Shown here piece by piece: positions 1 through 64,000 of a stretch of 64,000 nucleotides of DNA. The stretch is from an uncultured Flavobacteriales bacterium. Lineage in GTDB: Bacteria > Bacteroidota > Bacteroidia > Flavobacteriales_G > Salibacteraceae. Made by a program: the position numbers and the translations under genes. Location: NCBI GenBank assembly GCA_913062955.1, contig CAJXZP010000002.1, positions 1 to 64,000 on the forward strand, given 5' to 3'. A model generated the notes under the pieces. That model did not search any database, had not been told where the DNA came from, and was given only the letters and a program-made list of their open reading frames with translations. Each line of letters opens with the position of its first letter. Within the stretch, counting starts at the first letter, position 1.

Positions 1-71
1 GCTCGACTGGGGCTCGAACCCAGGACCCTCTCCTTAAAAGGGAGATGCTCTACCAACTGAGCTATCGAACC
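1..71 (-). tRNA. tRNA-Lys (anticodon TTT), 3' end cut by window edge
   Basis: Reverse complement GGTTCGATAGCTCAGTTGGTAGAGCATCTCCCTTTTAAGGAGAGGGTCCTGGGTTCGAGCCCCAGTCGAGC folds as a cloverleaf; anticodon loop CTTTTAA gives TTT. Confidence 0.95.
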
Positions 72-192
72 ATGCTTTTCAAAAGCGTGTGCAAATTTAC
101 ATCGTTTTTAGAAATTGACAAGGGGTTTTACGAAGATTTTTTAAGGTTTTTTTAGTCCCTTAAAAACCAGTGAGTTTTGTAATTTTGAAGCT

Positions 193-711
193 ATGAGAAA
201 TGTTTTCCTTGTGGGGTATATGGGGGTCGGAAAAACCACTATTGGTAAGAAGTTGGCCAAGAAGTTAGTCATGGAATTTATTGATTTAGATGGGTTTATA
301 GGTTTGAATGAAGGGGTGACTGTACAACGATTGATCGAGGAAAAGGGAGAGCCCGATTTTAGGGAAATAGAACGGAAATATTTAAAGGAATTATCCAAAA
401 AGGATAATTTATTGATTTCAACAGGAGGAGGCACCCCATGTTTTTTTGATAATATGGAAACCATTAATAGGAATGGAACCTCTATTTATTTGAAAATGGA
501 TGAAAAATCGTTAGTTAATAGGTTGGTAAATCATACAGAATCAAGACCTTTAATCGCGGGTAAAAACAAAGAGGAATTGGCGGAGTTTGTAAATCAACAT
601 CTTAAGAAAAGAACTCCTTTTTATGAGCAGGCAAAATTATCGTTTAATGTATTGAGTTTAAATGCGACACGCCTAAATTTACTAGCGAGCCAAATAAATC
701 AATCTAAGTAA
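193..711 (+). CDS. aroK: shikimate kinase
   Basis: N-terminal P-loop MRNVFLVGYMGVGKTTIGKKLA; DLD, FR.IE, STGGG and RPL motifs. Confidence 0.92.
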   Translation: MRNVFLVGYMGVGKTTIGKKLAKKLVMEFIDLDGFIGLNEGVTVQRLIEEKGEPDFREIERKYLKELSKKDNLLISTGGGTPCFFDNMETINRNGTSIYLKMDEKSLVNRLVNHTESRPLIAGKNKEELAEFVNQHLKKRTPFYEQAKLSFNVLSLNATRLNLLASQINQSK

Positions 712-1208
712 ACGATATCTGTTTTACCAAATTCAACCGTAATATGTTCTTGTAGGGTAGTAGAAAGTGTTAATCCACAATAATCTGCTCTAATTGGAAA
801 TTTTCTATGTTTACGGTCAACCAAACAAACCGTTTGTAAACTTTTTACCTGATGATCCAGCAGGAATTTTGTTGCATATACTAGCGTTTTACCTGAATTT
901 AATACATCATCTACTAGAATTACTACTTTGTTTTTTAATTCCTTATCGTTTACCGAGCTCTCTAGCCCAGAAGCTAGTGGGTTTTTTTTATCTAATCTAA
1001 CTTCGTGAATAGCCACTTTGATTTCCGTAATTTGATTCAGTTCTTTAACGAGTCTTTCTGCGAGTATGTACCCTTGTGATTGGATTCCTATAATTACGAT
1101 TGTTTTTTCTTGAAAGTTATTTTCTAGAATTTCATGGGCAATTCGTGTAATTTTTTGTCCCACTTGTTTGTGGGTCAAAATGATGGTCCGTTCTTCTTGG
1201 TTTGGCAT
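699..1208 (-). CDS. phosphoribosyltransferase family protein (PyrR/Hpt-like)
   Basis: PRPP-binding motif VVILVDDVLNSGKT; IIGIQSQGYILAERL. Confidence 0.85.
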   Translation of the reverse strand: MPNQEERTIILTHKQVGQKITRIAHEILENNFQEKTIVIIGIQSQGYILAERLVKELNQITEIKVAIHEVRLDKKNPLASGLESSVNDKELKNKVVILVDDVLNSGKTLVYATKFLLDHQVKSLQTVCLVDRKHRKFPIRADYCGLTLSTTLQEHITVEFGKTDIVYLD

Positions 1209-1242
1209 GCTTCAAAAATATTGAATTGAAATTTAAGTGCCT

Positions 1243-1848
1243 CTACATTTTCTTTAAAATGATAAACAATTCTATTCCTTGTCTTGGAGTTATAGAGTTG
1301 TATGCCCTTTCCATTACCATAATGTGAAACAGGGGAGCAAATAACTCTTGATATTCTCTTAAAGATCCTCCAAATGGTGGGTGGTTTTCATTTAACGGTG
1401 TATCAAATAGCAATCCTACTAGTTTGCCTTTCGGTTTTAGTAGAGCGTGCATTTGTTTGACATATTCTGAACGCATGGATGGAGGGAGTGCGCAAAAAAA
1501 AGTTTGTTCTATTATAAGGTCGTAGTTGCTGTTGTGTTTAAAAAAATCCTCTTCGAAAATCAATTCACTTGGGAAACTTGGGACTCTAGTTTTAAAGTTT
1601 TGAACAGCATTTCCAGAGATATCTATTAAATGACTATTTGAAAAATGGTTCTCATGTAGATATTCTCCCTCGTAAGAATTACCACATCCAGGAATTAAAA
1701 TGTCCTGACTTTTTAGTTTCAATTGATCGATATACTCCTTTATGGGTGTTGAAATGTATCCAATGTCCCATCCGGTAGATTGATTTTGGTATTTATGATC
1801 CCAAAAAATCTTTGGATTATTTTTTAATTTTTGATCTATATCCCTCAT
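1243..1848 (-). CDS. SAM-dependent methyltransferase, thiopurine S-methyltransferase (TPMT)-like
   Basis: FWDHKYQNQSTGWDIG and ILIPGCGNSYEGEYL motifs; start at MRDIDQ chosen inside the longer ORF. Confidence 0.8.
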   Translation of the reverse strand: MRDIDQKLKNNPKIFWDHKYQNQSTGWDIGYISTPIKEYIDQLKLKSQDILIPGCGNSYEGEYLHENHFSNSHLIDISGNAVQNFKTRVPSFPSELIFEEDFFKHNSNYDLIIEQTFFCALPPSMRSEYVKQMHALLKPKGKLVGLLFDTPLNENHPPFGGSLREYQELFAPLFHIMVMERAYNSITPRQGIELFIILKKM

Positions 1849-2240
1849 AATGAAACCAAGGTAAATTATTGTTCTTATTGGTGTGGTAATTGGGTGCAAG
1901 TTTCCGGTTTTTTTATTGAATATTCCTTGGTTTTTCCTTGATATTTATACGTGTTTTTTGTAAAAATATAGTTGGGGTATATGAACTGTTAAAACTTAGT
2001 TATTTACGAGCTAAAAATCAAGCTTTTTGAAAAATAGTTAATAAGTATTTTGTATGCATTGAAAGTTGGGTAGTCTATAACTAGTTGTTTGGTAGTTGAT
2101 TGTGTTGTTCTGTTTATGTATGTATATCAAGGGGTATAGTTAATTGGGAAGGAGTTAAGCGGGTTTCTAATACATGAAAATAATGAAAAAAGAAACAAAA
2201 ACTAATTAACAATTTGCGGAATATACTTCTATTCTCAATC

Positions 2241-2273
2241 GTTGAAAACTATCTTAAATTGTGAATACATTTA
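2241..2273 (+). promoter_or_regulatory. candidate Bacteroidota promoter of nrdJ (GTTG-N21-TACATTTA)
   Basis: GTTG at 2241-2244, 21-nt spacer, TACATTTA (one mismatch to TAnnTTTG) at 2266-2273. Confidence 0.4.
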
Positions 2274-2275
2274 GC

Positions 2276-2337
2276 TTGGAAAAAGCAGGGTCCTAAACCT
2301 ACTTTTCCAAACTCAAACCGGGGGCTGAAAATGCCCG
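2276..2337 (+). promoter_or_regulatory. structured 5' leader upstream of nrdJ (two hairpins)
   Basis: TTGGAAAA (2276-2283) / TTTTCCAA (2303-2310) 8-bp stem, followed by CGGG..CCCG / GGGC..GCCC hairpin at 2319-2337. Confidence 0.45.
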
Positions 2338-2382
2338 AAAACATACGAGAAAAGTTTCATTTTAAAATTACCAAGCACTGTT

Positions 2383-4971
2383 ATGGAGTTAGACATCGAC
2401 CAAGCCAATACAAAAAGTTCTCTCGAGAACAAAATGAACACCCCAAAGGTGTATTCCTATGAAGAAGTTTTAGAAGCAAGTACCCAATATTTTAATGGGG
2501 ATACATTAGCTGCTTCTGTATGGGTGAATAAATATGCCCTAAAAGATTCGGACGGAAACATTTTTGAACGTACGCCAGATGATATGCATCTACGTATGGC
2601 AACTGAAATTGCCCGTGTAGAAGCTAAGTATCCAAATCCCTATTCTCAAGAAGAAATTTTAGATGTTATCCGAGGATTTAAATATATCGTACCTCAAGGT
2701 GGATCTATGTCTGGTATTGGTAACAACCATCAAGTGGCTTCTTTATCTAACTGTTTTGTAATTGGACATGGTGATAAAGGTGATTCTTACGGAGGGATCA
2801 TGAAAGTGGACCAGGAACAGGTTCAGTTAATGAAACGTAGAGGGGGAGTTGGTCATGACCTTTCTCATATTCGTCCAAAAGGAAGCCCGGTAAAAAACAG
2901 TGCACTAACATCTACCGGTGTTGTACCTTTTATGGAACGTTACTCTAATTCAACACGTGAAGTTGCTCAAGATGGTCGTAGAGGAGCTTTAATGTTGAGT
3001 ATTAGTGTAAAACATCCAGATTCTGAAGATTTTATTGATGCAAAACTGGATGGAACTAAAGTGACCGGTGCAAATGTTTCGGTGAAGTTGGATGATGAGT
3101 TTATGAATGCTGTAAAATCTAATTCAGATTATATACAGAAATTTCCAATTGATTCGGATACTCCTAAATATACCAAGACTATTAATGCAAAGGCATTATG
3201 GGATAAGATCGTACACAATGCTTGGAAATCTGCGGAGCCAGGGATTTTATTTTGGGATACCGTAATTAACGAGTCTATTCCCGATACCTATGCCGATTTA
3301 GGATTTACCACCGTATCTACAAACCCGTGTGGTGAGATTCCTTTATGTCCGTATGATAGTTGTCGTTTATTAGCGGTGAACTTGTTTTCTTATGTCAACA
3401 ATGCGTTTACAACAGAAGCTTCTTTCGATTTCCCATTGTTTAAAAAACATGCAGGAATGGCACAAAGAATCATGGATGATATTGTGGATTTAGAATTAGA
3501 ACAGATTGATAAAATTTTAAATAAAATTGAATTAGACCCAGAGGACGATATTATTAAAAGTGTAGAGAAAAATCTGTGGGTAAATATCAAGAAAAAAGCT
3601 ATTGAAGGTCGAAGAACTGGAGTGGGTATTACGGCCGAAGGGGATATGTTAGCTGCTTTAGGTATCCGTTATGGATCTGAAGATTCTATCTTCTTTTCTG
3701 AAAAAATTCATCGTCACTTAGCAGTAGAAGCGTATCGTTCTTCTGTCAATATGGCTAAGGATCGTGGTTCTTTCCCAATTTATGAAGCCAAAAGAGAAAA
3801 GGGAAACCCTTTTATCGAGCGTTTACGTAAGCAAGATCCTTCGCTAGTTCAGGATATGGAAAAATATGGTCGTAGAAATATTGCATTATTAACTATTGCT
3901 CCTACAGGAACAACGAGTATGATGACCCAAACTACTTCTGGTATTGAGCCTGTGTTCATGGTAGCTTACAAAAGAAGAAAAAAAATCAATCCAAACGATT
4001 CAAATACACGAGTTGATTTTGTAGATGAGATTGGTGATTCATGGGAAGAGTACCAAGTATTCCACCATAACTTCAAAGTGTGGTTAGAAATTAATGGTTT
4101 TGATGTAGCGAAAGTACAGGCTATGACCGATGATGAATTAAAAACGATCATTGAAAAATCACCTTATAATGGAGCAACCGCAAACGATGTGGATTGGGTG
4201 AATAAAGTCAATTTACAAGGAACTATTCAAAAATGGGTAGATCACTCTATTAGTGTTACCGTAAATGTTCCGAATGATTGTACGGAAGACTTAGTGAGTC
4301 AAATTTACCGAACAGGATGGGAGTCAGGTTGTAAGGGGATTACGGTTTATAGAGATGGTTCTCGTTCGGGTGTTTTGGTTGCTAACGATTCGAAAGAAGA
4401 GGAAACAACAAATACCTTTATGGAAACGCAAGCTCCAAAACGTCCAGAAATGTTGGAAGCGGAAATTGTTCGTTTCATGAATGATGAAGAGAAATGGATT
4501 GCGGTTATTGGTATTATGGATGGTCGTCCATACGAAGTATTTACCGGTAGAGCAGAGGATGCATTCTTTTTGCCATCTTATGTAAATAAAGGATTAGTCC
4601 TTAAATCTAAAGATACAGAAGATTCCACACGTTACGATTTCAGATACGAAGATCGTGATGGTTACGGAACTACAATTGAAGGCCTTTCACGTTCTTTTGA
4701 TAAAGAATTCTGGAATTACGCCAAACTAATTTCGGGTGTGTTAAGACATGGAATGCCATTGCCATTTGTGGTGCATATGGTATCTAACTTACACCTAAAG
4801 GATGATGCATTAAATACTTGGAAAAATGGAGTGGTAAGATCTCTAAAGAAATTCATCCAAGATGGCGAAAAACCAGTAGAAAACACCTGTCCTAGTTGTG
4901 GGGAGAATAGCCTGATTTATCAAGAAGGATGTTTGACCTGTAAATCTTGTGGCCATTCAAAATGTGGTTAA
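2383..4971 (+). CDS. nrdJ: adenosylcobalamin-dependent (class II) ribonucleoside-diphosphate reductase
   Basis: SLSNCFVIG, GRRGALMLSISVKHPD, NPCGEIPL and APTGTTSMM motifs; C-terminal CPSCG..CKSCG..CG cysteines. Start could instead be MNTPKVYS (2434). Confidence 0.9.
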   Translation: MELDIDQANTKSSLENKMNTPKVYSYEEVLEASTQYFNGDTLAASVWVNKYALKDSDGNIFERTPDDMHLRMATEIARVEAKYPNPYSQEEILDVIRGFKYIVPQGGSMSGIGNNHQVASLSNCFVIGHGDKGDSYGGIMKVDQEQVQLMKRRGGVGHDLSHIRPKGSPVKNSALTSTGVVPFMERYSNSTREVAQDGRRGALMLSISVKHPDSEDFIDAKLDGTKVTGANVSVKLDDEFMNAVKSNSDYIQKFPIDSDTPKYTKTINAKALWDKIVHNAWKSAEPGILFWDTVINESIPDTYADLGFTTVSTNPCGEIPLCPYDSCRLLAVNLFSYVNNAFTTEASFDFPLFKKHAGMAQRIMDDIVDLELEQIDKILNKIELDPEDDIIKSVEKNLWVNIKKKAIEGRRTGVGITAEGDMLAALGIRYGSEDSIFFSEKIHRHLAVEAYRSSVNMAKDRGSFPIYEAKREKGNPFIERLRKQDPSLVQDMEKYGRRNIALLTIAPTGTTSMMTQTTSGIEPVFMVAYKRRKKINPNDSNTRVDFVDEIGDSWEEYQVFHHNFKVWLEINGFDVAKVQAMTDDELKTIIEKSPYNGATANDVDWVNKVNLQGTIQKWVDHSISVTVNVPNDCTEDLVSQIYRTGWESGCKGITVYRDGSRSGVLVANDSKEEETTNTFMETQAPKRPEMLEAEIVRFMNDEEKWIAVIGIMDGRPYEVFTGRAEDAFFLPSYVNKGLVLKSKDTEDSTRYDFRYEDRDGYGTTIEGLSRSFDKEFWNYAKLISGVLRHGMPLPFVVHMVSNLHLKDDALNTWKNGVVRSLKKFIQDGEKPVENTCPSCGENSLIYQEGCLTCKSCGHSKCG

Positions 4972-4988
4972 TCGTTAAATAAATTATT

Positions 4989-5024
4989 AAAAGGGCAGTC
5001 TCAAATAAAGGCTGCCTTTTTTTT
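4989..5024 (+). terminator. rho-independent terminator of nrdJ
   Basis: AAAGGGCAGTCTCAAATAAAGGCTGCCTTTTTTTT. Confidence 0.8.
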
Positions 5025-5089
5025 GTCGATTTGTTTCACTCCTTGAATCCCCCTAAAAATTGTACCCCACCTTAAGTGCTTACACCATT

Positions 5090-7105
5090 ATGAATAAATT
5101 AATCCTTATTTCTCTTCTTTTATGTGGTCAATTCCTCTTGGCTCAGAATTATAAGTTCGGAAAAGTTTCTTTGCGAGAATTAAAACAAACAGAACATCCT
5201 ATAGAAGCGGATGCCCCTGCAGCCATTTTATATAAAAGTATCATTAGTAAGATTGTTTTTAACGGAACTTTTCGATTAGAAAGCAGATATCAATATCGAA
5301 TAAAAGTTTACAAGGAAGATGGGATTAAGCACGGCTCATTAGTTCAAAGACTTCGACAGAATGATGGGTACACAGAAACACTATCTAAACTTAGAGTAAA
5401 TGTATTTGAATATTCAAATGGAAAGGTGACCCTTGCAAAATACAAAAAAGAGATTTTGTTGGAGGAAGAGATTAGTAAATACAATACAAAGTTGACTTTA
5501 GTAGCTCCTACGATGAAACCAGGGGCAGTTATTGAAATTGAATTTCTGATTATTTCTCCGTTGCTTCATGTAATTGATCCATTCCTTTTTCAATATGGTA
5601 TACCGGTTGATCGAGTAGATTTTCATTTTGAAACTCCAGAGTTTTATTCGTACAATACCTTTTTTAAAGGTTCGGAAAAAATTGAAATTACACGTAGTTT
5701 GAAAATCGAAAAAGTTCTACTGGGGCATTTTGAACGCACGATAGCCGATATAAGAACCGTTGGAACAACAAACTATCAACCTCGAGAAATGGATGTGAAA
5801 ATGGATGTTTGGGATTTCTCATTGACAGATGTACCTTCCTTGAAAGACCCTGGTTTTGTTAAGAATATTTGGAATTATAGAAGTAGCTTGATTTTGGAAT
5901 TGGCTTATGTTGATTATTTTGATTCTCCACGAGAATATGTCAGTGCCAATTGGACCACAATTTCAAAGGAAGTTTTTGAGGATCGTTTTTTTTATGAAGA
6001 AATGGAAAGGTCCAAGGCTTTTAAAACAACAATCCCTCTAATAATTGGTACAGAAAAAGATCCCTTACGTAAAGGTTTGGCTTTGTATCAATATGTTTCT
6101 CAAAATATTAAATGGAATAATATATATGGCAGGAATACAGAAAGAGGAATAGATAACTCCTTTGATCAAAAGATTGGAAATGTTGGTGATATCAATTTGA
6201 TGCTTACCGCCATGTTAAAAAGTGCAGGTTTAAATGCTAACCCAATAATTTTAGGGTCCGTAAATAAGGGGATGCCTATATATCCATCACTTCAATCGTT
6301 TAATAGTGTGTTGGCAAGTTTTCAATACGAAGGGAAAACAATAGTTTTGGATGGAACAAATCCTAACCTTGGACTAAACTTGGTGTCAAAGCAGTTTTTA
6401 AATGGTCATGGAAGGTTGATATATTCCGATGGGACTTCTGTCTCTCTAAAAATAAATCCAACTGAAAAATCAATGAATTTATCCAGTATTGAGTATGAGG
6501 TGTTAGAAAATGGATTAATTAAAGGGACTGAATCTAATGTGTTAGATCAATATCTAGCGGTTGAATTTAATGAAGAGTATCCCGGTTTGGAAGTATCAAA
6601 TGTTTTGGTTGGAAAGGATCGTAAATACGAAGGGGCTAGATTCTTTAATGGTGAAATTAAAAGTTTTTTTTGGCCCAAAAAAAAGATTCTAATTAAAAGC
6701 TCTTTTGAAATAGATGAAGCCAGTGAAATTTATTCGGATAGAATTAGTTTTTCACCATTTATTTTTAGAAGTCTAAATGAATTACCTTTTGTTGACTCGG
6801 TACGAAAAGTACCCGTAGAATTTTATTATCCTGTCTTAAAAAAATCTATTTTTAGAATACATTTTCCGGAAGGTTATCGATTGGAAAAAATACCTGAATC
6901 AAAGATTCTTACCTTACCAAATGGCATGGGTAAATATAAGTGTATTTTCTCGGAAGTAATTGGTGGATTACAAATTTTGGTTTCGGAGTCCTTGAATTCG
7001 GATATTATTTATCCGAAGGATTTTAAGGCATTATTTGAGTTCTATCAAAACATTTTTCATATTGAAAATCAGAAAATTGTCATCTTAAAGAAAGGAATTG
7101 AATAA
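5090..7105 (+). CDS. secreted DUF3857 / transglutaminase-like domain protein
   Basis: Signal peptide MNKLILISLLLCGQFLLAQ; DUF3857-like N-terminal part and transglutaminase-like core. ATG at 5090 preferred over the TTG at 5060. Confidence 0.75.
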   Translation: MNKLILISLLLCGQFLLAQNYKFGKVSLRELKQTEHPIEADAPAAILYKSIISKIVFNGTFRLESRYQYRIKVYKEDGIKHGSLVQRLRQNDGYTETLSKLRVNVFEYSNGKVTLAKYKKEILLEEEISKYNTKLTLVAPTMKPGAVIEIEFLIISPLLHVIDPFLFQYGIPVDRVDFHFETPEFYSYNTFFKGSEKIEITRSLKIEKVLLGHFERTIADIRTVGTTNYQPREMDVKMDVWDFSLTDVPSLKDPGFVKNIWNYRSSLILELAYVDYFDSPREYVSANWTTISKEVFEDRFFYEEMERSKAFKTTIPLIIGTEKDPLRKGLALYQYVSQNIKWNNIYGRNTERGIDNSFDQKIGNVGDINLMLTAMLKSAGLNANPIILGSVNKGMPIYPSLQSFNSVLASFQYEGKTIVLDGTNPNLGLNLVSKQFLNGHGRLIYSDGTSVSLKINPTEKSMNLSSIEYEVLENGLIKGTESNVLDQYLAVEFNEEYPGLEVSNVLVGKDRKYEGARFFNGEIKSFFWPKKKILIKSSFEIDEASEIYSDRISFSPFIFRSLNELPFVDSVRKVPVEFYYPVLKKSIFRIHFPEGYRLEKIPESKILTLPNGMGKYKCIFSEVIGGLQILVSESLNSDIIYPKDFKALFEFYQNIFHIENQKIVILKKGIE

Positions 7106-7170
7106 ATGTTTTAAGCTGGATTAAACCAATTAATTTTTGGGAGTCTTATTGTCATTCAAAGATTATTTTA

Positions 7171-8742
7171 ATGAATAACACTTTACATATGACTAAAAGG
7201 ATCGTGCTTTTTTTAGGGGTAATTACATCCTCATTTTCGGCTATATGTCAGATTGATGGTGATAAAATTTTCCAAAATGATCAGATTATTACTATTGAAT
7301 TGACCTTTCATCAAGCCAGTTTTTTCGACAGTTTGGAAACTAATTACCTGACCCAAGAATATATGAAAGCGGATCTGGTCTTAACCGATTCCACAGGCAC
7401 GTATTCGTATCCCGAGGTGGGAGTTCGTTTGAAGGGTAACTCTACTTATAATCACCCAAATAACAAAAAGGCTTTTAAGATTGATTTTAATAAATATGTG
7501 AGTGGTCAAAAGCACGATGGCCTAAAGAAGTTGAATTTTAGTAACGGTTTTAAAGACCCCTCCATGATGCGTGAAAAGGTGTTTTTTGAGGTGAGTAAAG
7601 CTGTAGGTGTACAGGTGCCTAGAGCTAATTTTGCCAATGTTTATTTTAATGGAAATTTATGGGGTTTTTATACAGTTGTGGAACAAATTGACGATCAGTT
7701 TTTGGATTGGAGCATTTTGGATGATGCGGGTAACTTATTCAAGGCAGGGGACAATTTTGGAACGAGTAATACCCCCGCCAATTTAATTTATTACGGATCC
7801 ACCATTGCAGATTATACCGATAGATACGAGTTGAAAACGAATGAAACGGCTAACGATTGGAGCGATATTATTTCATTTATGGATTTTGTAAATAATTCAA
7901 GCTCTACTGATTTTGAAAATGACTTAACCCAGAAAATAGAACTTACCGAATATTTAAGATCGGTGGCTTTGGATAATATGTTTAGTAATCTGGATAGTTA
8001 TACTGGCTCGGCTAGAAACTACTATGTATACCATCATTCCGTTACGGATAAATGGGAATGGATAAAGTGGGATGGAAATGAGAGTTTCGGTAGTTATTCT
8101 GGAGGCGGTGGTCCTGGAGGTGTTAATGTATTGAACTTAGATCCAGATTATCATGATTCGGAAAGGCCTCTATTAGAAAATGTATTTGCTTCTCCTAGTT
8201 TATATAACCTGTACCTGATTGAGTATTGCCATATTTTAGAGAATTACTTTAATTCTACGTATATGGATGCTTTGATTGATTCGTATACCTCTTTAATTCA
8301 TACTGCGGTTTATGCAGATTATAATAAAATGTATACCGATGCTGACTTTGATACCAATGTGAATGCAGATGTTTCTACCAGTGGTGGTCCTGGTGGAGGT
8401 ACCATTTACGGCCTGAAATCTTTTGTAAGTAGTCGAGCTAGTTATTTAGACGGTGTTGTGGATTGTAGTGTATATACTTCTGTAGAAAAAATAAAGGAAT
8501 TTGGTTCCATCCGTGTGTTCCCTAACCCAGCAACAAACCAAATAAAGTTGAATTGGGAGGTAATCCATAATGTGGAAATAACCATTCTTAATTCACTAGG
8601 GGTAACTTTATATGTAAAATCGATTGATTCAAATAATTCCACCATGATTGATGTAAGTAGTTGGGCTAATGGAATGTACTATGTGCGATTAACGAGTGAA
8701 GACGGGACTTCAAATACTCGAATATTTAGTGTGATCAAATAA
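7171..8742 (+). CDS. CotH kinase family protein with T9SS type A sorting domain
   Basis: VGVRLKGNSTY, KKAFKIDFNKY, LKKLNFSN and GFYTVVEQID motifs; C-terminal VFPNPATNQIKLNW...YYVRLTS sorting domain. Confidence 0.85.
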   Translation: MNNTLHMTKRIVLFLGVITSSFSAICQIDGDKIFQNDQIITIELTFHQASFFDSLETNYLTQEYMKADLVLTDSTGTYSYPEVGVRLKGNSTYNHPNNKKAFKIDFNKYVSGQKHDGLKKLNFSNGFKDPSMMREKVFFEVSKAVGVQVPRANFANVYFNGNLWGFYTVVEQIDDQFLDWSILDDAGNLFKAGDNFGTSNTPANLIYYGSTIADYTDRYELKTNETANDWSDIISFMDFVNNSSSTDFENDLTQKIELTEYLRSVALDNMFSNLDSYTGSARNYYVYHHSVTDKWEWIKWDGNESFGSYSGGGGPGGVNVLNLDPDYHDSERPLLENVFASPSLYNLYLIEYCHILENYFNSTYMDALIDSYTSLIHTAVYADYNKMYTDADFDTNVNADVSTSGGPGGGTIYGLKSFVSSRASYLDGVVDCSVYTSVEKIKEFGSIRVFPNPATNQIKLNWEVIHNVEITILNSLGVTLYVKSIDSNNSTMIDVSSWANGMYYVRLTSEDGTSNTRIFSVIK

Positions 8743-8743
8743 A

Positions 8744-9280
8744 TTAGAAAGGACTATCATATTCATCCAAAGTAGGCCATTCAAGATCTCTTGGGTTGAG
8801 GATAGGATGGGCAGCATCCCAAACCTTCCCAAAACTATCATACTTTATTCCTTGATCATGAGTAGGTTCGTGCATCGTTGAAGTTAAATAGGTCATCATT
8901 GTTTCATCTTCCAAACTTTCAAAGCCATGAGCCAACCCTTTTGAAATAAAAAGAGCCCGATTATTGCTTCCTGTTAATTCAATACTAGCATATTTTCCGT
9001 AGGTCGGAGAATCACTACGGATGTCTAAAATAACGTCTATCAGACTTCCATGGGTACAATACACTAATTTATCATGGTCAAATGGAGGGGTTTGAAAATG
9101 CATTCCTCGGATAACACCCGCATTATTTTTGGAATAGAAACTTTCTTCAAAATGGGTGTTTAGGCCATGTTCTTCAAAACTTGCTTTATGAAAGGTTTTT
9201 ACAAATCCACCCCGATTATCTTCTGCATGGAATAGATCCAAAATGAACAATCCTTCAATAGTTGTTTTTCTAACTTTCAT
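8744..9280 (-). CDS. rfbC: dTDP-4-dehydrorhamnose 3,5-epimerase family protein
   Basis: FVKTFHKASFEEHGL, GVIRGMHFQTPP, DVILDIRSDSPTYGKYASIELTG and KGLAHGF motifs. Confidence 0.85.
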   Translation of the reverse strand: MKVRKTTIEGLFILDLFHAEDNRGGFVKTFHKASFEEHGLNTHFEESFYSKNNAGVIRGMHFQTPPFDHDKLVYCTHGSLIDVILDIRSDSPTYGKYASIELTGSNNRALFISKGLAHGFESLEDETMMTYLTSTMHEPTHDQGIKYDSFGKVWDAAHPILNPRDLEWPTLDEYDSPF

Positions 9281-9292
9281 ATAATGGGATGG

Positions 9293-10366
9293 TTACAGCT
9301 TTTGAAAATAGTTTTGTACTTGTTGAGTGGTTTTTGTTCCCCAATCCTCACTTGGCGTTTTATACCAATCTATGGTCCAGGATATGGTATCCTGGGCATT
9401 TAGTTTTGGTGCCCAGTTCAGGCTAGTTTTTGCCTTTGTGATATCTAACTTTAGTAATCCCGCTTCGTGCAATTGCCCCTCCTTTTGCTGAACCTCATAC
9501 GTTCCGCTACCCCAGGTTTCAATACTGATTTTTATCAGCTCCTCTACCGTCAATTCATTTTCTGGTTCCGGACCAAAATTATACGCATCCGCAAATTTTA
9601 CAGGGTCTTTTGCCATCTTAGCTCCAAGTAATAAATAGCCATACAATGGATCCAATACATGTTGCCATGGGCGAACGGCTCCTGGGTTTCTTAAAATAAG
9701 CTTTTCGTTCATACCTAAGGCCCTAGCCAAATCTGGAATAATTCGAGATTCATTCCAATCTCCTCCACCAATAACGTTTCCGCTGCGTACCGTACTCATG
9801 GATTTTTGATGCTCTGAATACTTTTTTGGATTGAAAAAAGACAAACGATAAGATTGACTTACTATTTCAGCCGCTGCTTTAGAAGCAGAGTAGGGGTCAT
9901 ATCCTCCTTTAGGATCATCTTCTACATAAGGTTCCATCCGTTCCTTGTTTTCGTACACTTTGTCCGTTGTAATGTTTACCATTATGCAGGGTTTAGCAAG
10001 CGCTTTAAAACCTTCCATAACATGAATGGTTCCCATTACGTTCGAGCTCATCGTACCTACTGGATCGGTATACGAAGGAATAACTAAAGCTTGGGCGGCC
10101 ATGTGAATAACGAAATCAGGTTGGAAATCAATTATGGCGTATTTCACCCGTTCTTGATTTCGGATATCACCAATTATGGATTCGCAAATATCATCTCCAT
10201 TAATCTGAAAGTAAAGATCCTTTGAGGTTTCCGGCTTTAATGAAAAACCCATCACTTCCGCTCCCAGTTCTTTTAACATGACTAAAAGCCAACTTCCTTT
10301 AAATCCAGTATGTCCAGTCAAAAAAACTTTCTTACCCGCATATGTTTCTTTAAGTAATTCTAACAT
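9293..10366 (-). CDS. rfbG: CDP-glucose 4,6-dehydratase
   Basis: GHTGFKGSWL NAD-binding motif, YSASKAAAE, VRSGNVIGGGDWNESRIIPDL; ATG overlaps the rfbF stop (TAATG). Confidence 0.9.
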   Translation of the reverse strand: MLELLKETYAGKKVFLTGHTGFKGSWLLVMLKELGAEVMGFSLKPETSKDLYFQINGDDICESIIGDIRNQERVKYAIIDFQPDFVIHMAAQALVIPSYTDPVGTMSSNVMGTIHVMEGFKALAKPCIMVNITTDKVYENKERMEPYVEDDPKGGYDPYSASKAAAEIVSQSYRLSFFNPKKYSEHQKSMSTVRSGNVIGGGDWNESRIIPDLARALGMNEKLILRNPGAVRPWQHVLDPLYGYLLLGAKMAKDPVKFADAYNFGPEPENELTVEELIKISIETWGSGTYEVQQKEGQLHEAGLLKLDITKAKTSLNWAPKLNAQDTISWTIDWYKTPSEDWGTKTTQQVQNYFQKL

Positions 10367-11139
10367 TACCAGTTTTTCCATTTCGGGGTACCTTCCCATA
10401 GATCGTTCAAATCATGATTGTCTCTAAGGGTATCCATACATTTCCAAAACCCGTTGTGCTTGAAAGAAACGAGTTCCCCTTCTTTAGCCAAATCTTCCAA
10501 CGGTTGACGTTCCCACATAATCGCATCCGCATCCTCATGTAAATAATTGAATACTTCTGGTTTCATGATAAAGAATCCGCCATTAATCCAAGCCCCATCT
10601 TCTTTAGGTTTCTCTACAAATTTTTGAACTACATTTTTATTATCTAATTCAATAACTCCAAAACGACTACCAGGTTGTACAATCGCCATGGTACAAATTT
10701 TACCGTGAGCTCTATGGAATTTTAATTCCTCGTCCATATTGATATCACATACTCCGTCACCATAGGTAAGCATAAACTCTTCGTCTCCAATATAGGGTTG
10801 AACTTGTTTAAGTCGTCCAGCAGTCATGGTTTCTAAACCCGTATCTACCAATGTAACGGTAAATGATTCTGATTTGTTTTTGTGTACTTTAATTTGGTTT
10901 GATTCCAAGTCTACAGTCACATCCGCATTATGAAAGTAGTAGTTTAAGAAATACTCCTTAATCATATATCCTTTGTAACCCAGACATACAATAAATTCTT
11001 TATGACCATATGACTCATACATTTTCATGATATGCCATAAAATGGGTTTCCCACCAATTTCAATCATTGGTTTTGGTCTTAAATGAGATTCTTCTGATAT
11101 TCTGGTGCCTTTACCACCTGCAAAAAGTACTACTTTCAT
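10366..11139 (-). CDS. rfbF: glucose-1-phosphate cytidylyltransferase
   Basis: MKVVLFAGGKGTRISEESHLRPKPMIEIGGKPILWHIMKMY; TYGDGVCDIN. Confidence 0.93.
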   Translation of the reverse strand: MKVVLFAGGKGTRISEESHLRPKPMIEIGGKPILWHIMKMYESYGHKEFIVCLGYKGYMIKEYFLNYYFHNADVTVDLESNQIKVHKNKSESFTVTLVDTGLETMTAGRLKQVQPYIGDEEFMLTYGDGVCDINMDEELKFHRAHGKICTMAIVQPGSRFGVIELDNKNVVQKFVEKPKEDGAWINGGFFIMKPEVFNYLHEDADAIMWERQPLEDLAKEGELVSFKHNGFWKCMDTLRDNHDLNDLWEGTPKWKNW

Positions 11140-11181
11140 TCTGTTTCTTTATCCTATAAAATAGGCGTTGGTTCGCAAATA

Positions 11182-11198
11182 TAGGTATTGGATACCTA
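11182..11198. promoter_or_regulatory. inverted repeat TAGGTAT-TGG-ATACCTA overlapping the rfbF promoter
   Basis: 7-bp arms, 3-bp spacer; adjoins/overlaps minus-strand TATATTTG (11176-11183). Confidence 0.45.
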
Positions 11199-11254
11199 GT
11201 TGTTGTGTGTTTTTTGTCTTTAGATGTTATGAAATATTAAATATGTCATAGAAG

Positions 11255-12304
11255 CTAATTTTTGATGAATCTCATCCATTCTACACCGGTTTCAGATTCG
11301 GCTTTCACGAAGTAGATTCCTGGTGATAACTTGGAAACTTCAATTTGTGGAGCGTTTAATTCAATATTCGGTAGCACCATACTTCCCGAAGAATTCCAAA
11401 TGCTCAATGCTTTTACGGATTTGTTAACGTCAATATTTAAATAACGATCCGTAGGATTCGGATAAACAGTATTAATTAAGTTCTTTTCTACCACATTAAC
11501 GGATAATAGAGGATCATCTATGTATACCACAGATGTTATAATTCCCAATTGTTCCGTTACCGTTAATACGGGGAAACCTTCGTTGGATGCATACCATTCG
11601 TAAGTAACTTCAGTGGAGGGGATTCGTAATCCGAAAGAAGCCAAGTTAATGAATATGGTATCTGATTTTACCGTAGTTGTTTTTACTCTTAAAGTTTGAA
11701 AGGTTCCTCCTGGAGTAATCAGGATTCCCCAACCATCCACTTCGTAAGTTAACGTGCCTTCTTGGCCCAAAGTACCTAGTGCGGGTATGATCATTTCATA
11801 ATCGTACGTATCCGTGTTTTGATCGCCATAAGTAATGGGGAGGTATAGTTTTATTTTGGTATCGTTATACTTGGTAGGTAATGGAGCGCCCGATATGGTT
11901 GTACCAATTCCCACTTCTGACCAACTGGAGATTTCTGTTTTTGAAAATAAATAATTATTGGTCATGGTAATAAAACCGGCAAGATCAATATCATCGGTAA
12001 GTTTAGCCTCCGTTGCGAGGTAATTAGGATTAAGGGGGTTGTTAAATTGGAATTGGTAGAAAATGGGTGTTTGAGAAACGGTATTATAAATTAAAGTGTC
12101 ATTACTATTTCGTTGCAAATCACTGTAATCCCAAGTCATATTTGGTCCTGTTATCGAAACATCCATGGAACTACTAGTACCTGTTGATCGTGCATATTCT
12201 TGCCCTGGTTGAGGTATATCGTCCATATCGATTGTGATTTGAGAGAACCCCGAAATAGAGAAAAGAATCAATGTACTAAGTATAAGTTTTTTCATGATTT
12301 TCAT
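11255..12304 (-). CDS. T9SS type A sorting domain-containing secreted protein
   Basis: Signal peptide MKKLILSTLILFSISGFSQ; C-terminal VYPNPTDRYLNIDV...GIYFVKAESETG. Confidence 0.8.
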   Translation of the reverse strand: MKIMKKLILSTLILFSISGFSQITIDMDDIPQPGQEYARSTGTSSSMDVSITGPNMTWDYSDLQRNSNDTLIYNTVSQTPIFYQFQFNNPLNPNYLATEAKLTDDIDLAGFITMTNNYLFSKTEISSWSEVGIGTTISGAPLPTKYNDTKIKLYLPITYGDQNTDTYDYEMIIPALGTLGQEGTLTYEVDGWGILITPGGTFQTLRVKTTTVKSDTIFINLASFGLRIPSTEVTYEWYASNEGFPVLTVTEQLGIITSVVYIDDPLLSVNVVEKNLINTVYPNPTDRYLNIDVNKSVKALSIWNSSGSMVLPNIELNAPQIEVSKLSPGIYFVKAESETGVEWMRFIKN

Positions 12305-12332
12305 TTTCTCAAATGTAGGATTTGTAGGGCAT

Positions 12333-12367
12333 AAAAAAAACCGTTTTGATTAGGGCAAAACGGTTTT
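12333..12367 (-). terminator. rho-independent terminator
   Basis: AAAACCGTTTTG-CCCTAAT-CAAAACGGTTTTTTTT on minus strand. Confidence 0.8.
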
Positions 12368-12417
12368 AATATTAAGAGATGTAAAGGCTCCCCCCTTTAC
12401 ATCTGTTATCGCATATA
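12333..12417 (-). ncRNA. candidate small non-coding RNA with own promoter and terminator
   Basis: Minus strand: TTG(12451-12449)-N20-TATTTTTG(12428-12421) promoter; 11-bp stem AGATGTAAAGG/CCTTTACATCT with loop GGGGAG (12377-12404); 12-bp terminator stem plus 8 U (12333-12367). Confidence 0.5.
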
Positions 12418-12468
12418 GTGCAAAAATAAACGGAGCATTAATTTCGAGCAATACGTATTTTTACCTGT

Positions 12469-14409
12469 TTATAGTTCTTCAAGTTTTAAATTGGTAATTT
12501 CCCATTGGGCCATAACATCTTCCAGTTCTTTTGATTTATCAGAGTGAGTCGTGTAAAGATCTACCGGATTCGTATCTGTAACTGTAGCAATTTTGGACTC
12601 CAATTCTGCAATTTCACTTTCTAAGCTATCAATTTTCTTTTCGTGACGCTGAACCTCTTTATTTAGCTTTCTACGTAAATTATCCGTTTCCTTTTTTTGC
12701 TGATAAGATTCTTTGTTACTGGATCCCTTTATCTTGGTTTCCTTTTCTGCTTTTAAAGATTTCTTTTTTCCCGAGGTTTCAAACTCTCTAAAATTTTCCG
12801 ATTGATGTTTGTTTAGGAAATCGTTAATTGGACCCAAGTATTCTTGTACTTTTCCGTTAATAAACTCAAAAGTTTTATCGGTTAATCCATTTAAGAAATC
12901 TCTGTCGTGAGAAACCACCACTAAGGTACCATTGTATTCTAATAATGCCTTTTTCAACATTTCTTTAGAGGCAATATCCAAGTGATTGGTCGGTTCATCC
13001 ATAACCAATAGGTTGCGAGAAACCAATAACATTTTAGCCAGAGCTAAACGTGATTTTTCTCCCCCAGATAAAACCTTAACCTTTTTATCCATATCGTCCT
13101 CCTTAAAAAGGAAGGTGCCTAACAAACCACGCATCCTAGAAGGATTAGTCCATTCGTTAGTCGCAATATCCTCAATGGTTTGGAGAACTGTGATATTGGT
13201 GTTCAGAGTATTTTCTTGTACCTGAGCGTAATAATTCATTTCTACGTTATGACCTAAGGTGATAGTCCCTTCATAGCGCTCATCTTCGGTAAATAGTTTA
13301 AGGAATGTAGATTTTCCCATGCCATTTTGACCTACTAAGGCAACTTTTTCCCCTCTATTTATCTCTAAATTTACATCGGTGAATACGTGGTTAGTTCCAT
13401 AAGACTTAGCCACGTTTTCGGCTTTTAATACCACCTGCCCGGCTCGTTTAGCTTCGGGGAAGCTAAATTGAATACTGCTATTATCCACAATATCAATTTC
13501 AATACGGTCTACTTTATCTAGTTGTTTTTGTTTGGATTGTGCCGCCTTTGCTTTTGATGCCTTGGCTTTAAATCGTTCAATAAATCGTTCTTGTTGCTTA
13601 ATATAATCTTGTTGGTTTTTTAGAGTCCTTAATTGCTGTTCAATTCGTTCCTCTCGTAAAACCAAATAATTGGTATAGGCCACTTTGTAATCGAAGGTTT
13701 TACCCATCACAATTTCAATGGTTCTATTGGTTACATTATCTAAGAACATCTTATCGTGAGAAATCATCATGATCGCTCCTTGATAAGTCGATAAATATTC
13801 CTCTAACCAAATGATAGCTTCTATATCCAAGTGGTTGGTCGGCTCATCTAATAATAGAAGGGTGGGTTGAATTAATAATAGTTTTGCTAACTCCACACGC
13901 ATTTGCCATCCCATACTAAACTGCGTCATTTTCATTTGCAGTTTTTCTCTGGTAAATCCCAGTCCTAGCAATATTTTTTCGGCATTGCTCTCCGGATTCC
14001 CGTGGTCAATGATATCTAAACGTTCATGTTTGATGGTCAAATCATGAATCAAATCAGTATAGGCTTCGCTTTCGTAATCCGTACGGGTTTCTAATTGATG
14101 ATTGATATCTTCAATTTCTTTTTTAAGCGTATTGGCTTCCTCAAATGCACTTAAGGCTTCTTCCAAAACTGTTTTCTCCGATTGAAACGAGAGTTCCTGT
14201 GATAAATACCCCAAGCTTTCGTCTGAGGAAATGGTGACAGAACCAGAATCTAATTTCTGCCGTTTCATGATGACCTTCATTAAGGTAGATTTTCCGGCAC
14301 CGTTTTTTCCTACTAAACCAATGCGATCTCTTGAATTTATTAGGAAGGAGATGTCCTTAAATAAATCCATACCTGAAAATGAAACTGTTATTCCGTTAAT
14401 ACCTATCAC
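12469..14409 (-). CDS. ABC-F family ATP-binding cassette protein
   Basis: Two Walker A motifs (GKNGAGKST, GQNGMGKST), LDEPTNHLDI and MDEPTNHLDI, C-terminal coiled coil. Confidence 0.92.
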   Translation of the reverse strand: MIGINGITVSFSGMDLFKDISFLINSRDRIGLVGKNGAGKSTLMKVIMKRQKLDSGSVTISSDESLGYLSQELSFQSEKTVLEEALSAFEEANTLKKEIEDINHQLETRTDYESEAYTDLIHDLTIKHERLDIIDHGNPESNAEKILLGLGFTREKLQMKMTQFSMGWQMRVELAKLLLIQPTLLLLDEPTNHLDIEAIIWLEEYLSTYQGAIMMISHDKMFLDNVTNRTIEIVMGKTFDYKVAYTNYLVLREERIEQQLRTLKNQQDYIKQQERFIERFKAKASKAKAAQSKQKQLDKVDRIEIDIVDNSSIQFSFPEAKRAGQVVLKAENVAKSYGTNHVFTDVNLEINRGEKVALVGQNGMGKSTFLKLFTEDERYEGTITLGHNVEMNYYAQVQENTLNTNITVLQTIEDIATNEWTNPSRMRGLLGTFLFKEDDMDKKVKVLSGGEKSRLALAKMLLVSRNLLVMDEPTNHLDIASKEMLKKALLEYNGTLVVVSHDRDFLNGLTDKTFEFINGKVQEYLGPINDFLNKHQSENFREFETSGKKKSLKAEKETKIKGSSNKESYQQKKETDNLRRKLNKEVQRHEKKIDSLESEIAELESKIATVTDTNPVDLYTTHSDKSKELEDVMAQWEITNLKLEEL

Positions 14410-14519
14410 GACTATTATTTTAAAAAGTAATTCTTAAGAATTTGCAAATGTAGAAGAAGCATTAGTATTACCTATCAATTGCCTAATTAACTTACATTTG
14501 CAGCCCTAATTTTTATCAT

Positions 14520-16127
14520 ATGAAAAAGAATTTATTTGCTATTTTATTTTTAATTCCGGTGATGGCTTTTGCTCAACCATTTGATTTCTCGAGCAAAACA
14601 TTTAATTTTCCTTCCGTTGACTATATGGATGTGGATAGTATGAAACTGACCTTAACCAATACAACAGGTTATGATATTTCGGTATCTGGTATCGATTTGT
14701 TTTCAGTGTATGGTACGAAGCCTTTTTATGTAAAGGACTCCGTTTTTAATATGACCGTAGGGAATGCCCATGATGTTTGGATTTATTTTGAACCCGAACA
14801 AAACATATTGCATCAGCTTACAGCGGTGGTGAAAACAGATTTTAGAGGTGATTACTTAGTGACATTAAAAGGGGAAGGACATTTTTCGAACTCCTATTAT
14901 TCGGGGAGTTATAATAAGCATGAACAGGATTTGAAGACCAGTTTAAAGACCATTACCGGCCAAGGATATAATTCGCTTTCTTATAGCGGTGCCCGCGATA
15001 ATATGTATGGATCTATTGATAATGTAGGTGGTGATGTTACCTGTGTATACACAGGTAGGGTAGCTACTTTTAATACACGCCCTGGTGCAAACAGTAACCA
15101 ATTTAACTGTGAACATACTTTTCCTCAAGGGTTTTTTAATCAAAACCTGCCTATGAGAAGTGACATTCACCATTTGTTTTCTACCGATGTGACCTCAAAT
15201 AGTCAGAGAGGAAATTATAAATTTGGAATAGTAACGGGTAACCCTTCTTGGAGTGTAGGTGGGTCTAAAAAGGGAAGTAATGGATCTCAAACCATTTTTG
15301 AACCTAGAGACGCCCAAAAGGGACAGGTGGCCAGAGCTTTATTTTACTTTGTTCTTAGATATCAAGATTATTCAAATCATGTGCAAGGACAAGAGGCTAT
15401 TTTAAGAACATGGTTTGATCAATACCTGCCTACCGCAGCAGATATTCAGAGAAATAATGATATCTATGGTTTGCAAAATAATCGGAATCCCTTTGTGGAT
15501 TACCCGCAATTACTAAAACGAATTCATACGATTTCAGGTACTTCGGTAGCACCATCTAATTCTGGATTGTATGTTTCTCGTACGGCATTGGATATGACCG
15601 GGAAAACCGATAGTACTTTATATACCATTAGTATTGTTAATGTCGGAAATACAGAAGTTACAATGACCGATTTTAGAATCTCAAATACAACTAACTTTGA
15701 TTTTGAAAATGCACAAAGTGACCGTTTATTATTACCTGGTGAGGGATTTGAAATTAGGCTAAGAGTGACACCAACACTAGTAACCAGTGTCAGTGAAGTT
15801 TTAAGTTTTGATACCGATGTATCCGGAATGGCTAGTGTAGATATTCAATTAAATGGTGGATGGACCGATTTAAGTACGACAGACATTTCAAAAAAATCAG
15901 ATGTTGTCATGTTCCCAAATCCAGCACATGATCAAGTTTCCATTTCATGGGAAAACCATACTAATTATGAAGTGCGAATCTTTAACGTAAGAGGTGAAAC
16001 GGTAATTTCAAAATCCGTTTATGCAGGAAGGGAGATTTTAAATTTAAAAGAATTGGCTAAAGGAATGTATATCGTAGAGATTTCAGACGCTAAAGAAGTT
16101 AGACATTCTTCTTTGGTCATTGATTAG
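14520..16127 (+). CDS. endonuclease I family (EndA/NucM-like) secreted nuclease with T9SS sorting domain
   Basis: ARDNMYGSIDN, FNCEHTFPQGFF, RSDIHHLFSTD, SQRGNYKFGIV motifs; C-terminal MFPNPAHDQVSISW. Confidence 0.85.
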   Translation: MKKNLFAILFLIPVMAFAQPFDFSSKTFNFPSVDYMDVDSMKLTLTNTTGYDISVSGIDLFSVYGTKPFYVKDSVFNMTVGNAHDVWIYFEPEQNILHQLTAVVKTDFRGDYLVTLKGEGHFSNSYYSGSYNKHEQDLKTSLKTITGQGYNSLSYSGARDNMYGSIDNVGGDVTCVYTGRVATFNTRPGANSNQFNCEHTFPQGFFNQNLPMRSDIHHLFSTDVTSNSQRGNYKFGIVTGNPSWSVGGSKKGSNGSQTIFEPRDAQKGQVARALFYFVLRYQDYSNHVQGQEAILRTWFDQYLPTAADIQRNNDIYGLQNNRNPFVDYPQLLKRIHTISGTSVAPSNSGLYVSRTALDMTGKTDSTLYTISIVNVGNTEVTMTDFRISNTTNFDFENAQSDRLLLPGEGFEIRLRVTPTLVTSVSEVLSFDTDVSGMASVDIQLNGGWTDLSTTDISKKSDVVMFPNPAHDQVSISWENHTNYEVRIFNVRGETVISKSVYAGREILNLKELAKGMYIVEISDAKEVRHSSLVID

Positions 16128-16138
16128 AAAGATGGATC

Positions 16139-16184
16139 TAAAAAAAAATGGTCTTATTTCATAGAAATAAAACCATTTTTTTTT
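16139..16184. terminator. bidirectional terminator between convergent genes
   Basis: AAAAAAAATGGTCTTATTTCATAGAAATAAAACCATTTTTTTT. Confidence 0.75.
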
Positions 16185-16187
16185 GTT

Positions 16188-16736
16188 TTATTTTTTGAGT
16201 TTGTCCTCAAATATTTTTTTGAATTTATCCACTTTGGGTTGAATCACCAGTTGACAATAACCCTCATCACCATGTTGGTTAAAGTAATCCGTATGATAAT
16301 CTTCGGAAGGATAGAAAATTTCAAAATTGGTGATTTCAGTGACCATAGGATTGGCATACATACCCGATTCATCTAGTTTTTTCATGAATGAAGTAGCCAT
16401 TTCCTTTTGCTTCTCGGTCGTGAAAAATATGGACGATCGGTATTGCGTTCCCACATCACCACCCTGACGGTTCAAGGTAGTGGGATCATGAACTTTCCAA
16501 AACACTTCCAATAACTCTGTAAAAGAGATCATCTCTGGGTCGAAATCAATTTTGGCAACCTCTGCATGTCCCGTTGTACCCTGGCAAACTTCTCTATAGG
16601 CCGGGTTTTTAATATGACCACCTGAATACCCAGATTTTACCGTGTGAACGCCATTTAATTTTTGAAAAATCGTTTCAATACACCAGAAGCAGCCGGCTCC
16701 TAAAATTGCGGTTTCTAATTTGTTTGTGCCCATCAT
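16188..16736 (-). CDS. msrA: peptide-methionine (S)-S-oxide reductase MsrA
   Basis: GAGCFWCIE active site, GYSGGHIKNPAYREVCQGTTGHAE. Start moved to MMGTNK because the ORF start at 16757 overlaps a TACCTTTG promoter motif. Confidence 0.93.
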   Translation of the reverse strand: MMGTNKLETAILGAGCFWCIETIFQKLNGVHTVKSGYSGGHIKNPAYREVCQGTTGHAEVAKIDFDPEMISFTELLEVFWKVHDPTTLNRQGGDVGTQYRSSIFFTTEKQKEMATSFMKKLDESGMYANPMVTEITNFEIFYPSEDYHTDYFNQHGDEGYCQLVIQPKVDKFKKIFEDKLKK

Positions 16737-16805
16737 CCTGTTTTTTTGGAATGTCAAAGGTATAATGACCTTGGAATAAAATAGTCATGTAAATTTCAAA
16801 ATTGG

Positions 16806-16836
16806 TTTTGGTATATGGAAGGGGAATCTACCTTTG
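16806..16836 (+). promoter_or_regulatory. candidate promoter TTTTG-N18-TACCTTTG for the MOSC-HD gene
   Basis: TTTTG 16806-16810; TACCTTTG 16829-16836; ATG at 16855. Confidence 0.5.
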
Positions 16837-16854
16837 TAATACAAATTCATCCAT

Positions 16855-18114
16855 ATGAAAGTTATTTTCACAAATATTTCTCAGTCCCGAACCATTCAAT
16901 TAGGGAAAGAAACCGTAGAAACAGGTATGTACAAAAAGAGTGTTCCCGAAGGTATTTACTTGACAAAAACAGGGGTGAGAAATGATGCTGTGATAGATCG
17001 AAGATACCACGGTGGAGTGGAAAAAGCCTGTTACCTCTACGGGCATAATAACTATGCTCATTTTCAAGATAAATTTCCGGAAGCCCCCTGGGAAATTGGC
17101 ATGTTTGGAGAGAATATTACCTTAGATTTTTTGGATGAATCTAATTTAATGGTAGGATCCATTTATGCGTTAGGGGAAACGGAAATAATGATTTTCGAAC
17201 CCCGACATCCTTGTTCTAAGTTGAATTTTCGTTTTGAATCGAATAAGGCAGTTAAGGAATTTGCTAATTCCCCCTTTCCAGGTGTTTATGTTCAAGTTAT
17301 TAAAGAAGGGTGGGTCCGCCCAAATGATGTAATGATTCAGAAATTCTCAGGAGATGCAATAATGTCAATTACGGATTTGTACCGCGAGAAAATGAAAAAA
17401 TCAATTGATAAAAAAAAGGCTGAAGCTATAAAAGTTACCGCTGCTTTATCGAGTACTTCGGGTAAACAACAGATAATTGAGGCGGCTGAGAAATATGTAC
17501 GTGAACAATTAGACGGGGAAGGCTCTGGACATGACTGGTGGCATATAAAAAGGGTGTTAGATTTATCGGTAACCATTGCATACCAATATCCCAAGGCGGA
17601 TCTATTTGTGATCAAGTTGGGTGCTTTATTACATGATATTGGGGATCATAAGTTTCATAATGGGGATCACACCGTTGGACCAAGACTGGTGCGAGATTGG
17701 CTAAATAAATATTCGGTAGATGAGGTGTCTACTGAAATGATTATTTCAATGGTAAAAGAGATATCCTACAAGGGAGCGGAAGTGGAAACTCCGATGAGTT
17801 CCTTGGAAGGTGAAATAGTTCAAGATGCCGATCGTTTGGATGCCATGGGGGCTATTGGTATTGCTCGAACTTTTGCTTATGGTGGTAATAAGAATAGAGA
17901 GATGCATAACCCAGAACATGCCGTGGAGAATCATGCTGATTTTGAATCTTACAAAAAAACAAACGGACCTACCATTAATCACTTTCATGAAAAACTCCTT
18001 TTGTTAAAGGAGCGCATGAATACGGAATATGGTTTGGACCTAGCAAAAAAACGCCACCAATATATGGTGACGTTTTTAGATCAGTTTTATGCGGAATGGG
18101 ACGGAAAACGCTAA
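16855..18114 (+). CDS. fusion protein: MOSC (YiiM-like, with 3-alpha segment) + HD phosphohydrolase
   Basis: N-terminal DRRYHGGVEKACYLYG, WEIGMFGENI and FEPRHPCSKL (MOSC Cys); then MSITDLYREKMK (3-alpha-like); then GHDWWHIKRVL, LGALLHDIGDHKF, QDADRLDAMGAIGIAR (HD). Confidence 0.85.
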   Translation: MKVIFTNISQSRTIQLGKETVETGMYKKSVPEGIYLTKTGVRNDAVIDRRYHGGVEKACYLYGHNNYAHFQDKFPEAPWEIGMFGENITLDFLDESNLMVGSIYALGETEIMIFEPRHPCSKLNFRFESNKAVKEFANSPFPGVYVQVIKEGWVRPNDVMIQKFSGDAIMSITDLYREKMKKSIDKKKAEAIKVTAALSSTSGKQQIIEAAEKYVREQLDGEGSGHDWWHIKRVLDLSVTIAYQYPKADLFVIKLGALLHDIGDHKFHNGDHTVGPRLVRDWLNKYSVDEVSTEMIISMVKEISYKGAEVETPMSSLEGEIVQDADRLDAMGAIGIARTFAYGGNKNREMHNPEHAVENHADFESYKKTNGPTINHFHEKLLLLKERMNTEYGLDLAKKRHQYMVTFLDQFYAEWDGKR

Positions 18115-21100
18115 TTACTCCGCATTAGGGTTAGTGTTCCCTTGTATTCTGCTCCATTAATGGAATAAATATAAAAATAGACTCCGTCCGGAAATTTCAC
18201 ACCAGATGTAGAACGACCATCCCAAGAGTGAATCCCACCCGAAGATTGGTGTACCAATCCACCAGCTCGGTTGAATATCGTTAACTCAATACAATCACTT
18301 AGATTTCCATTGCTAGTTATTTCAAAATAATCGTTAACTCCGTCACCGTTAGGAGTAAACACATTGGAGACTTGAATATCCGCTAAGCTGTCAAAACTAG
18401 GGCCTTGAACCGTTACTTCTGTCGTGTCAAAACACCCATCGGGTGAGGTGGTAATCAAAGCCACAATAGCCATTTTATCGTAATCTAAAACCAACAACGG
18501 ATTTTCTTCGGTACTCACTGTTTCTCCATTTATAAGCCATTCGTACGCAGTCGCTCCAATACTGTTCTCATCAATTTTCACTCCGATACCTTCACAAGTT
18601 GGAGTGGTTTCATATTTAAATGCGGAAGTGGTAGAAGCCAAAGAATTTAAATTGAAATTTAGGGTGTCTCTACAATTATTGGCATCGGTTATGGTAACCG
18701 TAAAGTGATTGATTATTCCCGTTAAAATGGTAGGGGAGTTGGATGTTGAGTCAGATACTAGGTTTCCAGGACTCCATTCAAAATTAAAGGGGCCAATTCC
18801 ATTTTTGATTAAAGTTATCAGCTCCAATTCTACATTATCACAAATGTTTGTGTCTGTGGTTCCAAATACTCTAAATACCTCTACATCTACGGTGTCCAAA
18901 GAGATACATCCCAATGTGTCTGTGACTTGCAATATATAGGTTGCATCCGTATCCAAGGTGACCAGGGGATTTGCTAATCCATTAAAGTTTAATCCTGTTG
19001 ATGGGGTCCATAAAAAACTAGAACCCGTAGGCCCTGAAGGATTTCCTCCCATTACGGCAGGTAAAAACTTGCAGGCATTAACCGTTACTCCAGCATCCGC
19101 AATTGGAAGAGGCTGAATATTTACAAAAATAGAATCGATAGATTGACAGGCGTTTACATCTGAAAGTGTTACCGTATACATGGTAGGTACAGAGGGAAAA
19201 GCAAATGGATTATTAATGGTACTATCTGAAAGGCTAGAACCATTATTCCATGAAAAAGCTCCAGTGCCAGTAGCTATTATTTGAACTGTATCTGCCCCAC
19301 ATACATAGGTGTTTGGAGTTACAGATAAGGAAGGTTTTGGTAATTCAATTACGGTAATAGAATCAATACCTGTACAGGTGTCATTACTGGTGATGACAGT
19401 GTATACGGTTGACCCATTAGGCAATACGGTTGGGTTTTCCAAGGTATTGTCGTTCATGTCAACACTTGGGTTCCAAAGGTAGCTGGTTCCAAATGGACCG
19501 GTTGGATTTCCTCCAAGAGTAACAGAATCTCCTTCACAAAAAGTTAGATCTGGACCTGCTTCAGTAGGTACAGTTGAATTAACCGTAATAAATGTGGTGT
19601 CGTTTCCTTCACATCCGTTGGCATCAAAATAATTTAAAAAATAATTTTGATCGGTTGGAGGAAATACTTTTGGATTGGAAATAGTAATTGAATTAATGAA
19701 AGTGTTGGGTCCCCAATTAAAGGATGTTCCAGTAGCATTCATTTGCAAAGTATCTCCAGGACATAAAAAGTAGTCCCCTAGAACCCCAGATGGAATTAAA
19801 TTATTAATCGTTACGATTACGGAATCTTTTCCAATACAACCTAAGGTATTTGTTAGTGTTACTACATAGGTTGTTGTGGTGTCTGGTGATGCCGTTGGGT
19901 TGGCTAAATTGGGATCATCCAAACTTAAAGTAGGGCTCCAAGTAATGGTGTTGTTTGGATCTTGTGATGTAGGAGAACCTCCAATTACCACAGGGATACC
20001 TTCACATAAAACTTGATCACTACCGGCATCAGAAACAACATCCGATAAAATAACATTTCGGGAAATGGGACCCGCAATACATCCGTTTTGATTGGTGGAT
20101 AGGATAGAAAGGGATCCATTGGTTTGTCCGGGATTCCATATAACATTAATTGTAGATGAGCCGTTACCACTAGTTATTGTTCCTCCAGTAATGGTCCAGT
20201 TGTAATTGACATTGGTAAGGGTATCTGTCGTGAAAACGGATGGGTTATTGTCAATACAGATGACAGAATCACCATAAATTTTTTCGGGGCCATCAAAAGG
20301 AATGACCCGGATATATACCTCTTGAGGTAAAGGCAGTGGAGGACAATTACTATCGGATACCACAACATTAATTAAATAAGGAACTGTATTTCCTTGTGCA
20401 CAGGTCGTATTCCAACAAATAGTACCGGTAACACTACCAATTCCCGTAATAGGACTGGTTACAGTTGCGGGAGGGTTGGTTAGGGAGGAATTAAAAATAT
20501 CCCTTGTCGCAGAAAATTCTAAAGGATCATTATCTAAATCATCATATTCTAAGTCAAAGCAAATATTCAATCCAGCTTCCACCTCGTAATTAAGTGGAGT
20601 GGTAGCGGTGGAATCTAAATTGGATGTGTTTTGGTTGGGCTGGTTGTTATTCGGGCAATTATCCGAAATAAGTTGCATATTTCTTCTGGTGACCCCAATA
20701 ACAATACCATTTCTAAATTCTTTTATTTCTACGGCAGCTACAAATATTCCGGCAGTATTGGTTAAAAATGTTGTTAATCCAGTTTGGGGATCAATAGAAG
20801 AGTAACTACCCGTACCTAATAGGTTGGCTAAATTGAATCCGGTTTGGTAATTAATAAATGGTGGCGGAAATGTATATGGGTTTAAAAGAGGATCAAAATA
20901 AGGTGCTTGGGGAGGTGCACCAGTTCCGCCTTGGCCTGTTAATCCTTTAAAGGGTGTCTCCAACGAATAAACAAGTGAATCACCATCAGGATCAAAAGCG
21001 TTATTGGAAATATAGGCCGAATCCGTTCTACATATGTAAGATAAAAGCGTATCTGTAAATTGAGCAGAGGTATTATTGATTAGAGCGCCTCCAATGGAAG

Positions 21101-21743
21101 GAATCCACGTGGTATATGCAAAAGATTGAGCTCCTGAATTGTTAAGGTTGAGGATTCCTCCTGGGCGGCAACATCTATCATACACTACCCAATACCCTTG
21201 TACCGAAGGGGCAAGGGAAATGGTTCGCTCGTACCGTGTTAAATACACACATACATTGGATAATAAGTTAAAAGGATCACAAATCGCTGGTAAATTAGGG
21301 TCTACAGCATTGGAATCTGTTAAAAATAGATCAATATCCGTGGTGTAAGTTAAAGGATTGGAGGGGGTGAGAATTCCTTCGTAAATACCTACGTTAATAA
21401 AGGTTTCCGGAAAAGAACCACCTGATCCGCCTCCTCCCCAATTGGTAGAGTTACAATCTTGATAGGCATCGAGTGTTATTTTGTAAATTGAATTCCCAAT
21501 AATTAGTGGGTCTGGCCCCATGTATTCATACCCTACATTACCTCCAATTAAATGGGTGGCAAATGAGGAGTTGTTACTCAGGAAAAGGAGGGAGAAAAAA
21601 AGGAAAAGAGTCTTTATTCCTGTTCCTTTGACGATAATATTTTGTTTCAAAATAAGTATGTTTGAGATGCTTTGCATCCTAATATTAGGATGCAAATTGT
21701 ATAAACTAATACGCAATTTAGGGTAAAGAAGTGTGGTGCGCAA
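18111..21743 (-). CDS. large secreted multi-repeat (Ig/PKD-like) protein with gliding-motility-associated (CHU_C) C-terminal domain
   Basis: Repeated 'ADAG..VCEG..VTLGGNPTGP..WNPS' modules; C-terminal VSNVFTPNGDGVNDYFEI...FNRAGGLVHQ...GVYFYIYSI. Start uncertain (ATG at 21677 likely). Confidence 0.85.
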   Translation of the reverse strand: MRTTLLYPKLRISLYNLHPNIRMQSISNILILKQNIIVKGTGIKTLFLFFSLLFLSNNSSFATHLIGGNVGYEYMGPDPLIIGNSIYKITLDAYQDCNSTNWGGGGSGGSFPETFINVGIYEGILTPSNPLTYTTDIDLFLTDSNAVDPNLPAICDPFNLLSNVCVYLTRYERTISLAPSVQGYWVVYDRCCRPGGILNLNNSGAQSFAYTTWIPSIGGALINNTSAQFTDTLLSYICRTDSAYISNNAFDPDGDSLVYSLETPFKGLTGQGGTGAPPQAPYFDPLLNPYTFPPPFINYQTGFNLANLLGTGSYSSIDPQTGLTTFLTNTAGIFVAAVEIKEFRNGIVIGVTRRNMQLISDNCPNNNQPNQNTSNLDSTATTPLNYEVEAGLNICFDLEYDDLDNDPLEFSATRDIFNSSLTNPPATVTSPITGIGSVTGTICWNTTCAQGNTVPYLINVVVSDSNCPPLPLPQEVYIRVIPFDGPEKIYGDSVICIDNNPSVFTTDTLTNVNYNWTITGGTITSGNGSSTINVIWNPGQTNGSLSILSTNQNGCIAGPISRNVILSDVVSDAGSDQVLCEGIPVVIGGSPTSQDPNNTITWSPTLSLDDPNLANPTASPDTTTTYVVTLTNTLGCIGKDSVIVTINNLIPSGVLGDYFLCPGDTLQMNATGTSFNWGPNTFINSITISNPKVFPPTDQNYFLNYFDANGCEGNDTTFITVNSTVPTEAGPDLTFCEGDSVTLGGNPTGPFGTSYLWNPSVDMNDNTLENPTVLPNGSTVYTVITSNDTCTGIDSITVIELPKPSLSVTPNTYVCGADTVQIIATGTGAFSWNNGSSLSDSTINNPFAFPSVPTMYTVTLSDVNACQSIDSIFVNIQPLPIADAGVTVNACKFLPAVMGGNPSGPTGSSFLWTPSTGLNFNGLANPLVTLDTDATYILQVTDTLGCISLDTVDVEVFRVFGTTDTNICDNVELELITLIKNGIGPFNFEWSPGNLVSDSTSNSPTILTGIINHFTVTITDANNCRDTLNFNLNSLASTTSAFKYETTPTCEGIGVKIDENSIGATAYEWLINGETVSTEENPLLVLDYDKMAIVALITTSPDGCFDTTEVTVQGPSFDSLADIQVSNVFTPNGDGVNDYFEITSNGNLSDCIELTIFNRAGGLVHQSSGGIHSWDGRSTSGVKFPDGVYFYIYSINGAEYKGTLTLMRSN
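21671..21696. repeat. 26-bp perfect palindrome TTTGCATCCTAATATTAGGATGCAAA
   Basis: Self-complementary throughout; contains the probable ATG of the CHU_C gene. Confidence 0.85.
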
Positions 21744-21807
21744 ATACTTAATTTTTAACCTCGCTTCTTTGAAGGGGGGAAGGAACGATGTTTTGGAATA
21801 AAACTAT

Positions 21808-23010
21808 TTAGTTTTTGCGTGCTCTACGATTTTTTTCCGTTACTAAATCGGAAAGTTCTTTGCCCATTTGGCCAGCAATAGCGGTGTTTTCTTCCGCTCT
21901 TCTGGTTAAATAGGGCATGGTCGCCTTTACAGGGCCATAAGGAAGATATTTAGAAACATTATATCCTGATTTTGCTAAATTAAAACTAATGGTATCACTC
22001 ATTCCTTTGAGCTGTGAAAAGTAAATTCTACGATCGCCATTATGCAAGTTCTTTTCCCGCATTAACTCTACCAATTTCATCGAACTAAGTGCGTTATGCG
22101 TACCATTACAGAATTCTACGTGATCAATATTTTCTACCATGGTTTTAATCGCTAAATCAAAATCTCTATCCGTAGATTCTTTATCGGGTTGGATAAAAGT
22201 TGGGTATCCTTTTTCAATGGCTCGTTGATTTTCTTTTTCCATATACGCCCCACGTACAAACTTCACCCCCAAGAACCAACCTTCTTTTTTGGATTCTTTT
22301 ATTAGTTTGTTGAGGTGTTCCATTTTATCCCAACGGTACATTTGTAGCGTTTGGAAAATAATCGCTTTCTTTTTATTGTAAATCCGCATTCTACTTTCAA
22401 TTAATTTATCAATTGCGGGTTGAATCCAAGATTCTTCAGCATCAATATATATCGGGATTCCTGTTTCAAATGAAGCTTTACATATTTGTTCGAATCGGTC
22501 AATAGCTTTTAGGTATTCGTCTTTTTCTGTTTCCGTTAATTTGGTCCTTTTCGTTACTTTTTCAAGTAAACCAAAACGAGCAATACCCGTGATTTTCATA
22601 CAGGCTACCGGAATGCCTGGGGTGGTTTCTGCTTTACGAATTACTTCAATAATTTGGTTCTTTGTATCGTCAAAAACGGACTCAGATTCCGCGCCTTCCA
22701 CCGCGTAATCCAAGATAGATCCGATATGGGACTGATGTAACTCGGCTACTTTTTTTAAACTTTCGTTGAGGTCAACTCCCCCACAAAATTGTTTGAATAC
22801 GGTGGCTTTAACAATGGGGGAAATGGGTAATCGTAAGGCCAAAGCAAAGTTCGATAAGGCTGTTCCTATCTTTACTAAAGTAGGGTTTTGCATTAATTTG
22901 AACATCGTGATAGCAAAATCTAAATCTTTATCACTTAAGTGTTCAAATGCAATTTCAGTATTATCAAAAGATACCATCGATTTCTTGTTTTCCGTAGCTC
23001 CCATATTCAA
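21808..23010 (-). CDS. proline dehydrogenase family protein
   Basis: VACMKITGIARFGLLEK, IDAEESWIQPAID, LGVKFVRGAYMEKE, GTHNALS motifs. Confidence 0.9.
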   Translation of the reverse strand: MNMGATENKKSMVSFDNTEIAFEHLSDKDLDFAITMFKLMQNPTLVKIGTALSNFALALRLPISPIVKATVFKQFCGGVDLNESLKKVAELHQSHIGSILDYAVEGAESESVFDDTKNQIIEVIRKAETTPGIPVACMKITGIARFGLLEKVTKRTKLTETEKDEYLKAIDRFEQICKASFETGIPIYIDAEESWIQPAIDKLIESRMRIYNKKKAIIFQTLQMYRWDKMEHLNKLIKESKKEGWFLGVKFVRGAYMEKENQRAIEKGYPTFIQPDKESTDRDFDLAIKTMVENIDHVEFCNGTHNALSSMKLVELMREKNLHNGDRRIYFSQLKGMSDTISFNLAKSGYNVSKYLPYGPVKATMPYLTRRAEENTAIAGQMGKELSDLVTEKNRRARKN

Positions 23011-23197
23011 CGTTTTTAGCAGTACAATAGTAAGTTAAATTGCTGTTTTTTAGCTTAAAAATAAGTTGGTGTATATACGAAAACTGCAAAGGGTAAGTTG
23101 TTGATAAACAATTGTTCCGGCTGGGTTGTTAACCGTAGTTGAAAACTTCTCGTTTCAAATAAAATGAAGTCATAGGAAATAGCGCTACTCTTTACAT

Positions 23198-24997
23198 TTA
23201 TATACTCTGAGATTCCGCTTCTTCAAGTAACTGCTGTTCGTATAGCATTTTGTATAAACCCTCGTTTTTGATGATGTCTTTATGGCTTCCTGTTTCTACA
23301 ATTTCGCCTTTATCTAAAACAATGATTTTGTCACAATTTTTTATAGAAGAAATCCTATGCGAGATAATAATAGTTGTTCGACCCTTCATAAACGTATTCA
23401 AGTGTTTAAGAATGGTATCTTCCGTTTCCGTGTCTACGGCCGATAAACTATCATCTAAAATCAAAATTTCAGGGTGGGTGATTAAAGCCCTAGCCATTGA
23501 AATTCTTTGTTTTTGTCCGCCAGATAAGGTCACTCCTCTTTCTCCAATTTCTGTATTAAAACCTTCGGGTAATTGAATAATGCTATCGTAAATATCTGCT
23601 TGGATAGCAGCCTGTTCAATGTCTTTTTGGCGGACATTCTCTGAATTTATCCCAAAAGAGATATTATTGGCTATGGAGTCCGAAAACAAGAACACATCTT
23701 GATTTACATACCCAATATTTGTTCTTAAATCGGATAGATTGGTATCCTTAATGGAATGACCATTAATAAGAATGTTACCAGAAGATACATCGTAAAGGCG
23801 CAGTATAAGTTGGGCAATAGTTGTTTTTCCAGAGCCCGTTCTACCCGTAATAGCTAAACTTTCTCCATGTTTAACCGTAAAAGAAATGTTTTTTAGTGCA
23901 TTGGTACCACTGTCAGGATAGGTAAAGGAAACCTGATCAAACTCGATGTCTCCAGTAATGATAGAAGGCTCTTGGATTGGAGATGTTATTTCGGGTTGGA
24001 TATCTAAAAATTCATTAATTCTTTTTTGAGAAGCCGCTGCACGTTGAACCATGGATGTAACCCAACCCACCACGGCTACAGGCCAAGTAAGCATGTTTAC
24101 ATAAATGACAAATTCGGCAATATTACCGGGAGTTATTTCGCCAGCAATGGCCAGATTGCCACCTACATAAATGGTCAAAATGGTACTTAAACCAATGAGC
24201 AAGAACATCAGTGGCATAAAGAGCGCATTAACTCGGACTAAATCTAGGTTGATTTGTTTATATTCTTCGGTTTCTTTTTCAAACATTTCATCACGAAACG
24301 CCCCTAGGTTATACGCTTTATACACTCTAATTCCGGAAATGGCTTCATGAACAAAAGTGGAAATACTAGATAATTTCCGTTGTACACGTTCACTTTTCAG
24401 ATTAATAATATGACTTACATAGTAAATCGATACGGAAAGAAAGGGCAGAGGTAAAAGTACATATAAAGTTAATTTGACATTTACCGAAAGCATGGTAGAA
24501 ACAACTAGGATAAAAACCACAATCATATTGGTTGTATACATGATGGCAGGCCCAACATACATTCGTACCCGACTTACGTCTTCGCTAATACGGTTCATCA
24601 AATCCCCAGTACTGTTTCTTTTGTAAAACGAGGTGTCTAAACTTTGGTAATGACTAAAAATGTCATTTTTAAGATCAAATTCAATCAATCTAGACATAAC
24701 AATAATGGTCTGTCTATTTAAAAAAGTGAAAAAACCCGTAGTAAGAGCTAGGAGAAATACAATAACTCCAAACGCTAATATGGAGGTGGTCATAAACTCC
24801 AAATAGGTTTCACGGTATTCAAAACCATCTACCAATCGAAGGCGGGTAACCGTATCCGCTACGATATCAAATGCCATTCGAATAATTTTGGCAGGCATAA
24901 TAGCAAAAAGATTGGAACAGGTAATAAATACCAAACCTAGAAGCAAACGCCATTTGTATCTTAAAAAGTACTTATTTAGATGAAATAATGAACGCAT
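23198..24997 (-). CDS. ABC transporter ATP-binding/permease protein (MsbA/lipid exporter-like)
   Basis: N-terminal TM domain; GRTGSGKTT, LSGGQKQRISMARAL, ILILDDSLSAVD. Confidence 0.92.
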   Translation of the reverse strand: MRSLFHLNKYFLRYKWRLLLGLVFITCSNLFAIMPAKIIRMAFDIVADTVTRLRLVDGFEYRETYLEFMTTSILAFGVIVFLLALTTGFFTFLNRQTIIVMSRLIEFDLKNDIFSHYQSLDTSFYKRNSTGDLMNRISEDVSRVRMYVGPAIMYTTNMIVVFILVVSTMLSVNVKLTLYVLLPLPFLSVSIYYVSHIINLKSERVQRKLSSISTFVHEAISGIRVYKAYNLGAFRDEMFEKETEEYKQINLDLVRVNALFMPLMFLLIGLSTILTIYVGGNLAIAGEITPGNIAEFVIYVNMLTWPVAVVGWVTSMVQRAAASQKRINEFLDIQPEITSPIQEPSIITGDIEFDQVSFTYPDSGTNALKNISFTVKHGESLAITGRTGSGKTTIAQLILRLYDVSSGNILINGHSIKDTNLSDLRTNIGYVNQDVFLFSDSIANNISFGINSENVRQKDIEQAAIQADIYDSIIQLPEGFNTEIGERGVTLSGGQKQRISMARALITHPEILILDDSLSAVDTETEDTILKHLNTFMKGRTTIIISHRISSIKNCDKIIVLDKGEIVETGSHKDIIKNEGLYKMLYEQQLLEEAESQSI

Positions 24998-25143
24998 TAA
25001 AAATTCAAATTTGGTAGATAGAATATGATAAAAACACTAATTTTGCCTGTTCAAAAAACAGAGCGGAATTGCGGTTTCAAAAGTAGGTCAAAGATTGGCC
25101 TGTTTTGTCAACTAAATTGCAACAAACGTGTTAAAAAAGATCT

Positions 25144-26232
25144 TTGATGGAGGGGTTATTTAATAGAAGGTACCTAAGGGTAAAGGTAATGCAATCGGTA
25201 TATGCCTTTGATTCGGGAAATCATGACTTACAAGAGGGCGATAAGTCGCTAATGAAAAGTTTGGATGAGGTCTTTGTTTTATACGTGCACATGCTGAGTT
25301 TACTATTGGAAGTAGTAGAAATGAGTCGTAGAGACATTGAATTAAAGAAAGTTAAACGTCTGGCTTCGGAGGATGATCTAAATCCAAATCTGCGATTTGC
25401 ACAAAATGGGGCAGCGCTGACCCTTGAAAATAATAAAAAATTCCGTACTAATTCCGATAAAATTGATTGGAATATGGAATCGGACAATATCAAGAAGATT
25501 TGGAAAGATGTAGAGTCCGACAAAAAGTATAAAGCGTTTATGTCTAATCCTCGTCATAACTTTCAGCATGATGTTGAAATTATGATTTATATATTCAAAA
25601 CGTACATTGCCGTGAATGAGGTGATTTTGGATTTATTTGAAGACCGTAATATATATTGGTACGATGATGTTCAAATGGTTAGTATCAATGTGGTTAAAAC
25701 CCTAAGTGCTTTGCGTCCTGGAATTGATAGGGTATCTAAACCAGCTGCCGAAGCGAAAGTAGCTGCGTTGAGAAAAGAGTTTGGTGACTATGCTGTGACA
25801 GAAGAGATTATTGATGCAGAGGATGAACTAAGAAAAGTCAAGGAAGTTTGGAATGAGGTGGTTTCTAGAAGAGTTTTAACACCTTTGTTTAAAGATGAAC
25901 GTGACGATATTAAATTTGTAAAGGAATTGTATCATAAGTCCATTCTTCAAGCAGAAGATTCCATGAACTTGATTGAGAAATATACCAAAAACTGGGATGT
26001 AGAACGAATCGCTAAGTTGGATACCGTAATCATGAAAATTGCGATTACGGAGTTTACTAGCTTTCCAAATATTCCAGTAAAAGTGACGATGAATGAGTAT
26101 TTAGAAATCTCTAAGAATTACAGTACTGAAAAAAGTCGCATCTTTATTAATGGTGTAATAGATAAGATTTTGAGTGATTTAAAAGCAGCTGATCGTTTAA
26201 ATAAATCAGGAATGGGGTTAATTAACCGATAG
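25144..26232 (+). CDS. nusB: transcription antitermination factor NusB
   Basis: RRYLRVKVMQSVYAFD N-terminus; C-terminal WDVERIAKLDTVIMKIAITEF...VTMNEYLEISKNYSTEKSRIFINGVID. Confidence 0.9.
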   Translation: MMEGLFNRRYLRVKVMQSVYAFDSGNHDLQEGDKSLMKSLDEVFVLYVHMLSLLLEVVEMSRRDIELKKVKRLASEDDLNPNLRFAQNGAALTLENNKKFRTNSDKIDWNMESDNIKKIWKDVESDKKYKAFMSNPRHNFQHDVEIMIYIFKTYIAVNEVILDLFEDRNIYWYDDVQMVSINVVKTLSALRPGIDRVSKPAAEAKVAALRKEFGDYAVTEEIIDAEDELRKVKEVWNEVVSRRVLTPLFKDERDDIKFVKELYHKSILQAEDSMNLIEKYTKNWDVERIAKLDTVIMKIAITEFTSFPNIPVKVTMNEYLEISKNYSTEKSRIFINGVIDKILSDLKAADRLNKSGMGLINR

Positions 26233-26261
26233 TTTATTTTTTACGTTAGTTTAGAAAACAT

Positions 26262-26726
26262 TTGAAAATGAGAAAAATATTTTTAGGGGCGTTAGCGATT
26301 TCAATTTTCACCCTTGTTTCTTGTGACGGGAATTCAAGGACCGAACAATTATCTCCCGATTTAGTTCAAAATCCAGCCACGGCATCTTCTGTAAAAAAAG
26401 AGGTTAAGATGGCCGCCATTAAGTTTAAAATAAAGGAGCATGATTTTGGATCCATTGTACAGGGAGAAACTATTAAAAAAGTGTACGAATTTACCAATAC
26501 CGGTGAAATCGACTTAATTATTTCTGCGGCCAAAGGGAGTTGTGGATGTACGGTGCCTCAATGGCCAAAACGACCAATTAAACCGGGCCAAAGCGATAAA
26601 ATTGAGGTGGTTTTTAATAGTAGTGGAAAGGAAGGAGTCCTAAATAAAAAAGTATATATCACCGCTAATACGAGTCCTGTAACCAGTGTATTGGTTTTAA
26701 AGGGAGAAGTAATAGCGCCTAAATAA
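26262..26726 (+). CDS. DUF1573 domain-containing lipoprotein
   Basis: Lipobox TLVSC; EHDFGSIVQGETIKKVYEFTNTG, KGSCGCTVPQWPK. Confidence 0.88.
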   Translation: MKMRKIFLGALAISIFTLVSCDGNSRTEQLSPDLVQNPATASSVKKEVKMAAIKFKIKEHDFGSIVQGETIKKVYEFTNTGEIDLIISAAKGSCGCTVPQWPKRPIKPGQSDKIEVVFNSSGKEGVLNKKVYITANTSPVTSVLVLKGEVIAPK

Positions 26727-26756
26727 TCGTTAGAAATAATAATAAATAAAAGAAAA

Positions 26757-27062
26757 ATGGAGCAATTTATACAGGGGCCAATCCCAATGTTTGCGTTAAT
26801 GGGAGTAGTTTTTTACTTCTTTATTATTCGTCCACAAATGAAAAAAGCCAAAGATGGAAAGGTTTTTAGAGAGTCCATGGGTAAAGGAGATACCGTTGTA
26901 ACCATTGGAGGTATACACGGAAAAATTTTAGAACTACGTGAAACTACTTTAGTTTTAGAGGCAGAAAGTAAAACTAAATTCGTAGTAGAACGTTCTGCTG
27001 TTTCACCGGAATATTCGAACGGTTCAGGACAAAGTGAGCTAGCTACGGCTGCAAGTAAATAA
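26757..27062 (+). CDS. yajC: preprotein translocase subunit YajC
   Basis: FFIIRPQMKKAKDGKVFRESMGKGDTVVTIGGIHGKI. Confidence 0.93.
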   Translation: MEQFIQGPIPMFALMGVVFYFFIIRPQMKKAKDGKVFRESMGKGDTVVTIGGIHGKILELRETTLVLEAESKTKFVVERSAVSPEYSNGSGQSELATAASK

Positions 27063-27063
27063 T

Positions 27064-28053
27064 ATGAAAAGTTCCGACCCGGAAAATACGGCCAATGGAT
27101 TGGTTCGGTATAAGCCGGGTCGGAGGTTTTACGTTTTCATAATTAGCCTCGTTATTGCTTCTGGTTTTTGGGTGTTAAATGCCCTAAATAAATCGTATTC
27201 AGAAGAATTAACCATCCAAATTAAATATTTAAATCTTCCCGAAAACCGAGCGTTTTCTCCGATTCCATATACGAGTATTGATATTAATATTACCGGTGAT
27301 GGGTATAGTTTAATGCAATTACAAGAAACAGCTGAGGAGGACACCGTTTATTTTGACTTAAACCAATTGGAATTTGAAAATTGGGGAGGAAAGAAACGTG
27401 CGCAAGTTCCTACCTCCCAAATTGTAAACTCACTAAGAAATGAGTTGAATAATAATATTAATATTAGTCGTGTAAGTAGAGATACCCTTGAAGTAATAAC
27501 GGAAATTGGAATCCAAAAGGAAATGAAAATTGTTCCTGATGTTCATATTTCAGTCGCTAAAGGAATGGTATTGAAAAAGCCCATTTACACCCTACCTAAT
27601 GTGGTTGACGTAAGTGGACCCATTTCTATTTTGGAATCGTTGAGTCAACTTGAAACCGAGCCTATGGTATGGGATGAGGTTTCCGAGGATATGGAAGTAA
27701 ATGTGAGGTTAACATATAATTCTAGGTTTGTCATTCCCGAGTATTCTAGTGTGAAAATTATTGCGGAGGTAGAGGCTTTAACCGAAGGTGAAATTGACGT
27801 TCCCATACAAATTGTAGGTCTGCCCGAAAATCAATTATTGAGGTTATTGCCTGAAAAAGTGAGTATTAAATACTCCACTGGTTTATCGCATTACGATTAC
27901 ATTACTCCCGAATTGTTTGATGTGGTAGTAAATTATAAGGATGTGATTAAAAACGCATCTAAAATACCCGTGTATATCTGGGCAGTACCTAGTTACGTAA
28001 ATGTAATTCAAATGTACCCTGAGCAAATTGGGTATTTGAAAATGGATTTGTAG
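27064..28053 (+). CDS. YbbR-like domain-containing protein (CdaR family)
   Basis: N-terminal single TM and YbbR-like repeats; position in nusB-yajC-coaE cluster. Confidence 0.7.
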   Translation: MKSSDPENTANGLVRYKPGRRFYVFIISLVIASGFWVLNALNKSYSEELTIQIKYLNLPENRAFSPIPYTSIDINITGDGYSLMQLQETAEEDTVYFDLNQLEFENWGGKKRAQVPTSQIVNSLRNELNNNINISRVSRDTLEVITEIGIQKEMKIVPDVHISVAKGMVLKKPIYTLPNVVDVSGPISILESLSQLETEPMVWDEVSEDMEVNVRLTYNSRFVIPEYSSVKIIAEVEALTEGEIDVPIQIVGLPENQLLRLLPEKVSIKYSTGLSHYDYITPELFDVVVNYKDVIKNASKIPVYIWAVPSYVNVIQMYPEQIGYLKMDL

Positions 28054-28055
28054 GA

Positions 28056-28634
28056 ATGAAGGTGGTAGGGCTAACAGGGGGTATTGGAGCGGGTAAATCA
28101 TCCGTAGCTCGAATTTTCAAAAGTTTAGGAATTCCCGTTTATGATTCCGATAGCCGTGCTAAGGAATTGTATTCAGAAAGTAGGGAACTTCGTGATAAAA
28201 TGAGATCTCATTTTGGTTTAGAAGTGTACAGTGGTATTGAAATTAACCGTTCATTTTTGGCTAATATTGTATTTAAAAATCCCGAAGAGTTAAGGGTATT
28301 GAACAGTTTTGTCCATCCCTTAGTACAAAAAGATTTTGAATGTTGGACTTTCCTCCAAAAGTCAAGGTATGTCATTCGTGAGGCCGCTATTTTAATTGAG
28401 TCGGATGGATATAAACTTTGCGATGAGGTCATAAATGTGATCGCCCCAATGGAAGTAAGGTTGCATCGTGTGATGATTCGTGATGAAGTTTCTAAGGAGG
28501 CTGTTTTAAGTCGTATACAGAGCCAAATATCGGAAGAGGTGAGAAGTTCTTTTTCTTCTTTTATTATTGAAAATGATGGGAAGCACTCAGTTATTGAGCA
28601 GGTGATTCAAATTCACAATGCGATACTATCGTAG
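28056..28634 (+). CDS. coaE: dephospho-CoA kinase
   Basis: MKVVGLTGGIGAGKSSVARIFKSLGIPVYDSDSRAKELY. Confidence 0.94.
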   Translation: MKVVGLTGGIGAGKSSVARIFKSLGIPVYDSDSRAKELYSESRELRDKMRSHFGLEVYSGIEINRSFLANIVFKNPEELRVLNSFVHPLVQKDFECWTFLQKSRYVIREAAILIESDGYKLCDEVINVIAPMEVRLHRVMIRDEVSKEAVLSRIQSQISEEVRSSFSSFIIENDGKHSVIEQVIQIHNAILS

Positions 28635-28725
28635 AAACTCCTTGATAACTCTTTTTACTAATCTATTCCGCTTCCTTTTTTGTTGGTCTATTTTATTTTC
28701 TTTGTGGGAATAGAATTTAATCAAC

Positions 28726-30105
28726 ATGAAAACACTAAAAAAGATTCTCGTAATCCTCGTTCCCATTTTATTAGGAGCATTCGTTTATTTCATTATTCAA
28801 TTTGGTCCAATAATCTCAGGTTTTGGAGCTAAAGGCGTCTGTTCATGTGTATATGTTGGTCACAGAACGGTTCAAAGTACCATTGAAAATGAATTAAGTG
28901 CTTTTCCTTTAAGTTTGGGAACCTTTGAACTCAATGAATCGGAGAAATCGGCTACGGGTTCTGTGTTTGGATTTGCCAAAGCGAAAGCTATTTACAGAGA
29001 AGGATTGGGCTGTACTTTAGTGAGGGAGATATCGGAGCAAGAGATTAGATCGAGTAAAAATCGTGTGGACTTAAAACTTCCTATTTTAAATGACTCGGTT
29101 TATTGGCCCCAAGGTTCGCGTATGGCAGATACTATTCCTACCGGAATAAATTTTGAGAAAATAAAAAGTGTGGTTCTTGCTTCTTTTGAAAATAGCCACT
29201 CAGAGATACCTGCGAATACCCGCGGAGTGGTCGTTATTTATAACGGACAATTGCTTTACGAGCAATATGCTCCTGGTTTTGATAAAGACGTTCGTCAATT
29301 AGGTTGGTCCATGACCAAAAGTGTGACGAATATGCTCTATGGCGTTTTGGATCAAAAGTCCATGTTTGATATTTATCAACCTGCTCCCGTTAAAGGGTGG
29401 GAATTGGATGATCGAAAAAATATAACCACGGATCAGTTATTACGAATGAGCTCGGGTTTGTTTTGGGATGAGGTGTATTCCAACGTTAGTACAGCAACCA
29501 ATATGTTGTATACATCTGCGAACATGGGGGAGTTTGCAAGTGCTCAAAAGGCCAATGCAAAACCAGACTCTCAATGGTATTATTCAAGTGGGTCTACCAA
29601 TATTCTTTCTCAAATTTTACGGGAAAAAATAGGCGAGGATTACTATTACCAGTTTGCACAAAAAGAATTATTTTCAAAAATCGGAATCCGAACTGCGGTG
29701 ATCGAACCCGATGCAGGTGGAACCCATGTAGGATCGTCCTACATGTGGGCGAGTGCACGAGATTGGGCACGTTTGGGACAGTTGTATTTGAATGGGGGTA
29801 CCTGGTTTGGTGAACAAATTGTTTCGTCCGAATGGGTGAAGTATTCCATAACTCCCGTTTCCATGTCGCCAAAAGGAGAGTATGGCGCTCAATGGTGGCT
29901 AAATGTAGGTGAAAAAGGAAATGAAGCCAACAGGTTACTGCCCGATGTACCTACAGATATGTATATGATGGATGGGTACGAAGGTCAACGTGTTTTTGTC
30001 GTACCCTCTAGTAATCTGGTGGTGGTTCGATTAGGACAAAATAAACGAGGAGGTTTTGATCATAATTCCTTTTTGAGTTCTTTAATTAACAGTGTAGAAA
30101 AATAA
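28726..30105 (+). CDS. serine hydrolase, class C beta-lactamase-like
   Basis: GWSMTKSVTNMLYG (SxxK), YYSSGSTNILS, C-terminal substrate-binding region. Confidence 0.85.
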   Translation: MKTLKKILVILVPILLGAFVYFIIQFGPIISGFGAKGVCSCVYVGHRTVQSTIENELSAFPLSLGTFELNESEKSATGSVFGFAKAKAIYREGLGCTLVREISEQEIRSSKNRVDLKLPILNDSVYWPQGSRMADTIPTGINFEKIKSVVLASFENSHSEIPANTRGVVVIYNGQLLYEQYAPGFDKDVRQLGWSMTKSVTNMLYGVLDQKSMFDIYQPAPVKGWELDDRKNITTDQLLRMSSGLFWDEVYSNVSTATNMLYTSANMGEFASAQKANAKPDSQWYYSSGSTNILSQILREKIGEDYYYQFAQKELFSKIGIRTAVIEPDAGGTHVGSSYMWASARDWARLGQLYLNGGTWFGEQIVSSEWVKYSITPVSMSPKGEYGAQWWLNVGEKGNEANRLLPDVPTDMYMMDGYEGQRVFVVPSSNLVVVRLGQNKRGGFDHNSFLSSLINSVEK

Positions 30106-30109
30106 GTAG

Positions 30110-30877
30110 ATGCTTAAAGTTTCATTTTTAGGAACGGGTACCTCTTCCGGAGTACCTATGATTGCTTGTGAGTGTGAGGTTTGCATCTCTGCGGATGATC
30201 GGGACAAAAGATTACGAACTTCTGTTTTAATTGAATCGGATACTACCACAGTAGTCGTGGATACGGGGCCTGATTTCCGTTATCAAATGTTAAGGCAAAG
30301 GGTGAAAAAGTTGGATGCCATCGTGTTTACACACGAACATAAAGATCATGTAGCGGGATTAGATGATGTTAGAGCTTTTAATTACAGTATGAAGGCATCT
30401 ATGAATATTTATGCAACGGAACAAGTTCAAACGGCTTTGAAACGTGAATTTTATTACGCTTTTGAATCTGAAAAGTATCCGGGTGTGCCCCAATTGGATT
30501 TACAAACCATCACCCTTGTGCCATTTATGGTGGGCGATTTGAGATTTGAACCGATCCAACTATTACATTATAAAATGTCGGTATTCGGATATCGAGTCGG
30601 AGATTTTGGCTACATTACGGATGCGAACCAAATTACGGAAACGGAAAAAATGAAGCTAAATGGGGTAAAGGTATTAGTTGTAAATGCTCTGCGTGAGGCC
30701 ACACATATTTCCCATTTTAGTTTATCTGAAGCTTTAGAGATCATTAAGTATATTGCACCGGAAAAGGCATATTTAACACATATCAGTCATCAAATGCCAG
30801 CACATGAACAATTACTAAAATTGCTTCCGCCTAATGTGTACCCTGCTCATGATGGGTTAGTTATTGAAATACAGTAA
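30110..30877 (+). CDS. MBL-fold metallo-hydrolase (PhnP-like)
   Basis: FLGTGTSSGVPMIACECEVC, VDTGPDFRYQML, FTHEHKDHVAGLDDVR. Confidence 0.9.
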   Translation: MLKVSFLGTGTSSGVPMIACECEVCISADDRDKRLRTSVLIESDTTTVVVDTGPDFRYQMLRQRVKKLDAIVFTHEHKDHVAGLDDVRAFNYSMKASMNIYATEQVQTALKREFYYAFESEKYPGVPQLDLQTITLVPFMVGDLRFEPIQLLHYKMSVFGYRVGDFGYITDANQITETEKMKLNGVKVLVVNALREATHISHFSLSEALEIIKYIAPEKAYLTHISHQMPAHEQLLKLLPPNVYPAHDGLVIEIQ

Positions 30878-30886
30878 TTTAAACGT

Positions 30887-32092
30887 ATGAAATACCAGGT
30901 ACTAATAAATACATTCACCTTTTTTATTTTGTGTCTATTTTCTGGACTTGCGAATGCACAACTTTTGTCTATTCAATCTGCAGATTCATTGAATGGTAAA
31001 CCTAAAAAACAATTCTATTCCACGGCTTGGATAAAGATGAATATGTTTTACGATCACAAGGGTATTCCAAATGTATCTGCAATGCATTTACCCTCTATTC
31101 CTACGGATCGGGAGAATGTGGTAGATGATCCTCAAGTACATGCCGATTTAAATCAGACCCGTTTAATTTTTGCTTCCACCTTTCAATCCGAATATCTGGG
31201 TGAAATTTTATCGTACATAGAAACCGATTTTTATGGAAGTGGGGGAGGAGGTCTACGATTGCGTCACGCTTATATACGATTTAATAATTGGCGAATTGGT
31301 CAATCTTGGTCCGGGTTTACGGATGAAGAAGCTTGGCCAAATATTACCGATTTTGATGGACCATCTACCGGAGCTTGGGTTAGAAGTGTGCAGGTCACTT
31401 ATTTTTTTAGGCTCCAGCCAAATATGGATTGGTCCGTTGGAGTAGAATTACCTACGGCTGATTATTCAAGGTATTTGGCTATTGATACTTTGGTAACACC
31501 TTCCAAACAAACATTTCCAGATTTGGTATCTCATTATGAAGTAAGATGGCCAAAAGGGCATTTCCAGATCGCTGGAGTCGGTCGGGCTATCGAATATCGA
31601 AATGCGAGTCAAAATACTGTGTATAAAATTGGGGGTGGGTTTAGTGGTTCTGGGAGTCAAATTCTTTTTGGAAGAGATAAAATAATTTACCAAATGGCAT
31701 ATGGTATGGGTATTTCAAGATATCTAGTCTCCTTTGGTGGAGGCGGTTGGGATGCGGTGCCCGATGGTAAGGGGAATCTGGATTTAGTTCCTATTTATGG
31801 TGGATATGTGGGGTACCAACTGTTTTGGGGAAAAAAGAAATATGCCTCTAGAGATTATAATCACTTTAGCTCCACTTTTGTATATGGGTACGTAAATTTG
31901 AATAATCCGCAATATGGAACTTTAGGGAATCCTACTTTGTTAACAGGGTCATATGCAAGTGCTAATTTGTATTGGAATGTAGTAGGTCCACTTAATTTTG
32001 CGATAGAGGGAATTTATGGTTTTAGAACAGATGAATTTGAAAGTTCCGGGCAAAATATCAGGATTCAAACGGTTGCCGAATACAATTTTTAG
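30887..32092 (+). CDS. outer-membrane DcaP-like porin family protein
   Basis: Signal peptide; QTRLIFASTF, IETDFYGSGGGGLRLRHAYIRFNNWRIGQSWSGFTD. Confidence 0.75.
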   Translation: MKYQVLINTFTFFILCLFSGLANAQLLSIQSADSLNGKPKKQFYSTAWIKMNMFYDHKGIPNVSAMHLPSIPTDRENVVDDPQVHADLNQTRLIFASTFQSEYLGEILSYIETDFYGSGGGGLRLRHAYIRFNNWRIGQSWSGFTDEEAWPNITDFDGPSTGAWVRSVQVTYFFRLQPNMDWSVGVELPTADYSRYLAIDTLVTPSKQTFPDLVSHYEVRWPKGHFQIAGVGRAIEYRNASQNTVYKIGGGFSGSGSQILFGRDKIIYQMAYGMGISRYLVSFGGGGWDAVPDGKGNLDLVPIYGGYVGYQLFWGKKKYASRDYNHFSSTFVYGYVNLNNPQYGTLGNPTLLTGSYASANLYWNVVGPLNFAIEGIYGFRTDEFESSGQNIRIQTVAEYNF

Positions 32093-32105
32093 TTTTTGGG
32101 GTAAT

Positions 32106-32145
32106 AAAAAAGGGCTTGCAATACCATGCAAGCCCTTTTTTATAA
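32106..32145. terminator. bidirectional terminator between porin gene and dnaA
   Basis: AAAAAAGGGCTTGCAATACCATGCAAGCCCTTTTTTAT. Confidence 0.85.
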
Positions 32146-32158
32146 TCAATTAATTCTG

Positions 32159-33589
32159 TTACTGTAACGTAATTTTCTTTTGTAGGTCATCAATGTAACC
32201 TCTAAAGCGTTTATCGGTGTCAATGAGGTTGTTAACTGTTTTACAAGCGTGAAGAACGGTCGCATGATCTTTTCCTCCAGTATGAGCTCCAATGCTCGCT
32301 AAAGAAGCTTTCGTCATCTGTTTAGAGAAGAACATCGCTATTTGTCTTGCCTGAACCACTTCACGTTTACGTGTTTTCGATTTCAATAATTCAATAGGTA
32401 GATTGAAATAGTCACAAACCACTTTTTGAATGTATTCAATAGAAACTTCTCGCGCTGTGTTTTTCACAAACTTGTCAATCATTTGTTTCGCCAAATCAAG
32501 TGTAATCGATTTTTTGTTTAACGATGATTGTGCAATTAAGGAAATCAAAGCACCTTCCAATTCACGTACATTGGTATTGATAGAATAGGCAAGGTATTCC
32601 ACTACCTCTTTCGGTAACTCAATACCTTCTGTATACATTTTCTTTTGTAGAATGGCAATTCTAGTTTCTAAATCTGGCGATTGTAAATCAGCGTTTAATC
32701 CCCATTTAAATCTAGATAAAAGTCTTTGTTCTACCCCTTGCATTTCAATGGGTGGCTTATCGGCCGTTAATACCAATTGTTTACCACTTTGGTGTAAATG
32801 GTTAAAGATATGAAAGAATACATCTTGTGTTTTTTCCTTACCGGCAAAGAATTGAACATCATCAATAATCAACACATCAATCATTTGATAGAAGTGAATG
32901 AAGTCATTGTGCGTATTGTTTCTTACCGACTCAATAAATTGTTGTGTAAATTTCTCTGAAGAAACGTACAATACCGTTTTATCTGGATGGTTTGTTTTAA
33001 TTTCTAATCCAATAGCTTGAGATAAATGTGTTTTACCTAAACCTACACCACCATATATGAATAATGGATTGAAGGAAGTTCCTCCAGGTTTGTTGGCTAC
33101 TGCAAAACCAGCTGACCTAGCTAAACGGTTACATTCACCTTCCACATAGTTGTCGAAAGATAGGTTGTGATTCAATTGAGAATCAACTACTACTTTTTTC
33201 AAACCAGGAATAATAAATGGGTTTTTAATTCCCCGTGCTCCAATTTCTATAGGCACAGAAATGGACGGGTTTCTAGCTGCCATACGATTACTCGCAGGAA
33301 TAGTCATCTGAGTTGGCTTTTTGTGAGCTTTTGAGTTCTCCATAATGATACTATAATCTAAAGTACCACGAGGACCCAACTCTTTTTTTATGGTCTTCTT
33401 TAAAAGAGTAATATAATGCTCTTCTAACCATTCATAGAAAAACGGTGATGGTACTTGAATCGTCAAAGTATCCCCTTTTAAGTTAACCGCTTTAATTGGT
33501 TCAAACCATGTTTTGTAACTCTGCGGACTCACATTGTCCTTTATGATGCTTAAGCATTTGCTCCAAACATCCTCGTAAATTTTGCCCAT
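32159..33589 (-). CDS. dnaA: chromosomal replication initiator DnaA
   Basis: FIYGGVGLGKTHL, IDDVQFFAGKEKTQ, C-terminal GGKDHATVLHACK signature. Confidence 0.97.
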   Translation of the reverse strand: MGKIYEDVWSKCLSIIKDNVSPQSYKTWFEPIKAVNLKGDTLTIQVPSPFFYEWLEEHYITLLKKTIKKELGPRGTLDYSIIMENSKAHKKPTQMTIPASNRMAARNPSISVPIEIGARGIKNPFIIPGLKKVVVDSQLNHNLSFDNYVEGECNRLARSAGFAVANKPGGTSFNPLFIYGGVGLGKTHLSQAIGLEIKTNHPDKTVLYVSSEKFTQQFIESVRNNTHNDFIHFYQMIDVLIIDDVQFFAGKEKTQDVFFHIFNHLHQSGKQLVLTADKPPIEMQGVEQRLLSRFKWGLNADLQSPDLETRIAILQKKMYTEGIELPKEVVEYLAYSINTNVRELEGALISLIAQSSLNKKSITLDLAKQMIDKFVKNTAREVSIEYIQKVVCDYFNLPIELLKSKTRKREVVQARQIAMFFSKQMTKASLASIGAHTGGKDHATVLHACKTVNNLIDTDKRFRGYIDDLQKKITLQ

Positions 33590-33828
33590 TATTGAACTCC
33601 TGTATTAAATAAGTATTTAAAATATTTTAGGAATTGAACATTTAGTTTGTTATCTCACCCCCACAGTATAGATATGTCTCCCTGTATTCAAATTCGCTAA
33701 CAAAAATTGACATAAAAAAGTTAAAAAAAAAATCATTTTGCTATTGTATTTAATGAAATAATTACGGTGTAAGTGAATCGGTTTCTTTGAAGTTTGGTGA
33801 CTTGGTTATCTACCAACAACTTAACGGG

Positions 33829-33848
33829 TGTTAATAACCTTATTAACA
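33829..33848. promoter_or_regulatory. palindrome TGTTAATAA-CC-TTATTAACA upstream of dnaA
   Basis: 9-bp arms, 2-bp spacer; third TTATTAACA copy at 33863-33871. Confidence 0.55.
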
Positions 33849-33976
33849 TTTAATGAACATTTTTATTAACACTAATAAAAGAATGGATTTCCCTCTTTTA
33901 CTTCGGTTTTATTTTGAATTTTTGTCCTCAAAGATTGTTTTACCAAAATATGAATTTATAATCCGTAATTGTTAAT

Positions 33977-34381
33977 ATGTTTATTTACGAAACCAAAGTT
34001 AGAGTGAGGTATGCTGAAACCGACAGAATGGGATTTGCTTATTATGGAAATTATGCTACTTATTTCGAGGTAGCACGCGTGGAGGCCATGCGGACTCTAG
34101 GAATGAGTTATAAGCAACTGGAGGATGGCGGGGTTTTATTACCCGTTTCGGAGTTTACAACGAAGTATAAAAAACCCGCCTATTATGATGATGAATTAAC
34201 GATCCGTGTGATGGTCAGGGATATTCCTAAAGTACGTTTCAATTTTTACTATGAAACCTATAATGAAAAGGGAGAATTGTTAAATACCGCTTTTACTCAA
34301 TTGGTGTTTGTTAACAAAATTAATGGGAGGCCCACCGTAGTTCCTACTCAATTATTGAGCTTAATAAAAGCGCATTTTTAG
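33977..34381 (+). CDS. acyl-CoA thioesterase (YbgC/4HBT family)
   Basis: VRYAETDRMGFAYYGNYATYFEVARVEAMR. Confidence 0.9.
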   Translation: MFIYETKVRVRYAETDRMGFAYYGNYATYFEVARVEAMRTLGMSYKQLEDGGVLLPVSEFTTKYKKPAYYDDELTIRVMVRDIPKVRFNFYYETYNEKGELLNTAFTQLVFVNKINGRPTVVPTQLLSLIKAHF

Positions 34382-34483
34382 GCGGGATTATTGGTTTTTT
34401 TTAGTTGAAAGACTCGAGGTTATTTGAAGTATTCGTAGGAAATTACTCTCTTTTTTTTAAATTTCCTCTGTCTTCTATTTCGG

Positions 34484-36289
34484 TTAGTTAGCCATCACCA
34501 TTTTAAAGGTTTTTACCTCTTCTAAATTGCTAACCTTAATAACAAGGGAATGGGTGTTAATATCCTCTGGTTTTATTTCTAATTGGTTATGTTGACCTTT
34601 CACCGTATATATTAATTTACCCATAAGGTCATAAATGTCGACTCGAAAGGTGGAAGTGGAATGAACGATCAAATTTTCTTTACCCAATGAGAAATTATGA
34701 GAATTTGTTAATTTAATCGTAGGACTTTTGTTGACATTTTCAACTCCCACAAAATGGGGTGGTTTACTCGATGGACAGGTATCTATCATTCCACGGTCCC
34801 TAAAAACCCAGCATATTGTATTTTTATTTTCACCATTATTAATAAGGCTATCCGTTACTAAAAAAAGCGATGCCGCTTGCCACATTTCCATGTTAGTGGT
34901 ATAACTATAGGCTGCCTCTAAGGCAATTGTGGTGGTAATATCTCTTCCTAGGTTTCTTTCAATTTGCATTAAAGCAGCGCTCCACATTGGGGCATCAGCG
35001 TATTTCGAGTATTGGAGGTCATCTGGGTATTGTTTGTTAGAGACGACTTCTCTACCCTCCCAATATTCATTATGACCATCCCATTTAAATACCCAGTTAT
35101 CGTGATAATTGGTATAAGTAATAGAATAGCTTGCGGCTAAGTAATCACCAAAGGCTTCATCCATAGAGCCTCTTTCTGATCCAAAATTTGTATTGGGACT
35201 AGCACTTTCCATTATTGCATGGGTGTACTCATGTATTATCACATCGGCATCTTCCGCATCATCAACGCCCCCTTCTCCAAAAATTATAGACGGGGGATTA
35301 GTGCCGTAGTTAAATAAACTATTGTCGGCACCATTTAAACCATGACAATCTATTGCAATTTGGTAGTTTACTAAATTGGTGAATCCCAGCTCTTGTAAAT
35401 ACGCCTGTTGTTTGGTAATATGGTAAATAACGTTTACATCTTCAAATCCCGACTGAGATCTATTGTAATAAAAAAATGGGGTGGTGCTTTGAACAGGTGG
35501 TACATTGGGGAAGGACGTCTCTACAATTTTCACATAATCATTCTCTAATACAAACGTATTGTTGATGTAATTAATATGGATGTCTACCGTGTCTCTTTGT
35601 GAATCTAGATAGGGTGAATTAGCATCATTATTGTCTACATAGTTCCCTCCATACTCCGTCATGGCGGAGGTCAATGGATTTGGTGCATGAACGAAGGCCT
35701 TGGCAGTGGTATCTATTTCGTTTTGGTAATTTAGTAAGTCTAATTTTTTTAATTCTTGAAACCCCTCATCCAATAGAATTTGAAAATAATTCCCGGAATG
35801 ATCTAAACATTTAAAACTAGATACCAATTGATACTTATTTCCCAAAGGATACCATATAAGTTTTGATTCTTGAATTTGTGATTCAATATGCGAGGCTGCT
35901 TGTTGTAAGTAATCCTGGGATAGTGCCGGATGTTGGGAGACGTAAATCTCTGTTCTCGAACTGTAATTGGATAGTACTGTTCCGTTTAGATCGGTGTTGA
36001 TTTTAATATGGGCATTAAAAATTTCATAACCGTAATACGTTTGAATAAAAGTATAATGTTTTCCAAAAGGACTTTCAATTTCATTAAGCAATATAATGTC
36101 CTCCTGCGTATTTAAATTGAATTGTTGTTTAATGACACGGGCGGCATCTTCGTTGGTGATTACTTTTTGCGTGATCGAAATACTTTTTGGAGCAGAATAT
36201 GCGAAATCGTATTCCGGATAAGCTTCTGTTTTTTGACTCATTCCATGAATACCAATGGATAAAAATAGCAAGGATGTAATAACCTTCAT
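34484..36289 (-). CDS. secreted M36/fungalysin-like zinc metallopeptidase with T9SS-type C-terminus
   Basis: VIIHEYTHAIME (HExxH) and RGSMDEAFGDYLAASYS; FTP-like N-terminal propeptide; C-terminal sorting-domain-like sequence. Confidence 0.82.
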   Translation of the reverse strand: MKVITSLLFLSIGIHGMSQKTEAYPEYDFAYSAPKSISITQKVITNEDAARVIKQQFNLNTQEDIILLNEIESPFGKHYTFIQTYYGYEIFNAHIKINTDLNGTVLSNYSSRTEIYVSQHPALSQDYLQQAASHIESQIQESKLIWYPLGNKYQLVSSFKCLDHSGNYFQILLDEGFQELKKLDLLNYQNEIDTTAKAFVHAPNPLTSAMTEYGGNYVDNNDANSPYLDSQRDTVDIHINYINNTFVLENDYVKIVETSFPNVPPVQSTTPFFYYNRSQSGFEDVNVIYHITKQQAYLQELGFTNLVNYQIAIDCHGLNGADNSLFNYGTNPPSIIFGEGGVDDAEDADVIIHEYTHAIMESASPNTNFGSERGSMDEAFGDYLAASYSITYTNYHDNWVFKWDGHNEYWEGREVVSNKQYPDDLQYSKYADAPMWSAALMQIERNLGRDITTTIALEAAYSYTTNMEMWQAASLFLVTDSLINNGENKNTICWVFRDRGMIDTCPSSKPPHFVGVENVNKSPTIKLTNSHNFSLGKENLIVHSTSTFRVDIYDLMGKLIYTVKGQHNQLEIKPEDINTHSLVIKVSNLEEVKTFKMVMAN

Positions 36290-36291
36290 AA

Positions 36292-36897
36292 TTAAATTAT
36301 TTTTGTTTGAAGTTGGTGCAATTTACTTAGAAAATCTTGATAATCAGAAAAATACTTTTCACGTATGGTAATCGTTAAATTGCAGTGATCCTGAAAATCT
36401 TGCCCTAAGACTTGAATACCCTCCCTTTTGGAGAATCGCATGATTTCACTCATGATGGCATAAGGGAAGGTTAATAAAAGGGTTTTGGTACGGTATTTTG
36501 AAATGATTTTATTCTCCAAAATAGCTTCTTTCGAGGCTGTCTTGTATGCATTTATTAATCCACCAACCCCCAATTTGGTTCCTCCAAAGTATCTAACCAC
36601 TGCGATTAATACATTGTGTAACTCAAACGATTGAATCTGTCCGAGAATAGGTGGGCCGGCCGAATTGTGAGGTTCTCCGTCATCGGTAGATTTGGTGACT
36701 ACTTGATCAATACCCAAACTCCAAGCGTAGCAAATATGTCGCGCTGAATAGTGTGATTTTTTTAAACTTAATAAAGCGAGTTCAATGTCCTTTTCGTTGT
36801 GAACGGGGAATACATATCCAAAATGTTTGGATCCTTTGTCTTTAAATAAGCTTTCCGAGTGAATGGAAGGTTCCTTATACTCATCAATTTCAGTCAT
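36292..36897 (-). CDS. YigZ/IMPACT family protein
   Basis: ARHICYAWSLG, DDGEPHNSAGPPILGQI, VVRYFGGTKLGVGGLINAYK. Confidence 0.92.
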   Translation of the reverse strand: MTEIDEYKEPSIHSESLFKDKGSKHFGYVFPVHNEKDIELALLSLKKSHYSARHICYAWSLGIDQVVTKSTDDGEPHNSAGPPILGQIQSFELHNVLIAVVRYFGGTKLGVGGLINAYKTASKEAILENKIISKYRTKTLLLTFPYAIMSEIMRFSKREGIQVLGQDFQDHCNLTITIREKYFSDYQDFLSKLHQLQTKII

Positions 36898-38365
36898 TCC
36901 TTATAATACGATTGGTTAACCCTTTATGAAGAAGCGTATGAATTCCCGCTCCTATAATAATGACAGAAATTATTATCATTGAAAATATGGGGGTACCTAG
37001 GGTGTTGATCAGGTTGCTTTTACTAAAAAGGTATAGGAAAACCCAAGAAATCCAAAAAAGAGATAAGCAATAGTTAAGGATATTAATTCCCGAAGATTTA
37101 ATGTTCGGTTTTTTGATGAATACCAGAATCCAAATAAAAATGGTAATGGTTAGGGCCCAGCCAAATACATGCCATATTATGGTTTTTTTGTTCCTTAATT
37201 GTTGAATAGTCAAATCCTTTTCCTTTTTGATGTTTTCAATTGCGATTTCATTTTGAGCTAAAGCTAATTGGGTATTATGATACTCAGAAATTTCCATTAA
37301 ACTATCACTGAGGGTAATGTATTCTACGTAGAACTGGTAGGCCTTTTGGTAATTGTTTAATTCTTTTTCAATTTCGGATAAGGTCTTTAAACTTACCAAT
37401 TCTTCTTCTGTATTATTGGATTGGTTAGCAAGAGTTAAAGCTTGTTGTGCATAATTCAGAGATTCGATCAGTTTTGATTGCTTACGATACAATTCAGCCA
37501 GATTATTTAGAGTAACTGCATTTTGGCTAGCGTTATTCACTTTTTCATTTATTTCCAGGGACTTTCGGAAATAATATTCGGCAATTTCAAAATCGTTTTG
37601 GGATAAATATACCGCCCCCAAATTACTATATGTTCTAATAAGAGCAATAGGACTGCTTATTTCGTTTTGGTATATGTCTAAAGCCTTTAAATTGTAATTT
37701 ATGGCTCTTTTGTAATGTTTCATTCTTTCATGAGAGGCTCCTAGATTGCTGTAAATTATTGCCGTTGAATTTAAATTCCCTGTATTTAATGTTATGATTA
37801 ATGCCTCTTCATTGGTTTTTATACATTTTTCATAATCCCCTTGATCGTAATAAATAGTGGCAATATTTACTAAGTTGGTTGAAATATCCACATCTTGAAG
37901 ATGTTGTTCTTTAATTTTTAAAGATTGATTGTAGTAATAAATAGAGGAGTTGTAATCGTAAACCCCAGCGTAGGCAATACCTAAATTATTGTAAACTCGA
38001 GATAATCGATCGTAATTTGAGGTTGCTTTAAAAGTTTTTTCCGCTTCTTTTAAATAAGAAATAGCTTTTGAATTTTGGTTTTGTAAAAAATAAAATGCGC
38101 CTAAATAACTATTGGCTATGGCAACGCCTTCTATGTCTTCTTGTTCCAGTAAGGTTTGTTTGGCCCAAGTGGTTAATTCTAATGATTTTTCTAGATTGTC
38201 GTGTCTGGAACTCCAACAATATTCAAGCGTTAAATGTGCTTTTTTATTGGGGGCAATAGTCTCCGATATTTCAAACTGTAAACTATCAGAGATCGAATTA
38301 TTAGCCCGGATTTGATAGGTGATGAATCCCAATAGGATAATTAGTAATGGTAAAACTTTAGTCAT
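36890..38365 (-). CDS. tetratricopeptide repeat protein with C-terminal transmembrane helices
   Basis: Multiple TPRs (YNNLGIAYAGVYDYNSSIYYYNQSLKIKE...) then coiled coil and about three TM segments. Confidence 0.85.
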   Translation of the reverse strand: MTKVLPLLIILLGFITYQIRANNSISDSLQFEISETIAPNKKAHLTLEYCWSSRHDNLEKSLELTTWAKQTLLEQEDIEGVAIANSYLGAFYFLQNQNSKAISYLKEAEKTFKATSNYDRLSRVYNNLGIAYAGVYDYNSSIYYYNQSLKIKEQHLQDVDISTNLVNIATIYYDQGDYEKCIKTNEEALIITLNTGNLNSTAIIYSNLGASHERMKHYKRAINYNLKALDIYQNEISSPIALIRTYSNLGAVYLSQNDFEIAEYYFRKSLEINEKVNNASQNAVTLNNLAELYRKQSKLIESLNYAQQALTLANQSNNTEEELVSLKTLSEIEKELNNYQKAYQFYVEYITLSDSLMEISEYHNTQLALAQNEIAIENIKKEKDLTIQQLRNKKTIIWHVFGWALTITIFIWILVFIKKPNIKSSGINILNYCLSLFWISWVFLYLFSKSNLINTLGTPIFSMIIISVIIIGAGIHTLLHKGLTNRIIRND

Positions 38366-39398
38366 TATAATAAATTAGGTCTTTTTCAATTTTTTGGGTA
38401 GCAAAACCATCCATATTCATTTGAGGTGCCAAAACTCCATTTTTGATTTTGAGGCTACTTTTAATGACGAAACATTGATCAAATAGCTGTTCGTCTATAA
38501 ATTGTTGGATGGTAGTTGTTCCGCCTTCTATTAAAATGGACTGGATCTTTCTTTGGTAAAGTTCCGAGAGAAGGGTAGGTAAAAATGGTTTATTAGGTTT
38601 AATTTGAATCCATTCCAGATTCAATTCTTGGTGGGTTCTTATGGTATTGAAAATATACGTTTTGACCAATGAATTAAAAATATGACTGTCTTTAATTATC
38701 TTTAAATGAGGGTCTATGATCACTCGGATTGGGTTTTTCCCATTCCATTTCCGGGTAGTTAAGGAGGGGTTATCCAAATCAACAGTTTTTCGTCCCACCA
38801 ATATGGCATCTACTCGGCTACGTAATTGATGCACCCAAATAGAGGTGGTCTTATCGGAAATTGCTACCGCTTTTTCTTTTCTAGAATCTCTTTTTTTATC
38901 TAAAAAACTATCCGCTGTTTCGGCCCACTTTAAAATGACCAATGGGCGTTTTTTTTGATGGAATGTGTTGAATGCTACGTTTAGTTGGTTCGCTTCCTTT
39001 TCTAATACGCCTATATCTACTTCAATTCCTGCATCTTTTAATTTTTGAACTCCGTTTCCACAAACTACAGCATTACTGTCTAAGGTAGCAATAACCACCT
39101 TCGGGATTTTAGAGGCAATAATTAAATCGGCACAGGGTGGTGTTTTACCAAAGTGCGAACAAGGTTCTAAAGAAACATAAATGGTCGCTTGCTTTAATAA
39201 GGACTTATCCTGAACAGAGTGGATGGCATTTACTTCCGCATGGGGTCCTCCAAACTGCATATGGTAACCTTCCCCAATGATGGTTTCATGGAGTACAATG
39301 ACCGAGCCTACCATTGGATTTGGTGATACACTACCCATACCCAAATGGGCTAATTCGAGACAACGTTTAATATATTTTTCGTGTATGTTAGTAACCAT
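38358..39398 (-). CDS. ribD: bifunctional diaminohydroxyphosphoribosylaminopyrimidine deaminase / 5-amino-6-(5-phosphoribosylamino)uracil reductase
   Basis: GSVSPNPMVGSVIV, GGPHAEVNAI, YVSLEPCSHFGKTPPCADLII; reductase domain SILIEGG. Start at MVTNIHEKY (39398). Confidence 0.93.
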   Translation of the reverse strand: MVTNIHEKYIKRCLELAHLGMGSVSPNPMVGSVIVLHETIIGEGYHMQFGGPHAEVNAIHSVQDKSLLKQATIYVSLEPCSHFGKTPPCADLIIASKIPKVVIATLDSNAVVCGNGVQKLKDAGIEVDIGVLEKEANQLNVAFNTFHQKKRPLVILKWAETADSFLDKKRDSRKEKAVAISDKTTSIWVHQLRSRVDAILVGRKTVDLDNPSLTTRKWNGKNPIRVIIDPHLKIIKDSHIFNSLVKTYIFNTIRTHQELNLEWIQIKPNKPFLPTLLSELYQRKIQSILIEGGTTTIQQFIDEQLFDQCFVIKSSLKIKNGVLAPQMNMDGFATQKIEKDLIYYND

Positions 39399-39518
39399 GG
39401 ATTTAAAACCCAAAAGTATGTTTTTTTAGCTATCTGAATAGGTTCGTTTTTTAATTTAAAAACAAGTATTTCATTATATTTGACGCCATTCTTGTATTCC
39501 ATTTTTGAGTAGTAAACT

Positions 39519-40400
39519 ATGAAAATTCCAGACAATAAAATTTGGTCCGTTTTACAGTATTTTCATCTGAAATTAGATGAAAAATACTCCGAGAATGAAG
39601 TCGATAGTTTTTTCTGGATCCTCGTAGAATCTGAGTTAGAAATTAAGAAACTCGATTTTTTGATGAATCCTGAAATAAGGATGAGTGAAAGTGAGTTGTT
39701 ACGGTTTATCACCTTTACACGCAGATTATTAAAGGATGAACCGGTACAATACATTGTGGGAAGTACAGACTTTAGGGGACGTACCTTTAAGGTGACGCCC
39801 GCAGTTCTTATTCCCAGACCCGAAACGGAAGAGTTGATTTCATGGATATACGGAGAGTTGAAGCATGTGGATAAACCCATAGTAATTGATATTGGAACCG
39901 GGAGTGGCTGTATCGCTATTAGTTTAAAAGCCGAATTAAATAGTCCACAGGTATTGGGAGTAGATATTCAAAAAGAAGTTTTGGATGTGGCTCGAGAAAA
40001 TGCTGAATTCAATAACCAGGTGGTGAGCTTTGAAATTAGAGATGCGTTAAGCCTGAAAGTAGAGATCAATAGTTTTGATGTTATTGTGTCAAATCCGCCT
40101 TATGTATTGGAATCTGAGAAACTTGTAATGCAAGCCAATGTTTTGAATTTTGAACCACATACGGCATTGTTTGTGGAAGATACAGATCCATTAATTTTTT
40201 ATCGAAAAATTGCCGAATGGGGAATTCAGAGTTTAAAGCCTAAGGGGTTTTTGTTTTTTGAAATCAATGAAAAATATGCGTCAGAAACGCTAAATATGTT
40301 AAATGAATTGGGCTACCATCAAACGGAGGCTAAAAACGATATTTTTGATAAACCAAGAATGATAAAGGCCATTAAACCTGGAAACCATTCATTGGCATAA
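39519..40400 (+). CDS. prmC: peptide chain release factor N(5)-glutamine methyltransferase
   Basis: EPVQYIVGSTDFRG, VLIPRPETEELI, IDIGTGSGCIAISL, VSNPPYV. Confidence 0.95.
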   Translation: MKIPDNKIWSVLQYFHLKLDEKYSENEVDSFFWILVESELEIKKLDFLMNPEIRMSESELLRFITFTRRLLKDEPVQYIVGSTDFRGRTFKVTPAVLIPRPETEELISWIYGELKHVDKPIVIDIGTGSGCIAISLKAELNSPQVLGVDIQKEVLDVARENAEFNNQVVSFEIRDALSLKVEINSFDVIVSNPPYVLESEKLVMQANVLNFEPHTALFVEDTDPLIFYRKIAEWGIQSLKPKGFLFFEINEKYASETLNMLNELGYHQTEAKNDIFDKPRMIKAIKPGNHSLA

Positions 40401-40440
40401 TATGTATTCTGTGTACCTCATTCACAAATGAGTACAAAAA

Positions 40441-42535
<2,095 letters not shown>

Positions 42536-42536
<1 letters not shown>

Positions 42537-43078
42537 TGATTGCATTTTTAGAAAAATCCATAGGAAGATGGATTCTTAAAAAAGGAGTAGATAAAGATAG
42601 AAGGACTCCCGTAGCCTTGAATATTTCGGATATGAAATCGGCTTTATTAGTGTTTGATATCACTAATCAAAATGATTTTTTTTACATTCAAGAGTTTCAG
42701 AAAAAATTAAAATTGGAAGGGTTTGAAAAGGTTGAATTGATTGGTTTTTCTTTGGAAAAGGAATTACCCAGCTTTGTGGATTCCAAATTAGTTCAGGTTT
42801 TGGGTAAAAAGGACGTAAGTCTTTTGGGAATTCCTTCGGACGAATTTGTGCAATCCCTTTTTCAGAAAAAAATGGATTTATTAGTAGATTGTACTTCCGA
42901 AAATTCGTTGCCTACCGATTACTTAATGGCATTGGCGAATGCAAAAACAAAAGTGGGTGCGCCAAGTCAAATAAATGAGTACATATTCGATTTGTTGATT
43001 GATGGGAATCGGAAAGAGAATTTTGGGGTTTATGTTAAGAATGTCATTCATTTTTTGAAAATGATAAATAGAAAATAA
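42536..43078 (+). CDS. conserved hypothetical protein (DUF6913-like)
   Basis: Overlaps ligA stop (TAATG); sequence resembles a Bacteroidota hypothetical family found beside ligA/dapA. Confidence 0.55.
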
Positions 43079-43084
43079 GTAAAA

Positions 43085-43972
43085 ATGGAGAATTTAAAAG
43101 GAGTTGGAGTTGCTTTGGTCACTCCCTTTCACGCAAATGGAACGATTGATTACGATAGTTTCAAAAAATTATTGGAACATAACATTAATGGTGGCGTAGA
43201 TTTTTTAGTGGTTCAGGGAACCACCGGTGAGTCGGCTACCTTATCTTCAAGCGAAAAGCAGGAATTACTGGCATTTGCTGTACAGGTAATTAATGGAAGG
43301 GTTCCTGTGGTTTATGGCCATGGAGGTAATAATACACTAGCTCTTATTGATTCGGAGAAGATTTTGGATTTAACTGGCGTTTCGGCAATTTTGTCGGTAA
43401 GCCCGTACTATAATAAACCCTCTCAAGAAGGAATTATAGCACATTTTTCCGCTTTAAATAATGCGTTCAAATTGCCTATTATTTTATATAATGTTCCCGG
43501 AAGAACAGGATCTAATATGTCGGCTGCAACGACATTGGAGTTAGCGAAACTGAATAATATTATTGGCGTTAAAGAAGCTTCAGGTGATTTGGCTCAAATG
43601 ACCCAAATTATTAAACAACGTCCAGAGGGATTTTTAGTTTGGAGTGGTGATGATGATTTGATTTTACATCAAATGGGTATCGGTGCGGATGGCGTTATTA
43701 GTGTGATTGGAAATGCTTTACCGATTGAGTTTTGTGATTTGGTTCATTCTGCAGCCAATGGAGATTTCGATACCGCTCGAAAAAGACATTACCAATTATG
43801 TGACATCATTCCATTGCTATTTGAGGAAGGAAACCCCGGTGGAGTAAAAGCAGTATTAAAAATGTTGGGAATCGGTGAAGAGCATATGTTAATGCCCTTA
43901 TTACCCATATCAGAAGATCTACGGAATAGATTACAAACGGAATTAAAAAGTGCAGGCATAACATTAAACTAA
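43085..43972 (+). CDS. dapA: 4-hydroxy-tetrahydrodipicolinate synthase
   Basis: GVGVALVTPFHANGTID, VVQGTTGESATLS, SPYYNKPSQEG, ILYNVPGRTG, GVKEASGD. Confidence 0.96.
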   Translation: MENLKGVGVALVTPFHANGTIDYDSFKKLLEHNINGGVDFLVVQGTTGESATLSSSEKQELLAFAVQVINGRVPVVYGHGGNNTLALIDSEKILDLTGVSAILSVSPYYNKPSQEGIIAHFSALNNAFKLPIILYNVPGRTGSNMSAATTLELAKLNNIIGVKEASGDLAQMTQIIKQRPEGFLVWSGDDDLILHQMGIGADGVISVIGNALPIEFCDLVHSAANGDFDTARKRHYQLCDIIPLLFEEGNPGGVKAVLKMLGIGEEHMLMPLLPISEDLRNRLQTELKSAGITLN

Positions 43973-43977
43973 ATACT

Positions 43978-44430
43978 ATGAATCCATTTGATATTGCTCG
44001 GAAAACGAGAGAAAACATCTTAAAGGTTATAGATGGCTTATCTGTGGAGCAGATGAACTTGATCCCCAAAGGTTATACCAATAATATGGTTTGGCACCTC
44101 GGACATCTTCTGGCTACTCAGCAATTAATTGTCTACAAATTATCCGGTACGGAAGTTTTGGTTACCGATAATATTATTGATGAATTCCGTAAAGGAACCA
44201 AACCGGAGAATGAATATACGGAGGAAGACATTTTGGAGTTAAAGGAAATGTTGATCCAAGTCATTAACCATTCTGAAGAGGATTTTGAGGCGGGTATATT
44301 TGGTGATTTTTCGGAATATCCTACCAGTTATGGACTGGTACTAAACTCCTTGGAGGAAGCTATTATGTTTAATAATATTCATGAAGCGGTACATTTGGGA
44401 ATGATAATGTCCATGAAAAAATTGGTGTAA
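43978..44430 (+). CDS. DinB family protein
   Basis: NMVWHLGHLLATQQLI and HEAVHLGMIMSMKKL, DinB-like His pattern. Confidence 0.8.
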   Translation: MNPFDIARKTRENILKVIDGLSVEQMNLIPKGYTNNMVWHLGHLLATQQLIVYKLSGTEVLVTDNIIDEFRKGTKPENEYTEEDILELKEMLIQVINHSEEDFEAGIFGDFSEYPTSYGLVLNSLEEAIMFNNIHEAVHLGMIMSMKKLV

Positions 44431-44447
44431 ATCCCCCATTTGTTTTC

Positions 44448-44490
44448 CTATAAAAAAGCCCCAATAGCTTTGCTATTGGGGCTTTTTTAG
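44448..44490. terminator. bidirectional terminator
   Basis: AAAAAAGCCCCAATAGCTTTGCTATTGGGGCTTTTTTAG. Confidence 0.88.
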
Positions 44491-44502
44491 GCGTTATTTA
44501 TA

Positions 44503-44964
44503 TTATAGTTTCATGGTTACCCCAACCTTACCACCATAGTTGATCAACCCACCGCCTAACTCAAGGTTTACACCCCATTTGTCGCTCCAGTAATAGCGAC
44601 CACCTACTTGGCCACCAAGATCTAAACCACTTGATCCACCGTAATCATTTAAACCGACCACAAAACCTAAGTTTAATCCAGCATAAAAATCCCATTCTGA
44701 AGGTATTCCAATTAGCGTATTGAAATGGTAATCTCCTCTACCCGCAATAGTTAAATAATCAAATCCATCTAAATTGATACCTAAACCACCCCCAACTGTT
44801 ATGTCATTGTGAACGGCAAAGTCCATCCCAAAATAACCAGGTAACCCGGAACCAAACCCAAGACCAAAGTTTAATTGTTTCTCTCCTTTACTTAAGGGAG
44901 CAGATTGAGCCATTGCAAATCCAGTGATTATAACTAGGGCTAAAAATAAAGTAAGTTTTTTCAT
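44503..44964 (-). CDS. small outer-membrane beta-barrel protein
   Basis: Signal peptide MKKLTLFLALVIITGFAMAQ; Gly-rich alternating beta strands. Confidence 0.75.
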   Translation of the reverse strand: MKKLTLFLALVIITGFAMAQSAPLSKGEKQLNFGLGFGSGLPGYFGMDFAVHNDITVGGGLGINLDGFDYLTIAGRGDYHFNTLIGIPSEWDFYAGLNLGFVVGLNDYGGSSGLDLGGQVGGRYYWSDKWGVNLELGGGLINYGGKVGVTMKL

Positions 44965-45047
44965 GAAATATTTTTTAGTTTGAATCAAATATAAAAAGAT
45001 AATTGGGTATTGAAACCTCTATTCTCCCTTTCTGTATAAAGAAAAAG

Positions 45048-45506
45048 CTATTTTTTTAGGGTGTAGTAAGAAGTAACAGAATTATTCATCTGCTGTTGCT
45101 TTCCACTCATGTGTTTATGTAAATGATTGGCATCTGGTTTGGTATAAATTATTCTCTGTGGCCAAACATTGGAATGGCTTACTGCAACTAAACTATCTTT
45201 ACCCAAATACTCAATATGATATTTGGAAATATATTCAAAACTTTCTTCTTGTATCACTAAAACGAGTTTACCATTTTCTGAAATAATCCCCATTTTACGC
45301 ATCGGAACACTGTCACCTAAAGAAATAAATAACCCTGTGCCACGCAATTCATGTTCCTTTTTATTCCAAGTTTCCATTTCTATACTTTGGTTAAAAGCAT
45401 ATTCCCAAGTACCGATTAACCACTGGGTATCTTGTAAATCATTACTGGGATTGGAACATGAAAAAAGCCCCAATGATAGAATTAGGATTGTAAAATTACG
45501 TCTCAT
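45048..45506 (-). CDS. lipoprotein, DUF6265-like
   Basis: Lipobox LGLFSC; WLIGTWEYAFNQSIEMETWNK. Confidence 0.65.
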   Translation of the reverse strand: MRRNFTILILSLGLFSCSNPSNDLQDTQWLIGTWEYAFNQSIEMETWNKKEHELRGTGLFISLGDSVPMRKMGIISENGKLVLVIQEESFEYISKYHIEYLGKDSLVAVSHSNVWPQRIIYTKPDANHLHKHMSGKQQQMNNSVTSYYTLKK

Positions 45507-45555
45507 ATTTTTGGTATCAAATTTGGTTAATTTTGGCGAATCAATTTCTATAAAA

Positions 45556-45756
45556 ATGAAAAATCTATTCCTTTCTTTTAGTGTTATTTCTTTATTCTTT
45601 GTATCCTGTTCAAAGTGTTATGAATGTGTCGAATATCAAAATATTTTGGACAGTCAAGGTAATGTAATTGATACCACCGAAGTGCATGAAGAAGTGTGTA
45701 CTGCCGATCAAAATGAAATTGAAAGAAGAGAAGATAATGGGGCCGTTTGTTCCTAA
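45556..45756 (+). CDS. small lipoprotein of unknown function (66 aa)
   Basis: MKNLFLSFSVISLFFVSCSKCYEC lipobox; ATG at 45556 used instead of the longer ORF start. Confidence 0.65.
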   Translation: MKNLFLSFSVISLFFVSCSKCYECVEYQNILDSQGNVIDTTEVHEEVCTADQNEIERREDNGAVCS

Positions 45757-45775
45757 ACTTTAGGGCATAAAAAAA

Positions 45776-45875
45776 CGGGTTAGCTAATTACATCGCACCG
45801 CTCAACCCTCGACCCTTGCTTCATTCCTGACCTGGGGGATTAGAAGGGAGCTGGTCGTGTAAGACTAACCCGCAC
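45776..45875 (-). ncRNA. ffs: signal recognition particle small (4.5S) RNA
   Basis: Minus strand contains CCCAGGTCAGGAATGAAGCAAGGG (SRP helix 8 with GGAA loop), terminal stem GCGGGTTAG/CTAACCCG, U-run, and TACATTTG promoter motif 45878-45885. Confidence 0.9.
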
Positions 45876-46022
45876 TGCAAATGTAAGTCGACTTTTTTGA
45901 TATTTCAGTACTAAAAAGTAAAGAATTTTGTTTTTTTTTTACACCGCTTATTTTCTGAAATTTGTAGTAATAATTGATAACATAATACCACATAAACCCA
46001 ATTCATTCTATATTTGCTAGTA

Positions 46023-46559
46023 ATGAGGGCAAAGACCATTATAAATCAAAAACAACTCGAGTTAACTTTAAATCGATTGTGTTATCAACTCATTGAAAAT
46101 CACGATACTTTTGAAAATACAGTGCTTATTGGGATGCAACCCAGAGGCGTTCATTTATCGCAGGTTATTCATAAAAGACTTCAAGAAATTACGGGAAATA
46201 CCGAAATTCAAATTGGTGCATTGGATGCTTCCTTTTATCGAGATGATTTTAGAAGACGATCAACTCCCATCGAAGTTTCGGGTACTACCATCGATTTTTT
46301 AATAGAGAATAAGAGGGTAGTTCTAATTGATGATGTCCTTTTTTCGGGTAGAACTCTACGAGCAGCTTTAGATGCATTGATGGATTTTGGGAGGCCAAGT
46401 TCCGTAGAATACCTCGTGTTAATTGAACGTAGATTTAGTAGAGAACTGCCTATAAAAGCAGATTACATCGGTCAAACTATTGACTCCGTGGTTTCTGAAA
46501 GGGTAGATGTGCAATGGAAAGGAGATCACGGTAAGGTGATTTTGACAAATATCGAATAG
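46023..46559 (+). CDS. pyrR: bifunctional pyr operon regulator / uracil phosphoribosyltransferase PyrR
   Basis: VLIGMQPRGVHL, DASFYRDDFRR, VVLIDDVLFSGRT, LIERRFSRELPIKADYIG. Confidence 0.95.
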   Translation: MRAKTIINQKQLELTLNRLCYQLIENHDTFENTVLIGMQPRGVHLSQVIHKRLQEITGNTEIQIGALDASFYRDDFRRRSTPIEVSGTTIDFLIENKRVVLIDDVLFSGRTLRAALDALMDFGRPSSVEYLVLIERRFSRELPIKADYIGQTIDSVVSERVDVQWKGDHGKVILTNIE

Positions 46560-46561
46560 TT

Positions 46562-47497
46562 ATGAGCAGTTTAAGTGTGGATCACATTTTAGGAATTAAA
46601 GATCTTACCAAAGAAGATATTGAGTTAATTTTTAAAACGGCCGATAATTTTAAGGATGTTTTAAATCGTCCAATTAAGAAAGTGCCGTCTTTACGAGATA
46701 TTACGGTGGCTAATCTATTTTTTGAAAACTCTACCCGGACTCGTTTGTCGTTCGAATTGGCAGAGAAAAGATTATCAGCCGATGTTATTAATTTTTCAGC
46801 CGCTTCTTCTTCCGTGAAGAAAGGGGAAACCCTGATCGATACGGTGAATAATATATTGGCCATGAAAGTGGATTTGGTAGTGATGCGTCACCCCAATGCT
46901 GGAGCGGCTAAGTTTCTTGCCCAAAATGTTAAGGCTAGAATTGTAAATGCTGGTGATGGTGCGCATGAGCATCCAACACAGGCTTTATTGGATACTTTTA
47001 GTATTCGCGAAAAACTGGGGAAGGTAGAAGGGGTGAAAGTCCTGATTGTTGGAGATATTTTACATTCACGTGTGGCCTTATCAAACATATTCGCTTTACA
47101 GAAATTAGGTGCGGAAGTTAAACTTTGCGGACCTCCGACTCTAATGCCTAAACACATTGAGTCGCTTGGAGTAGAGGTGGAGTATGATTTAAGAACCGGT
47201 CTTGAATGGTGTGACGTGGCCAACATGTTACGTATTCAGTTGGAACGACAAGAAATTAAGTATTTCCCCTCTTTGAGAGAATATACGATGATGTACGGAT
47301 TGGATTTGAAAATGCTGAACTCACTTTCAAAAGAAATTGTGATTATGCATCCTGGCCCTATTAATAGAGGGGTAGAGATTTCTACCGATATCGCTGATTC
47401 GGAACATGCGATCATATTGGATCAAGTAGAAAATGGAGTCGCTATTCGTATGGCTGTGCTTTATTTATTAGCCGAAAAAATGGATCGCCAAAAATAG
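46562..47497 (+). CDS. pyrB: aspartate carbamoyltransferase catalytic subunit
   Basis: FFENSTRTRLSFE, VVMRHPNAGAA, GDGAHEHPTQALLD, HPGPINRGVEI. Confidence 0.96.
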   Translation: MSSLSVDHILGIKDLTKEDIELIFKTADNFKDVLNRPIKKVPSLRDITVANLFFENSTRTRLSFELAEKRLSADVINFSAASSSVKKGETLIDTVNNILAMKVDLVVMRHPNAGAAKFLAQNVKARIVNAGDGAHEHPTQALLDTFSIREKLGKVEGVKVLIVGDILHSRVALSNIFALQKLGAEVKLCGPPTLMPKHIESLGVEVEYDLRTGLEWCDVANMLRIQLERQEIKYFPSLREYTMMYGLDLKMLNSLSKEIVIMHPGPINRGVEISTDIADSEHAIILDQVENGVAIRMAVLYLLAEKMDRQK

Positions 47498-47501
47498 AAT
47501 T

Positions 47502-47852
47502 ATGACAACACGTTGGGTAAAAGGAAGTGAACATTTGGTATTGGTGGTAGAGGGAGAAACCTCCAATGTGAATGTGTTTAAATCGGCTCTCGAAATTGAT
47601 ATGGATGCCAATATTGTGATAGATATTTCGGCAATGAATGTTCTTGATGAGGGATCGCTTAAATTCCTAAACAATTTTGCAGTGGTTCATAAAGCCAAGC
47701 ATTTTTCGCTATTTGCCGTAACAAAAAATAAAGTGGCCGGGTTAACTAAAATAGAAATTATTCCGACTGTTACGGAGGCGAGAGAATTAATATTTATGGA
47801 AATTACCGAACGTGAATTAGGTTTTTTCGGTGAAGATGAAGTGGTTAAATAA
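47502..47852 (+). CDS. STAS-like hypothetical protein
   Basis: IVIDISAMNVLDEGSLKFLNNFAVVHKAK resembles an anti-sigma-factor-antagonist fold; adjacent to rnz. Confidence 0.5.
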   Translation: MTTRWVKGSEHLVLVVEGETSNVNVFKSALEIDMDANIVIDISAMNVLDEGSLKFLNNFAVVHKAKHFSLFAVTKNKVAGLTKIEIIPTVTEARELIFMEITERELGFFGEDEVVK

Positions 47853-47860
47853 CTGTAGAA

Positions 47861-48775
47861 ATGGCTTTTAGTTTAACCATATTAGGTGCCAATTCGGCTA
47901 TTCCAATAGGTAATCGGTTCCCAACATCTCAAATTGTAGAGTTTAACCAACATAAATTTATGGTGGACTGTGGCGAAGGAGCCCAACTACAAGTACGAAA
48001 GAATAAAATTAAACTTCAAGGTTTAAAAGCCATTTTTATTTCCCATTTACATGGTGATCATTATTTCGGAATATTCGGTTTATTAGGAACCATGAACCTT
48101 TTAGGAAGAACGGTTCCGTTAAAAATATTTTCATATCCGGGATTAAAAGAAATGATTGAGTTGCAATTAAAGGCTTCTAAATCAGGGTACGAATTTGAAC
48201 TGGTGTTTATTGAGTTGGGCCATGGGACTTCAGAGTTAATTTATGAAGATAATGTAGTGGAAGTATATACCATTCCTTTATCCCACCGAATTCCTACCAA
48301 TGGATTTCTGTTTAAAGAAAAACGGGGTAAAAGAAAAATAAGTAAGTTTCATATAGAAGAATATAACATTCCAATATCTCAAATAAACGGAATTAAAGAA
48401 GGAGCCGATTTTATATCAGAAACCGGTGAGGTTATTCCAAATATAGAAATTACCGATAACCCACCTAAAACGTGGAGTTATGCGTATTGTTCAGATACCA
48501 AATATGCGGAACGAATTGTACCTATAATTAAAGGTGTCGATGTATTGTATCATGAAGCTACCTTTTTAAAAACGGAATTGAAAAGAGCTAAAAACACCAT
48601 GCATTCTACCACTGCCCAGGCAGGAAAGATTGCGAAACTGGCCGAGGTAGGGGAATTAATTATTGGACATTATTCCGCTAGATATAAAGACTTGAACCCT
48701 CATTTGGAAGAAACCAAAGAAGTATTTGAAAATACGCATTTAGCGATTGAAGGGGGACGTTTTGAATACCCATAG
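47861..48775 (+). CDS. rnz: ribonuclease Z
   Basis: LTILGANSAIPIGNRFPTSQ, VDCGEGAQLQ, ISHLHGDHYFGIFGLL, HSTTAQAGKIAK. Confidence 0.95.
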   Translation: MAFSLTILGANSAIPIGNRFPTSQIVEFNQHKFMVDCGEGAQLQVRKNKIKLQGLKAIFISHLHGDHYFGIFGLLGTMNLLGRTVPLKIFSYPGLKEMIELQLKASKSGYEFELVFIELGHGTSELIYEDNVVEVYTIPLSHRIPTNGFLFKEKRGKRKISKFHIEEYNIPISQINGIKEGADFISETGEVIPNIEITDNPPKTWSYAYCSDTKYAERIVPIIKGVDVLYHEATFLKTELKRAKNTMHSTTAQAGKIAKLAEVGELIIGHYSARYKDLNPHLEETKEVFENTHLAIEGGRFEYP

Positions 48776-48783
48776 GTAACTAA

Positions 48784-49410
48784 CTAAAAGAAAGCCACCT
48801 GTATCCCGATTCCAATCAGTAGTAATCCAAATACCTTATTAAAAATGCTTTGATACTTCTCGAAGGAAGGGAGGATCTTAGAGTGGGTAACTAAATAGGC
48901 CAATACACAAAACCATAAGCCTGTATTTACCATCATAATGCTTCCCAAGCCAAGTAATACTTCGGTAGATACGTCTGGACCCACTACGATAGTGAATAAA
49001 CTTAAAAAGAATAAAGTCGCTTTTGGATTGAGTACATTGGTTATAAATCCAATTCGTACCGCTTTTAGTGATGAAATATCCTCCTTATGTTTCGCTTCAT
49101 TAACGCTAAGGGTAGCACCCACACTTTTAAGAGACATAATACCGATATAGGTTAAATATGCCGCACCTAAATATTTGATGGAATCATAGAGTAGCGGAGT
49201 TTTGGAAATGAGGAGTCCTAATCCGAATACACTGTAAATGACATGAATTCCAATACCCAAACCAAAACCTAAGGCGGTCCACATTCCTGTTTTACGTGAA
49301 TACGAAATAGCATTTCGTATCAACATAATGAAATCCGGTCCAGGGCTCATAACTGCCAATAAATGAATCCCGATTACCGTAAGAAAAAGCGTGATTGTTG
49401 CATTATCCAT
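48784..49410 (-). CDS. LysE family translocator
   Basis: AVMSPGPDFIMLIRNAISYSRKTGMWTALGFGLGIG, NVLNPKATLFF. ATG at 49410 preferred over the TTG at 49419. Confidence 0.92.
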   Translation of the reverse strand: MDNATITLFLTVIGIHLLAVMSPGPDFIMLIRNAISYSRKTGMWTALGFGLGIGIHVIYSVFGLGLLISKTPLLYDSIKYLGAAYLTYIGIMSLKSVGATLSVNEAKHKEDISSLKAVRIGFITNVLNPKATLFFLSLFTIVVGPDVSTEVLLGLGSIMMVNTGLWFCVLAYLVTHSKILPSFEKYQSIFNKVFGLLLIGIGIQVAFF

Positions 49411-49509
49411 AGACTCCAAAAATAGTATTTCAGAAAGGACTTATAAGGTATGGATTAAATTTACTATTTGGGTATCTGCTACCGTAATGCATTCTGTTAC
49501 ATTTGTTGC

Positions 49510-49971
49510 ATGAGTGAGTTTTCCAAAGAAAGAGAGCAGTTAGTTAAGTATTGTACAACGTTTATTGAAAATCAAATAAATCATGTACAAGCCGTTATTA
49601 ATTCGGCTAAAGAATCGGCACAAAACGAAAGTAAAAGTAGTGCAGGCGATAAACATGAAACCGGAAAGTCGTTGTTGCAATTGGAACAGGAAAACAATGC
49701 GGTGTTGCTCAATAATATGATGAAGCAAAAACCCGCTATTAAGTTATTGGAATCCTTTATGGGTAGTGATACCGTAAAAATGGGGAGTATTATTGAAACC
49801 AATAATGGGATTTATTTTATTGGAATTGGTATTGGATTGGTCAACTTGGAAGGCCATAATTTTTTCATTATTTCTCCTTCGGCTCCTGTTGGAAAACTAT
49901 TTACCGGAAAGAAGAAAGGGGATGAGGTCGCTTTCAATGGAAAGAAAATTCAAATCTTAGATGTAAGATAA
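49510..49971 (+). CDS. GreA/GreB C-terminal-like domain protein
   Basis: N-terminal helical part; C-terminal SPSAPVGKLFTGKKKGDEVAFNGKKIQILDV resembles the GreA C-domain. Confidence 0.55.
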   Translation: MSEFSKEREQLVKYCTTFIENQINHVQAVINSAKESAQNESKSSAGDKHETGKSLLQLEQENNAVLLNNMMKQKPAIKLLESFMGSDTVKMGSIIETNNGIYFIGIGIGLVNLEGHNFFIISPSAPVGKLFTGKKKGDEVAFNGKKIQILDVR

Positions 49972-51188
49972 TGGAAAAGTCAATTTCTAAAGTAGCTGTG
50001 ATTGGTGGGGGAGCTGCCGGTTTTTTTGCAGCCATGTCGGCTAAAAAGCATCATCCCAAAGCAGAGGTTATTCTTTTTGAAAAGACCAATAAACTTTTAT
50101 CTAAAGTAAAAGTATCGGGTGGCGGAAGATGTAACGTAACACATCACGAATTGGAACCAAGTAAAATGGCCAAAAACTACCCACGTGGTGAAAAGTTTTT
50201 GAAAAAGGCCTTCTCCCAATTTTCCGTAGTCGATACCATTTCATGGTTTAAAGAAAGAGACGTTGAACTCAAGGTAGAAACGGATAACAGAATGTTCCCC
50301 GTGTCCAATTCTTCTCAGACCATTATTGATACCTTTTTGAAGGAAGCTCAGAAAATAGGAGTGAATATTGTCCAGGGTATGGCTATGTCTGGATTAGAAG
50401 AAATGGAGAATGGCATTCGTTTACACTTGACGGATGAATCGGATCAAGACTTTGATGCCGTAATTATTGCCCTTGGAGGACAAAGCACGGAAAAGAAATT
50501 TGAATTGTTTAAAGGTCTGGGACATACTATAAAAACACCGGTACCCTCGCTATTTACGTTCAATATTTCGGATAAAATTACCGAGTTAATGGGGACTGTA
50601 AGCCCTAATGCTCAGGTAAAAATTCAAGGAACAAAACTTCAGAATACAGGTCCGTTATTAATTACCCATTGGGGAATGAGTGGCCCTGCTATTCTTAAAC
50701 TATCCTCGTTAGCAGCCCGCGAATTGGCCGATCGAGAATACCAATTCAAAATTCAGATTAATTGGTTAGGAGATAAAAAGGAAGAGGAGCTTAGAGAACA
50801 GCTCCGTTCCTTTGTTGAGGAGAATGGGAAGAAAATGCGAAATAAAAATCCGTTTGATATTCCGAATAGACTTTGGATGCATTTCCTCAGCGAACTGAAA
50901 ATTGATGAATCCGGTACTTGGAATTCTTTAGATAAGAAAAGCAAAAACAGAATCATCAATAAAATTTTAAATGATGAATATCAAATTACTAAAAAAACAA
51001 CTTTTAAAGAGGAGTTTGTGATTTGCGGAGGAATTGCGTTATCGAATATTAATCCAAAAACGATGGAGAGTAGAGTTTCTCCTAACCTATACTTTGCCGG
51101 TGAGTTTTTAGATATTGATGGCGTTACGGGAGGCTTCAATTTTCAAGCCGCTTGGACTACCGGGTTTATTGCAGGTAAGTTGGGGTAA
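49971..51188 (+). CDS. NAD(P)/FAD-dependent oxidoreductase (HI0933 family)
   Basis: VIGGGAAGFFAAMSAKK, KVKVSGGGRCNVTHHE, GGIALSNINPKTMESR, FAGEFLDIDGVTGGFNFQAAW. Confidence 0.93.
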   Translation: MEKSISKVAVIGGGAAGFFAAMSAKKHHPKAEVILFEKTNKLLSKVKVSGGGRCNVTHHELEPSKMAKNYPRGEKFLKKAFSQFSVVDTISWFKERDVELKVETDNRMFPVSNSSQTIIDTFLKEAQKIGVNIVQGMAMSGLEEMENGIRLHLTDESDQDFDAVIIALGGQSTEKKFELFKGLGHTIKTPVPSLFTFNISDKITELMGTVSPNAQVKIQGTKLQNTGPLLITHWGMSGPAILKLSSLAARELADREYQFKIQINWLGDKKEEELREQLRSFVEENGKKMRNKNPFDIPNRLWMHFLSELKIDESGTWNSLDKKSKNRIINKILNDEYQITKKTTFKEEFVICGGIALSNINPKTMESRVSPNLYFAGEFLDIDGVTGGFNFQAAWTTGFIAGKLG

Positions 51189-51252
51189 ACCGTTTGTTTT
51201 GAGGTTGCGTTTGTATATGTTTGTCCCTTAACTTTTTAATACTTAAATAATA

Positions 51253-52497
51253 ATGAGAACTTTACTTTTGTCCCTTAGTTTAGCCCTATTATCCACCTTG
51301 TTAATTGCTCAAAAACCGGATATAGAAACCAATGGTATTAATCAGCTTTTTGAATTAAAAGATGGTGGTTTATTGGTTGTAACTAATGATGTTGAAAGAT
51401 ACAACAAGGATTTTGAAAAAGAATTTTCTGTGACCATTCCAGATGGTATGGGTGATCGAAAATTCTTTTTGTCTAAATCTGAAGAGTTTGTTTTTGGGTT
51501 AAGAGATGAATCATTTGGCAGTTTTCCTTTATGGCGTTTATTTTTAACCGGAGCTAAGGTAGGAGAGGATTTCCCTCCTTTTATTTCAATAGCTGAAAAA
51601 GGTTGGAAATTATATGCACATTTCGTAAGTGAATCTCATATGAATTTTCTTCTCATGCCAGAAAAATCTAAAAAGGATGGAAAGGTAGAATTACGTTGGG
51701 TTCAATATGATAGGAATCTTAATAAAACGGAAAAGAAATTAATTTTACCATCCTATAATATCAAAGGGAACACTATTGCGAAACATAAATTTATGTGTGA
51801 AAATAATGGTGCTCTTGTTTTTGTTCTGAATTACATAATAAAGAAAACGGCTTCAGAAGAAGGGGCAAAGACCGTGTTATTGACTGTTTCTTCGGATGGG
51901 GAAATTGTGAAAAATGACATTAGTAAGAGTATACCGATTTGCTCTTTTAGCCATAAAATGAGAAATGTTGGGGCATATGGTGTGGACTTTTTTTACGTTG
52001 AAGCTACCAATGAAATAGCCTATCAAGTAATTAATGAGGATAAGCGAGCTTCTCGATTCGGTTTATTAACGCTAGAAGGAGAGATTAAATGGGAACGGAC
52101 CGTAACTTTTGAAAAGAAATATGATATTCGGTTAATAGTCGGGGCGGTGTACTCCTTCTTTTCGGTCTTAAACAATGAGTTTTTGGTTTATAATGTTGGC
52201 AATCCTTTAACAGGAATTGCAACTTTGGAAGTTGTAACGCTAGAAGATGGGGAGAAAATTACCGGCTTTGAATATGAACATACAAAAATATATAGTCCAC
52301 CCTCTAAGGTCTACCTTACATGTATGTCCAATCCAGATGGAAAAGGAGCTCAAGTAATTAAGGAAATTCAAGAGTCTGTGAAGAAGACGAAACATCTACG
52401 TGCTTTTACCATGGGTTATTTAACCAACGGAACCAGTGAATACTTATGGGTTACGGAAAAGTTTTTATCTAAGTTGTATAAATTCGATATTGAATAA
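51253..52497 (+). CDS. secreted hypothetical protein
   Basis: Signal peptide MRTLLLSLSLALLSTLLIAQ; no family recognised. Confidence 0.7.
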   Translation: MRTLLLSLSLALLSTLLIAQKPDIETNGINQLFELKDGGLLVVTNDVERYNKDFEKEFSVTIPDGMGDRKFFLSKSEEFVFGLRDESFGSFPLWRLFLTGAKVGEDFPPFISIAEKGWKLYAHFVSESHMNFLLMPEKSKKDGKVELRWVQYDRNLNKTEKKLILPSYNIKGNTIAKHKFMCENNGALVFVLNYIIKKTASEEGAKTVLLTVSSDGEIVKNDISKSIPICSFSHKMRNVGAYGVDFFYVEATNEIAYQVINEDKRASRFGLLTLEGEIKWERTVTFEKKYDIRLIVGAVYSFFSVLNNEFLVYNVGNPLTGIATLEVVTLEDGEKITGFEYEHTKIYSPPSKVYLTCMSNPDGKGAQVIKEIQESVKKTKHLRAFTMGYLTNGTSEYLWVTEKFLSKLYKFDIE

Positions 52498-52646
52498 TGA
52501 CAATTAAATTGGACGGAGTGAGTGTAGATGAGGGCAATTCATGATTTCAATGTTTTGGCTACTAGGATTAATGGATTTATTGAGAGTGAGTTAAGCTAAA
52601 TTAGCAATTTAATTTTATCATTGTAATTAACACGACACGTTATTTT

Positions 52647-53684
52647 ATGAAAAAACTATACACATTAACTACCCTTTGTCTATTTATCAGCCTTGGCTTA
52701 TTCGCTCAAGACTTTAGTACACTGTACAAGAACATGAGCCCATCGGTGGTAACCATCATGGTCAAAGAACATCACGCCCGAGCAAGTAACAATTCTCGGG
52801 GAGTAAGTATGGTTTCTTCCGAAGGCCTAGGCTCAGGAGTTTTGATTAATGATAAGGGAGATATTTGGACCGCAGCCCACGTAGTTTTATTGGCCGAAGA
52901 AGTAGTTGTACACTTTGCTTCAGGAGAGCAAATTCCAGCAAAAGTAATTACCACTAATGCCACTGCAGATGTGGCCTTAATCCGCTTAATCTGGATGCCA
53001 AAGAAGTATACAGTGGCTAAGATAGCGCCTTCTTCTGAGGTGAATATTGGAGATAATATTTTCATTATTGGTGCCCCTTTTGGACTGGAAAGATCTTTGT
53101 CTGTTGGGTATATCAGTGGTAGGTTGAAAGAGAAAGGTCAGCAGTATGCCTTTTCCAAATCGGAGTACTTTCAAACGGATGCTTCTATAAATCATGGGAA
53201 CTCTGGAGGACCTATGTTCAATACTAAAGGAGAGTGTATTGGGATAGTAAGTTCTATTTTGAGTCAAAGTGGTGGTTTTGATGGCATTGGGTTTGTTGTA
53301 ACAAGTGACATATGTAGACTCCACCTGGAAGGAAATCAACCATTTTGGTATGGGGCCGAATTTCAGGTCATTGGTGGGGAGTTAAGAACCATTTTCAATT
53401 TACCCCAAGAAATGGGTTTATTAGTGCAAAAGGTAGCTGCGGGTTCCCCTGCTGCGTTGAGTGGTTTACGTCCAGGTATTTATAAGAGTAATATCGAAGG
53501 GAATGAACTACTTACCGGTGGTGATATCATTATAAAAATTGGAGATTTCGTAGTAGAGCCTAAAATGGATATGGACGCCATAGAGGATTATTTAGCCATG
53601 CTAAAACCAAATCAAGTGTTTTATATTACTGTACTTAGAGCAGGTGCAGAGGTGAAATTAACGGGAGTAGTTCCAGGTAAATAA
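52647..53684 (+). CDS. secreted trypsin-like serine protease with PDZ domain (HtrA/Deg-like)
   Basis: GSGVLINDKGDIWTAAHVV, TADVALIRL, INHGNSGGPMF; C-terminal PDZ-like region. Confidence 0.9.
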   Translation: MKKLYTLTTLCLFISLGLFAQDFSTLYKNMSPSVVTIMVKEHHARASNNSRGVSMVSSEGLGSGVLINDKGDIWTAAHVVLLAEEVVVHFASGEQIPAKVITTNATADVALIRLIWMPKKYTVAKIAPSSEVNIGDNIFIIGAPFGLERSLSVGYISGRLKEKGQQYAFSKSEYFQTDASINHGNSGGPMFNTKGECIGIVSSILSQSGGFDGIGFVVTSDICRLHLEGNQPFWYGAEFQVIGGELRTIFNLPQEMGLLVQKVAAGSPAALSGLRPGIYKSNIEGNELLTGGDIIIKIGDFVVEPKMDMDAIEDYLAMLKPNQVFYITVLRAGAEVKLTGVVPGK

Positions 53685-53701
53685 AGCCAAATAAATTTTT
53701 G

Positions 53702-53736
53702 AAAGCCGGTTAATTAAGTTTAATCGGCTTTTTTAT
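53702..53736. terminator. bidirectional terminator
   Basis: AAAGCCGGTTAATTAAGTTTAATCGGCTTTTTTAT. Confidence 0.78.
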
Positions 53737-54910
53737 GCTGTAATAATTGCGTTGCCACAAAAGCACCCATTGAAAAACATCCTTGTAATAAGAAGCCTCC
53801 CGTAGGAGCGTCCCAATTTACCATTTCGCCCATGCAATACATATGCGGGTAATCTACGAGTGAAAAGTCCGAATTCAAATTCGAAATTTCGATTCCACCA
53901 ACCGTTGAAATTGCCTCTTCTACGGGGCGCAAGGATTTAATGGGTATTTTTAAATTCTTCACGGAACAACAGTAATTCTCAGGGGAAATAAATTGTTCCT
54001 TGGTGGTATAAGCTTTCACTAAACTTGCACTTACGGCATCTAGTTTTAATGCCTTGGCAAAGTTACGGGGTTTCAAGTATTGGATCTTCTCCAGCAGTTC
54101 CTCTTCGCTTTGATTCGGTTTAAAATCAAGTGAAATGAAAACTGGTTTATTTTCATTTAATACATTCCTTACCGATGATGAAATAGGATATATAGCGTTA
54201 CCTTCTATACCGTATTCAGAAATAACGGCTTCTCCTTTAAGGAGCCGATCCTCCTGACGAATGGCAATATTCTTTAAAGGTTTTCCAATATGAAAATCTT
54301 GTATACTCATGGGCCAATCTACATTTAGTCCACAATTGGCCGCTTGAAAGGGTCGGGTAGAGATTCCTAAATTTTTGAAGTATTGCATCCATTCCGAATT
54401 GACTCCGGTTACTTTCCAAGAGCCACCACCCAAGCTAAATATAAAAATGTCTGCATCTATGGCTTTTTCCTCTTGTTGGTATTTAATTATGGGAATATAA
54501 TCTTCTGTAAAACCCACAAACTCATGTTCGGTGAATACCTGTACATTTTGGTTCTGGAGCTTTTTTTTGATCTTTCGTAACACATCTGCTGGGGATATTC
54601 CTTTCTCCGGGAAAATTCGACCACTGGTACCTACAAATGTAGGGATAGCCAATTGGGAGTACCAGGAGCGTAATTCATCCACCCCAAAATCATGCAGTGC
54701 CTGTTTTAAAAAGGAGGATGGAGCATATTTTTGATACAGTTCTTCTTTTCCTAATTGATGGGCCAGATTAAAACCTCCCTTACCTGCCACCAAATACTTG
54801 CGACCTATCGTTTTCCCTTTTTCATAAATGGAAACTTCAAATTGGGGACTTAGCTTTTCGGCCGTAATTAAACTGGCTGAACCGCCTCCTATAATGGCTA
54901 TTTTTTTGAT
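53720..54910 (-). CDS. TIGR03862-type HI0933-like flavoprotein; N-terminus open but lacks a conventional start codon
   Basis: ORF extended upstream of the TTG at 54793: (I)KKIAIIGGGSASLITAEKLSPQFEVSIYEKGKTIGRKYLVAGKGGFNLAH; C-terminal MGEMVNWDAPTGGFLLQGCFSMG. Confidence 0.8.
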   Translation of the reverse strand: MKKIAIIGGGSASLITAEKLSPQFEVSIYEKGKTIGRKYLVAGKGGFNLAHQLGKEELYQKYAPSSFLKQALHDFGVDELRSWYSQLAIPTFVGTSGRIFPEKGISPADVLRKIKKKLQNQNVQVFTEHEFVGFTEDYIPIIKYQQEEKAIDADIFIFSLGGGSWKVTGVNSEWMQYFKNLGISTRPFQAANCGLNVDWPMSIQDFHIGKPLKNIAIRQEDRLLKGEAVISEYGIEGNAIYPISSSVRNVLNENKPVFISLDFKPNQSEEELLEKIQYLKPRNFAKALKLDAVSASLVKAYTTKEQFISPENYCCSVKNLKIPIKSLRPVEEAISTVGGIEISNLNSDFSLVDYPHMYCMGEMVNWDAPTGGFLLQGCFSMGAFVATQLLQHKKAD

Positions 54911-54928
54911 GGTGTGGAGAATAATCGT

Positions 54929-55933
54929 TTAACGTAAGACAAACTTCATATACACCGGTAAATGATCCGAAATTTGCTCCGTTTCATGCATTACCCGTGC
55001 CTCTAAAATCTGGACAAATTTAGGATTATAAAAGATGTAATCTAACCTACGAGTAGGTGAATCTGAAGGGAAGGTGAAATTTTCATTTTCGTACCTTTTA
55101 TTCTCATCCATTTCAATGGCCATTTCCATTTTAAAATCAGCTAATAAGGTTTGTATCACCTGATCATCTTGATAAGGATAAGATGCTCCTGGGGGGGTGC
55201 TATTAAAATCACCGACCAAAATCACGGCAAATTTTTCCGAGTATTTGTGGAATTCTTTAAGAACCCGTTTAATTTGTTCATTACGTGTATTGGCATGAAA
55301 AGCCTCTAAATGGACATTTAGAATGACCAATTCCTTCGTGCCCACGTTGAGTTTAGCTACTTGAATTAAACGGTCTAAATAAAATGCATTGTAATAAAAA
55401 GGGTTGTCTATGGGTTGGCTTAATGGGATGACTTCCATAGCCAAGATGGGGAAATTGGACACAATAGCTTGGCCCGAATAAATATTCCCAAATTGCTGAC
55501 TCAATGGCCAATATGGAAAAGGGACGTAGGTTTTATCCCAATTTACAGCCTTGCTGGAAAATGGAAATAGGAGGGAGTTTTGAATTTCTTCTAACTGGTT
55601 AACTTGGTAACTTCTGTCCGATGCAAAATCGATTTCTTGAAAGGCAATAAAGTCAGGCTTTAATTTCTGAAATACTTCGATGCCGTGTTGCAGATGATTA
55701 TCAAATAGCTGCGATGTACGATCCACCGATTTATTATTGGTCATTCCCGAGAGGTAACCAATATTGAAGGTGATTAAGGATACGGTATCTCTAGCTTCCG
55801 GTGTAATCATTTCTGTTTTAGAAATGATTTGTTGGTATTCTGCCGATGAATGAGAAGCCGAACTACCCCAGAAAAAGAACCCAATTATACCTGCCAAAAT
55901 CCCCAGAAATACGACCGCTGCCTTTTTAATCAT
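54929..55933 (-). CDS. endonuclease/exonuclease/phosphatase family protein
   Basis: LITFNIGYL, DFIAFQEID, NVHLEAFH, VGDFNSTP, RRLDYIFY, SDHLPVY. Confidence 0.92.
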   Translation of the reverse strand: MIKKAAVVFLGILAGIIGFFFWGSSASHSSAEYQQIISKTEMITPEARDTVSLITFNIGYLSGMTNNKSVDRTSQLFDNHLQHGIEVFQKLKPDFIAFQEIDFASDRSYQVNQLEEIQNSLLFPFSSKAVNWDKTYVPFPYWPLSQQFGNIYSGQAIVSNFPILAMEVIPLSQPIDNPFYYNAFYLDRLIQVAKLNVGTKELVILNVHLEAFHANTRNEQIKRVLKEFHKYSEKFAVILVGDFNSTPPGASYPYQDDQVIQTLLADFKMEMAIEMDENKRYENENFTFPSDSPTRRLDYIFYNPKFVQILEARVMHETEQISDHLPVYMKFVLR

Positions 55934-56028
55934 TCTAAAAAATATTTATGAATCACTAAAGTAATACAAAAACAGGCGTATGTTTTTCATATAAGAAGAA
56001 CGAAATATGAATTTGGAGTGGTTAGAAA

Positions 56029-57357
56029 TTACTTTCTTTTTTGCCCTCTCGTTTTTGGTTTCTTGTATTTTGATTTAACCTTTTCACGGTAAGAACCTCC
56101 TTGATTCGTTTTCTTGTTCTTTTCTTTTTTCTCGTGAAATCCGGGTGCTAATTCCGGTTTTTTAGAACCCTTCACATACGAACGGTCTAAATTATCAGGA
56201 ATTTCTTCTTTGATTAAATCCTCACTGATTTTAATGCCTTCGGGTAAATCAAATTTGGCTACCTTTTGTTTCATCAAGCCTTCAATGTTGGCCATTAGAC
56301 CTAATTCCATTTCAGAAACAAATGACATGGCAATACCACTGAGTTCTGCACGACCGGTTCTACCAATTCGGTGCATATAGTTTTCGGGATGTTCGGGTAT
56401 ATCAAAGTTGATAACGTGAGATACATTTTCTACATCAATACCACGTGCAATAATGTCGGTGGCAATTAACATTTTACAGGTGCCTTCTTGAAATGCTTTT
56501 ACCGAACGAAAACGGTAATTTTGCATTTTATTGGAGTGAATAACTCTACTTAATCCAGGAAATTCCATTTCCATTCGTTCAAATAGGCGGTCGGCCAAAC
56601 GTTTGTTCTTTACAAAAACTAAAACTTTGGTAAAGCTTTCATCATTATGGATGAAGTTATTTAGCAAATTCACTTTCGAATTGAAGTTCGGAATGGAATA
56701 CGCTTTCTGTTCAATTTTCTTTAACGGAGTACCGGTTGGTGCAATTTGAACTTTTAATGGTTCAATAAATTTACCGTGAATCAATTTTTCAACTTCCGAG
56801 TTCATCGTGGCCGAAAACATAACGTTTTGACGTTTCTCAGGTAACAACTCAAAAATATTGGTTAGCTGTGTTCTAAAACCCAAATTCATCATTTCATCTA
56901 CTTCATCAATAACTAACTTATTGATGTTTTTCAATCGCAATGCACCCGAAAAACCTAAATCGTATAATCTACCCGGAGTAGCAACAATCAAATCAAGTCC
57001 ATGATAAGCCAATTGCTTTTGGGTATTGATATTGGTACCTCCATAAAATCCACCTACACGAAGATTGGAGTATTCCGTTAGCTTTTCCGCTTCTTCAACT
57101 ACTTGAAGTACCAACTCCCGGGTGGGTACTAAAACCAACATCGTAGGATGCATACTTTTAGTGTACTTCCATAAACGAATTAAAGGCAATAAATACGCCC
57201 AAGTTTTACCCGTACCGGTTTGGGCAATTCCAATCATGTCTCGTCCCGACATAACAACTGGAAAAGCTTTTTCTTGAATAGGAGTAGGCGTGTCATATCC
57301 TATCTCTTCAATGGCATTTAATAGCGTATTATTTAAGTTTAAATCTTGAAATTTCAC
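56029..57357 (-). CDS. DEAD/DEAH box RNA helicase
   Basis: AQTGTGKTWAYLLP, PTRELVLQV, DEVDEMM, SATM, ARGIDVENVSHVINFD, HRIGRTGRAE. GTG start (VKFQDL) preferred over TTG at 57366. Confidence 0.93.
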   Translation of the reverse strand: MKFQDLNLNNTLLNAIEEIGYDTPTPIQEKAFPVVMSGRDMIGIAQTGTGKTWAYLLPLIRLWKYTKSMHPTMLVLVPTRELVLQVVEEAEKLTEYSNLRVGGFYGGTNINTQKQLAYHGLDLIVATPGRLYDLGFSGALRLKNINKLVIDEVDEMMNLGFRTQLTNIFELLPEKRQNVMFSATMNSEVEKLIHGKFIEPLKVQIAPTGTPLKKIEQKAYSIPNFNSKVNLLNNFIHNDESFTKVLVFVKNKRLADRLFERMEMEFPGLSRVIHSNKMQNYRFRSVKAFQEGTCKMLIATDIIARGIDVENVSHVINFDIPEHPENYMHRIGRTGRAELSGIAMSFVSEMELGLMANIEGLMKQKVAKFDLPEGIKISEDLIKEEIPDNLDRSYVKGSKKPELAPGFHEKKEKNKKTNQGGSYREKVKSKYKKPKTRGQKRK

Positions 57358-57499
57358 GTGGTTCAATTTTGGCGCAAAGGTAGGTTAGTTATCACAACTA
57401 GTACCCACTTACAATTCTTTGCTTTCTATTGATTATTTATTGGATTTGAGAATCCAAAAAAATGGGGTAAAGACTACCTTTGCATCAAAGTACACCAAG

Positions 57500-57778
57500 A
57501 TGAACGAAAAGGAAAAATTCTATAATAATTTGGCGGCAAAACTGGAAGAACACCATAAGTTTCCAAGTACCTATCTGTTCAAGTTCATTATTCCGAATAA
57601 CAATAGGAATTTAGCTTTAGCTGAGGAGTTATTTTCAGCTACAGCCATTGTTACTTTAAAAGAATCCAAAACCGGAAAATACTTAAGTGTTACCGGAAAG
57701 GATAGAATGCCTAGTGCCCAGTCTGTAATTGAAACCTACAAATTGGCTGAGAAAATTGACGGATTGATGTCCTTGTAA
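57500..57778 (+). CDS. DUF493 family protein
   Basis: MNEKEKFYNNLAAKLEEHHKFPSTYLFKFIIPN; ATG at 57500, TACCTTTG promoter motif at 57475-57482. Confidence 0.75.
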   Translation: MNEKEKFYNNLAAKLEEHHKFPSTYLFKFIIPNNNRNLALAEELFSATAIVTLKESKTGKYLSVTGKDRMPSAQSVIETYKLAEKIDGLMSL

Positions 57779-57812
57779 TTAAATCCAACCTAATTAACAA
57801 AATCAAATTCAA

Positions 57813-59057
57813 ATGAAAATTAATTATACTGCGGTAGATCGATTTATGAACTATGTTCAAATAGATACCCAAAGTGATGTACATAGTACTAGCATTCCCT
57901 CCACCATGAAACAAAAGGACCTAGCCCAGGTTTTGGTAAAGGAACTTCATGCCATCGGGATAAACGATGCGGAGATGGATAAATGGGGATATGTATATGC
58001 GACATTACCTGCAAATACAGATAAGGACAATGTACCAACCATTTGTTTTTGTTCCCATATGGATACTTCCCCAGATGCTCCAGGTAAGGATGTAAAACCT
58101 ATTATTCATACCAATTATCAAGGGGCGGATTTAGTATTGCCAGACGATCACTCGGTAGTAATTAAGGCTTCTGAACATCCCGATTTAAATGCGCAAAAAG
58201 GAAATGATATCATCACCGCTTCCGGATTAACCTTGTTAGGAGCCGATAACAAAGCAGGGCTGGCTGAGATAATGGATGCCATGCATTATTTTTATGAAAA
58301 CCCAGAAGTAAAACATGGGAAAATAAGAATCCTGTTTACACCTGATGAAGAAATTGGTCGAGGTGCGGATAAAGTGGATATTGAAAAATTAGGAGCTGAT
58401 TTTGGATATACCATTGATGGAGAGACTTTAGGTTCTATAGAAGATGAAACATTCTCCGCAGATGGCGTAGAAATTGAAATTACTGGAGTTAGTGCGCATC
58501 CCGGTTTTGCCATGGGGAAAATGGAAAATGCGGTGAAAATTGCAGGAAGTATTTTAGCAAATTTACCCAAGGATCGATTGTCGCCAGAATCTACATTTGA
58601 TAGAGATGGTTTTATTCATCCCTTAGAATGTAATTCAACGGCCGAAGGTGCTAAATTGACGTTTATTATTCGATCTTTTAAAGATGCCGAACTGTCTATG
58701 TTTGAGTCGGAATTGGAAAACATTGTACGAAATGTGATGCACAATTACCCAGAATCTACCTATACATTCAAAGTGACGGAGCAATACCGTAACATGAAAA
58801 ATGTACTTGATGCGCATCCTAAAGTAGCAGAAAATGCAGTAAAAGCCATTCTTAGGTCGGAGATACCGGTTAAAAGAGGTGCTATTCGTGGAGGGACAGA
58901 TGGATCTCGATTATCGTTTATGGGTTTACCATGTCCTAATATTTTTGCAGGCGAACATGCGTTTCATTCTAAAAAGGAATGGGTAAGTGTTCAAGACATG
59001 CAAAAAGCTGTAAAAACAATTATTAACTTAGCCATGATTTGGGAAGAAGAAGCCTAA
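57813..59057 (+). CDS. pepT: peptidase T
   Basis: RFMNYVQIDTQSD, FCSHMDTSPDAPGK, LLGADNKAGLAEIM, FTPDEEIGRGAD, RGGTDGSRLSFMGLPCPN. Confidence 0.96.
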   Translation: MKINYTAVDRFMNYVQIDTQSDVHSTSIPSTMKQKDLAQVLVKELHAIGINDAEMDKWGYVYATLPANTDKDNVPTICFCSHMDTSPDAPGKDVKPIIHTNYQGADLVLPDDHSVVIKASEHPDLNAQKGNDIITASGLTLLGADNKAGLAEIMDAMHYFYENPEVKHGKIRILFTPDEEIGRGADKVDIEKLGADFGYTIDGETLGSIEDETFSADGVEIEITGVSAHPGFAMGKMENAVKIAGSILANLPKDRLSPESTFDRDGFIHPLECNSTAEGAKLTFIIRSFKDAELSMFESELENIVRNVMHNYPESTYTFKVTEQYRNMKNVLDAHPKVAENAVKAILRSEIPVKRGAIRGGTDGSRLSFMGLPCPNIFAGEHAFHSKKEWVSVQDMQKAVKTIINLAMIWEEEA

Positions 59058-59074
59058 GTCGTAAAACCTAGAAT

Positions 59075-59467
59075 ATGTATAAAGTTGTAATCATTTTGGT
59101 AGCTATTTTAATAGCTATTATGGCGTTCTTTTATTTTGGAACATATAGTGAAGGTGTACGTGCTGGAACGTTAATTAAGGTCAGTAAAAGAGGTACCATC
59201 TTTAAAACCTATGAAGGTCAGTTAAACGTGAATGCTTTTGGAGCGGTAACCAAAGGGACCTTAGATGAATCCTTTGAGTTTTCTATTCCGAATGATCCTG
59301 ACTTGGTAAAGAAAATGGAGGAGTTAACCGGTTTTGATGTGCAGTTGTTTTATAAAGAGAAGTATTTCGTATTCCCATGGTTGGGTGAAACCAAATACAT
59401 GGTTTCTGATGTAAAGGCAAATAATGATGCACCTACATCAGATCAACGTTACCCTGGTCGCAATTAG
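59075..59467 (+). CDS. membrane-anchored hypothetical protein, conserved upstream of aroC
   Basis: N-terminal TM helix [37 protein letters not shown]. Confidence 0.65.
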
Positions 59468-59469
59468 TC

Positions 59470-60555
59470 ATGGGAAACTCCTTCGGAGAAATATTTAGAT
59501 TGACCACTTTTGGCGAAAGTCATGGGGTAGGGATTGGTGGTGTCATTGATGGGTGTCCTGCTGGATTAGTTATTGACATGGATGCTATTCAAAAAGAATT
59601 GGATAGAAGAAAACCTGGACAATCGAAGATTACCACTTCACGTAAAGAAGAAGATGAGGTCGTGTTTCATTCCGGTACTTTCGAAGGAAAAACCACAGGA
59701 ACTCCCATTGGATTTTACATTGCAAATAAAGATCAACGCTCTGCCGATTATTCGGAAATTAAAAAATCATACCGTCCATCGCATGCCGATTACACATACG
59801 ATGCCAAATATGGGTTTAGAGATTATAGAGGTGGAGGAAGATCTTCGGCACGCGAAACCGCATGTAGGGTTGTAACGGGAGCGCTAGCGAAACAAGTTTT
59901 GGCGATTAAAAACATTGAAATTGCAGCATTTGTAAAAGCCGTGGGAGAAATATCCATCCCACAAGAAGTTGATTTTAATTCTATTCACTTAGCCGAAAAT
60001 AACTTGGTTCGATGTCCAAATGAAATAGTAGCTGCTCAAATGGAAGCGGCTATCTTGAAAGCCCGTAACGAAGGCGATTCATTGGGTGGTGTAGTTCAAT
60101 GTGTGATATCGGGTGTCAATCCCGGGTTAGGCGAACCTGTTTTCGATAAATTTAATGCCGTCCTGGCGCATGCGATGATGAGTATTAATGCGGTAAAAGG
60201 GTTTGAAGTTGGAAGTGGCTTTCAAGGGTGTACCGAATATGGAAGCATGCAAAATGACTCTTTTGTCCTAGATAAGGGAATAATAAAAACGAGTACCAAT
60301 AATTCTGGTGGTATTCAAGGTGGAATAACGAATGGAGCTGAGGTGCGTTGCAATATCGGTTTCAAGCCTGTAGCTACTATTTCCAAAACACAGAACACGG
60401 TAACCAATACCCTAGATGAGGTCGCATTAGCAACGAAAGGTCGTCATGATCCTTGTGTGGTGCCTCGAGCTATTCCTATTGTGGAAGCCATGGCAGCAAT
60501 AGTTACCTTAGACTTTTTATTACGTAGTAAAACCAACAGAATAGATCAGCTTTAA
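59470..60555 (+). CDS. aroC: chorismate synthase
   Basis: [64 protein letters not shown]. Confidence 0.97.
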
Positions 60556-60557
60556 GC

Positions 60558-60656
60558 TTGGATAAAAAAAACATTTCTGTCCTCCTAGGTGTAAATCCAA
60601 GTATAATGATGAAGGAAATGACCCAAAGAGCCATCCGTTTTATTCTAGAAAAATAA
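60558..60656 (+). CDS. possible small ORF (32 aa, TTG start) after aroC
   Basis: (M)DKKNISVLLGVNPSIMMKEMTQRAIRFILEK. Confidence 0.2.
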   Translation: MDKKNISVLLGVNPSIMMKEMTQRAIRFILEK

Positions 60657-60658
60657 AA

Positions 60659-61513
60659 TTAATTTTTTTCGATAATGTAGACATCTTGAAAGTCGAAGCT
60701 TTCCGATTTATCACGTCCACACCAATGACCATAGCTCTTAGTGGTGATTTTAAACCGATCTGTTTTGATGATTTCATTTAACAGATATTCCTCTTCAAAG
60801 GCTACATTTGCTCCTTTAACAGTGGCATCCATTAAATAATACCCGTCCAATTTATGATTGAAATTGAAGCCGGAATTTGCCTGCATCAATTTGGAATTTT
60901 CTTCATTAATAATAAAAAAGGTAGCGAAAATTTTACCTTTTGGTTTCATTACCCTTTCCAATTCGTTGAAATAGTTCTCTACTTCGGTTGGAATCATATG
61001 GGTGAAAACGGATACTGAACAGGCAAAATCAAAATGACTTTCTGGATATTCAAATTTGTAACTTGCAGCATCATCCCCGTTGTCCCGATATAAATCGTTT
61101 AGAAGGGGTACATATTTAAATTGAAAATTTTCAAACTTCGCAGTAATGTTCTGCTGACACCAATTTACACCAAGTTCAATGACATCAAACCCTTGATAGT
61201 CAGAAGTGTTAGACAGGTATTCCGATAGGGGGATAGCCACACGTCCGATTCCGCTTCCAATGTCCAAGAAGTTAGCATTTGGTTTTAAATCACCATGTTT
61301 AATAAACAGGTCAACATAGGCGTTTCCTTGACCAATAAAATCACCTCTACCTGTGTATATTAACCCCTTGGGAGGCATTAATGATGATCGTCTAGATAAC
61401 ATATCTTCAGGTAGGAAAATGATTCGTCTAACCCAAAACCTCCAAGATGAAGGTATAGAATAAAATATTTTTCTTAACATGGTGTGATAAATACGAAGCC
61501 TTTTAATAAGCAC
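60659..61513 (-). CDS. class I SAM-dependent methyltransferase
   Basis: NFLDIGSGIGRVAIPLSEYL, HFDFACSVSVFTHM, ELERVMKPKGKIFATFF. Confidence 0.88.
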   Translation of the reverse strand: MLIKRLRIYHTMLRKIFYSIPSSWRFWVRRIIFLPEDMLSRRSSLMPPKGLIYTGRGDFIGQGNAYVDLFIKHGDLKPNANFLDIGSGIGRVAIPLSEYLSNTSDYQGFDVIELGVNWCQQNITAKFENFQFKYVPLLNDLYRDNGDDAASYKFEYPESHFDFACSVSVFTHMIPTEVENYFNELERVMKPKGKIFATFFIINEENSKLMQANSGFNFNHKLDGYYLMDATVKGANVAFEEEYLLNEIIKTDRFKITTKSYGHWCGRDKSESFDFQDVYIIEKN

Positions 61514-61641
61514 TCACTTTATTAAATTAGACTTCCTACAAACATAGTTACAATTTGTATTGTTTTCATATTTAAATAATAAAAGTTGCCAACTTTATAG
61601 GAATACAGAAAGATTGAAAAGGGAAATTGCTAATTTGACAA

Positions 61642-62283
61642 TTATAATTTTCTGGCGACCATTAATCCATCGCGAATTGGAAATAATACATTTTGAACCC
61701 GATCGTCTTGTTGTACCATTTCATTAAACTCCAAAATGGCTTTGGTATCCATTTCATCAAAGGCCTTTTCGTCAATTACTTTTCCATTCCAAAGTACATT
61801 ATCCGCAATGATATATCCGCCCGGTTTTACACGATCAAATACCATATTGTAATAATTGGTGTAATTGGATTTGTCCGCATCTAAAAATACAATGTCCCAT
61901 TGCTTTTCGAGGGTAGGAATCAAGTCTAGGGCATTTCCAATATGAAAATGAACGTGATTTTCAAAACCAGAACGTTGGACATATTCTTTGGCCATATCTT
62001 CTAACTCCTCATTATTATCAATGGTATGAATATGTCCGTTTTTTTGTAAACCCTCGGCCCAACAAATAGCAGAATAGCCGGTGTAAGTTCCGATTTCTAA
62101 AATGTTTTCGGGCTGTATCATATGACTTAACATACTTAAAACCCGCCCTTGAAAATGACCGGCAATCATTCTTGGATTTAAAATTTCAATCCAGGTCCTC
62201 CGGTTTAACTCTTTTAAATCGGCAGGTTCGTTTTCCGTATGGTTAACTACGTAATCGTCTAATTTAGGATCTAAAAAATTCAT
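61642..62283 (-). CDS. O-methyltransferase (CCoAOMT-like)
   Basis: ENILEIGTYTGYSAICWAEGL, IVFLDADKSNYTNYYNMV, GGYIIADNVLWNGKV. Confidence 0.92.
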   Translation of the reverse strand: MNFLDPKLDDYVVNHTENEPADLKELNRRTWIEILNPRMIAGHFQGRVLSMLSHMIQPENILEIGTYTGYSAICWAEGLQKNGHIHTIDNNEELEDMAKEYVQRSGFENHVHFHIGNALDLIPTLEKQWDIVFLDADKSNYTNYYNMVFDRVKPGGYIIADNVLWNGKVIDEKAFDEMDTKAILEFNEMVQQDDRVQNVLFPIRDGLMVARKL

Positions 62284-62285
62284 GA

Positions 62286-63518
62286 TTAATATTTTTTTGG
62301 TACGTAAATTAAAGAGCTAAGTTGATTGGGATCAAATAACTCGTTGGCTACATCAAATAGATCTTGTGATGAGATTTGATCAATCTGGTGGTATATATCT
62401 TCCATCAAATCCACCTTTCCATAGGTAAGTAAACTTTTGCCTAACGCCAACATTATGTTTAACCCGTTTTCATGACCTAATGCAATTTGTCCTTTGATTT
62501 GCTGTTTGGCTTGGTTTAATTGAACCGTTCCCAGTTTTTGGTTTTTGAGTTTATCTAGTTCTTTATAAATAAGTTCCACACTTTTATCTAATTGGGAACT
62601 ATCCGTACCCATGTAAATCGAGAATTCACCACTATCCGAATACCCGGAATAGTTAGATTCCAAGTGATAAGCAAAACCATGCTTTTCACTAATATTCAGG
62701 TTTAACCTATTGTTAAGTGAAGGTCCGCCTAAGATGTTGTTCAATAATATTAATGCTCTTTTTTTAGGATGACTATAGGCATAGGCTTGATTACCAATTA
62801 TAATATGCGCTTGGTGGACTTGCTTTTTTTCTAAAGTTTGGTGGGGAGTATATTCCGTGGGTGCTACACGATGGACCTTTTTTCCGGAAAATTCTTTTTC
62901 AGGTAAATGCTTTTCTAGCCACTTTTTTAATTGTTTAGAACTGGTATTACCCACCGATGCTAAGACCATGTTTTCTGGATGGTAGTAATCCATATGAAAT
63001 TGTACCAGATCCTTACGTTTGGCTTTTTTGACGTGTTTGGGTTGTCCCAAAATAGTTCTTCCTAAACTATGGTTTGGAAAAATCATTTCATCAAAGTCTT
63101 CAAAAATTTGATCGGATGGATTTTCCTTATACGCGTAAAATTCATCTAAAATAATGAGTTTCTCACGTGTAATTTCTTTATCCGGAAAAGTAGGATTAAA
63201 CGCAATATCAAAAGTTAATTCGATCGCACGTTCATAGTATTGCTTCAAAAATGAAGAATGAATAGATGTTTCTTCTTTGGTGGTATAGGCATTTAGCTCC
63301 CCACCAATACTATCCAGCCTATTTAAAACATGAAAAGCTTTACGATGAGTTGTACCCTTAAACATGCAGTGTTCGAGCATGTGGGCAAGACCTGTTTCTT
63401 GCTCCTTTTCATCTCTACTTCCTACATTTACAAATAGCCCAAAGTGAGCTGCGTCACTTTGGCTTTGTTGGTGAATTACTTGAATACCATTGGATAATGT
63501 AAATATTTCGAACTCCAT
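62286..63518 (-). CDS. M16 family zinc peptidase (insulinase-like)
   Basis: GLAHMLEHCMFKGTTHR (HxxEH), GGELNAYTTKEET. Start at MEFEIFTL likely. Confidence 0.93.
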   Translation of the reverse strand: MEFEIFTLSNGIQVIHQQSQSDAAHFGLFVNVGSRDEKEQETGLAHMLEHCMFKGTTHRKAFHVLNRLDSIGGELNAYTTKEETSIHSSFLKQYYERAIELTFDIAFNPTFPDKEITREKLIILDEFYAYKENPSDQIFEDFDEMIFPNHSLGRTILGQPKHVKKAKRKDLVQFHMDYYHPENMVLASVGNTSSKQLKKWLEKHLPEKEFSGKKVHRVAPTEYTPHQTLEKKQVHQAHIIIGNQAYAYSHPKKRALILLNNILGGPSLNNRLNLNISEKHGFAYHLESNYSGYSDSGEFSIYMGTDSSQLDKSVELIYKELDKLKNQKLGTVQLNQAKQQIKGQIALGHENGLNIMLALGKSLLTYGKVDLMEDIYHQIDQISSQDLFDVANELFDPNQLSSLIYVPKKY

Positions 63519-63587
63519 TTTAGCCTTTAAATTTGCAAGGGCAAAGGTCATTCGCTTAAATGCAAATCACAAACAATAAGCCAAAAA

Positions 63588-64000
63588 CTATTCGGATTTT
63601 TTGTTCTTTGGTTTTGAACGTTTTTCATGATTGGATGTATTACCCTTTGAACGATGACTTGAGCTTCCCTTTTTACCCTTGTAGTTATTTCCTTTTTTAC
63701 GGAAATTGTTCTTTTTGCCTCCGTACGTCTTTTGTGCACTTGGGTCGTAAGCTGGACTTCCTCCAATTTCTTCTGGAGTAAGGTACTTATCAATTTCACG
63801 TTCAATTAACTTTTCAATATAACTCCATTTTACTTGGTCGTCTACATTGATAAATGAAACTCCAGCTCCATTTTTACCTGCTCTGGCTGTTCTGCCAATT
63901 CTATGAACGTAATCTGCTGGCTCGTTCGGAATATCAAAATTCACCACATGACTTAAGTCGTCAATATCTATTCCACGAGACACAATATCCGTAGCCACTA
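63588..64000 (-). CDS. DEAD-box RNA helicase, C-terminal part (runs off window)
   Basis: ATDIVSRGIDIDDLSHVVNFDIPNEPADYVHRIGRTARAG plus basic KK/SH-rich tail. Confidence 0.9.
   Translation of the reverse strand, partial: VATDIVSRGIDIDDLSHVVNFDIPNEPADYVHRIGRTARAGKNGAGVSFINVDDQVKWSYIEKLIEREIDKYLTPEEIGGSPAYDPSAQKTYGGKKNNFRKKGNNYKGKKGSSSHRSKGNTSNHEKRSKPKNKKSE

Follow-up and report, generated by a model that had tools for sequence, protein, structure and literature searches.

The intergenic interval between an ABC-F ATPase gene and a gene for a secreted protein with a type IX secretion sorting domain (Por_Secre_tail; here called the T9SS-cargo gene) very probably contains a real small RNA gene, one that is under selection and specific to its genus. 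The reading that we favor, with somewhat more confidence than doubt, is that this is an independent noncoding RNA gene whose product likely acts by base pairing in trans, and that the same sequence also serves as the 3' UTR of the ABC-F mRNA. RNA polymerase carrying the Bacteroidota housekeeping sigma factor would initiate just past the ABC-F stop codon, as the conserved signals suggest, and transcription would end at an intrinsic terminator roughly 85 nt further on. The RNA is predicted to fold into two hairpins, the first exposing a G-rich loop and the second being the terminator, and the pairing kept between species supports this fold. The unit was analyzed within a stretch of 64,000 nt of an uncultured Bacteroidota bacterium (the window) and by comparison of three genomes that represent three species of the genus (G000, G001 and G002). 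The coordinates of the features are collected in Table 1.

Table 1. Features of the small RNA locus and its flanking genes in the window
Feature	Position	Strand	Description
ABC-F ATPase gene	12469..14409	-	upstream neighbor; adjoins the unit in 3/3 genus genomes
Small RNA unit		-	intergenic; ABC-F gene upstream, T9SS-cargo gene downstream
Small RNA promoter, Bacteroidota -33/-7 type	12421..12451	-	TTG 12451-12449, N20, TATTTTTG 12428-12421
Predicted small RNA, about 80-86 nt	12333..12415	-	from fold and conservation; 5' end placed by inference a few nt past the -7 box
Hairpin 1, 11 perfect pairs, G-rich loop	12404-12377	-	AGATGTAAAGG-GGGGAG-CCTTTACATCT
Terminator hairpin, loop CCCTAAT, U-tract	12333..12367	-	AAAACCGTTTTG-CCCTAAT-CAAAACGGTTTT 12367-12337, then TTTT 12336-12333
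T9SS-cargo gene promoter	12310..12340	-	TAnnTTTG box TACATTTG 12317-12310, between terminator and gene start
T9SS-cargo gene	11255..12304	-	downstream neighbor; secreted protein with Por_Secre_tail domain

A preliminary description of this DNA had proposed a promoter on the minus strand, and both of its boxes can be read directly as it gave them; the -33 box lies 17 nt from the ABC-F stop codon (12471-12469). Taken by itself the promoter string occurs in the window at chance frequency (one found, 1.85 expected); its retention in three species is what gives it weight. The TTG and TAnnTTTG boxes and the distance between them are invariant in G000, G001 and G002, while the 20-nt spacer that they enclose has diverged to 5-7 identical positions of 20. 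Judged by sequence, then, a promoter of the phylum type (-33 TTTG-like, -7 TAnnTTTG) would precede the unit in all three species.

The divergence of the surrounding DNA sets the scale for such comparisons. Fourfold degenerate codon sites of the ABC-F gene are 35-37% identical between the species, which is close to saturation; for the T9SS-cargo protein the identity is 49-67%. The leader of the predicted RNA shows 28-44% identity and the linker between its hairpins (9 nt in the window) retains 0-3 of 7-9 positions, so that promoter spacer, leader and linker all look unconstrained against this saturated background. The two hairpins have fared differently. Hairpin 1 is identical at 27 of 28 positions in G001 and at 22 of 29 in G002, with all 11 pairs retained, and the terminator is identical at 34 of 34 positions in G002 and at 34 of 36 in G001, where the loop has two additional letters. 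The order of ABC-F gene, unit and T9SS-cargo gene is the same in each of the three species, and the unit is present as a single copy; conservation in relatives with the same ABC-F neighborhood, which the preliminary description had set as a check, was thus found in all three.

The conservation of the terminator exceeds what termination would seem to demand. Two control terminators, one after the gene that ends near 4974 (compared in three species) and one between msrA and a DNase gene (two species), have kept their fold while their sequences diverged, and ordinary intergenic sequence nearby decays likewise. With two controls and no statistic attached, this comparison is suggestive of a sequence function of the RNA beyond termination. 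Because terminators in this lineage usually diverge, one that is kept letter for letter may serve as a marker of an RNA gene. The terminator had been described as a 12-bp stem followed by eight U residues. The 12-bp stem is there, but four of the eight T residues (the run spans 12340-12333) pair with AAAA within it, and the structure is therefore read either as 12 bp with four U or as 8 bp with eight U.

The predicted RNA folds more stably than expected from its composition, with a free energy of -27.9 kcal/mol and a z score of -5.2 that none of 200 shuffled sequences equaled. Its length is similar in the three species; the unit quoted earlier as 85 nt actually counts 87 nt. The perfect 11-bp stem capped by GGGGAG is present as proposed. 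Over both hairpins all 23 pairs are kept in the three species, one of them by a two-sided change and three by one-sided changes. In hairpin 1 of G002 the replacements are A-U to U-G, G-C to G-U, U-A to U-G and A-U to G-U, every one of them a standard pair. Since these changes yield G-U pairs, the G002 hairpin folds on this strand alone (-8.2 kcal/mol, z -2.3, against -1.8 and z -0.1 on the opposite strand). The preliminary description had looked to covariation in this stem among relatives. Covariation as such does not reach significance with only three sequences, as 164 of 500 shuffles attain the observed values. A small peptide was also considered as the product; no open frame is common to the three species, and a 7-codon ATG frame occurs in G002 alone. 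The unit therefore combines an intrinsic terminator with a lack of shared coding capacity.

A covariance model built on the three sequences was run against 42 genomes from the order and 395 from the class. It scored 87-94 bits within the genus and at most 40 bits outside it, where the matches inspected were ordinary terminators that lacked a preceding promoter and a G-rich hairpin. ABC-F orthologs are found in 36 of the 42 order genomes, and at the loci inspected outside the genus the unit was absent downstream of them. Neither hairpin matched the viral contigs searched. A search of Rfam 15, including Flavo-1, had been recommended and returned no family at the gathering cut-off; permissive thresholds (E up to 10) gave chance matches only. 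By these sequence comparisons the small RNA is a lineage-specific gene restricted to its genus, and lineage specificity is common among bacterial sRNAs.

The position of the unit raises the question of how far it belongs to its neighbors. In none of the three species is the ABC-F stop codon separated from the unit by a terminator. ABC-F transcripts should therefore run on to the terminator of the unit, so that the unit probably supplies the 3' end of this mRNA as well. One could go further and suppose that it is nothing but the ABC-F 3' UTR and terminator, with hairpin 1 stabilizing the mRNA end or mediating feedback in cis and the promoter boxes starting no RNA. 3' transcribed regions are indeed frequent in Bacteroidota (PMC7366714, PMC9723704), which would fit. 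However, TTG and TAnnTTTG have stayed the same distance apart in three species although the intervening 20 nt were scrambled, and a promoter conserved in this way speaks for the start of a separate RNA as well. The ABC-F orthologs inspected elsewhere in the order lack a 3' element of this kind; we consider the 3' UTR by itself an unlikely explanation. The short distance to the T9SS-cargo gene, on the same strand and with synteny in three species, could instead point to a cis-acting leader or attenuator of that gene, with a terminator that is conditionally read through. We consider this improbable. In all three species the T9SS-cargo gene has a -7 box of its own that follows the terminator and precedes the gene start (TACATTTG, TACCTTTG and TATTTTTG), which makes the unit an unlikely leader of that gene, in agreement with the preliminary description. 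Each of these boxes lies 23 nt from the first T of the T run. With this constant spacing the upstream box would be expected at the U-tract of the small RNA, so that the terminator and the next promoter overlap. Furthermore, hairpin 1 and the terminator fold simultaneously rather than as alternatives, which leaves no attenuator logic. Attenuators and riboswitches have mutually exclusive terminator and antiterminator structures ahead of a gene that shares their promoter, and by its two coexisting hairpins and the separate box of the next gene the unit does not classify as one; no riboswitch or leader in Rfam matched.

If an independent small RNA is made, the next issue is what its loops do. Most likely it would pair in trans, with C-rich segments of mRNAs bound by the G-rich loop and perhaps also by the frozen loop of the terminator. 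The loop of hairpin 1 is G-rich throughout the genus (GGGGAG, GGGGAG and AGGGGAAG, each with GGA inside), and by its anatomy it would most likely be the natural seed for mRNA pairing; that the RNA acts in trans through this loop is a tentative proposal, to which we give a little less than even weight. The motif CTNCCCC shortly before ATG was counted 499, 256 and 271 times, against 457, 200 and 236 in reversed controls, a slight excess of an unspecific motif. Pairing of the loop with an assumed 16S tail sequence was predicted at -12.2 kcal/mol; a search for the 16S 3' end in these genomes did not find it. The three genomes gave no match to Hfq (PF17209) or CsrA (PF02599), both of which were matched in control genomes, and no RRM-1 protein was detected in them by a search whose positive controls worked. 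These results disfavor both chaperone-dependent pairing of a known type and a CsrA sponge. With no Hfq in the three genomes the RNA does not classify as an Hfq-dependent sRNA, and with no CsrA it does not classify as a CsrB/RsmX-type sponge. The idea that it holds a protein on its G-rich loop, much as CsrB and RsmX hold CsrA, and pairs with no mRNA would account for the GGA kept in three species and for the failure to find an RNA-pairing chaperone of known kind. Known sponges of this type carry several such loops, however, and this RNA has one; together with the missing CsrA family protein, this makes a sponge improbable. In each species the G-rich loop could also pair over 4 bp with the loop of the terminator (CCCU; CCCC in G001), with energies of -5.9 to -8.1 kcal/mol, which may be chance. 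Pairing of the two loops within one molecule was judged unlikely, because the linker, 7-9 nt long, would need to bridge two stacked stems. An sRNA that works without Hfq, CsrA or RRM and in which both loops are functional, through a dimer or a loop-loop switch in competition with C-rich targets, is conceivable but has little probability in our view.

Several described RNAs of the phylum resemble this one in part. The intergenic sRNAs of Bacteroides thetaiotaomicron, GibS among them (PMC7366714), are likewise short, independently transcribed (as this RNA would be) and conserved in one genus. GibS is set apart by its description as having relatively little structure and a single-stranded seed at its 5' end (PMC7366714), whereas the present RNA consists mostly of two strong hairpins, and its genus differs from the B. 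thetaiotaomicron system in having no detectable RRM-1 (RbpB-type) protein. In a different genus, Flavobacterium psychrophilum has independent RNAs such as Rfp18 (PMC9723704); by their description these are genus-conserved, structured and independently transcribed, and are predicted to pair with mRNA through a stem-loop, as proposed here. Another class comprises sRNAs whose start site lies within a gene's 3' region and whose terminator is that of the gene (PMC7366714). The present RNA is like them in having a promoter right past a coding gene and, if ABC-F transcripts read through as we infer, a common terminator; the B. thetaiotaomicron classification (PMC7366714) would place it among the sRNAs with a 3'-region start site and a shared terminator. 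6S-Flavo and Flavo-1 (Rfam) are also small, structured and found in this phylum, but neither matched, at the gathering score or at E up to 10. Overall, the gene looks like a genus-specific member of a well-known general kind, the small regulatory RNAs. To our knowledge, few sRNAs are known in Bacteroidota beyond Bacteroides and Flavobacterium. Being short and single-copy, and having well-defined ends and a terminator that is unusually well preserved, the unit offers a clean test case for Bacteroidota sRNAs that function without Hfq.

Some further features of the neighborhood were recorded. Comparison with the G001 and G002 relatives indicates that the T9SS-cargo gene probably starts at its second ATG (12295) rather than at 12304. 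Downstream of this gene lies a sugar-nucleotide cluster (8744-11139), with a glucose-1-phosphate cytidylyltransferase (TIGR02623) as its first member, followed by CDP-glucose dehydratase-like and dTDP-sugar epimerase-like frames, both assigned by eye. A small SRP RNA is located at 45773-45878 (Rfam Bacteroidales_small_SRP, 95.9 bits). In G001 alone, the stretch from the ABC-F stop codon to the small RNA promoter contains an additional small hairpin, AGGGGTTATCCCCT (L004:1436-1449). The same genome has a second ABC-F match (G001:C1:1263084-1264748), 46% identical to the protein of the window and interrupted by three in-frame TAA codons, which to judge from its sequence would be either a decaying paralog or a composite match.
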